Source: Spirobacillus cienkowskii
GTDB lineage: Bacteria > Bdellovibrionota_B > Oligoflexia > Silvanigrellales > Silvanigrellaceae
Length of the DNA stretch: 41,642 bases
Assembly: GCA_003339605.1 (NCBI GenBank)
Contig: QOVW01000073.1
Location: 1 to 41,642 of the forward strand
Reading direction: 5' to 3'
Numbering within the stretch: the first letter of the stretch is position 1; each line of letters opens with the position of its first letter. The notes under the pieces were generated by a model, which made no database searches, was not told the origin of the DNA, and was given only the letters and a program-made list of their open reading frames with translations. A program made the position numbers and the translations under genes. Positions 1 to 41,642 of the stretch are shown piece by piece.

Positions 1-42
1 TCTGTTTCACTATTAATAATATCTGTTTCACTATTAATATTT
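1..42 (-). repeat. Two 21-bp tandem repeats inside the interrupted gene
   Basis: Units at 1-21 and 22-42 share 18 identical leading bases (tctgtttcactattaata). They encode two copies of a heptapeptide rich in Asn, Ser, Glu, Thr and Asp. More copies may lie beyond the left edge. Confidence 0.75.
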
Positions 43-394
43 GGGTTATTCAATAGTTCATTTTTGAGATTTGAAATTACTTCTTGATCTATTTTGTCGT
101 AATCATTAATTAATTTGTCTAAATTTTTCTTCATTTCACTTAAACTATCACGCATTTTACTTAAACAGACCTGATGGTTATTCCCATCTGTATCCATAGC
201 GAGATATGCTTCGTTGTATTCTCTTGCTAGAATAAGATTTTGAGGGTTACGATAATAATAATAACTGTTAAAAAAGTCTATTACTTTTCTTAAATCAGTA
301 ATTATATCCAAAGTGTTATTTTGTTGATGTAAGATTAACGCATCCTTGAGATTTTCAAATGTCTCCAAATTATTAGATAATAGTCCATGTATTT

Positions 395-401
395 CATTAA
401 C
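395..401. repeat. Target site duplication, left copy
   Basis: CATTAAC directly abuts the left terminal inverted repeat. The identical 7 bases recur at the right end of the element. Confidence 0.85.
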
Positions 402-1604
402 TGTAATAATTAGGACAAGATCTGACAATTGTAAAAGAATAAGTTACCCTGTTTTGAACGATTTCAATTTTCAAAACAAATAGCTCAAAGAGCGAACTAC
501 AGGGGGTAACTCAGATGTAGAGTAACACAAAAATAATAAGAAATAAACTTGGTTTACTAAATTTAGCGCAAGAGCTTAAGAATGTCTCACAAGCATGCAA
601 AATGTTAGGTTATTCAAGAGATACTTTTTATCGTTATCGTGATCTTATGGATGAAGGCGGAGAGATTGCGCTTCATGAAAAATCAAGACGTAAACCAAAT
701 TTAAAAAATAGAGTTGATGAAGCAACAGAAGCAAAAGTTGTCCAAATGGCATTAGATTTCCCAGCTTATGGTCAATTAAGAGCGAGTAATGAGTTACGTA
801 AAGTTGGAATATTTATTTCCTCTGGAGGAGTGCGCAGTATTTGGCAGAGACACGATTTAGAGGTTTTTCAAAAGAGATTAAAAGCATTAGAAGCCAAATC
901 AGCAGAAGCACAAATAGCTGCTTTAGAGCGGAAAAAGTTTGATGATGAAGTGTGTGGTGAAATAGAAACAGCTCATCCAGGTTACCTTGTGTCGCAAGAT
1001 ATTTTTTATGTTGGAACCTTAAAAGGTGTTGGTAGGATTTACCAACAAACAGTAGTGGATACTTATTCCAAAGTGGCAGTAGCAAAACTGTATAATACAA
1101 AAACCCCTATAACAGCGGCGGATGCGTTAAATGATAGAGTATTACCGTTATTTGATAGCTATAGCGTACCAATTTTAAGAATGTTAACAGATAGGGGTAC
1201 AGAATATTGTGGCAATAGAGAAACTCACGATTATGAATTATTTCTTGCAATTAATGACATCGATCATACAAAAACAAAAGCAAGACATCCGCAAACGAAT
1301 GGGATATGCGAGAGATTCCATAAAACAATTTTAAATGAATTTTATCAAATAACTTTTAGAAAAAAGATTTATAATAACATCGATGAATTGCAAATAGACC
1401 TTGATAATTGCATACAAGAATATAATTTAAATCGTACGCATCAGGGAAAAATGTGTTGCGGCAGAACGCCAATGCAAACATTCCTTGATGGGATATCAAA
1501 ATGGAGGGAAAAAGACATTGGATTGAATTTTAACTGACAGACAATTTCATTTTTGGGAGTCTTTTGAAACAGGGGGATTGTCAGATAAAATACTAACTAT
1601 TACA
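402..1604 (+). mobile_element. IS481-family insertion sequence, 1203 bp, complete
   Basis: The ends are imperfect terminal inverted repeats. Left 402-429 starts TGTAATAATTAG and ends ATCTGACAAT. The right end, read inward from 1604, starts TGTAATAGTTAG and ends ATCTGACAAT, with 22 of 28 positions identical. The element is flanked by a 7-bp duplication CATTAAC (395-401 and 1605-1611). It contains one transposase gene in a single long frame, as usual for IS481. Starting with TG is also typical of the family. It lies inside, and opposite in direction to, a lipoprotein gene, whose frame is restored exactly by its removal. Confidence 0.92.
602..1537 (+). CDS. IS481-family transposase (DDE integrase core), start region damaged
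   Basis: DDE recombinase that would move the surrounding element. An N-terminal helix-turn-helix (SRDTFYRY region) precedes an rve integrase core. The catalytic acids are visible as Asp in SQDIFYVG, Asp in LTDRGTEYCG and Glu in TNGICERFHKT. The C-terminus RTPMQTFLDG is typical of IS481 proteins. The first ATG in the open frame is at 602, but homologous-looking codons extend upstream to an ATG at 515-517 (NKLGLLNLAQELKNVSQACK precedes the Met). That ATG follows a good ribosome site (AGGGGG, 501-506), and its next codon is TAG (518-520). The full-length version would have 340 codons. The element is probably impaired unless translation starts at 602 or the amber is suppressed. Confidence 0.9.
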   Translation: MLGYSRDTFYRYRDLMDEGGEIALHEKSRRKPNLKNRVDEATEAKVVQMALDFPAYGQLRASNELRKVGIFISSGGVRSIWQRHDLEVFQKRLKALEAKSAEAQIAALERKKFDDEVCGEIETAHPGYLVSQDIFYVGTLKGVGRIYQQTVVDTYSKVAVAKLYNTKTPITAADALNDRVLPLFDSYSVPILRMLTDRGTEYCGNRETHDYELFLAINDIDHTKTKARHPQTNGICERFHKTILNEFYQITFRKKIYNNIDELQIDLDNCIQEYNLNRTHQGKMCCGRTPMQTFLDGISKWREKDIGLNFN

Positions 1605-2892
1605 CATTAACTAATGGAAGTAAACTTCTAAAGAGTATGTCTTCTGGCCTAATTGTAGTGGATATATCGCCATCTTTAGTAATCTCTTCATCGTCAGCAA
1701 TCTCTTCGTGTCCGCTTTCAGGGTGTCTTTTTTCTGTATTAATTGTAGTGGACATATTGCCATCTTTAGTATCATTTACTTTAGTAATATCTTCGGGTTT
1801 TTCGGGTACGTGAGTATTTTGGATAAACTTTAACCTTTCTTTTAATAAGTTAAGCGCTTCTTGTTTTAGTTCTTCTTCATGGCTATTTAAAATGTCATCT
1901 CTGCTTTCAGTTAGTATTGTTATGAGTTCTTTTTTAACTTTATTGGGATGTGTTTTTTCTTTTTTTGCAATTTCTTCTGTAAGCTTGTTCAATTCATTGG
2001 GAGTCATTGGTTCTTTTAGAATATCTTTTAATTTTTTTATATGTTCATTTTTTAAATCTGTTGCTGATCTTTGATTGTAGTCTGAAAGTTTATTGTTAAT
2101 TACTTTTATTGCTTCTACTTTAATCTCATAAGCCGCTTTAGCAGTTAGTGCTGCGATTTCTTCAGTAAGTCGTCCTTCTAAAGTTTTAATTTTTTCTTCT
2201 TTTTCATCAGTAATCTGTTCGTGTCCGCTTTTAGTGGGTGGTTTATCAGGTAACTTACAAGAGCCGGATGGATATTTACTCTCTAGAGAGTTTAGTTCTT
2301 TTTTCAATTTTTGCATATTACTTAGTAATAAATTATTATTCTGAGAAATATAAGTTAAATTGTGTGTCAAATTAGAATTCTGCATAAAACTAAGTGAGTG
2401 TTCTTCAGTTCCCTGATCAATTGCTGTTTTTAAATCAGGGTACATTTTTTGCATACAGTTAATAATGTGAGGCATACTGAAAATAATAATTTGCCTTTTT
2501 TCTTCATCATTTTCCTTAGGCATATACTTATAAATTGAAAATATAATTGAGTTATGTTTTTTTATATTATTAAAATTATTTTTTAATATATTAAAATTTT
2601 CTTGGTTACCGTGGTTATTATTTAACAAATTATCGATTATTGAAATATTTTCATCTGTGTGTTTTGCTATATTGACACCTATATTTTGTAATATATTAAG
2701 TTCATTTAGTGCTGTCTCGTAAGGGCTACGGCCACTTTTGTCAGATGATGGGTCTTGATTATATGGTGAGGGAGAATCGTCATCCCTTCTGTCAGATGAT
2801 GGGTATTGACTGGGTGTAGATTGGTATGGCTTAGCACACGAAAGCGTTGATATTACAAGAAAAGAAGATGTTAAAAGCTTTTTTTTAAACAT
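1600..2892 (-). pseudogene. Lipoprotein gene, 5' part, truncated by the insertion sequence
   Basis: The N-terminus (MFKKKLLTSSFLVISTLSC) is a lipoprotein signal peptide with a lipobox cysteine at residue 19, so the product should be envelope anchored. A Ser/Pro/Asp-rich linker with repeated SSDRR/PSSDK motifs follows (residues 20-56). Then come long, highly charged helical stretches rich in Lys, Glu and Asn (60-350), and duplicated blocks SGHE-x-I-x-D-E-E (about 222-232 and 393-401) and KDG-N/D-x-STTI (two copies near the C-terminus). The frame stops at a TAA inside the insertion element. Without the insertion it runs at least 560 codons, off the left edge. No known family was recognised. The composition resembles surface-exposed or coiled-coil lipoproteins. 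Confidence 0.8.
1605..1611. repeat. Target site duplication, right copy
   Basis: CATTAAC follows the right terminal inverted repeat and matches 395-401. Confidence 0.85.
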
Positions 2893-2916
2893 AATAAGTA
2901 CTTTCTACAAAATGAG

Positions 2917-2958
2917 AGCTTATATTTCTCTCAGAATAGCTTATATTTCTCTCAGAAT
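2917..2958. repeat. Two 21-bp direct repeats upstream of the lipoprotein gene
   Basis: agcttatatttctctcagaa+t occurs at 2917-2937 and again at 2938-2958, an exact tandem pair. It lies 25-66 nt upstream of the lipoprotein ATG (2892), where promoter and operator elements are expected. On the coding strand each copy contains a TATAAG (-10-like) element. The gene-proximal copy is also flanked by an inverted repeat TGAGAG (2913-2918) / CTCTCA (2928-2933). Confidence 0.7.
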
Positions 2959-2988
2959 AGTATTGCAGTCAATCGATTTTTTATAAAA

Positions 2989-3051
2989 AATTACGGAGTA
3001 TCCTTAAATTTCTATTTAAATATCGTCCCAATTTAGGGAGTGTCCTCAAAT
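2989..3051. repeat. Imperfect direct repeats of about 21 bp (possible element remnants)
   Basis: aattacggagtatccttaaa (from about 2990) and aatttagggagtgtcctcaa (from about 3030) align with a single-base gap and few mismatches. Such GGGAG-TGTCC sequences resemble termini of some insertion elements, but no transposase remains are visible. The rest of 2893-3146 shows no gene. Confidence 0.35.
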
Positions 3052-3145
3052 ATTGAAGAATACTTGATTTTTGGCATATTTTCCTATCATCTTTTTACCT
3101 GCTTTGTGCGGCTTTCAATTCAACCTTGCACCGTTTGGTGCTACG

Positions 3146-3172
3146 GTCTAGAGGGAGTAATTAACTCCCGTC
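3146..3172 (-). ncRNA. Group II intron domain VI hairpin
   Basis: The stem GGGAG/CTCCC closes an A/T-rich loop (TTAATTA). This is the position expected for the branch-point domain between domain V and the 3' splice site. Confidence 0.6.
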
Positions 3173-3178
3173 TCCTCA

Positions 3179-3212
3179 CACCACCGTACGTACGGGTCCG
3201 TATACGGCGGTT
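3179..3212 (-). ncRNA. Group II intron domain V
   Basis: A 34-nt hairpin on the minus strand begins AACCGCCGTA and ends TACGGTGGTG. Its lower stem ACCGCCGTA / TACGGTGGT pairs with G-U contacts and contains the CGC catalytic triad typical of class IIC introns. It starts within the last base of the stop codon of the intron-encoded protein. Confidence 0.85.
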
Positions 3213-4510
3213 TATGTAATTATTCGACCTTTAATCCAATTCTCATGTACACCTTGAGAACCTTTATTAATGAAAAACTCATTATTTAAGATTACATTTG
3301 ATGTTTTAGTTTTGGATTTGTACCAGTATCTTTTTGAGCACCTATATTCTTTAGATTCTTCAAATATTGCTCCTAACTTCATCATATTTCTGACCCGTGT
3401 TCTGGGTTTTCGCCACTGTTTAAAAAGACACATTCTTAGCCTATGCCTTACCCAACTGTCTAAATCCTTCAATAAACGCTCTGTTTTCGTGAGTTGGAAG
3501 TAATTTGTCCACCCCCGAATGAAAGTGTTTAAATTATTGATTCTTTCAGTTAACGGCTGACTACGATGTCCTTTGGTTATTTGGCGAACTCTATCCTTAA
3601 ATTTAATTAAGGACTGTTTAGAAATTCTGATGATTGGATTTTTAATTCCAAGAAAGGAGTAACCTAAGAATTTTCTTTTCCACGCAAAGTCAACTGCGCT
3701 CTTTTCAAAATTAATGGAAAGTTTTAACCTCTTTTCGAGGAAGCATTTAATGCTTGCAAATACCCTTTCTCCTGCACGTTTAGTTTTCACATAAATGTTA
3801 CAGTCGTCTGCATATCTACAGAATTTATGTTTCCTTGTTTCCAATTCCTTATCAAGTTCATCAAGCATAATATTACTTAGCAATGGACTTAATGGAGAAC
3901 CTTGTGGGGTACCTACTTTCGTTGGAATATATTCGAGATTATGCATTATACCTGCGTTTAGGAACGCTCTGATTAATTTTAATACTCTTTTATCGTTTAT
4001 TTTACTTGATATTTTTGACATGAGAATATCGTGATTCACCCGATCAAAAAAATTCTCAAGATCAAAGTCAACAACATATATATTCCCTTCCTTTTGAAAT
4101 TGATGCGCCTGTTTTATTGCTTCATGAGCGGATTTTCCTGTCATAAATCCAAAACTATGTTTTGAAAATGAGGGTTCAAAAATCGGTGCTAATTTTTGCA
4201 ATATAGCTTGTTGAATGAGCCTATCTAATACAGTGGGAATTCCAAGTTGTCTTTTCCTTCCGTCTGCTTTTGGAATAAGGACATATTTTGCAGGATTTGG
4301 TTTATAGGTACCAAGTAGAATTGACTCTTTAATTTGTATCCAATTTTCCTTTAAGTAACTTCTTAATTCAGAAGTGCTTAAATTATCGATACCAGGGCAA
4401 CCTTTGTTCTTCTCTACTCTATTGAGAGCGTTGAACATGTTAGCCCTATCAAGAATCTCTTCTAATAATACTGTTACTTTGTCGTGAGAAGTTTGTTTTA
4501 TTAACGCCAT
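3212..4510 (-). CDS. ltrA: Group II intron reverse transcriptase/maturase (class C)
   Basis: Intron-encoded protein that helps splicing and copies the intron into DNA targets. At 432 residues it matches the roughly 420-residue class C proteins such as GsI-IIC. The reverse-transcriptase core shows GCPGID, KYVLIPKADGRKRQLGIPT, the VDFDLENFFDRVNHD block with the first catalytic Asp, GTPQGSPLSPLLSN, and the active-site YADD in CRYADDCNIYVKTKRAGERV. The maturase/thumb region includes RKFLGYSF and FIRGWTNYF. There is no C-terminal HNH endonuclease, as usual for class C. The frame is intact with all RT motifs, so the intron is plausibly active. It is encoded in domain IV and ends exactly where domain V begins. 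Confidence 0.93.
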   Translation of the reverse strand: MALIKQTSHDKVTVLLEEILDRANMFNALNRVEKNKGCPGIDNLSTSELRSYLKENWIQIKESILLGTYKPNPAKYVLIPKADGRKRQLGIPTVLDRLIQQAILQKLAPIFEPSFSKHSFGFMTGKSAHEAIKQAHQFQKEGNIYVVDFDLENFFDRVNHDILMSKISSKINDKRVLKLIRAFLNAGIMHNLEYIPTKVGTPQGSPLSPLLSNIMLDELDKELETRKHKFCRYADDCNIYVKTKRAGERVFASIKCFLEKRLKLSINFEKSAVDFAWKRKFLGYSFLGIKNPIIRISKQSLIKFKDRVRQITKGHRSQPLTERINNLNTFIRGWTNYFQLTKTERLLKDLDSWVRHRLRMCLFKQWRKPRTRVRNMMKLGAIFEESKEYRCSKRYWYKSKTKTSNVILNNEFFINKGSQGVHENWIKGRIIT

Positions 4511-5085
4511 TTGGAACTCTGCACATTTTCTTCTATTTGTGTATGCACCACCTTAGTGTGAATGAAGTTTCTTTTCAGAATTTTCTGCATTTATTGCTCC
4601 ATCATGAGATAATAATACTCTTACTCATATTACATATTCAGCCCTTCACTTTTGTAAGCTACTATGGCTTCTGCTGACTCCCAATATCATTTCATTCCTA
4701 CTTTCCTTACGGATTGAAAAGAACTTGCTTTCGCATTTTATTGGGTATCCCCAGGTAAGAACGCACTCTTTCATTCCATGTAACCGCCTCATATACTAAT
4801 TATGCCTCTTGATAGGATGGATTTTGTGAATAGCGGTTCACTTATCCAACATAACTAGCCTCAAATGAAGTTCGTGTCCCTCGGTTCGGAACTTTGCCGC
4901 TGGCTTCCTTCAGATTCTTCATTGGCATTTATTCTCATGCAGTCCTAAATTCCTTTAGGCTAACATTCACATGTTCCAGTCGTTAATAAATGTTTCTTTA
5001 GACACCCTTGCCTTAAGCTAACAACTACTCCTATCTTCATTGTTCGGGACTTGCACCCGAAAGAGTGCGCCCATGCTGGGCGCAC
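4511..5085 (-). ncRNA. Group II intron 5' ribozyme region (domains I-III)
   Basis: This 575-nt stretch holds no gene; it is structured intron RNA. Recognisable class C blocks on the minus strand include the GTGCGCCC...GGGCGCAC 5' helix, GGGTGCAAGTCCCGAAC, GAATCTGAAGGAAGC, CACGAACTTCATTTGAGG, and AGTCAGCAGAAGCCATAGTA near the end of the region. Confidence 0.75.
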
Positions 5086-6247
5086 CACTTATATCCCCGA
5101 CTTCTAAAGTCGGGGCTTTACGTTCGTTTCTGGTAACAATCAAGTCTTCTGCTCCCACACCACGATCCAAAACGCGATCCATTTCATATTTTGGATCATA
5201 AGAACTTTGCACTGCTTCCGAACCATTTGAAAAACTTCTTAGAGCACTATTTGCAATATTTGCTGCGTAGTTTTTTAAAATTTCGCGAGCGGCGTCTAAA
5301 CTTTCTACACGATTTAATGTTTCACGAACTGCTTTACTTGCTGGAAAACCTTTTGTGTACCAAAGCAAATGTTTACGCGCTAAAATTGCAGCAAGCTTAT
5401 TATTGCCATAATGCTCTTGTTGATACGAAATATGTCGCATCACCAAATCTAACCATTCTGCGAAACTTGGGGCAACAGGTTTATTGTTTAATATTTCTTG
5501 AAATATCCAAGGGTTTCCTAATGCACCGCGGCTGACCATCACAGCATCGCATTGTGTATTGTGTTGCATCAAATATGCAGAGGAATAAGAAAAAAGATCT
5601 CCATTGCCCACTTTAACAACTTTTGATGAAAATCGCTTGCTCACTTCAATGGCTTTTGCAATATTTTTATGATCACAAGGAGTTTCATAGCCTTCAGAAC
5701 GCGTTCTGCCGTGCACAGTAAACATATCAACATTTTCAAGCAACGCTCGCTCTGTGGTGTCTGTAACAGAAATAGCATCCCGAGTATAGCCAATGCGATA
5801 TTTTACAGAAAGAGGGCGATTTGTTGCTGCCCGTGATTGTTTGATTGTTTCAGTGATGCGTTGCGGGTCTTTGAGAAAACCACTGCCGCACCCTGCATTG
5901 ACGACTTTTTTAACAGGACAACCCATATTAATATCAATGGTATCAAATCCTTGCTTATCAAGATAGCGAATGGCGGAGGCCACTTGTTCGGAACAAGGAC
6001 CTGTCACCTGAACCCCAAGCACAGATTCTTGTGCATGGCGCGCCATCATTTCAAATGTTCTTTTATTTTGATATGCAATTGCCGTAGCAGATAACATTTC
6101 TACATAAGTCAATCCGGCACCCATTTCTTGACAAATTCTTCTAAAAGGAATGTCAGAAACTCCTGCAAGAGGAGCCAGAAAGACACGATTTTTAACAACT
6201 AAATCACCAATTTGTATAGGCTGATTAAAAAAATTCACAGGACTCAT
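5018..6247 (-). CDS. dusB: tRNA-dihydrouridine synthase (DusB type), C-terminus altered by intron
   Basis: FMN-dependent reduction of uridine to dihydrouridine in tRNA. The TIM-barrel family motifs are present: APLAGVSDIPFR near the N-terminus, INMGCPVKKV with the catalytic Cys, GSGFLKDP, KYRIGYT, VHGRTRSEGYE, and GNGDLFS followed by DAVMVSRGALGNPWIF (FMN phosphate site). The helical tail ends near residue 335 (HLLWYTKGFP, LNRVESLDAAREIL). The reading frame of 409 codons is long for the family. Codons 1-387 are exon, and the last 22 (from GAPSMGALF) are intron sequence. If the intron splices at its predicted ends, a stop would follow one residue after codon 387. The ATG overlaps the rlmN stop by 4 bases (ATGA), so the two genes are co-translated. 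Confidence 0.92.
   Translation of the reverse strand: MSPVNFFNQPIQIGDLVVKNRVFLAPLAGVSDIPFRRICQEMGAGLTYVEMLSATAIAYQNKRTFEMMARHAQESVLGVQVTGPCSEQVASAIRYLDKQGFDTIDINMGCPVKKVVNAGCGSGFLKDPQRITETIKQSRAATNRPLSVKYRIGYTRDAISVTDTTERALLENVDMFTVHGRTRSEGYETPCDHKNIAKAIEVSKRFSSKVVKVGNGDLFSYSSAYLMQHNTQCDAVMVSRGALGNPWIFQEILNNKPVAPSFAEWLDLVMRHISYQQEHYGNNKLAAILARKHLLWYTKGFPASKAVRETLNRVESLDAAREILKNYAANIANSALRSFSNGSEAVQSSYDPKYEMDRVLDRGVGAEDLIVTRNERKAPTLEVGDISGAPSMGALFRVQVPNNEDRSSC
5095..5115 (-). terminator. Perfect stem-loop beside the intron insertion site
   Basis: CCCCGACTT / AAGTCGGGG form a 9-bp perfect stem with a 3-nt loop, 9 nt upstream of the intron 5' end. It lies within the last codons of the dus frame. 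It has no T-run after it, so it may be a degenerate terminator or an IS200/IS605-like terminal hairpin rather than a working terminator. It is the kind of structure class C introns target. Confidence 0.5.
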
Positions 6248-7320
6248 TCCTTTGCCATTTTATCTTTGATTAATTGACCACACGCTGCTTGAATGTCTCT
6301 TCCCTTTGACAAACGCACTGTAGCCACCATACCAGCTTTTTTAAGCTCGGTTTGAAAAGCATACACTCTGCCTAAATCAGGCCGGCGAAATGAAGCGCCT
6401 GTGTGCTCATTTAATGGTATCAAATTGATTTTTACAGATATGCCAGTGAGCAATGCGATCAATGCTTGAGCGTGCGCCGTTGTATCATTAATTCCACGTA
6501 GTAATGTGTATTGAATCATAAATTTTCTTTTTGGGAATTTTTGTGAAAAGTCTTTTAATACAGAAATTACTTCGGTTATGGGACTCTTGAGATTAACTGG
6601 CATAATTTTACTTCTTTCCTCATCAAAAGGAGAATGCAAAGACAATGCCAACGCAACTTTAGAATAATTAAGAACTTTTTGTAGTTGAGGAAGAAGCCCG
6701 ACAGTGCTGATTGTAACCTTATTGGGCGAAAAGTTGAGTGCAAGGGGATCACAAAATATTGTGGTACTTTCTAACACATTATCTATATTATCAAGGGGTT
6801 CACCCATTCCCATATACACAATATTGGTCACTCTAGGATAAGAAGACAAATCATTTGCAAAATTTTCTGAACGCCAACGCTCTGCAAGAAGTACCTGTGC
6901 AACAATCTCATCAGAAGTCAAACTCCTTTGTAACCCCATACGACCAGTCTGACAAAAACGACAACCTTGCTCGCAACCGACTTGCGTTGAAAGACATTGG
7001 GTCAGTCTGCCTCTTTCTGGAATTAAAACACTTTCAATCAACTTGCCATCACGTTTAAGGCGCATCACAAACTTAACAGAACCATCATGCGAACTGCATT
7101 GATATTCAGCAATTTCTAAAGGCAAATCGAGAGAAAACTGTGCGTCAAACCAGTTCTTAACATCCTGACTCAGCTCAATAAAATGATCAACTTGACTTTT
7201 TTTATGCTTATAAATATTGCGAAATATAGTATCGGCGCGCAACTGCGCCTTTGCTTTTCCAAAGAAACTTGAGAGGAGTTCAACAAGTGCAACTCTTTTT
7301 TGACCGTAAAATGGAATCAT
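6244..7320 (-). CDS. rlmN: Dual-specificity 23S rRNA/tRNA adenine-C2 methyltransferase RlmN
   Basis: Radical-SAM enzyme that methylates C2 of A2503 in 23S rRNA and A37 in some tRNAs. The radical-SAM cluster motif is CEQGCRFC (Cys116, Cys120, Cys123). Cys109, 7 residues before the first of these, and Cys347 in AACGQL are the conserved extra cysteines used in the methyl-transfer chemistry. Other family blocks are NIVYMGMGEPLDN, ISTVGLLP, ALSLHSPFDEERSKIMPVN and LIPLNEHTGASFRRPD. Its length, 358 residues, is normal. The ATG at 7320 has an AAGG ribosome site, and it is first in an operon with dus. Confidence 0.96.
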   Translation of the reverse strand: MIPFYGQKRVALVELLSSFFGKAKAQLRADTIFRNIYKHKKSQVDHFIELSQDVKNWFDAQFSLDLPLEIAEYQCSSHDGSVKFVMRLKRDGKLIESVLIPERGRLTQCLSTQVGCEQGCRFCQTGRMGLQRSLTSDEIVAQVLLAERWRSENFANDLSSYPRVTNIVYMGMGEPLDNIDNVLESTTIFCDPLALNFSPNKVTISTVGLLPQLQKVLNYSKVALALSLHSPFDEERSKIMPVNLKSPITEVISVLKDFSQKFPKRKFMIQYTLLRGINDTTAHAQALIALLTGISVKINLIPLNEHTGASFRRPDLGRVYAFQTELKKAGMVATVRLSKGRDIQAACGQLIKDKMAKE

Positions 7321-7459
7321 AATTTTTTTACCTTAATATTACCCACCTTAATGGTGTTTTCTTTTCAATCAAAGTATAAATTGATGGTCAAGTTCTTTTT
7401 GCATTAATTAAGTTTTATGCTATCTTCTCAATTTATTATGAAAATTTAGGAGACTTTGA

Positions 7460-9367
7460 ATGGAATTTAGAAACGAAATCATACCGCAAGACATTTTCCA
7501 AAACTTCATGAATGTCACACCTAAACACTTACATAATCAAAAACTAAATTTTCAACGAATTTCTATACATCATTCACGTATTTTATACGCAATAAATAAT
7601 AATAATCAAACAACAATCCCTATTTCTGATGCATGCACAATCGAAAATGGGGGCATTATATCAAATGCCGTATTTAACGAAATTACCAATAACACTGATT
7701 TAAATTTTGTTAAATCAACATGTTTAAAACAATGGATCCGCAATTCTTTGGTAACATGTATTCCTGCTGCAGGAGCTGCTGCACGTTTTTTTTGTGACTT
7801 ACAAAAATTAATAAATTCAATTGAAGAAACAGTTCCTGAATTAAAAAAACTCATTAATAAAAATGAAATTATTATTAATGATAAAAGAAGAAATCAAATT
7901 ATAGATTATTTAAATAATTTTATTTTGAGTTCTTTTTTAGAAAAAACTATGAATTCAAAATTATATAAAAATAACAATACTATTTTTGATACTGTGAATT
8001 TTATAAAATCACAACTATTTAATAAAAATACAATTATAAAATCACAACACATTAACAATATTTTGGTAACATATACAATTTCTAATTTTATACTAGAAAA
8101 CTATCAAAACATCCCTAAAGCTTTACTTCCTGCTACAAATGAGAATGATACTTTTTTAAAGCTTAAAATTATAGAACAATTTCATCTTTTTCATTCTTTA
8201 GGAAATGTATTAATTGTGCCACCAGAAATGAAAAATAATTTTGAATTAGAAATTCAAAAAGTAATATCTAATTTTACCGATCAAAAATATATATCCAACA
8301 TTGATAATAATGTAAATTATAAAAATTATGTCAATAACTGGATTGTTTTAGAACAAGGTTTTGATTTATCAACAATTCGCTTTCATATAGATGGAAAGCC
8401 TTACCTTGATTCAAATGGAAATATTTCTCTTGTTTCTGCAGGACATGGAGAGCTTATTCACCTTTTTAATGATATCGCAGATAGCTTTCCGGAAGCTGAA
8501 TGTTTGCACATCAGAAATATTGATAATATTATTGGAACACAAGAAACGCAGCAAGATGCATTGCTAAATTTAAGTAAAGTATTTAAAGTAGTGCGCCAGT
8601 GTCTAGAATATTTGCGGTTACAGATCCAAATCATAGTAGAAAATAAAAATAATCTCCATAAAGCTAAAATTAGTGACATTGAAGTTTTTAATATTCTGCT
8701 TTATTTTTCTAAGCTTATAAATAATAATTCTTTACATAAAGAATTATTAAATTGTTATCAACAAGAACAATCTATTTCATTTTTGTTAATTATAAAAACT
8801 CTTGGACAACTGTTTCATTGGCCATTAGATGAATTTCAAAATTATAATATAACAACATGGATACAACTTTTAGATAAATTAGAAAATCCTTTATCCGTTT
8901 TTGGCGTTGTTCAAAAAGAAAAAAATGATACAGGAGGCGGTCCCGTTTTTGTAAAGTTACAAGACAACTCAAATATTAAATTATGTCTAGAAATGCCTCA
9001 TGCCTCAGAAAATGATTGTAAAAATTATTTTGGTGACAATGGTAAAGTCACTCACTTTAATCCTGTATTGGTATTTTTTGAGTTAAGAACTCATGATATT
9101 TCTAAAAATGAAAAAGAAAAAATAGGAAAAAAAGTTAATTATGCAAAACTTTTTGACGAACGTTTTTGGTTATTAACACAAAGGGAACACATGGGGAATC
9201 CAGTGTGTTACCATGAAACTGTGTTGTATGAACTTATTGGAAACTCTGCAGTAACAAATTTATTGTTTATTGAAGTTCCTCGTTCTCTTTTTCATCCACA
9301 CAAATCTTATGCAGACACCATAGGTAAAAGTAGGCACTCTTATGGATTTGACGAAATTATTTCTTAA
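7460..9367 (+). CDS. DUF4301 family protein (nucleotidyltransferase-like)
   Basis: Recognised as DUF4301 by several blocks in the right order: IPAAGAAARFF (101-111), IPKALLP (218-224), SAGHGELIHLFNDI (326-339), IRNIDNIIG (351-359), then TGGGPVFVK, HFNPVLVFFELR, and a C-terminal FIEVPRSLFHP. The PAAG-x-x-x-R and PKALLP blocks resemble the signature of sugar-nucleotide transferases, so a nucleotidyl or sugar transfer role is an inference; no activity is established from sequence. At 635 residues it is longer than the roughly 500-residue proteins I associate with this family, with Asn/Ile-rich insertions. Base composition is very AT-rich. The start follows TTAGGAGA. Its end overlaps the next gene by 26 nt. 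Confidence 0.78.
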   Translation: MEFRNEIIPQDIFQNFMNVTPKHLHNQKLNFQRISIHHSRILYAINNNNQTTIPISDACTIENGGIISNAVFNEITNNTDLNFVKSTCLKQWIRNSLVTCIPAAGAAARFFCDLQKLINSIEETVPELKKLINKNEIIINDKRRNQIIDYLNNFILSSFLEKTMNSKLYKNNNTIFDTVNFIKSQLFNKNTIIKSQHINNILVTYTISNFILENYQNIPKALLPATNENDTFLKLKIIEQFHLFHSLGNVLIVPPEMKNNFELEIQKVISNFTDQKYISNIDNNVNYKNYVNNWIVLEQGFDLSTIRFHIDGKPYLDSNGNISLVSAGHGELIHLFNDIADSFPEAECLHIRNIDNIIGTQETQQDALLNLSKVFKVVRQCLEYLRLQIQIIVENKNNLHKAKISDIEVFNILLYFSKLINNNSLHKELLNCYQQEQSISFLLIIKTLGQLFHWPLDEFQNYNITTWIQLLDKLENPLSVFGVVQKEKNDTGGGPVFVKLQDNSNIKLCLEMPHASENDCKNYFGDNGKVTHFNPVLVFFELRTHDISKNEKEKIGKKVNYAKLFDERFWLLTQREHMGNPVCYHETVLYELIGNSAVTNLLFIEVPRSLFHPHKSYADTIGKSRHSYGFDEIIS

Positions 9368-9863
9368 ATCAAAACATGGAATTATTGATGCACAATTACA
9401 AACAAAGCAAGTAGCTCTTACCTTATTTTCTGCTCTTAAATCTCAACTCGAACAAGATTTAAAATATTTAACATTGCAAAAAGATCTTGATGATGATCTT
9501 TTTTTTAGTAAAGTTCAAATATTATTTGGCCAGTATTCAGACGAATCTAAAAATAAAACAAATACAACACACAAAGACAAACGTTATTTATTTATATATA
9601 TCCCAGGAAATGCTGGATTTTTAATTGAACCAAATACAACTTTTGATACTTTAAATATGTACAGAGCAACCCGTGTTTATCAACATTTAGGAAGCACTAA
9701 AGAAGACAATACTTTAACCCCCTATTTTGTACTTAAAAGTGACATTATTGGGGAATTTAAAATACTGGATGAAAACTATGTGAGAGTTTCTGACAATCAA
9801 AAAACGTTATCTGTAGCACAAATGAGCGAAATGCTAATACTTTTATCGGACTCTATGAAATAA
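9342..9863 (+). CDS. Hypothetical protein overlapping the DUF4301 gene
   Basis: 173 residues, not recognised. The only in-frame Met near the beginning is at 9342, inside the last 26 bases of the DUF4301 gene, so translation is probably coupled. There is no signal peptide or membrane segment. The N-terminal half looks helical. The middle has a hydrophobic strand (RYLFIYIPGNAGFLI), followed by a likely alpha/beta part and a Ser/Met-rich C-terminus. Its tail overlaps the convergent EamA transporter gene by about 20 bases. The pairing suggests a shared function with DUF4301, but the role is unknown. Confidence 0.7.
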   Translation: MDLTKLFLKSKHGIIDAQLQTKQVALTLFSALKSQLEQDLKYLTLQKDLDDDLFFSKVQILFGQYSDESKNKTNTTHKDKRYLFIYIPGNAGFLIEPNTTFDTLNMYRATRVYQHLGSTKEDNTLTPYFVLKSDIIGEFKILDENYVRVSDNQKTLSVAQMSEMLILLSDSMK

Positions 9864-10817
9864 CACCTTTGAAGTTTCACTATACTTAACGCCAATAATA
9901 ATAGAAATTAAAACACAAAATATCCCTAAAAAAGTATTTAACCCAAAAGGCTCGTTAAGTAAAAGTATTGCAAATATTGCAGCGCTAATAGGAACAACTC
10001 CTGTTAGTAATGCAGCGGTACTAGTGTCAATTTTAGCGATCCCTTTATTATAAAATACGTAAAACAAAGCCCCGCTAAATAATCCAATCAAAAAACTAAA
10101 TACCCAAATATTAGCCTCTAAAGTAAAGATATTAAAACCATTACAACAATAATAAATAAAAAAAGGCAAACACACTATTGCATTGAATAAGTTTATGAGC
10201 AATCCAGAAACTAACGGACATACTTTGATATTGATCATTTTTGCAAATACAGTAAATAATGCCTCAGGTATCATAGCAATAAAAACAATAATATTCCCAA
10301 TCACCATACTTGATGAACCTAAAACATGAAGTGATAACTCACCATTAACATGTATTTTATTAATATTTAAAAACATAACACCGATAAAAACTAAAACAAT
10401 TGAAGCCAGATGCACTCTTTTTAATGGGTATTTTAAAATAAAAAAAGAAAATATTGCTATCAATGTAGGAAGAGAACTCCCAATAATACCGACAGATGTT
10501 GCTGTTGTGTTGTCAAGACCTAAAATATAAATTAAATTAAAAATCACCCCACCAGATAAAGCCATTAATAAATAAACTATCCAGTCTTTTTTAGAAAATC
10601 TTTCTTTAGTTAAATAAAAAGCAAAATTTCTTTTAACAATGTAAGTAACAAAAAACAAAATTAAAATTCCAAATAAATAACGAATTTCAAGCAAAACCAG
10701 AATAGGCACCTTACCGACTATAAATTTATTTAAGACAACGTTAATGCCAACAAATAAGTTGGCAAGCAGCATCTCAAAAACACCTATTAAATAACTTTTA
10801 CTCAAATGCACGTTCAC
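9843..10817 (-). CDS. EamA/DMT-superfamily transporter
   Basis: 324 residues with about ten hydrophobic segments arranged as two EamA repeats (roughly 12-150 and 172-312). Typical features are the first helix with NLFVGINVVLNKFIVGK, a GGVIFNLIYILGL segment, and TSVGIIGSSLPTLIAIFSFFILKYPLKRVHLAS in repeat one. Repeat two has TSTAALLTGVVPISAAIFAILLLNEPFG. An inner-membrane permease, probably a metabolite exporter; the substrate is not predictable. It starts with GTG at 10817 after AAAGGTGA. It is last in a six-gene minus-strand run, 34 nt after the ligase gene. Confidence 0.9.
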   Translation of the reverse strand: MNVHLSKSYLIGVFEMLLANLFVGINVVLNKFIVGKVPILVLLEIRYLFGILILFFVTYIVKRNFAFYLTKERFSKKDWIVYLLMALSGGVIFNLIYILGLDNTTATSVGIIGSSLPTLIAIFSFFILKYPLKRVHLASIVLVFIGVMFLNINKIHVNGELSLHVLGSSSMVIGNIIVFIAMIPEALFTVFAKMINIKVCPLVSGLLINLFNAIVCLPFFIYYCCNGFNIFTLEANIWVFSFLIGLFSGALFYVFYNKGIAKIDTSTAALLTGVVPISAAIFAILLLNEPFGLNTFLGIFCVLISIIIGVKYSETSKVLFHRVR

Positions 10818-10851
10818 AATTCACCTTTTTCGATAAATTTGTCATTATTTC

Positions 10852-12174
10852 TTATACAAGAAATTTTAAAAAATCAATAGAAGGCTTTGACGTGACATTT
10901 TTTCTAACAAAGTTAAAAGCATCGATTTCTTGCCAATAATCTTCTTTTTGAGCAATAAATCTTCGGTAAGCTGAAACGGCTTTCATACCAGCTGTCTCAT
11001 TGAGAGAAAGCAGCACATCTTCTGCATAGTCAAGCAGAGCATGAGAAATTTCGAGATTGTTGATGTCGGATTTTTTTATATTATTCAAATCAATATGAAA
11101 TTTTTTTAAAATTTTCCAGGTATTTCTTCTGGTTTTATTGTTTTTTAATAATGCATAAAAAAAAGCGACGGGAGCTAAAGAATGCTCAAAAGGCTGCGCA
11201 TCAATATGACGAATTTCTAAAAAATCACGCAAACGGAGATCGGGAAATAAAGTTGCCAAATGATTTTCCCAACTTTCAATTGTTGGCCTTGTCCCTTTAT
11301 ACCCATTCTTAAACCATTGCTCAAAAGTTAACTCCTGATACAATGGCTGCTCGTGAATTGGTAAACCCTCAATAAAAAAGACATACGCTTTTTTGGCCCA
11401 CTGTGCATACGCACATTCTATATTTTCTGCAAACAATAACTGAGCGGGTATTCTTGAACGAGAGGGATCCATTTTTTTCCATATTTCTTGGCGTTCCGAA
11501 TAAGTCGTTATTTTTTTATTTTTGAAAAACTTTGAATTTGCAAAAAGATGTCTAGTCAGAGGAATCAGAATTAAGGTTAAATTCACGGCATCTTGCCAGT
11601 TTTTATCACCAAAAATGTCTAAATTTGCTTGAACTGTTGCTGTATGCCGCATCATGTCAATACCGCGTAATTGCGGTGCAGACTGAAAATAACGCGTCAT
11701 AATTTGATAACGTTCTTTTGGCAATAATAAAGGGTGATCATCTAAAGCGATTGGATTTGTGCCATGCGATAAAAAAACCAAATTTCCATCTGAAGCAGTT
11801 TCAATAATTTTTAATCCATGAACAACATTTGTCACCAAATCAGAAATTTTTTCGAACGGAGCCGATGAAAATTCTAACTGCCCACCTGGTTCAACGCTCA
11901 CATTTCCTCCCTCTTTAAAAAAAATATCTGTAATTAAGGAGGAGGATTCGTCGTATTTAATTTTTAAAGGATTAGACACTTCTGCAATACGTTTTAAAAA
12001 GGCTTGGATCTCAATTTTTGAAGAGGAGGTACCAATTGGAGATAAAGTTTGCGTGTCATAGGCATGCATTTCCATTTCTATGCCTATTTTTTCTGTATCT
12101 TTTCGAGTGCTTTTAATACTTTGAACCCAAACTCGAGAACACAATTTATCATCTAACTGAGTAAAATTAACCAT
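10852..12174 (-). CDS. Glutamate-cysteine ligase, GCS2/plant-like type
   Basis: ATP-dependent joining of glutamate and cysteine, the first step to glutathione or a related thiol (EgtA-like roles are possible). Family blocks: GIEMEMHAYD, VSVEPGGQLEFSSAPF, the MMRHTATVQANLDI block, LFANSKFF, ERQEIWKKMDPSRSR, and LRDFLEIRHIDAQPF. Length about 440 residues. A TTG at 12201 is also open. However, the ATG at 12174 has GGAG 9 nt upstream and begins MVNFTQLDD, so it is preferred. It lies 36 nt after the ExbD stop, in the same operon. No gshB is nearby. Confidence 0.88.
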   Translation of the reverse strand: MVNFTQLDDKLCSRVWVQSIKSTRKDTEKIGIEMEMHAYDTQTLSPIGTSSSKIEIQAFLKRIAEVSNPLKIKYDESSSLITDIFFKEGGNVSVEPGGQLEFSSAPFEKISDLVTNVVHGLKIIETASDGNLVFLSHGTNPIALDDHPLLLPKERYQIMTRYFQSAPQLRGIDMMRHTATVQANLDIFGDKNWQDAVNLTLILIPLTRHLFANSKFFKNKKITTYSERQEIWKKMDPSRSRIPAQLLFAENIECAYAQWAKKAYVFFIEGLPIHEQPLYQELTFEQWFKNGYKGTRPTIESWENHLATLFPDLRLRDFLEIRHIDAQPFEHSLAPVAFFYALLKNNKTRRNTWKILKKFHIDLNNIKKSDINNLEISHALLDYAEDVLLSLNETAGMKAVSAYRRFIAQKEDYWQEIDAFNFVRKNVTSKPSIDFLKFLV

Positions 12175-12210
12175 TAAAAAAAGCTCCGCATTAAAAAACA
12201 AAAAGATAAC

Positions 12211-12636
12211 CTATTTTTTTTGTATAATAGGATCAAGTTGCAGAGCAAAATCAGAAACGCCTTCAGTCCGCAGTGCATCCATAACTGTTACAACTGAGTT
12301 ATATTCCGCACTTTTATCAGCACTAATCATTGCTACAATTTTTTGTTTTAACAGAATTGCATTTTTTGCTATTTCTTTTAATTGTTCTATGGCAACAATT
12401 TTTCCATCCAGCATAATGCTTCCATTTTTATCGATAGAGATATTAAAAGTTTTTTGATTTTCTAACTTTTCTGCAGAAGCTGCTTTAGGAAGTTCGAGTT
12501 TCATGCCTTTATTCACTAAAAAATGCGCTGTTACCATAAAAATAACAAGCAACACCAAAACCACATCAACAAATGGAGTGATATTGATGTCAACAATTGG
12601 CTCATCATCGCCACCAATTTTATTGCTACCAGCCAT
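12211..12636 (-). CDS. ExbD/TolR-family protein
   Basis: Inner-membrane protein with one helix that works with an ExbB/TolQ channel to use proton-motive force at the outer membrane. The N-terminal VDINITPFVDVVLVLLVIFMV carries the conserved Asp of the family's membrane helix. A periplasmic domain with the usual alternating strands follows (LELPKA, ISIDKNGSIMLDG, ISADKSAEY). The ATG at 12636 has GAGGTG upstream; an upstream TTG at 12651 is unlikely. It is 17 nt behind the ExbB-like gene. Whether it serves Tol or TonB cannot be told; no tolA, tolB, pal or tonB is in the window. Confidence 0.92.
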   Translation of the reverse strand: MAGSNKIGGDDEPIVDINITPFVDVVLVLLVIFMVTAHFLVNKGMKLELPKAASAEKLENQKTFNISIDKNGSIMLDGKIVAIEQLKEIAKNAILLKQKIVAMISADKSAEYNSVVTVMDALRTEGVSDFALQLDPIIQKK

Positions 12637-12653
12637 AAACAAACACCTCAACT

Positions 12654-13289
12654 TTATTTTTTATTAGAACCTAAGTGGGTCATGATGATCCGAGACGTTG
12701 CATCACTGTTTGCTATTTTCTTTTTTATAGAGCGATTAAAAAAATTGTAAGAAACAACAGCTGGTATTGCCACCAAAATTCCAAGGGCAGTTGCCACCAA
12801 TGCCTCAGAAATTGAAGACATAATAACCTCGGGGCCGGGATTTGCTGCGGTAGCAAGTGCATGAAATGCTTCTATAATTCCAATTATTGTACCAAATAAT
12901 CCAATAAATGGTGTATTGCTGCCTAATGTTCCTAAAACAACCGTCCCTTTTTCTAACTTAGTTTTGGCTGCAATCATTGTGGCGTTCATGGACTCTTCTG
13001 CGGCTTTCATACTATCTTTAGCACGCATTAATCCAATAGCTGCAACATTTGCTTCAAGCATTTTGTGCCCAGAACACCATGCTGACGTTTGCTCAATAGG
13101 CTCAGAAGAATTTAGCCGTTCTGTCAGATTTTTAATAAACTCTCCAAAATCTCCTCGAGTTTTTTGCAATGCAATAATGCGATCAATAATAATAGCTAGA
13201 TTTAATATGCTACACAAAATCAGCAAATACATCACCCACTGTGCACCTGTTGCTAATGCGATTTTCAAAAATTCTTGGGTTACATTCAT
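12654..13289 (-). CDS. ExbB/TolQ-family proton channel
   Basis: Multi-spanning inner-membrane partner of the ExbD/TolR protein that follows. About 211 residues. A first membrane helix (WVMYLLILCSILNLAIIIDR) precedes a cytoplasmic domain. Two further helices lie near the C-terminus, with the family hallmark LGTLGSNTPFIGLFGTIIGI and the SEALVATALGILVAIPAVVSYN block. The start is ATG at 13289, with GGAG 7 nt upstream; the TTG at 13304 is only an open extension. The setting between a LolC-like permease and the ExbD gene points to an envelope role. Confidence 0.93.
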   Translation of the reverse strand: MNVTQEFLKIALATGAQWVMYLLILCSILNLAIIIDRIIALQKTRGDFGEFIKNLTERLNSSEPIEQTSAWCSGHKMLEANVAAIGLMRAKDSMKAAEESMNATMIAAKTKLEKGTVVLGTLGSNTPFIGLFGTIIGIIEAFHALATAANPGPEVIMSSISEALVATALGILVAIPAVVSYNFFNRSIKKKIANSDATSRIIMTHLGSNKK

Positions 13290-13323
13290 GATTTTTCTCC
13301 GCAAAGTTGCTTTTTGCTTTAAC

Positions 13324-14577
13324 TTAAACTGTAAATTCTAAGTTTTCGTAAATATCAACCAAATGTTCTTTTGCTCTAGGCAATGCAGGGCGTTGTAATG
13401 CGATTTCAACATCTGTGACGTATTCTATTTTGCGAATTCCGCAAAGCACACTGGTCACCCCTGGATACCAAGCGAGAGTTGCGACAACATATTGAGATAA
13501 GGTTGCATCATCATAGCCTGGCACGTCTTCTAATTGCATTTTTGCTAATGCTTCCAAATCATGAGCGAGTTTTGACCAATTTGCCAACCCTCTTTGCATC
13601 CCCTCATCCAAATCTTGTGTCTCTTTTTGATTTATATTAGGTCGCGTCAAACGAACAAGCCCATCATTAAACATCGCATTAAAAGGGCGGTTGATCATGA
13701 CACCGATGTCATTCTTTTGGGCATAAGACAAAGTGGATTCGCCAGTATCCTCAATGTCATACAAAGCGGGCGAAACTTCTAACCAGTTCATTGGCATTTG
13801 CACAACTTTAAAATGAGAATCAGACGAAATTGATTTAGCAATATCATGCACTCTTTTAATAGAAACAGCAGAAAATTCTTCGATGGGAGCACCTAAGTTA
13901 TTAGAGCTGATGCCATAAGACTTTATTTTGCCACAAGCAACAAGCTGCTCAAGGCACATAAAACTCTTTTGCAGTCGTTCATAAAAAATAGTGTGTGCTT
14001 CTTCTTGCGCCATGCCATCAAGTTCAAAACGTTTCAACATATATTCAGGATTGTGCAACAAATAAACGTCTAAGGTTTCTATACCGAGACGACTTAAACT
14101 TCGATCAATTTGATCGTAAATAAAAGAAGGGTGAATGCAATGCCACGTTTCTTCGCCAAATTTACTAATTTCTTGAAAACCTTTTCCTTGTAATTCTAGC
14201 GATTTTGCTAATTCTATGTTTGCCCCTTGTATGTAGCCAACTTTTGAGACCAAGACAATATTTTCTCGTTGAATCACTTTTTCTGCAATCAATTTACTCA
14301 ACGCTTTGCCAATTAATAACTCAGACTGGCCGTATCCATAATTAGAGCTAGTATCAATTAAATTTAACCCTTTACGCAGAGCGGTTTCTAAAGCATTCGC
14401 CGATTCGGGAAAGCCCAATTGTTTTGCAAAACCAACTCGATATGTGCCAAATCCAACAGGAGAAACCTTAGGGCCTCCTTTATATAAAGATCGTCTGCGT
14501 GATTCAAATACACGCCCCAAACTTTGCGAAGACGGTTGTGTTGCATCGGCTGTTGCAAAACCAAGATGACAAGACAT
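13324..14577 (-). CDS. Aldo/keto reductase family protein
   Basis: NAD(P)H-dependent carbonyl reductase fold. The catalytic tetrad is visible: Asp75 and Tyr80 in LNLIDTSSNYGYGQSE, Lys112 in VLVSKVGY, and His in LDVYLLHNPEY. A C-terminal coenzyme-binding block (TSVLCGIRKIEYV) is present. At 417 residues it is longer than common aldo/keto reductases. It has an N-terminal extension of about 35 residues and inserts around 180-200 and 300-330. The ATG follows AAAGGAAAT. The substrate cannot be predicted. Sixteen nt downstream of the LolC-like gene. Confidence 0.9.
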   Translation of the reverse strand: MSCHLGFATADATQPSSQSLGRVFESRRRSLYKGGPKVSPVGFGTYRVGFAKQLGFPESANALETALRKGLNLIDTSSNYGYGQSELLIGKALSKLIAEKVIQRENIVLVSKVGYIQGANIELAKSLELQGKGFQEISKFGEETWHCIHPSFIYDQIDRSLSRLGIETLDVYLLHNPEYMLKRFELDGMAQEEAHTIFYERLQKSFMCLEQLVACGKIKSYGISSNNLGAPIEEFSAVSIKRVHDIAKSISSDSHFKVVQMPMNWLEVSPALYDIEDTGESTLSYAQKNDIGVMINRPFNAMFNDGLVRLTRPNINQKETQDLDEGMQRGLANWSKLAHDLEALAKMQLEDVPGYDDATLSQYVVATLAWYPGVTSVLCGIRKIEYVTDVEIALQRPALPRAKEHLVDIYENLEFTV

Positions 14578-14593
14578 AAATATTTCCTTTGTT

Positions 14594-15859
14594 TTAATAA
14601 GTCTGACTCAATCCCTGCATCGGCGAGACGCGAGACGCCTTCCATGCAGGGTATAATGCTCCAAAAAATGAAAGCAAAATAGAGGTAAACAATGCGATGA
14701 GAATCAAATGCGAATCAATTTGTACCGGAACTTTTTTGAGATAATAAAATTTTTGAAAATCTCCTAATGGTATTCCAGCAAATATTTTTAAAATAAGAAG
14801 ACCGGATAATACGCCTGTCAAAGAACCCAATACACCCAAAACAAATCCAGAACACACAAAAACTCGAATTATAATAGATTTTGTAGCACCTAATGCGCGC
14901 AGCAACGAAATGTGGGGAGCTCTATCCATAACTGTTAAACTTAATGTAACAATAATATTAAATCCAGCGACAAAAGAAATAATCAAAACAATAAGTTTTA
15001 TTGCAGTTCCATCGCGTTCAATTTGCTCAAATAAACCTCTATCAATTTGTTGCCAAGCAATGACATTATAAGGAAGCAAACTATTTAATTCTTGAGAAAC
15101 GGACAAGGCATCATCTAAATTTTGTAATCGAATTTCAATACCACTTGCCCAGCTTTCTACTCCAAACAGTTTAACTCCATCTTCAAAATTCATGAGAACC
15201 TGTTTTTTATCATACTCAGACAAACCCGTACTAATAAAACCTGTGACAAATAATTTGTTATAGCGAATGCCTACCCGACCATTTTCATGAGCAAAAGTCA
15301 TGAGAGTGACCGTATCGCCAATTTTCGCATTTAAAGAATCTGCCAATTCACTACCTAAAATGACATGCGGCAGCAATTCTGGAGTAGAGGTATCATCTTT
15401 TGTATTTCTTGAGCGATCAATCAAGGGGCTTATTGCATTTAGGGTTTTTAATGCATCAATAGGATTGATGTATTTTTGCAAACTGTCTTTTGATGATGAT
15501 GCTGTGCCTTCTATAGCACGAATATAAACCGCTGACGTCTGACGCCCTAATCCCATCACAGACTCCTGATAAATAAAGCGACTCATTGAATGAATAGGCG
15601 CAGGAATGATGGACTCTAATTTTTTTTCAAACTGCATTGGATTGCTAATTCCAGACTGAGAATAAATAATAATATTAGGATTTGTAGAAGAAATTATGCT
15701 TTTTAATTCTGTTTGAAAACTATTTAAAATAGTAATGACGACCAAAAATGCGGCAACACCAAAAGCAATTCCTAGCACTGAAACTATTGAGGTAAAGCTT
15801 AAAAATTTTGAATTTTTCTTACAAATAAAATTTAATGCAAGTCTTAATATCAAATTCAC
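14594..15859 (-). CDS. LolC/LolE-type ABC transporter permease (FtsX family)
   Basis: 421 residues. A first transmembrane helix (GIAFGVAAFLVVITILNSF) precedes a large periplasmic domain (about 45-270). Three C-terminal helices follow, including FVAGFNIIVTLSLTVMDR, LLRALGATKSII, LGVLGSLTGVLSGLLIL and LILIALFTSILLSFFGALYPAWKASR. This is the lipoprotein-releasing LolC/E architecture, which extracts outer-membrane lipoproteins from the inner membrane. No ATPase (LolD) follows directly, so the partner must be elsewhere. First gene of the minus-strand run. Confidence 0.9.
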   Translation of the reverse strand: MNLILRLALNFICKKNSKFLSFTSIVSVLGIAFGVAAFLVVITILNSFQTELKSIISSTNPNIIIYSQSGISNPMQFEKKLESIIPAPIHSMSRFIYQESVMGLGRQTSAVYIRAIEGTASSSKDSLQKYINPIDALKTLNAISPLIDRSRNTKDDTSTPELLPHVILGSELADSLNAKIGDTVTLMTFAHENGRVGIRYNKLFVTGFISTGLSEYDKKQVLMNFEDGVKLFGVESWASGIEIRLQNLDDALSVSQELNSLLPYNVIAWQQIDRGLFEQIERDGTAIKLIVLIISFVAGFNIIVTLSLTVMDRAPHISLLRALGATKSIIIRVFVCSGFVLGVLGSLTGVLSGLLILKIFAGIPLGDFQKFYYLKKVPVQIDSHLILIALFTSILLSFFGALYPAWKASRVSPMQGLSQTY

Positions 15860-16017
15860 TTCTTAACCCCATGAATCAAAAATTACTTTTTTTGAATTGA
15901 CTCTTTACGCAACTTTAAAACGCAGAGACTGTCAGCAATTTTATCATTTACCACATACTTTTTTTATCGAAAGGGGAAGAACATAAAAATTATACCTAAA
16001 TGACTCGAGTTTTAGTC

Positions 16018-16045
16018 CTTGACAAACAAACGAGGAGTCTCATCT
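16018..16045 (+). promoter_or_regulatory. Sigma32-like heat-shock promoter for clpB
   Basis: CTTGACA (16018-16024), a 13-nt spacer and TCTCATCT (16038-16045) match the heat-shock consensus CTTGAAA / CCCCATNT at 6 of 7 and 5 of 7 specified positions. It lies about 90 nt upstream of clpB, where regulation by a heat-shock sigma factor is expected. No CIRCE operator was found. Confidence 0.5.
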
Positions 16046-16071
16046 TAACAACGATGGGGATTGATCTTCTC

Positions 16072-16091
16072 CTCAATTATATAGAATTGAG
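16072..16091 (+). promoter_or_regulatory. clpB leader hairpin
   Basis: CTCAATT / AATTGAG form a perfect 7-bp stem with a 6-nt loop in the leader that the sigma32-like promoter would produce. The CTCCT at 16069-16073 is also complementary to the AGGAG ribosome site at 16122-16126, so alternative pairing is conceivable. Confidence 0.35.
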
Positions 16092-16135
16092 TCATAAAAA
16101 GACTTATATTATAATAAAAAAAGGAGTTATAATTT

Positions 16136-18730
16136 ATGGCTCTCCAATTGACACATAGAGCACAACAAGCCGTCAATGAATCTCATGCCTTAGCAAAACA
16201 AAACGGCAATCCAGAGCTGACACCTGCCCATATTCTCTATACGATTTTTAAAGAAGAAGAAGAAATTGTTAAAATGGTGTGTCAGCATTTAGGAATTAAA
16301 ATCTCTAATGTAACAGGAGAATTTAAAAAAATCATTGATCTTTTACCAAAAGTTTCTGGAGGAAACGATCCAACCAACAGCCCTTTTTTAACCGCCTACT
16401 TAGAATCTGTAGAAAAAATACGAAAAGAGTTACGCGATGAATTTATTTCAATTGAACATTTTTTAATTGCTGCGCCAATTAGTAAACAACAATCCTTAAA
16501 TTCACTATTTCAAAAACTTAATTTAGATTCTAGTACTTTACAAAAAGCTGTTTATAGCATCAGAGGTAACAACACCGTGACAGATCAATCACCCGAAAAT
16601 AAACTTGGCGTTCTAGAAAAATACGCTCGCGATCTTACAAAATTGGCTGAAGAAAATAAACTTGATCCCGTAATTGGCAGAGACAGCGAGGTCAGACGCG
16701 TTGTGCAAATTCTCTCGCGTCGTACCAAAAATAATCCAATTTTAATTGGAGAACCAGGCGTTGGTAAAACAGCCATTGCAGAAGGTCTCGCGCAACGTAT
16801 TATTCGGGGAGATGTCCCTGAAACCTTAAAAAACAGAAAAATTCTTGGTTTGGATATTGCATCACTGGTTGCCGGCGCAAAATTTAGAGGAGAATTTGAA
16901 GAACGCCTTAAAGCTGTTTTAAAAGCAGTGCAAGATGCATCGGGAAAAATTATTTTGTTTATTGATGAAATTCACACAATGGTAAAAGCTGGTGGAGGCG
17001 AAGGCTCAATGGATGCAGGAAACATGCTAAAACCAGCACTTGCCAGAGGTGAACTGCGCTGTATTGGTGCTACAACTCTTGATGAATACCGAATTATCGA
17101 AAAAGATCCTGCTTTAGAGCGTCGCTTTCAACCTGTTATGGTTCATCCACCAAGCGTAGAAGATACGATTACAATTTTACGTGGATTAAAAGAAAAATAT
17201 GAAATTCATCATGGAGTCCGCATAAAAGACAATGCGCTCCTTGCTGCAGCAACATTGTCTGATCGTTATATTCCAGATCGCTTTTTGCCAGATAAAGCAA
17301 TTGACCTTATTGATGAAGCGTCAAGTCGCCTTAAAATTCAGCTTGATAGTGTTCCCGAAAAAATTGATACAATTGAGCGTAAAATTTCGCAGTTTAAAAT
17401 TGAATTGGTTGCTTTGTCAAAAGAAACAGATAAGCAGTCAATAACTAAAAAAAATGAAATTGAAACCCATTTAAAAGAACTCGAAGTTGATGCAAAAAAT
17501 TTACGCGAAAAATGGCAGCTTGCCAAAGGAAGTGTGAATGAAATCAATCAACTTAAAAAAGAAATTGAAAACGCTAGGGTGCGCATGGAAGAAGCAGAAA
17601 GACATGCAGATTATGCTCGTGCGAGTGAAATTAAATTTGGTGAAATGCCCAAATTACAAGAACGCCTTCGCTCACTGACCAACACCGCATCAGATTCTAA
17701 AAATAGTGACGCCTCTGTGTATTTAAAAGAAGAAGTTGATGCAGAGGATATTGCAGCTGTTGTTTCAACCTGGACAGGGGTACCTGTCCAAAAATTATTT
17801 TCTGCAGAAAAACAAAGACTACTTCAATTAGAAACAGAACTACAAGAAAGTGTTGTAGGACAAGACCATGCACTCCGCGCCGTCGCAAATGCGATTCGTT
17901 TGACGCGCAGCGGCTTGAAAGATCCAAACAAACCTATGGGATCTTTTTTGTTTTTGGGCCCTACAGGTGTGGGAAAAACAGAAACCGCAAAGGCGCTTGC
18001 AAAAAGTTTATTTGATTCTGAAAAATCAATTATTAGAATTGATATGTCTGAGTATATGGAACAACATTCTGTGGCTCGATTGATTGGTGCACCTCCAGGT
18101 TATGTTGGTTTTGAAGAAGGCGGACAACTGACTGAAGCCGTTCGCCGTAAGCCTTATTCTGTGGTGTTATTTGATGAGATTGAAAAAGCCAACCCTAAAG
18201 TGCTCAACGTTTTATTACAAATGCTTGATGAAGGACGGCTGACAGATGGCCAAGGGAGAACAATTAATTTTCAAAATTGTATTGTAATCATGACAAGCAA
18301 TATCGGTGCACATCGTATTTTAGAAGCACCACCACATGAGCGCGATCACACAAAACTAAAAAATGCTGTTATGGAAGAATTATTACAGTTTATGCGTCCT
18401 GAACTGTTAAATCGTATTGATGAAACCGTTATCTTTAATGCATTGAGTGAGACTGTAATTGAAAAAATTGTTTCAATTCATGTTGCTAAATTAAATGCTC
18501 GTTTGCTTTCTCAACAACACATGCAACTCGAAGTGACTCCGCAATTGATTTCGCGCATTGCTCAAGAAGGCTGGGACATTAATTTTGGGGCGCGTCCTTT
18601 AAAACGCTCACTACAAGAAAAAATAGAAATCCCTCTTTCAATAGAATTATTAAACGGAAAGTTTAATGAAGGAGATATCATTTTTGCTCACGAGAATGAA
18701 AATCAAGAAGTTGTTTTTACTAAAAAATAA
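16136..18730 (+). CDS. clpB: ATP-dependent disaggregase ClpB
   Basis: Hsp100 chaperone that extracts proteins from aggregates with DnaK. An N-terminal Clp domain (1-145) precedes AAA+ module 1, with Walker A GEPGVGKT (205-212), Walker [10 protein letters not shown] (272-280) and pore loop [14 protein letters not shown]. The middle coiled-coil domain spans about 405-525. AAA+ module 2 has Walker A GPTGVGKT (608-615), Walker B VVLFDEIE and pore loop GYVGFEEGG. The C-terminal domain contains NFGARPLKR. Length 864 residues, normal. Pore-loop 1 has Phe where Tyr is common. AAGGAG precedes the ATG. Divergent from the LolC operon. Confidence 0.97.
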
Positions 18731-19008
18731 CTTCTTATATTTTCCGTTTATAAAAAACAAATAATCATTTTAATATAAAAATAAAATTTTTCTTATTTTT
18801 TAATGTTTATTTATATTGTGATTGATCAATTTTTAATCTTAGTTTATATTAAGTGCTGTAAATTTGTGTAAATATTACTATTACACGTAAAAATTTTAAT
18901 TAATAAAGATTTTATTATAAATTCCATTTAAATTTAATATACAAATTGTGATCGAGAATACACTATAGTTAAATATTTTTAAATTATTGTAAAAAAATTG
19001 AGGGATTT

Positions 19009-20796
19009 ATGTACAACTTTGCAATGATAGGCAACTGCAATGTTTCTGCACTTATTGCTACAAATGGTGATATCGCATGGTGTTGTCTTCCAAACCCAGA
19101 TTCAGAACCAGTTTTTGGAAATATGCTCGATCAGAATGGTGGCGTTTTTAAAATTACAGTTCTTGAAAAAGAACTCACATTATCGCAAAATTACATAAAA
19201 AATACAAATATTGTTGAAACCATTATCAACAATAAAGAAAATAAAATATCAATTGTTGATTTTTCACCAAGATTTTACAAAAACGACAAAATTTATATGC
19301 CAAAAATACTCGTTAGAAAAATAATTCCTTTAAGTTTAAATCCCAATCTTAAAATTTTAATTCAACCCGTTGAGGGATGGAATAAAAAAAAATCTCAATT
19401 CAAAATTTGCTCTAATTTTTTAAACTTTAAATTAAGCAAAGGTGAGCTAAAAATTTTTAGTTCTTTAGATTTATCTCAGTTAAAAAATGAGTTTACAATT
19501 TCTATATCAAAACCAATCTACTTTGTATTAGCCTGGGACGACGAAGAAATATTATTGAATCACATTGAACAAGATTGTGAAGATTTGTTCTCGCAAACTT
19601 TAAAATATTGGAGAAACTGGGTAAAACACACATCTTTACCTAGTCTTTTTCAACGCGAAGTCATTCGCAGTGCCTTACTGTTAAAACTTCATTGCCACGA
19701 ACCTTCTGGAGCAATTTTAGCTTCAATATCAACAAGTTTACCAGAAGAATGGAACGCGAATCGCAACTGGGATTATCGATTTTGCTGGATTCGCGATGCC
19801 TATTTTACAATTATTTCTTTTTATAAATTAGGACATTTTGAAGAAATTATCAGCATCTTAAAATTTATTTTAAAAATAATAAAGAACTTAGATGAAAATC
19901 AAATCATATTAAAGCCAGTTTATGCAATTGATGGCACTCTTCCGCTCCCAGAAACTGAAATCAAAAATTGGACAGGTTATCAAAACAATTCTCCGGTCAG
20001 AACAGGAAACCAAGCTGCCGAACATATTCAAAATGATGTCTATGGAGAAGTATTAAATATATTATTGTTGTTATATTGTGATGAAAAATTTATAGAATTA
20101 CGCGATGACTATTATATTGAAATTATAGAACAACTTTTATTAAATTGCTACCATTTGCGCAACGTTCCTGATGCAGGAATATGGGAAATCCGCAACAATT
20201 GGACTGTGCACTCATTCACCTCAATTATGTCTTTGCATGCAATAAAAAGAGTAAAATTTTTACTTAACAGAAAAATACTACAATTTAAAAACAACAATAT
20301 GTATAAAATATTTGAAGAAATTGAAGAGAGCTTGTTAAAATGTGTTAAAGACAAAATTTTATTTGGTGATATAACAACTCAATTTTTAGATGCAAGTTCC
20401 TTAAATATTATTAAATACCAGCTTTTAACTAAAGAAATTCAAAAAGAAACTTTACTTAAAGTATTTCAAGAACTCTCATTTAACAATAAATCATTAAATA
20501 ATTTTAGCTTTATTTATAGGTACAAAAAACTCGATGATTTTGGAATTCCTAAAACTCCATTTTTGCTTTGTTCTTTTTGGTTTATTGAAGCACTCACAAA
20601 ACAAAATAAATTTTTTATAGCTAGGCGTGCATTAAAAAATATTTTAAGAGCAAGTAATCATGTTGGGCTTTTTGCAGAACATTTTTGTCCGCAAGAAAAT
20701 TTACAATTAGGAAATTTTCCGCAGTGTTATTCTCATGCTGGATTAATTCATGCTGCTTTTGCTGTGAGTCCTTCTTGGGATGATATTGAACATTAA
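19009..20796 (+). CDS. Glycoside hydrolase family 15 protein (glucoamylase/trehalase-like)
   Basis: Hydrolyses alpha-linked glucosides, from the family. An N-terminal beta-sandwich region (1-205, with LIATNGDIAWCCLPNPDSEPVFG) precedes an (alpha/alpha)6 barrel. Key blocks are NRNWDYRFCWIRDAYF (251-266), VPDAGIWEIRNNWTVHSF with the likely general acid Glu393, and VGLFAEHFCPQ followed by FPQCYSHAGLIHAAF near the C-terminus. 595 residues, a normal size. No signal peptide, so it is probably cytoplasmic. Starch versus trehalose specificity cannot be decided. It stands alone, with GAGGGA before the ATG. The 278 nt upstream are AT-rich and hold no gene. Confidence 0.9.
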   Translation: MYNFAMIGNCNVSALIATNGDIAWCCLPNPDSEPVFGNMLDQNGGVFKITVLEKELTLSQNYIKNTNIVETIINNKENKISIVDFSPRFYKNDKIYMPKILVRKIIPLSLNPNLKILIQPVEGWNKKKSQFKICSNFLNFKLSKGELKIFSSLDLSQLKNEFTISISKPIYFVLAWDDEEILLNHIEQDCEDLFSQTLKYWRNWVKHTSLPSLFQREVIRSALLLKLHCHEPSGAILASISTSLPEEWNANRNWDYRFCWIRDAYFTIISFYKLGHFEEIISILKFILKIIKNLDENQIILKPVYAIDGTLPLPETEIKNWTGYQNNSPVRTGNQAAEHIQNDVYGEVLNILLLLYCDEKFIELRDDYYIEIIEQLLLNCYHLRNVPDAGIWEIRNNWTVHSFTSIMSLHAIKRVKFLLNRKILQFKNNNMYKIFEEIEESLLKCVKDKILFGDITTQFLDASSLNIIKYQLLTKEIQKETLLKVFQELSFNNKSLNNFSFIYRYKKLDDFGIPKTPFLLCSFWFIEALTKQNKFFIARRALKNILRASNHVGLFAEHFCPQENLQLGNFPQCYSHAGLIHAAFAVSPSWDDIEH

Positions 20797-20805
20797 TTAT
20801 GCATT

Positions 20806-21513
20806 TTATGCATCAATTTCAAAATATTTTTTTACGCATTGGAGCGCAAGTGCATCTGTTGAATCCATGATAAATAATGATTTTTCTCCAATTTTATTAT
20901 TTAAGCAAGGGGTTAAATCGGTGCATGCTGAAATAATACTATCACAATTATTTTTTTCGCAATATTCGTACAATGACTTCCATAAATTTTTAGAATGAGT
21001 TGAAAGTCCTGTTTGCTTTATTGAGATCACAAGCTCAGATACAATATTTTGCAAGGTTTCATCATGAAAAAAAGTCACCGCAGCTTTTTTAAGTTCCTCT
21101 TGATAATAACCTGTTTTTATTAATGGTGTTGTTGCCAAGAGAGCAGGGAATGTGTATTTTTTAGGCATAATTTTTATAGTTTCGTTAACGATATTAAGCA
21201 CAGGCACATCGATGAGACTTGAAATAAAATCATAATAGGTATGCGCATAATTACTTGGAATTGCCAAGTAATTGACTTTTGCTTGTTTTAAACTTTCAAC
21301 TCCTTTTTGAATACAGTTTTTCATGGAACCATGATCGATATTTTCTACTGTATAAGATGGAGTTGCAAGAGAATAAATTAACATATTTGGATAATCAGAA
21401 TCATTTTTAGCCCCATATAGTTCATGGGAATAATGTATAACTTTTTCTAAAAAAGAAATCATACTACGAGGTCCCATGCCTGCAAGTATACCAACAACAA
21501 TATTTGAGGACAT
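20806..21513 (-). CDS. Aspartate/glutamate racemase family protein, variant active site
   Basis: 235 residues of the Asp/Glu racemase fold: N-terminal GILAGMGPRSMISFLEKV, substrate-binding SLATPSY, then AIPSNYAHTYYD and a C-terminal DSIISACTDLTPCL. The usual first catalytic Cys (IP-C-N-T-AH) is Ser87 here, while the second is Cys197. A related atypical E. coli enzyme is known to use Thr at this position, so activity is possible but probably selective for one enantiomer direction. GGAG precedes the ATG. Convergent with the GH15 gene, 9 nt apart. Confidence 0.88.
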   Translation of the reverse strand: MSSNIVVGILAGMGPRSMISFLEKVIHYSHELYGAKNDSDYPNMLIYSLATPSYTVENIDHGSMKNCIQKGVESLKQAKVNYLAIPSNYAHTYYDFISSLIDVPVLNIVNETIKIMPKKYTFPALLATTPLIKTGYYQEELKKAAVTFFHDETLQNIVSELVISIKQTGLSTHSKNLWKSLYEYCEKNNCDSIISACTDLTPCLNNKIGEKSLFIMDSTDALALQCVKKYFEIDA

Positions 21514-21709
21514 GATTTATTACTCCATTTATTCTGACAAATGCTAATCATAACGTTAAAATCGTATGAGTGTAAAAGCAAAACGTATAGTAGATTTTTA
21601 AAATTCTCTCATATATGGGTATATAAAAGCAAATCCCATTTTTCAGTGGAGGGGTTCATGCTATCAAAAAAATTATTGCGCAACACAATGCAAAGGAGCC
21701 CAAATTTCC

Positions 21710-24148
21710 ATGGAAACACAACAAACACTTAAGTCTCCAGACGGAAATATTTCTTTTACTAAACAAGAAATCCTTGATGATTATCGTATTGCGATTCGCA
21801 GTCGTATAACAAGTCAAATTGGAAGAAAAGAAGTTTTAACTGGTAAAGCAAGTTTTGGAATATTTGGAGACGGTATAGAGCTAGCTCAAATAGCAGCAGC
21901 AAAAGTATTTAAAAATGGTGACTTTAGAACAGGATATTATCGTGATCAAACCTTTGAAATGGCAATTGCGAATGTCAATGTAACACAATTTTTCTCGCAA
22001 CTTTATGCAGACCCAAATATTCACAACGAACCACACTCAGGCGGAAGACAAATGAACTCTCATTTTGCTTCGAGAATGCTTGATGATTCTGGAATGCATA
22101 CAAATCTTCTGACAACAAAAAATTCTGTGTCAGATATTTCACCCACTGCTGCACAAATGGCGCGCATGCTTGGCCTTGCTTATGCTTCAAAGTTATACAA
22201 AAACCTTCCCAATCTTTTAGAGCATACCAAAAATTTTACCAACAATGGCAACGAACTTGTCTTTGGGAGTATTGGCGATGCTTCAACTTCAGAAGGTATT
22301 TTTTTTGAAACAATGAACGCGGCAGGCGTTTTACAAGTGCCACTGATTGTTTCGGTATGGGATAATGGTTACGGCATTTCTGTTCCCCGTTCGCTGCAAA
22401 CAGTACAAGACTCCATTTCAAAAGCATTATCTGGTTTTGCATCACAAAAAGAGGGGGTTGGCATTGATATTTACCAAGTTGCAGGCTGGAACTATGCAAA
22501 ACTGTGTTCTGTGTATGCAGAAGCAGCACAAAAAACCCGCAACACTCACAAACCTGCTCTCATTCATGTTATCGATCTCACACAGCCTCAAGGGCATTCT
22601 ACGAGCGGCAGCCATGAACGCTACAAATCAAAAGAACGCCTTGAATGGGAAAAAGATCATTGTTGTATCAAAAAATTTCGCGAATGGATTGTTGAAAATA
22701 GTTTTGCAACTCAAGAGCAACTTGATCAAATTGATATAGAAGAAAAACAATTTGTGGAAAAAAGTCGTCAAAAAGCGTGGGATCTTTTTATTGAACCCAT
22801 TCAGCAAGAGCGAAGTACAATAATAAAAATATTAAAAAATATTGAACAAAATACTCATTATACAAATCAAATTAAAGATATAATTTTTAATTTAGAAAAT
22901 GCAATTTCTTTAAATCGCCGTACCTTACAATCAAATCTATTTAAAGCAATCATTATTTTAGCAAAAGAAAACTCCTTAGAAAAAAAAGAATTACTCAGTT
23001 TTTATCAATATTTTACTAAAAAATACTCAAAAATTTATGAAGCAAAACTTTACAGTGAATCCACAATATCACCATTATGTGTTCAACCACAGCCCCCAAC
23101 TTATTCAAGTGAACCAGAGCTTGTTGACGGTCGCGTCATTTTGCAACGCTGTTTTGAATTTCACTTAAAAAATAATCCGCTTTTTTTTATTATCGGTGAA
23201 GACGTTGGAAAGCTTGGCGATGTCAACCTAGTTTTTGAGGGCTTAAACGCTAAATTTGGTGATTTTCGCGTTACAGATACAGGTATTCGGGAAACAACAA
23301 TATTAGGTCAAGGACTCGGAGCTGCAATCCGCGGATTACGTCCACTTGTCGATATTCAATATTTAGACTATTTGCTTTATTGCATTCAAACAGCGTCAGA
23401 CGACTTGGCAACACTCCATTACCGCACTGCTGGCGGTCAAAAAGCTCCTGTGATAATTAGAACAAAAGGCCATCGTCTTGAAGGAATCTGGCACACAGGC
23501 TCACCTCTTTCGATGATTCTTGGGGCAATCCGTGGCATGTACGTCTGTGTTCCGCGAAATATGACCCAAGCCGCAGGTCTTTACAATACTCTCTTGCAAG
23601 GCGATAACCCTGCCCTTGCGATCGAAGTGCTCAATGGCTATCGTTTAAAAGAAGCCATTCCAAATAATTTAGAATCCTTTAGTGTGCCATTAGGGCATCC
23701 TGAAGTGTTAAAAAACGGAAACCATTTGACTGTTGTAACATATGGAGCCTGCTGCCGTATTGCATTAGAAGCAGCTCAAGAACTAGAAAAAATTGGAATA
23801 TCAATAGAAGTTATTGATGTACAAACTTTAATCCCGTTTGATTTAACCGGAACGATTGCCAAATCAATATCAAAAACAAATGCTGTACTGTTTTTTGACG
23901 AAGATGTCCCTGGTGGTGGTTCTGCTTATATGATGCAGCAAACATTAGAAAAAAATAACGTTTTTTATCACCTCGACGCAAAGCCGCGCACTTTAACTGC
24001 AAAAGAAAACCGCTGTGCTTATGGCCGTGATGGTGATTTTTATTGCAAACCTCAAGTCGAACATGTGTTTGAGGCATGCTATCGTATCATGCAAGAAAGA
24101 TCGCCTCATATTTATCCCGAAATTTTTACAATAAATGCAATAAATTAA
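21710..24148 (+). CDS. Fused E1 alpha-beta 2-oxoacid dehydrogenase (branched-chain type)
   Basis: Thiamine-diphosphate-dependent decarboxylase component of a 2-oxoacid (probably 2-oxoisovalerate) dehydrogenase complex. The alpha half (1 to about 370) contains the TPP-binding GDAST near 189 and DN near 218, spaced as in the GDG-X-N motif, plus the HSGGRQMNSHF and GHSTSGSHERYKS blocks. A linker (about 375-470) leads to the beta half with IIGEDVGKLGD, DTGIRETTILGQGLGAAIRG, DIQYLDYLLY, and SIEVIDVQTLIPFD. Having both subunits in one chain of 812 residues is known from some bacteria. AAAGGAG precedes the ATG. No E2 or E3 gene is in the window. Confidence 0.92.
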   Translation: METQQTLKSPDGNISFTKQEILDDYRIAIRSRITSQIGRKEVLTGKASFGIFGDGIELAQIAAAKVFKNGDFRTGYYRDQTFEMAIANVNVTQFFSQLYADPNIHNEPHSGGRQMNSHFASRMLDDSGMHTNLLTTKNSVSDISPTAAQMARMLGLAYASKLYKNLPNLLEHTKNFTNNGNELVFGSIGDASTSEGIFFETMNAAGVLQVPLIVSVWDNGYGISVPRSLQTVQDSISKALSGFASQKEGVGIDIYQVAGWNYAKLCSVYAEAAQKTRNTHKPALIHVIDLTQPQGHSTSGSHERYKSKERLEWEKDHCCIKKFREWIVENSFATQEQLDQIDIEEKQFVEKSRQKAWDLFIEPIQQERSTIIKILKNIEQNTHYTNQIKDIIFNLENAISLNRRTLQSNLFKAIIILAKENSLEKKELLSFYQYFTKKYSKIYEAKLYSESTISPLCVQPQPPTYSSEPELVDGRVILQRCFEFHLKNNPLFFIIGEDVGKLGDVNLVFEGLNAKFGDFRVTDTGIRETTILGQGLGAAIRGLRPLVDIQYLDYLLYCIQTASDDLATLHYRTAGGQKAPVIIRTKGHRLEGIWHTGSPLSMILGAIRGMYVCVPRNMTQAAGLYNTLLQGDNPALAIEVLNGYRLKEAIPNNLESFSVPLGHPEVLKNGNHLTVVTYGACCRIALEAAQELEKIGISIEVIDVQTLIPFDLTGTIAKSISKTNAVLFFDEDVPGGGSAYMMQQTLEKNNVFYHLDAKPRTLTAKENRCAYGRDGDFYCKPQVEHVFEACYRIMQERSPHIYPEIFTINAIN

Positions 24149-24281
24149 AGGTTTTTTTATACATAATAATAAAAAAATATACTACATAAAATTATAAAAT
24201 TAACACTAAATATAATATAAGTTTTGCCGATACCTTTTTAAATGCTTGCAACTTAAATAATAGTTAAAAAGGAAATTTTAG

Positions 24282-24500
24282 ATGAAAAAAGTATTTTGTA
24301 TTTTTATTCTTGTTTTTTTTATTCTTTCATGCAAACAAGAAACCGCTGATAAAAAAAATAATCTCAACATGCCCCAAAGAAACACCACTAACACGATTGA
24401 ACAAAAAAATCCAAACAATATTTTTACCAAAAAAGGTATTGTTTATGTAAATGAAGAAACAGGAGAATATTACTTCATCGCAAGCGAAGAAATTTTATAA
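24282..24500 (+). CDS. Small lipoprotein
   Basis: 72 residues. A Lys-rich start and a hydrophobic stretch lead to the lipobox ILSC (Cys17). A short Asn/Lys/Gln-rich mature part follows, ending in a possible small strand pair (GIVYVNEETGEYYFIAS). AAAGGA lies upstream of the ATG. No family was recognised. It sits between the E1 gene and the convergent SprT-like gene. Confidence 0.75.
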   Translation: MKKVFCIFILVFFILSCKQETADKKNNLNMPQRNTTNTIEQKNPNNIFTKKGIVYVNEETGEYYFIASEEIL

Positions 24501-24525
24501 TAACTTAATGATACAAATAATTTTT

Positions 24526-25647
24526 TTAAGTTAAAAATTTTAAAATATTCTTTTCACTTTTTGATGATTTTAAAGGCTTGGTGACGTTTAATTTTTTTCC
24601 TTCTACTTTACCATAATTATAATGCTCTGTGTACACTTTATTAGAATTACAATTTTTTTGATTTTGCTTTGGAAAAATATGATTTGTAAAATGATTAAGC
24701 TTATGATTCTCAAGAAGAATTAAATGATTTGAAATTTTATCTAATTTATTTATATAACTATTTTTATTTTGACTTATATTTTCTAATTTATTTTGAAAAC
24801 CTGTAATTAATCCTCTCTGAAATGACAATTTAAACTTACTAGATACAGATTTTTGTGACTGATATTGCAACCACAAAGACTCCATTCTTTCTTGCAGAAA
24901 ATAAAATACATGTTCAGCCATTAACAAATTTTGTTTGGTACCTAATAACTCAATAGTTTTATGACTTTCATCACATAATGGTTCATATAACTCCGAATAT
25001 ATTACATTTACAAAATAATATCTTTGGAGAATTGCGGATATTTGTAAATATGTATTAGGGACTCTTTTTTTATTAATTTTTATAGTCAAACATTGATATT
25101 CTAATTGCTGTTCTCCAATTATTTTATCAATATGATATTTAGAATAAAGTTCATGAACTTTTTCCATTGCTAAAATAGCTTCATGTTCGTTTCCAGATTG
25201 TGCTAAATTTAGCAGCCGCTCAATTTTTCGAGAAATAAAAGAATCTTCTGTTTTTAAAAAAGTCTCTTTCCAATGAGTTATTTTTGATTCAATATTTAAA
25301 CTTGCTTTACAAAACTCAGGAGACACAGCGATGGTTTCGCATGCTTTCAAAAAACCTTTGCCATGGTGATCAGAAGTACCATAAATTTCAGAGGCAATTT
25401 GGTGAGCCATTTCATGCTTTAAAACTTGAATCACAATATCCCAAGAATATTCTTTAACAAGTTTAGAAGAGAGCGAAAGCACTTTTTGTTCATGATCCCA
25501 TTGCCCCCAAGCACTCTTTAAATCTTTGATTATAATCAATGGTTTTTGGAGTTTAATATTATATTGGTAACAAATTTGATCGTACTCTCGATTCAATTGT
25601 AAGACCATTTTTGTATGCAAACACTCAAAAATAAAATCAAAATTCAT
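24526..25647 (-). CDS. SprT-like metalloprotease domain fused to DUF2786
   Basis: 373 residues with two recognisable parts. Residues 20-105 form a SprT-like zinc metallopeptidase region: VLKHEMAHQIASEIYG supplies the H-E-x-x-H motif (His78, Glu79, His82), and DHHGKGF gives the likely third His ligand. Residues 138-178 match DUF2786 (RKIERLLNLAQSGNEHEAILAMEK), a short domain of unknown role found in phage and bacterial proteins. The region 180-290 follows as in longer DUF2786 proteins, and the C-terminus is a basic, Asn/Lys-rich low-complexity tail. No signal peptide, so cytoplasmic. DNA-associated proteolysis is suggested by the SprT/Spartan family but is inference. Weak AAAGAGA ribosome site. 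Confidence 0.8.
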   Translation of the reverse strand: MNFDFIFECLHTKMVLQLNREYDQICYQYNIKLQKPLIIIKDLKSAWGQWDHEQKVLSLSSKLVKEYSWDIVIQVLKHEMAHQIASEIYGTSDHHGKGFLKACETIAVSPEFCKASLNIESKITHWKETFLKTEDSFISRKIERLLNLAQSGNEHEAILAMEKVHELYSKYHIDKIIGEQQLEYQCLTIKINKKRVPNTYLQISAILQRYYFVNVIYSELYEPLCDESHKTIELLGTKQNLLMAEHVFYFLQERMESLWLQYQSQKSVSSKFKLSFQRGLITGFQNKLENISQNKNSYINKLDKISNHLILLENHKLNHFTNHIFPKQNQKNCNSNKVYTEHYNYGKVEGKKLNVTKPLKSSKSEKNILKFLT

Positions 25648-25722
25648 AAAAATTTCTCTTTAAAAAATAAAACAAATTTTACAATTATTTATTATAAAAT
25701 AATTTTGCAACGAATATCTTTA

Positions 25723-27243
25723 TTATTCCCTAATTGGAGAAAGCGTTGTTTTAGTAGAAAAATTTGTACTTTCTCTGTTTTTTTCAGTAAGTTGATTATC
25801 TGAAAGTTTTTGTGTGTAAACAGGAATCACCACTTCTCTGGTTGATCCTCCAGTCAGCACAACATCAACTCGCGTTTTAGGCAGCACCAAACTTTGATCA
25901 CCCACAAAATAAGTCAACCAATAATCTCCCTCTGGTAAATACACTTCTTCAGGTTTAAAATACATGAGATCAATAGATTTTCCAAAAATAAAAGGACTTT
26001 TTGATTCAAAACGCACAAAATCTGTTTTGGTATTTCCGGTTGTATAACGAGTTTCCCATTTGATTTTAACTCGACCTAGTTTATCAATTTTTACAGCCTC
26101 TTCAGAGGCAACTAAGTTTTTAAATACGCCTTTTATTCCTTCAATACCATATTCATACTTTTGATCAAAAACGAGAAAAGGCATATCTGCCATAACTGTC
26201 ATTAAAACAAATGGCATACGGTTGGTATGAACCGTAATTCGAGATGGTGAACGGCATTTTTCATTTTTTGGGCATATTGGAGAAGAAATTTGCACCCCAC
26301 GTGTTTTGACTTCAGTAATTTCATTTTCAGCCACATCAACAAATTTTTCAATTTCTGTTCCTTCGAGAGCGACTCTGTATTTTCCAGGAAAAACGGGATA
26401 ATTTGTATTTAACCGAAACAAAACTTTTTCATTCACATAAGCAAAGATTGGTTGTCCACCAGCCTTTAATCGCTCTTCAATTGGAAAATTTCTTGGAGAG
26501 GAAATTTTCATAACTCCTAAATTAATTACATAGTTTGAAAAATCTTTTACTTGAATAATTCTTTTAGTACCATTTACTTCAATTTGATACCTTCCTTTTT
26601 GTAACCATAAAGTTCCATTTACAGGCGAGGATATTACAAACCTTTTCTCATTAGATAATAAATCCGTTGGTAATGAAAAAAACTTACTAGAATCTGTATT
26701 ATTTGGAGAAGTTAAAGTAACAGGCCAAAGTGAAACTTTTTTATCTGAAAAAATTGTAGGTTGCGTATTCAGTTCAACATTTCTTCCAGAAATAGAAATC
26801 GTATTTTGGCCTGGTAACACATCAAACTCAGACCTATTATTGTACCAATGTTCTTGTTTATTCATTGGATCATTGCATAAACTATTAAAAGTATTTTCAG
26901 ATAAATTTAGTTTTTTATTTTCTGCGCTTTTATTTGCAAACATTAAACTTAACTTACTTAAAACAACTTTTTTTTCTGTAGTTCCGTCATTTGTAAATTC
27001 ATATGAACTGCACTCATTGGCTAACAAATAATCGCCAACAGGTAATAATAATTTTGAATTTGTTTTTAATCTTAATAAGGGATAAAAAAAATTATTACTT
27101 TCATTTTTTTTTATTACTTTATATAAAGTAACATCCTTATCAGGTAAACCTAAAAAAACTAAATATTGTTTACCTTCTTCAGAAGTGTTTTTATTACAAG
27201 ATATTAATATAAAAAATATTAATACAAAAATTATCTTTCTCAA
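25723..27243 (-). CDS. Large lipoprotein of unknown function in the che operon
   Basis: 506 residues with a lipoprotein signal peptide (lipobox ISC, Cys16), so it is anchored to the envelope. The mature part is rich in strands and has repeated patterns of the type LP-x-GDYLLA, LWLQKGRYQIEVNG, FPGKYRVALEGTE, LPEGDYWLTYF. These suggest several tandem beta-sandwich or PEGA/carboxypeptidase-regulatory-like modules (inference). Two Cys lie close together in SPICPKNEKCRSPSR. The C-terminal about 30 residues are Thr/Ser/Asn-rich. It starts at a TTG (27243) that overlaps the preceding TGA by 4 bases, with AGGAT upstream. Last gene of the cheA-cheW operon. Confidence 0.82.
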   Translation of the reverse strand: MRKIIFVLIFFILISCNKNTSEEGKQYLVFLGLPDKDVTLYKVIKKNESNNFFYPLLRLKTNSKLLLPVGDYLLANECSSYEFTNDGTTEKKVVLSKLSLMFANKSAENKKLNLSENTFNSLCNDPMNKQEHWYNNRSEFDVLPGQNTISISGRNVELNTQPTIFSDKKVSLWPVTLTSPNNTDSSKFFSLPTDLLSNEKRFVISSPVNGTLWLQKGRYQIEVNGTKRIIQVKDFSNYVINLGVMKISSPRNFPIEERLKAGGQPIFAYVNEKVLFRLNTNYPVFPGKYRVALEGTEIEKFVDVAENEITEVKTRGVQISSPICPKNEKCRSPSRITVHTNRMPFVLMTVMADMPFLVFDQKYEYGIEGIKGVFKNLVASEEAVKIDKLGRVKIKWETRYTTGNTKTDFVRFESKSPFIFGKSIDLMYFKPEEVYLPEGDYWLTYFVGDQSLVLPKTRVDVVLTGGSTREVVIPVYTQKLSDNQLTEKNRESTNFSTKTTLSPIRE

Positions 27244-27590
27244 ATTTTACATCCTAAGAGAGAAATCATTGAAAAATATTTAAGTTTTTCAAATTGTAGT
27301 AATTTACCAATTAAAGTCACATCTTGACCTTCTGTAAGACAAGAAAGTTGATAAGATAAATTTTCTGTTGTGACTTGAATAAACCCTGTTTTATCTTCTA
27401 AAATGAACCACAATCCACCCGCTCCAACATCATGCACCTTACCCTTTAACACAACAGGGTTATCATAATAATTATCTGGTGTTAAAATTAGCAACTTAAC
27501 ATCTACGTTACGGAATTTTTTTTCGCACCCAAAAATTACGGCGCTTATTATTAGCAATTTAATGATCCGATGGAGCCTCTTCTTCACCAT
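27240..27590 (-). CDS. Small lipoprotein with OB-fold-like core in the che operon
   Basis: 116 residues. A basic N-terminus and hydrophobic segment lead to the lipobox FGC (Cys22). The mature part contains VVLKGKVHDVGAGGLWFILE followed by DKTGFIQVTT and a strand with GQDVTLIGKLLQ. This five-strand, small-barrel pattern resembles tRNA_anti/OB-fold proteins. The ATG lies 32 nt inside the end of cheW, and the TGA overlaps the next start by 4 bases. Both overlaps point to translational coupling with the chemosensory genes. Its function is unknown. Confidence 0.78.
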   Translation of the reverse strand: MVKKRLHRIIKLLIISAVIFGCEKKFRNVDVKLLILTPDNYYDNPVVLKGKVHDVGAGGLWFILEDKTGFIQVTTENLSYQLSCLTEGQDVTLIGKLLQFEKLKYFSMISLLGCKI

Positions 27591-28170
27591 TGGCTGATTC
27601 TTCCTTTAATCCAATTGTCATTTCTGAAACTATTTTTTCTAGATCGATAATACCACGTATTCTGTCACCAACCCTAGACACACCAGAAAGAATTCGATAT
27701 TCAGCAGGAAAAAAGTTTTGCGGTATGGATTCCACTTCGGTAGGCTGCAATCTCACAAATTCGGTAATATCATCCACAATAATTCCAAATCCTCCAAAAT
27801 CGCAATGCAAAATAATAACTCGTGTGGTTGAATCTGCTTTTCCACGCACAAACTTTAAAAAACGTCGTAGGTTTAAAACAGGCATAATTTCCCCACGTAA
27901 CGCAATAATTCCCTCCATTAAAAATTTTGCAGAAGGAACAAACGTGATTGTGGTCAACATAATAATTTCACGAACTAAAGACATTGGAAGCAAAAATTCT
28001 TCTTTATGAAGTTTAAAGCCGATATATTGAATTCCAGGAGATTGAATACTCCCTTCATCGGTAACATCATTGATATACCCATTTGCTGTATCGTCTTGAT
28101 GCGGTAACGATACTTGAGACCCCGGTGCGTCTCCTGATAAATAAAAAATTCTTTTAATTTGCAATAGCAC
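27559..28170 (-). CDS. cheW: CheW chemosensory scaffold protein
   Basis: Adaptor that links CheA to receptors. About 203 residues with a CheW domain from about residue 45: IQYIGFKLHKEEFLLPMSLVREII, PSAKFLMEGIIALRGEIMPVLNLRRFL, GFGIIVDDITEFVRL, and ILSGVSRVGDRIRGIIDLEKI. The N-terminal 40 residues are an unusual extension (LSGDAPGSQVSLPHQDD). The C-terminal tail is acidic. It starts with GTG at 28170, overlapping the cheA end by 17 nt. Its own end overlaps the following lipoprotein gene. Confidence 0.93.
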   Translation of the reverse strand: MLLQIKRIFYLSGDAPGSQVSLPHQDDTANGYINDVTDEGSIQSPGIQYIGFKLHKEEFLLPMSLVREIIMLTTITFVPSAKFLMEGIIALRGEIMPVLNLRRFLKFVRGKADSTTRVIILHCDFGGFGIIVDDITEFVRLQPTEVESIPQNFFPAEYRILSGVSRVGDRIRGIIDLEKIVSEMTIGLKEESANGEEEAPSDH

Positions 28171-31117
28171 GATTTGGATACCCCATTTTTGCTTGAGAAA
28201 AATCGTCTATGATTTCGCCAACATCCAACACTAGTGCCACGCGTCCATTGCCTAAGACACAGCCTCCAGCCACACCCCTTCTTTTGCCCATAAGACGACC
28301 AAGCGATTTGATCACAATTTCTTGCTGTCCTTGTAACTGATCGACAATCACTCCTACCCGCTTTTCACCAACACCAACAACCACAAAAATAATTCGAGGT
28401 TTTGTGTGACGCATTCGAAATGAAAAATTTGAAGCTGTTTGGTGTTTTCCGTCAGAATTGTTCATTAAAGCACTTTCTTTGGGAGGCACCGCAACATTTG
28501 TTTCTGGTTTACTCTCTGGCGCAGAAGTCTGCTCTTGCTTTTCTTGTACATTTGGTTCTTCGTGATGTTTAATTCTCTGAATATCATTAACAGAATACCA
28601 TAATAAATCTTTCATTGTATGCAGATCAAACACATCAGCTAATTTTAATAAAGGCAACACTCTATCGCGCAATTTCACAAAATCAGCACTACCCATTTTT
28701 TGCACATCTTCTGGGCGAATACGAATACTTTCAATCACATTCACCAACGGTATGGCGTAACTTTCTCCAAGAGTTTCAACCATAAGGCTTGGAATGATGG
28801 CTAAAGTTAAAGGCAGTTTGATTGTTGTGGTTGTCCCTTTGCCCAATTCACTATCGAGTTCAATAATCCCTTTTAATTTAACAATACTTTTTTTCACAAC
28901 GTCCATACCAACGCCACGGCCAGAAATATTTGTCACTTTTTCTGCAGTCGAAAACCCCGATTCAAAAATAAGTGAAAAAATTTCTTTATTCGTCATATGC
29001 TCATTGTCTTTAACCAAACCTCTTTCTATTGCTTTAGCTTTAATTTTGTCGACTTGCAGACCTTTGCCGTCATCTTGAATGGTAATTACAATCATATTTC
29101 CATCTTGACTCGCTTTGAGATGAATATTTCCTTTTCTTGTTTTTCCTAATTTTTCGCGATCATCAGGAAGTTCTACGCCATGATCGACACTATTTCTAAT
29201 TAAATGTACGAGAGGATCACCAATTTCTTCGACAAGTGTTTTATCCAATTCTGTTTCACCGCCAATGATATGAAGATCAATTTCTTTACCAATTTGTCTG
29301 CACAAATCACGAACAACCCTAGTAAATTTATAAAATGCATTTCCAACGGGAACCATTCTGATTTTCATAATAATACTTTGAACTTCATTCATATGGCGCC
29401 CAAACAGCAACACACTTTCACTCATAGAGTGACCCAATTCACTATTGCCATTGCCACGCAGTTCTTCTTCTATGCGTGCAAAACGTGTTCTATCAATCAC
29501 CAACTCCCCAACTAAATTCACCAAGCTATCTAGTCTTTTTAAGTCAACACGAATTGTCCCTCCCGCCTCGTCCGTTTTCTTTTCATCTGTTTTTTTCTTA
29601 TCTGCAGCGGGTTTGTCGGCTGCTGGTTTTGCTGCAGGTGGCGGAGCCGCAGGGGCGGCGGCGGCGGGAGGGGCTGATGCTGCTGGGGCTGCCGCAGGAG
29701 CACCTGCAGGTTTAGCAACTGCTTTGCCAGAGACCGCTGCGCTCAATTTTGCAAGGGCATCATTAATTGGTTGCTCTGAGGATTGGTTTTTTTTGATTGC
29801 TTCAAACATGCGGCGAATGCGATCCAATCCAAAAAATAAACCATCCATTAAAGCAGGAGTGACGGACAAAGTTCCTTTACGAATGCGATCAAAAAGGTTT
29901 TCCATCTTATGGGTTAACTTTTCGATGGCACGAAACCCAAACATCCCAGAAGTCCCTTTGATTGTATGTGCATTTCTAAAGATGCTTTCTACGGCTTCTT
30001 TGCTTTCTGGGTTTCCTTCAAGCTCAAGCATTGCTTGACTTAAATTTTCTATCAAATCATCTGCATTCGACAAAAAATCTTGCAACATTTCAGGATCAAG
30101 ATCGGGTTTTTCAAAACCATCTCCACCCGCCAAATTTTTCGTATCAAAATCTTCTTCAGCTTCTTCTTCCTCACCATGCCCTGCTGCTGCAGGTGGAGGT
30201 GCTGCTGCTGCCGGTGGTGCTTCTGCTGCAGGAGAAGGGGTTGATGAAGCGGCTTGGGCGGATGCAGTATAACTCAGAGAATCCCAAGGAGCTCCTAATT
30301 TTTTTACACATTCGGGATCTTTTTTATCGAGCGCTATGACTTCTGCCTCAACAACCCCATTTAAAGTTTTTGCGTCAAGTTCAGCTGCAAAAACAATAAG
30401 CGAACCTTGGGCAGATGCTCGAGTTAAAATAACATCTCCAACACGAGCAATATTATCAACATGCTTTCCAGCTTTCAGTTCTTCAAGATTTTTATAGGTT
30501 GCATCTTTAAAAACCAATGCAAAGAGATTCTCAACCCGTGGGGTAAACTTTGCAAAAAGTGCATTTTCTTCTTCTGAAATAGACTCAATTGCACCAGAAT
30601 CACCTGCGACGGATCCTCCCGTTGCTGGTGATTCTGGTGCCGCAGGGGACGCTCCAGGCACTTCCCCTTTTTTTACTTTATCTGATTTTTCGTGAAATTC
30701 GCGAACAAGCCTTTCTGCTTCCATTAAAACATCAGGATCAATTGGGTTAGGATACGCTTTATAAACTTGTTCAAAAACATTTTGCGCATCAGAAATTAAC
30801 TCAATCACTTCTTTAACAAGTTTCACTTTTTCAGAACGCACAAACTCAATGTAGTCTTCTACTGCATGTGCCATGGCAACCATTTCTGTCAGGTTTGCCA
30901 TTTGCGAAAGACCTTTTAAAGTATGCAGTGTCCTAAATAATTCTTGGCTTTCTTCTAATGGAATTTCTTCATTTGCAATCAAATGTTCCTGAAAGCCTTG
31001 ACATAATCCAGCAAGCCTTTCGTAGAGTTCGGTGGCTTCGTTTTTTAATTCTTGGGCAAGACCTGAATCCGATTGCTCCTGTTCAAGAATTAAACGAAAT
31101 CTTTTATTTAGGAACAC
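28154..31117 (-). CDS. cheA: CheA histidine kinase with two Hpt domains
   Basis: 987 residues. Hpt 1 spans about 10-125 (phosphorylatable His65 in FRTLHTLKGLSQ). An acidic/alanine linker and an uncharacterised alpha/beta-looking segment (185-275) follow. Hpt 2 is about 340-445 (His384 in RNAHTIKGTSGMFG). A long Ala/Pro/Lys linker (463-519) precedes the dimerisation region (524-610), HATPase (N box HLIRNSVDHGVE, DDGKGL, GRGVGMDV) and CheW-like domain. The CheW-like domain is split by an insert of about 70 residues (835-905). The GTG start at 31117 has GGAGG 4 nt upstream, a short spacing. First gene of the four-gene overlapping operon. Confidence 0.94.
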   Translation of the reverse strand: MFLNKRFRLILEQEQSDSGLAQELKNEATELYERLAGLCQGFQEHLIANEEIPLEESQELFRTLHTLKGLSQMANLTEMVAMAHAVEDYIEFVRSEKVKLVKEVIELISDAQNVFEQVYKAYPNPIDPDVLMEAERLVREFHEKSDKVKKGEVPGASPAAPESPATGGSVAGDSGAIESISEEENALFAKFTPRVENLFALVFKDATYKNLEELKAGKHVDNIARVGDVILTRASAQGSLIVFAAELDAKTLNGVVEAEVIALDKKDPECVKKLGAPWDSLSYTASAQAASSTPSPAAEAPPAAAAPPPAAAGHGEEEEAEEDFDTKNLAGGDGFEKPDLDPEMLQDFLSNADDLIENLSQAMLELEGNPESKEAVESIFRNAHTIKGTSGMFGFRAIEKLTHKMENLFDRIRKGTLSVTPALMDGLFFGLDRIRRMFEAIKKNQSSEQPINDALAKLSAAVSGKAVAKPAGAPAAAPAASAPPAAAAPAAPPPAAKPAADKPAADKKKTDEKKTDEAGGTIRVDLKRLDSLVNLVGELVIDRTRFARIEEELRGNGNSELGHSMSESVLLFGRHMNEVQSIIMKIRMVPVGNAFYKFTRVVRDLCRQIGKEIDLHIIGGETELDKTLVEEIGDPLVHLIRNSVDHGVELPDDREKLGKTRKGNIHLKASQDGNMIVITIQDDGKGLQVDKIKAKAIERGLVKDNEHMTNKEIFSLIFESGFSTAEKVTNISGRGVGMDVVKKSIVKLKGIIELDSELGKGTTTTIKLPLTLAIIPSLMVETLGESYAIPLVNVIESIRIRPEDVQKMGSADFVKLRDRVLPLLKLADVFDLHTMKDLLWYSVNDIQRIKHHEEPNVQEKQEQTSAPESKPETNVAVPPKESALMNNSDGKHQTASNFSFRMRHTKPRIIFVVVGVGEKRVGVIVDQLQGQQEIVIKSLGRLMGKRRGVAGGCVLGNGRVALVLDVGEIIDDFSQAKMGYPNRAIAN

Positions 31118-31232
31118 TCTCCCTCCTTGTCTTTCTCTTGCTTGGCCTATATTGAGTTATGCCATATATTGACATTTTAATCGTATTATGTGGCTATGTA
31201 CTTTTTTAGAGTTAGGGAATTGGCGGAAAATT

Positions 31233-31835
31233 ATGATTAGTTATAAGAGGCTTGTTCTTGCAAGCGCATCACCTCGCAGAAAACAAATGTTAGAAAACAG
31301 CGGTATAAAATTTATAGTTATGCCAGCAGACATTGATGAAAAACCAAAATTAAATGAAAAAGCGCAAGACTATGTTTTACGCAACGCGAGAGAAAAAGCT
31401 CAAGCAATAAACAATAAATTACCAAATGGTGAATTTATATTAAGTGCAGATACTGTTGTTGTCACACAAGAAGGTCTTATCTTAGAAAAGCCAAGTGATA
31501 CCAATATCGCAAAACAAATGCTTTTACAGTTGTCTGGAAAAACACATTTTGTCTACAGTGGCTATGCCCTATTTCAAAATCATAGAGAACTCGTGAGTCG
31601 CGTTGTTGAAACCTTAGTGACTTTTCGCACAATTTCTGATCGCGAGCAAAATGCCTACATTGCAACTGGTGAACCTTTTGATAAGGCAGGTGGATACGGG
31701 ATACAAGGGCATGCTATGGGATTTATAGAATGCATCCAAGGCAGTTATACCAACGTCATGGGATTACCGTTAAGTCAAGTTCTGCAGGACTTAGAAAATT
31801 TTGCAAAACTCGAAACATTTGCATATCTGCATTAA
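31233..31835 (+). CDS. maf: Maf family nucleoside triphosphate pyrophosphatase
   Basis: House-cleaning hydrolase of non-canonical or dTTP/UTP nucleotides, removing pyrophosphate. The N-terminal SASPRRKQML nucleotide motif, the LSADTVVV acidic block and DKAGGYGIQG match YhdE-type Maf proteins. An upstream ATG at 31188 is in frame, but its added residues (WLCTFLELGNWRK) are unlike the family. The ATG at 31233 (MISYKRLVLASAS) is therefore chosen, giving 200 residues. Divergent from cheA. Confidence 0.92.
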   Translation: MISYKRLVLASASPRRKQMLENSGIKFIVMPADIDEKPKLNEKAQDYVLRNAREKAQAINNKLPNGEFILSADTVVVTQEGLILEKPSDTNIAKQMLLQLSGKTHFVYSGYALFQNHRELVSRVVETLVTFRTISDREQNAYIATGEPFDKAGGYGIQGHAMGFIECIQGSYTNVMGLPLSQVLQDLENFAKLETFAYLH

Positions 31836-31861
31836 TTTTTTAAGCTCCAAAAAGGAACTTC

Positions 31862-32584
31862 ATGTCTGAAAATATTCAAAATAATATAAAATCTTTTCAG
31901 CAAAAGATTTTTGAAATTGCCAAATGTTACAAAAGGGATCCTAATGATATTGAACTTGTTGCAGTCAGCAAATATCATAACACTGAAAACATTAAAAAAG
32001 CTTATCAAGCAGGATGTCTTAATTTTGGTGAAAATTATATTCAAGAATGGAAAGAAAAAAGCATACAGCTTGACGAAGATAGATTTTCAAATATTAAGTG
32101 GCATATTATAGGAAATTTACAAAAAAATAAGATTAAATTTTTAAATTCTAAAGTGTCTTGTTTGCAATCACTCGATAGCTTAGATCTTGCAATAGAAATA
32201 GAAAAAAAGGCTCCATTGGACTTACCACTTCGCGTTCTGGTGCAACTACAAATTGATTTTCAAGATACAAATAAATTTGGCGCAACAATCGAACATGCAA
32301 AAAAAATCTGTGAGTTTATGAGCTCAAGTAAAAAAATGACCCTGCAGGGCTTTATGGGAATTGGTCCTGCAGAATGCCATGAAGAAAAAAGAAAAGAACT
32401 GTATTTTAGTTTTACTCATAATAGTAAAATATTATGGCAAGAGTACAGCACACAAAGGTTACAAAACCCAATCATTTCTCTTGGAATGAGCAGCGATTAC
32501 GCAACAGCGATTGAATGTGGCTCAACAATGTTACGAATTGGGACAGCAATTTTTGGAGCAAGAAAAAACAATAAAGTAACTTAA
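31862..32584 (+). CDS. YggS/PROSC-family PLP-binding protein
   Basis: Pyridoxal-phosphate homeostasis protein with an alanine-racemase-like fold. 240 residues. The PLP-binding Lys37 lies in ELVAVSKYHN. Other family blocks are NFGENYIQEW, WHIIGNLQKNKI, LQGFMGIGP, and LGMSSDYATAIECGSTMLRIGTAIFG. AAAAGGA lies 6 nt before the ATG. It is 26 nt downstream of maf, so probably co-transcribed. The stop overlaps that of the convergent ABC transporter gene by 4 bases. Confidence 0.95.
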   Translation: MSENIQNNIKSFQQKIFEIAKCYKRDPNDIELVAVSKYHNTENIKKAYQAGCLNFGENYIQEWKEKSIQLDEDRFSNIKWHIIGNLQKNKIKFLNSKVSCLQSLDSLDLAIEIEKKAPLDLPLRVLVQLQIDFQDTNKFGATIEHAKKICEFMSSSKKMTLQGFMGIGPAECHEEKRKELYFSFTHNSKILWQEYSTQRLQNPIISLGMSSDYATAIECGSTMLRIGTAIFGARKNNKVT

Positions 32585-35500
32585 TGCATTGTTAAATCAG
32601 AAGAAAAAGGTTGCTGCTGTGATCTGATTAAAGGAATATGTGTTAACATTTCATTATCAACTTTAGCAACTTCGTGACATATTTTAAACAAACCAGAACT
32701 TACTGGGGCTGAAATTAAAATAGTCGCATCGTTGAGTTCTCTGTTTAATAGTTCAAGAATTCTTATTTCAGCTTCTTCTGTAAGCGTCAAATTATCAAGA
32801 AATATAACTTTATTCTTATGTAATAAAGTTTTTGCAAATGAAAATAAAATAAACTCCCCCGTCCATATCATATGTTTTGGAAAATCCTCAATTTTTGTAT
32901 TCAAACCATTGCAAAGTAAAGCAACAGATTGTGCGACTCCTACACGATTTAAAGCGAACCATATTTCTGAATCGTCAAATTTTTCTTCAGGATCAATATT
33001 TTCTCTTAACGTTAAAAATGGGAATAACGACTCCATAGAGATATAGGCATAACGATTTCTAAATTCTAACGGATTAATTTTTAAAATATCTTCTTCATCG
33101 AGCATTATAGAACCTGATTCAATTTTTGTAAAAAGAAATAATATAGAAAAAAATGGAGACAAACCATATTGATTTTTTTGCGCAATGAGACCAAAACGAG
33201 ATGCGTGAGGAATGAATAAATCTAAATTATAAATTGAAAATGAATTGTCTTTTGAAGCTTGTACATTTAAAGATTTTATGCAAAATGTTCCTTTGTTTGG
33301 CCATATTTCAGAAATTAATTCATGATTTCTTTCAAATTCTTGGAGACGAATTGAAGTTTTCATTAAATTTTTAAAATAAAAAATAGATTGATTAAATTTA
33401 TTTAAATCACGCCCAATATGATGAAACGCCTGAAATAAAAAAATTATTGAAATGAAAGAAAGAATTACTGATCCAAAATTAACATTTTTAGAATTAATAA
33501 CAAAATAAACAAGAAAAAGGCAAGAAAACAAAAATATAGATATACATAGAAATCTATAAAAGTAAAAAATTATTGCATTTTTATCTTTTAAAACACAGTC
33601 TGTTTCTGCAATTTTACTATTTATTTTATTAAAAAGATAAGAGCGAAATGATTGGGAGTTAGGGTTAATATAAGAGTTAAAAAAACTGACAGTGATGTTT
33701 TTAAGGTTTTGTTTTTTTAATAATAAACTATCTAATTTTTCAAAATATGAATTTTTAAAAACTAAAAAGAAAACGCAAGTAAATGAAAACATGGCAACTA
33801 CAAAACAAAATGCCGTTATATTTGTCGATAGCATTAAAAAAATTGCAGAAAAAATTAATGATATTCTTACTATAAATGATGTTGTTGCTGTAAATAAATA
33901 CTCTTTAAACTTTGAAAATTTTTCTAGGTACTTAGCCGTATAATGATGCTCATCTTGATATTCTTTAATTAATAAGTTATATACTTTTTCTTCTAATTTT
34001 GCCCCAAATTTTAAATGAGATTCAATATTTTTCAATGAAAAATAATAAAATAATATCACCGATAACAAAGAAAACAAACTAAACATAATTAATTGGTTAT
34101 TTCTTGTTAATTTTTGTCCTAAAAAATCTGAAAACAGAAATAAAAAAGACAAACTTAATGATATATGAGACATTACCACTAAAGCAATTGGCACATATGG
34201 TTTACAAATTGAAAAATATGTACGCATATAATATATCGTAGAATCAAACATATATTTTAACATATTTTCTTTTTTTATAGCTTCAAATTTGTTAGAATTA
34301 AAATCATTTAAATTTTCAATTTGAGAATTTTTTATAGAAAAACGTTTCGTATTATTTTTTAAATTTTGTTGATTAAAACTATTTAAATCAACACCTGCAT
34401 AATGCATTTTTGCGTACAGTCCAGCCTTCTCAATTAACCAAGAATGAGTTCCTTGCTCAACAATCATGCCGTCTTTCATAACAATGACATAATTGCATAA
34501 TGCTGCTAAATTGAGATCTTGTGTAACAAGTACTCTATTTTTCCCGTGCAAAGTTTTTAAAAAACCTTCTTTAAAAATTTGCGTAGATTCTGAGGCTGAA
34601 AACCCTTTTAAAGGATCATCAAAAAAATAATACTCTGATTTTGCATATAGTATTCTAGCAATCGCAATTTTTCGTAAAAAATTAAAATTGTTTTGTTCGT
34701 TAATAGAAATAAATGTGTCATCACCATTTTCTAGATTATTTATTTCATACTCTAACAAAGTCGCTTTAATAACTTCTATATATCTTTTTTCCTCAAATTC
34801 ATGTCCCAAAATAATATTTTCTCTTAAAGTACCAGAAAAAAAACTTAATTCTTGAGGCATAATTTCAAATTTTTGAGGTACCCTTCTTTCTCCTCCAAAT
34901 AATTGCAACTCACCTGCAAACGCATGAAGTAAACTTGTTTTTCCGGAACAAGAGTCTCCAACTATTGCAACGATATGACCTGGCTCATGCTCGTAAGTTA
35001 TATGATATAAATTAATTTCTTTTCCCAAAACAAAAGATGCCTTATGCAACCATAATTTATCTTGTTTTTCAATTTGATGAAAACCTGAACCTAAAGAATC
35101 TTCTTCGTAATCAATATCGTTTTGCAATAAATCTTTTTTACTCTGTTTACTAAATGAAAAACTAAAGTTAGATTTAAATTTTTTTCTTATATCATAAAAA
35201 TGTACTATATTTGAATAAAAACCGGCAGCAATAACAAAATATAAAATTAATACAATTAAATTAATTAAACCAGCTTCTTTATGAAATAAAGCATAGCTAG
35301 TTATACTTGGTATAGCAATTATTATTCCAGAAAAATAAAACAATGTATTAGAAAATGAATTTTTTTGTACTGCACTGTATGCTAAGTTATAGCTATTTGT
35401 TTGAATAAAATTTATTTTTTTGATAAAAAAATTTTCCATTGCTAAAAGATGTACTCTTCTTCCAAAAGAAAATATTTTTTTTAGCAGTATGCTTCGAGAT

Positions 35501-36180
35501 TTTAAAAAAAACTCTTCTTTTTTTTCATTTCTTTTTAAAAAAATTTGATTGCGAAACTTAAAAATACTAATTAAAAACAAAACAATTATCGGGACCAAAA
35601 ATAATTGATTCATAAAATAATAAATACAAAAAAATACCGCAATTAAAGCAGGAAAACTAAATAATAAACAAAAAGCAACAGGAATTTGAGCAATTTTATT
35701 TACAAAAAAATCTCCATTTTTATCAATATAATTATTAATAATTATATTATTATCTTCTTTTTTTGAAAAACGCAAAATTCTTGCTACAAAATCTATAGAA
35801 TAACGTTCTATGTCTGTTTTCCATTGTAATAAAACATGCTTTTTTAAATAAAAAGCTAGCAAATAAATTGTTACAAACACAACCAAATAAATTGATGTTT
35901 CTATTAATCTTTTTTGATCTATACTTATTTTGTCAAAAAGATACGTAACTAAAAAAAACTTTAATAAAAACGGAGAAAAAAGTAACAATAAAATTAATAA
36001 AACTTGACTCAATCCACAAATTGCAATTTGTTTTTTAAAAATACTAAAAAAAATAAACCATAGAGATCGATCTGTATTGATAGCGCGTTGTAAGCATTTT
36101 TCTGGCAAATCTGCCTTTTGAGAAATCAAAGAAATAAATGGTAAAAATCCAAATAAATATTTTTTTTGAAAACTAGCCAT
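32581..36180 (-). CDS. Fused full-length ABC transporter with degenerate second ATPase
   Basis: 1199 residues in the order membrane domain 1 (about 45-330), nucleotide-binding domain 1 (375-595), membrane domain 2 (650-930), nucleotide-binding domain 2 (960-1185), as in ABCC-type exporters. NBD1 keeps Walker A GDSCSGKT (408-415), Q-loop MPQE and Walker B YYFFDDP (517-523). It lacks an LSGGQ signature (positions 493-503 read INEQNNFNFLR), and its H-loop has Gln554. NBD2 has no Walker A lysine (GLIAQKNQYGLSP near 997-1009), Asn1130 in place of the catalytic Glu (VIFLDNL), and no switch His. Neither composite site is standard. Very AT-rich. Substrate unknown. Confidence 0.88.
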   Translation of the reverse strand: MASFQKKYLFGFLPFISLISQKADLPEKCLQRAINTDRSLWFIFFSIFKKQIAICGLSQVLLILLLLFSPFLLKFFLVTYLFDKISIDQKRLIETSIYLVVFVTIYLLAFYLKKHVLLQWKTDIERYSIDFVARILRFSKKEDNNIIINNYIDKNGDFFVNKIAQIPVAFCLLFSFPALIAVFFCIYYFMNQLFLVPIIVLFLISIFKFRNQIFLKRNEKKEEFFLKSRSILLKKIFSFGRRVHLLAMENFFIKKINFIQTNSYNLAYSAVQKNSFSNTLFYFSGIIIAIPSITSYALFHKEAGLINLIVLILYFVIAAGFYSNIVHFYDIRKKFKSNFSFSFSKQSKKDLLQNDIDYEEDSLGSGFHQIEKQDKLWLHKASFVLGKEINLYHITYEHEPGHIVAIVGDSCSGKTSLLHAFAGELQLFGGERRVPQKFEIMPQELSFFSGTLRENIILGHEFEEKRYIEVIKATLLEYEINNLENGDDTFISINEQNNFNFLRKIAIARILYAKSEYYFFDDPLKGFSASESTQIFKEGFLKTLHGKNRVLVTQDLNLAALCNYVIVMKDGMIVEQGTHSWLIEKAGLYAKMHYAGVDLNSFNQQNLKNNTKRFSIKNSQIENLNDFNSNKFEAIKKENMLKYMFDSTIYYMRTYFSICKPYVPIALVVMSHISLSLSFLFLFSDFLGQKLTRNNQLIMFSLFSLLSVILFYYFSLKNIESHLKFGAKLEEKVYNLLIKEYQDEHHYTAKYLEKFSKFKEYLFTATTSFIVRISLIFSAIFLMLSTNITAFCFVVAMFSFTCVFFLVFKNSYFEKLDSLLLKKQNLKNITVSFFNSYINPNSQSFRSYLFNKINSKIAETDCVLKDKNAIIFYFYRFLCISIFLFSCLFLVYFVINSKNVNFGSVILSFISIIFLFQAFHHIGRDLNKFNQSIFYFKNLMKTSIRLQEFERNHELISEIWPNKGTFCIKSLNVQASKDNSFSIYNLDLFIPHASRFGLIAQKNQYGLSPFFSILFLFTKIESGSIMLDEEDILKINPLEFRNRYAYISMESLFPFLTLRENIDPEEKFDDSEIWFALNRVGVAQSVALLCNGLNTKIEDFPKHMIWTGEFILFSFAKTLLHKNKVIFLDNLTLTEEAEIRILELLNRELNDATILISAPVSSGLFKICHEVAKVDNEMLTHIPLIRSQQQPFSSDLTMH

Positions 36181-36370
36181 ATCCCTATTTCAACCTTTTC
36201 AATATTTAGAAAATACTTAAAACTGCAGCAGGCTCAGTATCGTATACAAGTAAATACACTAACACAAATTAATAGTTAAAGACATAATAGAAACAAAATC
36301 ATTTAAAAAACCGAATCTTTTTTTGCTAAAAATTTAAGCAAAATAACGTAACTTAAGAATAAATTTCGAT

Positions 36371-37633
36371 TTACGAATTGCTTTTTTTTGCAGAGTAATC
36401 TTCAATAAATTTTTCTAAACCTTTTTCTTTTAATTCTTGTAAAATTTTTTTTTCTTGAATGAGAGCGGGTTCTTGTGCTATTGCAGCCTGAAAAGAGTTG
36501 ACCGCACTTGATATATTACCAGAGCGAAAATACGCCATGCCTAAATTAAAATACACAACGCCTTTGTATTTATTAAAAAACTGCAAGGCATTTTCATAAA
36601 ACTGAATTGCTTCTTGCACATTGCCTTTTTTTACTAACGCAACTCCACGATTATTAAAAAAACTCGCCAAAGCGCTGCTTTCAAAATTACCTTCAATTTT
36701 ATCAAAAAACGTTTTTGCGTTACTAAAATTTCCTGTTACCGATGATGTCTTTACCATCCCTGCAAGCGCGCCCGCATTTGTTGCATCGGTTTGTAACACT
36801 TCATCATATTTTTTTTCTGCTCCAACAACATTATCCAAACCTAATAACGCATCTCCAATCATGACTTTATGATGCAAATTATGAGGACTTTTTGCTTCTA
36901 AACGTTCAAAAATCACCAAAGCCTCTTCAAAATTTCCAGCCAAACACAATGCCTTGCTTAGAGTGCTTAATGTTCGTAGATTTTCGTGCGAACGATTTTC
37001 GCCTCCTTGACTCAGCTTGTCTTTTAAAAATTGAATAGCATCTAAATATTTTTTATGTTGTATCCGAATTTCTCCACCTAAATAAGCATATTTAGGATTA
37101 TCTTGAATCTCTTTTTCGATATCAATACTTTCTTTTAAGAGCGCTTCGATAGCTTGAGAATCAGCCTGATGTAGCAACCGTTGTAGGTTTTTAAGCTTCG
37201 CAACAACCGATTGGCTATTGAGATAAGCCATTCTTGCTTGTTCCATTTTTGCCGTAAAATCAAAAACATTAACAACCTTGGGCATTGTATAGTAAATATC
37301 GATTTCACTCATTAAAAACGTATCTTCTTCTGCAAATGCTGCTGAACAAACAATCAATTCAATATGATCAAATTCTGAACCGGCTTTGATTTTTTGTGAA
37401 AAAAGATGACCAGACATCCCTGACATATTCCAGTCAAATAATATCATATTAACCTTAGCACCTTCTTTTGCTAAAATATCGAGCCCTTCTTGAGCTGTTG
37501 CGGCATTAATAACCTCATAATTGCCATTTTTGGTTAAAGCCCCCATAAAAAAAGTTCTTAAGTCGGTTTTTTCTTCTATAATTAAAACACAAACTTTATT
37601 GTTATTTTGTTTGTTTTTAGTGTCTTTTGTCAT
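36371..37633 (-). CDS. Response-regulator receiver domain with TPR repeats
   Basis: 420 residues. A CheY-like receiver spans about 13-135, with phospho-acceptor Asp67 in ILFDWNMSGMSG, the acidic pair Glu20/Glu21, VCSAAF for the switch residue, and Lys119 in MPKV. A linker helix region leads to tetratricopeptide-type repeats from about 200 to 405 (GNFEEALVIFERL, GNVQEAIQFYENALQFF, YFNLGMAYFRSGNISSAVNSFQAAIAQEP). No DNA-binding output, so the signal probably controls protein interactions. The ATG has AAGGCG upstream. Next to the ABC transporter (190-nt gap) and downstream of priA in the same direction. Confidence 0.92.
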   Translation of the reverse strand: MTKDTKNKQNNNKVCVLIIEEKTDLRTFFMGALTKNGNYEVINAATAQEGLDILAKEGAKVNMILFDWNMSGMSGHLFSQKIKAGSEFDHIELIVCSAAFAEEDTFLMSEIDIYYTMPKVVNVFDFTAKMEQARMAYLNSQSVVAKLKNLQRLLHQADSQAIEALLKESIDIEKEIQDNPKYAYLGGEIRIQHKKYLDAIQFLKDKLSQGGENRSHENLRTLSTLSKALCLAGNFEEALVIFERLEAKSPHNLHHKVMIGDALLGLDNVVGAEKKYDEVLQTDATNAGALAGMVKTSSVTGNFSNAKTFFDKIEGNFESSALASFFNNRGVALVKKGNVQEAIQFYENALQFFNKYKGVVYFNLGMAYFRSGNISSAVNSFQAAIAQEPALIQEKKILQELKEKGLEKFIEDYSAKKSNS

Positions 37634-37692
37634 ATTTTCGCCTTGTAATAACAGCTACTTTTTTATCTTATAGAAATATAACAGAGTTTTTT

Positions 37693-39819
37693 TTAAATAA
37701 AAGAATAGGGGTCAACATCAACCCTAAGAAATCCTATAAATTCCTTACTTGTTAATATGTGACTCGGTATCAATTGAATAGGTTTGAATTCTTTAACACT
37801 ACTGACACAAATTTGAATTCGATATTCGTTATTCAATTTTTCGAGTGGCGCAGGATACGGTCCTCCAAGGCGAACTTCAGTGGCTTTATATTGATTTTGT
37901 TGCCAAAAATTCATTAACGCCTCTCTTAAAGACACTCCCATGCTCATTGCTTTGTCTTTATTTTTGTGTCGCAACTCAAGCAGCACTTGCCTTGAAAATG
38001 GTGGATGAAATCCCATTTTTCTAAATTCGAGCTCGCGTTCAATAAAATCTCTCACATTATTTTGTAATGAAAGCGTCACAATAGGATGCTCAGTCAGCAG
38101 TGACTGCACAACAACCAGCCCATTTTCTGTGCCACGTCCCGCTCTCCCCATTGCTTGTGTTAGCAGTTGGAAGGTTCGTTCTGCTGCGCGAAAATCAGGT
38201 AAAAACAGCGAATCTTCAATGTGCAACACAACCACAAGTGTCACATTTGGAAAATCATGTCCTTTGGCTAACATTTGAGTTCCAACCAGACAATCAACGT
38301 CACCACATTTAAAAGTTTCAATAATTTGCGTCAACCGTGAGTGACTTGTTAACACGTCTCGATCAAGTCGTGCAGTCTTTAATCCAGGAATCGCGACTCG
38401 CAACTGCTCTTCAATATTTTGGGTTCCTACACCTTTATGAATAAAATGCGCAGAACCGCATGATGGACATGATTTCCGCATGGAAGTTCGAAAATCACAA
38501 TAATGACATATCTCAACTTGTCCGTAATGATGAAGTGTTGTGGTTACAGAACAAGAAGGACATTGTAAAGGAGTACTGCAGCATGCACATAACGCAAAAT
38601 TCACAAAACCACGTCGATTTAAAATGACAATGGATTGCTGCCCCTGTTCCCATTTTTGTTTAATAAGCTCTATGGTTTGTGGAGAAAATCCGTCATGATT
38701 TTCAAATGTAATTTGTGAAGAACGTAATGGATATGTACTTTTTTGTATTTTATTTGGCAAATTTAAATAATTTTTACTATCAATAAAAAGACTCTCTACA
38801 ATTTTTTGCGAAAATTTATTCTCCAATTTGTAGTAACAATATTTTTTTTGAAAAACATTGAACATTGTCTCAACGGATGGAGTTGCCGAACCCAAAATAC
38901 ACAATGCGTTTTCTTTTTTTGCTCGTAAAACAGCCACATCTCTCGCGTGAAAACCAGGAAATTCTTGCGCCTTATAACTACAATCATGTTCTTCATCAAC
39001 AATAATTAAACCAATATTTTCGAGCAAACAAAAAACAGAGGTTCTGACCCCCAATACAATTTTTGCGAAACCCAAATGAATTTTAAACCATTCTTTCTCG
39101 TACTCAGTAGAATTTAATCCAGAATGCAAGATTGCTAAACTATCTGCAAAAATAGAACGAAATTGAACACTCATTTGCGGCGTTAAGGCGATTTCAGGAA
39201 CAAGAACAAGCACAGTTTTGTTTTGTGCCACAACATGTTGCGCTATTTTTAAATATATTTCTGTTTTACCAGATCCTGTTACCCCATGTAAAACACAGAC
39301 ACCAACTTGCTGTTGACAAAGCGCTTGAAAAACATTGTTTTGCTCTTGTGTCAGAATATTTTCTTTATTTTGCGCAATTGGATTATTTTTAACACGCTTT
39401 AAAGGATTTAGTAATTTATATTTATTACTATCATTATCAAATAAAAGTATTTTAGCGAGTCTTTTAAATAAAACATTGTGTTTATCTGTATTCCAAATAA
39501 AACTAGGAGCCAAACAAGGCACCATTTTTTCAAAAGGTATTAAATAATATTCAGCAATCCATTGAAGGACTTCTAAAACTTTAGCTGGAATTTTGGTGGT
39601 ATATGGGAAAAAACCATTAATTTCTACACAATTAAATGAAGGTTTTTCGCAAAATCCTACAAATAATGCCACAAATTTTTTTTGCAGAATAGGCACAAAA
39701 CACAATTGCCCAATTTCAATATTTAAATATTGTCTTGGAATGATATATGTTAAAGATAATCCTGTTTTTGCAGCAACTGCAAAAACTCCAAAAATCATAT
39801 CTTCTTCTTGTAAACTCAT
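37693..39819 (-). CDS. priA: Primosomal replication restart helicase PriA
   Basis: 3'-5' DNA helicase that reloads the replisome at stalled forks. 708 residues. An N-terminal DNA-binding region (1-110) precedes helicase motifs: Walker A GVTGSGKT (179-186), DEEHD (275-279), and GSATPS. A zinc-binding cysteine cluster follows (CACCSTPLQCPSC, CHYC, CPSC). A second RecA-like lobe contains GTQMLAKGHDFPNV and QAMGRAGRG. The C-terminal domain (GFHPPFSRQ, PAPLEKL) is present. The ATG at 39819 has AAAGG upstream. Divergent from the HAD phosphatase gene. Confidence 0.97.
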   Translation of the reverse strand: MSLQEEDMIFGVFAVAAKTGLSLTYIIPRQYLNIEIGQLCFVPILQKKFVALFVGFCEKPSFNCVEINGFFPYTTKIPAKVLEVLQWIAEYYLIPFEKMVPCLAPSFIWNTDKHNVLFKRLAKILLFDNDSNKYKLLNPLKRVKNNPIAQNKENILTQEQNNVFQALCQQQVGVCVLHGVTGSGKTEIYLKIAQHVVAQNKTVLVLVPEIALTPQMSVQFRSIFADSLAILHSGLNSTEYEKEWFKIHLGFAKIVLGVRTSVFCLLENIGLIIVDEEHDCSYKAQEFPGFHARDVAVLRAKKENALCILGSATPSVETMFNVFQKKYCYYKLENKFSQKIVESLFIDSKNYLNLPNKIQKSTYPLRSSQITFENHDGFSPQTIELIKQKWEQGQQSIVILNRRGFVNFALCACCSTPLQCPSCSVTTTLHHYGQVEICHYCDFRTSMRKSCPSCGSAHFIHKGVGTQNIEEQLRVAIPGLKTARLDRDVLTSHSRLTQIIETFKCGDVDCLVGTQMLAKGHDFPNVTLVVVLHIEDSLFLPDFRAAERTFQLLTQAMGRAGRGTENGLVVVQSLLTEHPIVTLSLQNNVRDFIERELEFRKMGFHPPFSRQVLLELRHKNKDKAMSMGVSLREALMNFWQQNQYKATEVRLGGPYPAPLEKLNNEYRIQICVSSVKEFKPIQLIPSHILTSKEFIGFLRVDVDPYSFI

Positions 39820-39865
39820 GTTAGAACCTTTAATGAATGTCTAACTCGCGGAGACTCAAGCTTTC

Positions 39866-40543
39866 ATGAACAGACCCCGTTATGCCTTTTTTGACTTTGA
39901 CGGCACACTCATTTGCCAAGACTCTTTCCTGACACTTTTCAAGAAAAGTCTCAAGAACGAACCTTGGAGAATTGTCTTGATTGTTATTATTTCGCCAATA
40001 TTATTGATTACTTTTTTATTAAAATTAGACAAATCGTTTGCAAAATCTGCAATATTATGGTCTTTGACAGTTGGCAAATCCAAAAGAGCAATTGTAAAAA
40101 ATTTGCGTAATATTTTAGCAAAAGAAGGTCAGCAGTTTTGGTTTCAACAAGCTATTCCTACATTTGAGCGTCTAAAAAAAGAGGGGATTGAAATTGTTGT
40201 TGTTACCGCATCGGGATCCATTTGGGTGCGTGGCATGCTCAACGGAAAATTTCAACATTTTAAAATTATCATTGGGAGCAAACTTGGTTTTTTTGCTGGA
40301 GGCGTTATTTTAAAATCTAAAAATTGTTATAACCAAGAAAAAATAACTCGCATTCACAACAGTTTGGGTGAAAATTTTATTTGGGAAAGTGCGTGGAGCG
40401 ATCATATTGCTGATCTGCCAATGCTAAAACAAGCAAAAGAACGATACATCATTTGCCCAAAAGAAAAACACAAACAAATTTTTGTAAAAGAGTTAGGAAC
40501 AAACATGAATATTTTGACATGGACTTCGCAACAAAAATCTTGA
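39866..40543 (+). CDS. HAD-superfamily subfamily IB phosphatase
   Basis: 225 residues. The motif I DFDGTL (Asp10, Asp12) nucleophile region is followed by a helical cap (about 15-95). Motif II VTASGSI and motif IV WSDHIADLPML are characteristic of HAD-IB proteins such as phosphoserine-phosphatase-like enzymes. A hydrophobic patch in the cap (ILLITFLLKL) is compatible with membrane association. The substrate cannot be named. Divergent from priA; the start ATG is at 39866. Confidence 0.92.
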   Translation: MNRPRYAFFDFDGTLICQDSFLTLFKKSLKNEPWRIVLIVIISPILLITFLLKLDKSFAKSAILWSLTVGKSKRAIVKNLRNILAKEGQQFWFQQAIPTFERLKKEGIEIVVVTASGSIWVRGMLNGKFQHFKIIIGSKLGFFAGGVILKSKNCYNQEKITRIHNSLGENFIWESAWSDHIADLPMLKQAKERYIICPKEKHKQIFVKELGTNMNILTWTSQQKS

Positions 40544-40610
40544 CGTTTACTTAATTCATTCATGGATTAAACTTAGTTTATAAGTTTCGTAAGTAAAAGG
40601 AAACAAACGT

Positions 40611-40970
40611 ATGAGCGCTCACATCAATCAACAAACTATTGAAGGCCTAAAAATGCTTGAAGAAGATGGAGAGCCTAGCTTTTTAATAGATTTGATTGAA
40701 ACACTATTAAAAACATCGCCTGCAAAACTTGTCAATATTGAAAATTTTTTATCTGCAAACGATCTTGTCGCTGCAGCCAAAGAATCACATTCACTCAAAT
40801 CAAGTGTTAGAGCTTTGGGTGCCGATATATTAGGTGGTATCTGCCAAAGATTAGAAGATCTCAAATCAACAACAAATTTTGATGATGCTAAAAAAATATA
40901 TATCGAATTAAAAGCTGAGTATGAAGTTATTGCTCAAGAACTCACTTCTATAAAAGATAAAATGAAATGA
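40611..40970 (+). CDS. Free Hpt-domain phosphotransfer protein
   Basis: 119 residues, almost only a histidine phosphotransfer domain. It is a four-helix bundle with His60 in AKESHSLKSSVRALGA as the likely phosphorylation site, and LGGICQRLEDL after it. No signal peptide. AAAAGGAAA precedes the ATG. Translationally coupled to the deacetylase gene, whose ATG overlaps the stop (ATGA). It could relay phosphate from a kinase such as CheA (28154-31117) to a receiver such as the TPR protein (36371-37633); this is inference. Confidence 0.92.
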   Translation: MSAHINQQTIEGLKMLEEDGEPSFLIDLIETLLKTSPAKLVNIENFLSANDLVAAAKESHSLKSSVRALGADILGGICQRLEDLKSTTNFDDAKKIYIELKAEYEVIAQELTSIKDKMK

Positions 40971-41593
40971 TAAAAAAATTTAATTTTTTATTATTATTTT
41001 TATTAAACTCCTTCCCTTCTTTATATGCTTTTGCACAGCAAAATAATTCTTTTAAGTTTTTAAAGACAATAGAAATTGGAATTACCATTGATGACTTAGC
41101 CGCAGCTGGAATAGAATCAACCTCAATTTCGCGAGAAGAAATTTCAAATAAAATTATTGAGGCATTGAGTTCTCACAAAGTGCCTCAAGCTTATGGCTTT
41201 GTAAATGGAATCTTGATTCAAGATACTAAATTAAAATTTAAAATTTTAAATGATTGGAAAAAATCGGGTCATTTACTTGGGAATCATACATATTCTCATA
41301 GCAATCTTGCTAAAGTTGATTCTGAATATTTTATTCAAGATATAGAAAAAAATGAAAGTACTTTAATTGATCACGCCTCAAATTTTGAAGAATTAAAAGT
41401 TTTTCGCTTTCCTTATTTAATGGAAGGTACAAATCAAGAAAAAAGGTATGCGATTAGAAGCTATTTTAGCGAAAGAAAATATAAAATTGCGCAAGTTTCT
41501 ATTGATTCTGGTGATTGGATCTACAATGAAGCATTTATCCGTTGTAATACGCCGTCCACTAAGTTTGTTGGCAACATAGATAACCAAAAATAA
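40967..41593 (+). CDS. Polysaccharide deacetylase (NodB) family protein, C-terminus lost
   Basis: Secreted deacetylase of N-acetylated polymer such as peptidoglycan or chitin. A signal peptide (about 1-23) is followed by the NodB domain. The metal-binding motif 1 acids are in GITIDDL (Asp42, Asp43), motif 2 is GNHTYSH (His107, His111), and the FRFPY motif 3 lies near 147-150. The chain ends at 208 just after DSGDWIYNEAFIRC, so the last segment with the usual catalytic-His motif is missing. The terminal residues from about 192 (NTPSTKFV) look unrelated. A disruption near 41545 or a new element is likely, beyond the window edge. The ATG overlaps the Hpt stop. Confidence 0.82.
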   Translation: MIKKFNFLLLFLLNSFPSLYAFAQQNNSFKFLKTIEIGITIDDLAAAGIESTSISREEISNKIIEALSSHKVPQAYGFVNGILIQDTKLKFKILNDWKKSGHLLGNHTYSHSNLAKVDSEYFIQDIEKNESTLIDHASNFEELKVFRFPYLMEGTNQEKRYAIRSYFSERKYKIAQVSIDSGDWIYNEAFIRCNTPSTKFVGNIDNQK

Positions 41594-41642
41594 ATATTTA
41601 TACGGAAATTGATGAATATTGAAAACAGGATATGCTGCAGTT

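Follow-up and report, generated by a model that had tools for sequence, protein, structure and literature searches.

What can a fused ABC protein still do once both of its ATPase sites have departed from the consensus? The question is raised by a gene of Spirobacillus cienkowskii, located on the minus strand of the 41,642-nucleotide stretch analysed here (the window; assembly GCA_003339605.1, contig QOVW01000073.1). Its layout is given below, the transmembrane segments being read from family-average hydropathy and NBD1 from a Pfam ABC_tran match (residues 393-524) together with alignment.

32581-36180, minus strand: coding sequence of the fused ABC protein, 1199 residues, TMD1-NBD1-TMD2-NBD2, start codon ATG
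35161-36060, minus strand: TMD1, residues 41-340, six TM-like segments
34381-35064, minus strand: NBD1, residues 373-600
33346-34260, minus strand: TMD2, residues 641-945, six TM-like segments
32641-33318, minus strand: NBD2, residues 955-1180, non-canonical yet the most constrained domain by dN/dS

The core of 6+6 segments is, by the same hydropathy measure, retained in the family. AlphaFold2, run with one relative (L053), returned unusable models, with a mean pLDDT of 32.9 for the full protein and 36.5 for NBD2. The nucleotide-site motifs are discussed here on the basis of an orthologue alignment, in which six orthologous sequences, the window included, were compared with 19 canonical fused relatives.

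34936-34959, minus strand: NBD1 Walker A, GDSCSGKT, residues 408-415, canonical pattern, retained in 6/6
34678-34692, minus strand: NBD1 signature position, residues 497-501, LSGGQ gone in 6/6, last residue Phe in 6/6
34615-34620, minus strand: NBD1 Walker B D521, with D522 at the catalytic position (Asp for Glu)
34519-34521, minus strand: NBD1 switch column, occupied by Q554, with His in 0/6
33157-33183, minus strand: NBD2 Walker A position, AQKNQYGLS, residues 1000-1008, GxxxxGK[ST] in 0/6
33034-33036, minus strand: NBD2 Q-loop Gln position, M1049, Met or Leu in 6/6
32854-32868, minus strand: NBD2 signature, IWTGE, residues 1105-1109, Ser replaced by Trp in 6/6, Gly and Glu retained
32791-32796, minus strand: NBD2 Walker B D1129, with N1130 at the catalytic position (Asn in 6/6)
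32704-32706, minus strand: NBD2 switch column, occupied by P1159, with His in 3/6

The first-pass annotation had called both ATPase sites non-canonical, listing the Walker A Lys, catalytic Glu and switch His as missing from NBD2 and the LSGGQ motif and switch His as missing from NBD1, all of which is true of the window protein. It overlooked three further departures: NBD2 has lost its Q-loop Gln, the signature Ser of NBD2 is exchanged for Trp, and the catalytic position of NBD1 carries Asp. In particular, the window NBD2 lacks G1, G6 and the Lys of Walker A, and its NBD1 reads N(-)NFNF in place of LSGGQ. In the five other sequences, the P-loop region of NBD2 does contain a Lys, which MAFFT puts in the Walker A Lys column with the help of a one-residue insertion (KxS, not KS), and judging from this placement the Lys may survive there, accompanied by an inserted residue. 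The NBD2 switch column holds His in G006, G003 and G002, so that this particular loss is not family-wide. In NBD1, the Q-loop Gln is present in the window protein and in G006; the Walker B Asp is found in five of the six sequences (Asn in G004), while the catalytic position carries Asp in the window and G004, Glu in G006, G003 and G002, and Lys in G005.

Viewed as composite sites, the two halves have fared differently. On the evidence of these motifs, NBS2, formed by Walker A and B of NBD2 and the signature of NBD1, has been dismantled throughout the six orthologues. At NBS1, the P-loop of NBD1 is retained in 6/6 and the Walker B Asp in 5/6; from the NBD2 signature, Gly and Glu persist in 6/6, and the Ser, which in ABC proteins contacts the gamma-phosphate, is Trp in 6/6. 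Counting 11 positions in six sequences, canonical residues are retained in 46 of 66 cells for NBS1 and in 22 of 66 for NBS2, the latter figure including five Lys cells that rest on the one-residue insertion. In no sequence does a single site combine Walker A, the Walker B Glu, the switch His and the opposing signature Ser. As a baseline within the genome, 49 further NBD segments were read, drawn from 57 other PF00005 matches; 48 have GxxxxGK[ST], and the sole exception ends in GNGQS. The earlier suggestion that ATP may be bound at one site only fits this distribution, with a P-loop in 6/6 for NBD1 and in 0/6 for NBD2: because the P-loop is retained, NBD1 would be expected to bind ATP.

Could all of this simply be decay? 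Distant fused relatives have every tested motif in 19/19, except for the NBD1 catalytic Glu (0/19). Here, 20 regions were fetched and 19 used, one (G005:C19) being omitted as it holds only a 609-residue half transporter, and the 19 are a subset of the full-length frames listed. The first-pass annotation had proposed that motifs retained in homologues would speak for recent decay; this is what the distant homologues show, but the syntenic orthologues (37-46% identity), from five further genomes within the genus, have most of the losses in common with the window protein. For this reason we reject recent decay. Moreover, identical replacements are fixed in 6/6 where the relatives are canonical in 19/19 (S1106W, E1130N, Q501F, P1051S, F1054P and G1056L), and the six sequences form one clade with support of 100/100. 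The reading that the gene is a decaying pseudogene is, in our estimate, very improbable. It could draw on the length of the window branch, the longest among the orthologues (0.85), on the window protein being the one without the P-loop-region Lys, on the absence of the gene from G001, a member of the same genus, and on a GC content of 25%. However, the PriA branch of the window is long as well (0.62), the low GC is common to all orthologues (0.25-0.30), and intact, syntenic reading frames of 1199-1215 residues are found in all seven genomes that have the gene. The dN/dS for the gene is 0.072 in one genome pair, indicating purifying selection and largely refuting the pseudogene, with six neighbouring genes ranging from 0.044 to 0.157; in the same type of one-pair estimate, NBD2 has the strongest constraint in the protein (0.021), despite its non-canonical motifs. 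In short, neither a broken frame (ORF survey) nor relaxed selection (dN/dS) is seen. Within the species, the gene has 6 nonsynonymous and 2 synonymous changes and PriA 6 and 1, numbers too small to interpret.

Where does such a protein come from? The best PDB matches of the window protein are ABCC4 (E 6.5e-46) and ABCC5 (E 1.6e-45), and it shares with these proteins (MRP4 and MRP5) and with bacterial fused ABCC-like exporters the TMD-NBD-TMD-NBD fusion and the 6+6 core. In the ABCC subfamily, the stretch between Walker A and the signature is some 13 residues shorter in NBD1 than in NBD2; here it is 15-16 residues shorter, in 6/6. The ABCC trait of Asp for Glu in NBD1 is seen in two of six sequences, with Glu in three and Lys in one. 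The idea that the protein acts in the manner of ABCC members thus stands as far as resemblance goes, but not for the sites themselves: ABCC proteins have a consensus, hydrolytic NBS2, whereas here NBS2 is without P-loop, Glu, Gln and opposing LSGGQ, motifs which the bacterial fused relatives retain in 19/19. A 2020 review states that in human full-length ABC proteins the degenerate site is always NBS1 (PMC7756269); here the arrangement is reversed, with NBS2 dismantled and NBS1 partly retained. As to wider searches, of two scans of genome contigs, one gave a relative, Fluviispira, and the other none; 2096 plasmid records match the protein, none over >80% of the query; and PADLOC matches are confined to P-loop stretches.

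Taken together, we favour, with slightly better than even confidence, a pseudo-transporter that descends from fused bacterial exporters of the ABCC type, is inherited vertically and is maintained by selection, with an NBD1 that would bind nucleotide without normal turnover. The loss of the hydrolytic site and the maintenance of the protein by selection suggest an ATP-sensing or structural membrane part and not a normal pump. Namely, nucleotide would bind at NBD1 with useful turnover absent, NBD2 would serve as a structural or docking domain completing the NBD pair, and the protein, no longer an ATP-driven pump, would act in the inner membrane as a regulator or scaffold that senses nucleotide, or possibly as a gated pore. 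Yeast Pdr5, a full-length protein with a degenerate NBS1, offers a parallel, having lost several motifs at one composite site, including a Walker B Glu to Asn exchange as here (PMC7756269); its other site, however, is canonical, it is an active pump, and its domain order differs.

That said, the Asp-Glu pair at the NBD1 Walker B of G006, G003 and G002, along with the Q-loop Gln of G006, makes weak hydrolysis at NBS1 possible. A slow but real transporter, in which NBS1 has become the sole functional site and export is powered by ATP binding at NBD1 and its infrequent hydrolysis there, would also agree with the invariant NBD1 P-loop, the Gln in the window protein and the retained 6+6 core. We nevertheless consider it unlikely, given that the NBD1 switch His is absent and the signature Ser opposite NBS1 is Trp in all six, and that G005 has Lys at the catalytic position and G004 Asn for the Walker B Asp. 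An ATP-gated or constitutive channel, an outcome as in CFTR, is quite improbable. CFTR is among the nearest PDB relatives, and for its opening ATP binding suffices, hydrolysis being dispensable; yet a conserved pore feature was not found in the protein, invariant polar residues within the TM segments are few, the NBD1-TMD2 linker of about 40 residues is not of R-domain size, and the neighbouring genes give no hint of ion flux. Finally, a proton-driven secondary transporter on the ABC scaffold has a precedent in SbmA (SLiPT), an ABC exporter descendant without ATP drive, which uses the ABC transmembrane fold with a glutamate ladder and has neither NBDs nor coupling helices (PMC13316013). Here, the NBDs are retained and no TM-like segment has an invariant Asp or Glu, against the ladder that SbmA requires, and this reading is extremely improbable.

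If the preferred pseudo-transporter is a sensor, what would it report to? One analogy is SUR1/SUR2 (ABCC8/9), regulatory ABCC proteins matched in the PDB search with E about 1e-27; the present protein would resemble them if it sensed nucleotide on behalf of a membrane partner. The NBS2 of SUR is still able to bind nucleotide, whereas here it is dismantled, and SUR is complexed with a channel, whereas here there is only a candidate partner. This candidate, a small protein with several membrane spans, has its gene immediately upstream of the ABC gene in five sister genomes, where the two are probably made together, and is absent from the window's species. Pfam assigns it no family, and a degenerate CPBP protease was not supported in a profile comparison with 11 CPBP proteins (probability 1.3%). 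The other neighbour is the following.

36371-37633, minus strand: response-regulator/TPR protein, upstream neighbour in all seven genomes with the ABC gene, by synteny

This gene likely shares an operon with the ABC gene, its product being separate from the ABC protein. Its homologues elsewhere adjoin flagellar motor genes. More tentatively, and at rather less than even likelihood, we propose that with NBS1 retained, NBS2 removed and Trp for the signature Ser, this is a genus-wide, nucleotide-binding-only ABCC-type protein, which may sense ATP on behalf of the small membrane partner, beside the response-regulator/TPR protein.

In the literature searched, mostly without subscription journals, we found no description of this protein, and exact phrases for doubly degenerate ABC proteins were unmatched. 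A 2020 review terms the functional origin of degenerate ATP sites in ABC transporters "enigmatic" (PMC7756269), and why many such transporters retain one is an open question. By its sequence, the present protein has NBS1 only, with the engine lost, so that NBS1 alone would be measurable in a natural protein, without engineered mutants. More generally, an NBD may be under strong purifying selection without hydrolysing ATP, which calls for caution in automatic annotation.

The minus-strand open reading frame at 32581-36180 of the window encodes an ABC protein of 1199 aa, laid out as TMD1-NBD1-TMD2-NBD2, in which ABC_tran is the sole Pfam family (54.9 bits, two stretches; an AAA_16 match is sub-threshold) and no ABC membrane domain was found by Pfam. 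A 6+6 arrangement of TM segments agrees with the mean hydropathy of six orthologues, and the top PDB matches in phmmer, ABCC4 (6.5e-46) and then ABCC5 (1.6e-45), align with both NBDs. Elsewhere the window carries the following:

602-1537, plus strand: transposase/integrase-like ORF near the contig start (HTH_29, rve)
3212-4931, minus strand: group II intron, with a reverse transcriptase/maturase ORF at 3212-4510 (RVT_1 and GIIM) and Rfam group-II D1-D4 at 4641-4931
7460-9367, plus strand: DUF4301 protein, then an overlapping 173-aa ORF without a Pfam match

In the same genome, locus L158 (G000:C1:90831-91841) holds a half-size ABC frame interrupted by an in-frame TAA; it lies beside an intact 611-aa half transporter, whose heterodimer partner it may once have been.

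The first-pass annotation had described NBD2 as lacking the Walker A Lys, catalytic Glu and switch His, and NBD1 as lacking LSGGQ and the switch His, all of which the motif alignment confirms for the window protein. Beyond that list, the NBD2 Q-loop Gln is gone, the NBD2 signature Ser is replaced by Trp, and the NBD1 catalytic position is Asp. Of 57 other PF00005 matches in this genome, 8 low-scoring fragments were left out, and 48 of the remaining 49 NBD segments contain GxxxxGK[ST]; the lone exception, L156, ends GNGQS, so that NBD2 is one of two pattern-less NBDs examined and, unlike L156, misses the glycine-rich loop wholly.

For comparison, 20 regions with full-length relatives were fetched and, with one half transporter excluded, 19 were aligned with the six orthologues, which form a single clade in the tree (support 100/100). 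Every relative has two GxxxxGK[ST] motifs, versus one, in NBD1 only, in each orthologue. In the relatives the NBD1 catalytic residue is Asp (16) or Ser (3) and never Glu, while the NBD2 Glu is kept in 19/19; in other words, NBS1 (NBD1 Walker A/B with the NBD2 signature) is degenerate in them and NBS2 (the reverse pairing) is consensus, as in ABCC proteins. All six orthologues, by comparison, have lost the NBD1 LSGGQ, carry Asn for the NBD2 catalytic Glu and read [IL]W[STA]GE at the NBD2 signature, and none has the NBD1 switch His or the NBD2 Q-loop Gln. Counted from the motif table, canonical residues fill 46 of 66 cells at NBS1 versus 22 of 66 at NBS2, the latter including 5 Lys cells that need a one-residue insertion. 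That said, the NBD1 Walker B varies (DD, DE, DE, DE, DK, ND), three of the six have His at the NBD2 switch position, and the Walker A Lys column of NBD2 is Lys in five if one inserted residue is accepted (Gly in the window), uneven states which count against too neat a story.

Orthologues occur in five of the six other same-genus genomes searched (38-46% identity in that search, 37-44% in a second comparison) and in the same-species genome G056; at E<=1e-60, 7 of 58 phylum genomes gave a match, all within the genus. Recent decay, one of the outcomes named beforehand as fatal to the idea, is rejected, since orthologues in same-genus genomes share most losses; judged from these alignments, the NBD motif losses are not recent. 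The shared gene order is phosphatase-like, PriA, response-regulator/TPR, (small membrane gene), ABC, (variable genes), YggS and Maf, with CheA and CheW past Maf wherever the fetched stretch extends that far. In G001, a 1.5-Mb genus member (72% complete), neither the ABC gene nor a response-regulator/TPR match was found, and the PriA and YggS ends overlap directly (L182, G001:C59:1-3366). The response-regulator/TPR homologue adjoins MotA/MotB-like genes in G007 and a FliG gene in G008 (L184 and L185; two other genera of the family), and CheA/CheW lie close by in the window, which is only a hint of a link to motility.

Upstream of the ABC gene, the five sister genomes having it encode a small protein of ~280-300 aa (sized from open frames, start codons unsettled), 45-47% identical to the G006 copy, for which no Pfam family was found and whose gene ends a few bases from, or overlaps, the ABC start:

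L084:7080-7976, with counterparts in L085-L088: small multispanning membrane protein in which the stretches PFLWFGY and WMSGPAN are invariant

A search run without a positive control matched it in neither genome of the window's species, and the window's gap between the ABC and response-regulator/TPR genes, 190 bp only, held no readable remnant.

Selection was estimated for G003 versus G002 (Nei-Gojobori, own script). The whole ABC gene has dN 0.092 and dN/dS 0.072, and the domains 0.108 (TMD1), 0.066 (NBD1), 0.077 (TMD2) and 0.021 (NBD2), all rough ratios because dS is nearly saturated (1.0-1.7 by domain); six neighbouring genes range from 0.044 to 0.157. NBD2 also has the lowest dN (0.036) and, across the six orthologues, the highest mean pairwise identity (0.61; NBD1 0.56, TMDs 0.44 and 0.42). 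In the same-species pair the ABC gene has 8 differences, 6 nonsynonymous, a number too small to judge; PriA has 7, 6 nonsynonymous.

According to PMC7756269, in full-length human ABC proteins that have a degenerate site it is always NBS1, which holds ATP as a hinge while hydrolysis occurs at NBS2. This protein shows the opposite arrangement, with the site that normally hydrolyses dismantled and the hinge-site P-loop retained. The simplest reading is that nucleotide would bind NBD1 without productive turnover, NBD2 perhaps being retained for structure or docking. By homology the NBD2-signature Trp faces NBS1, and an altered gamma-phosphate contact would be expected. The main rival is a slow transporter driven by NBS1, which G006 fits most, as its NBD1 retains Walker A, Gln, Asp and Glu. 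An SbmA-like protein driven by protons is less likely, since the NBDs are still present here and no invariant Asp or Glu was found in the TM segments of the six orthologues. The earlier proposal of nucleotide at one site fits the NBD1-only P-loop, but its appeal to the manner of ABCC members fails in one key respect, NBS2 rather than NBS1 being dismantled. A literature search, with most subscription journals outside its scope, found no printed description of the protein, which, as far as its motifs and relatives indicate, derives from the ABCC type, departs from the canonical sequence at all its sites and is conserved throughout the genus.
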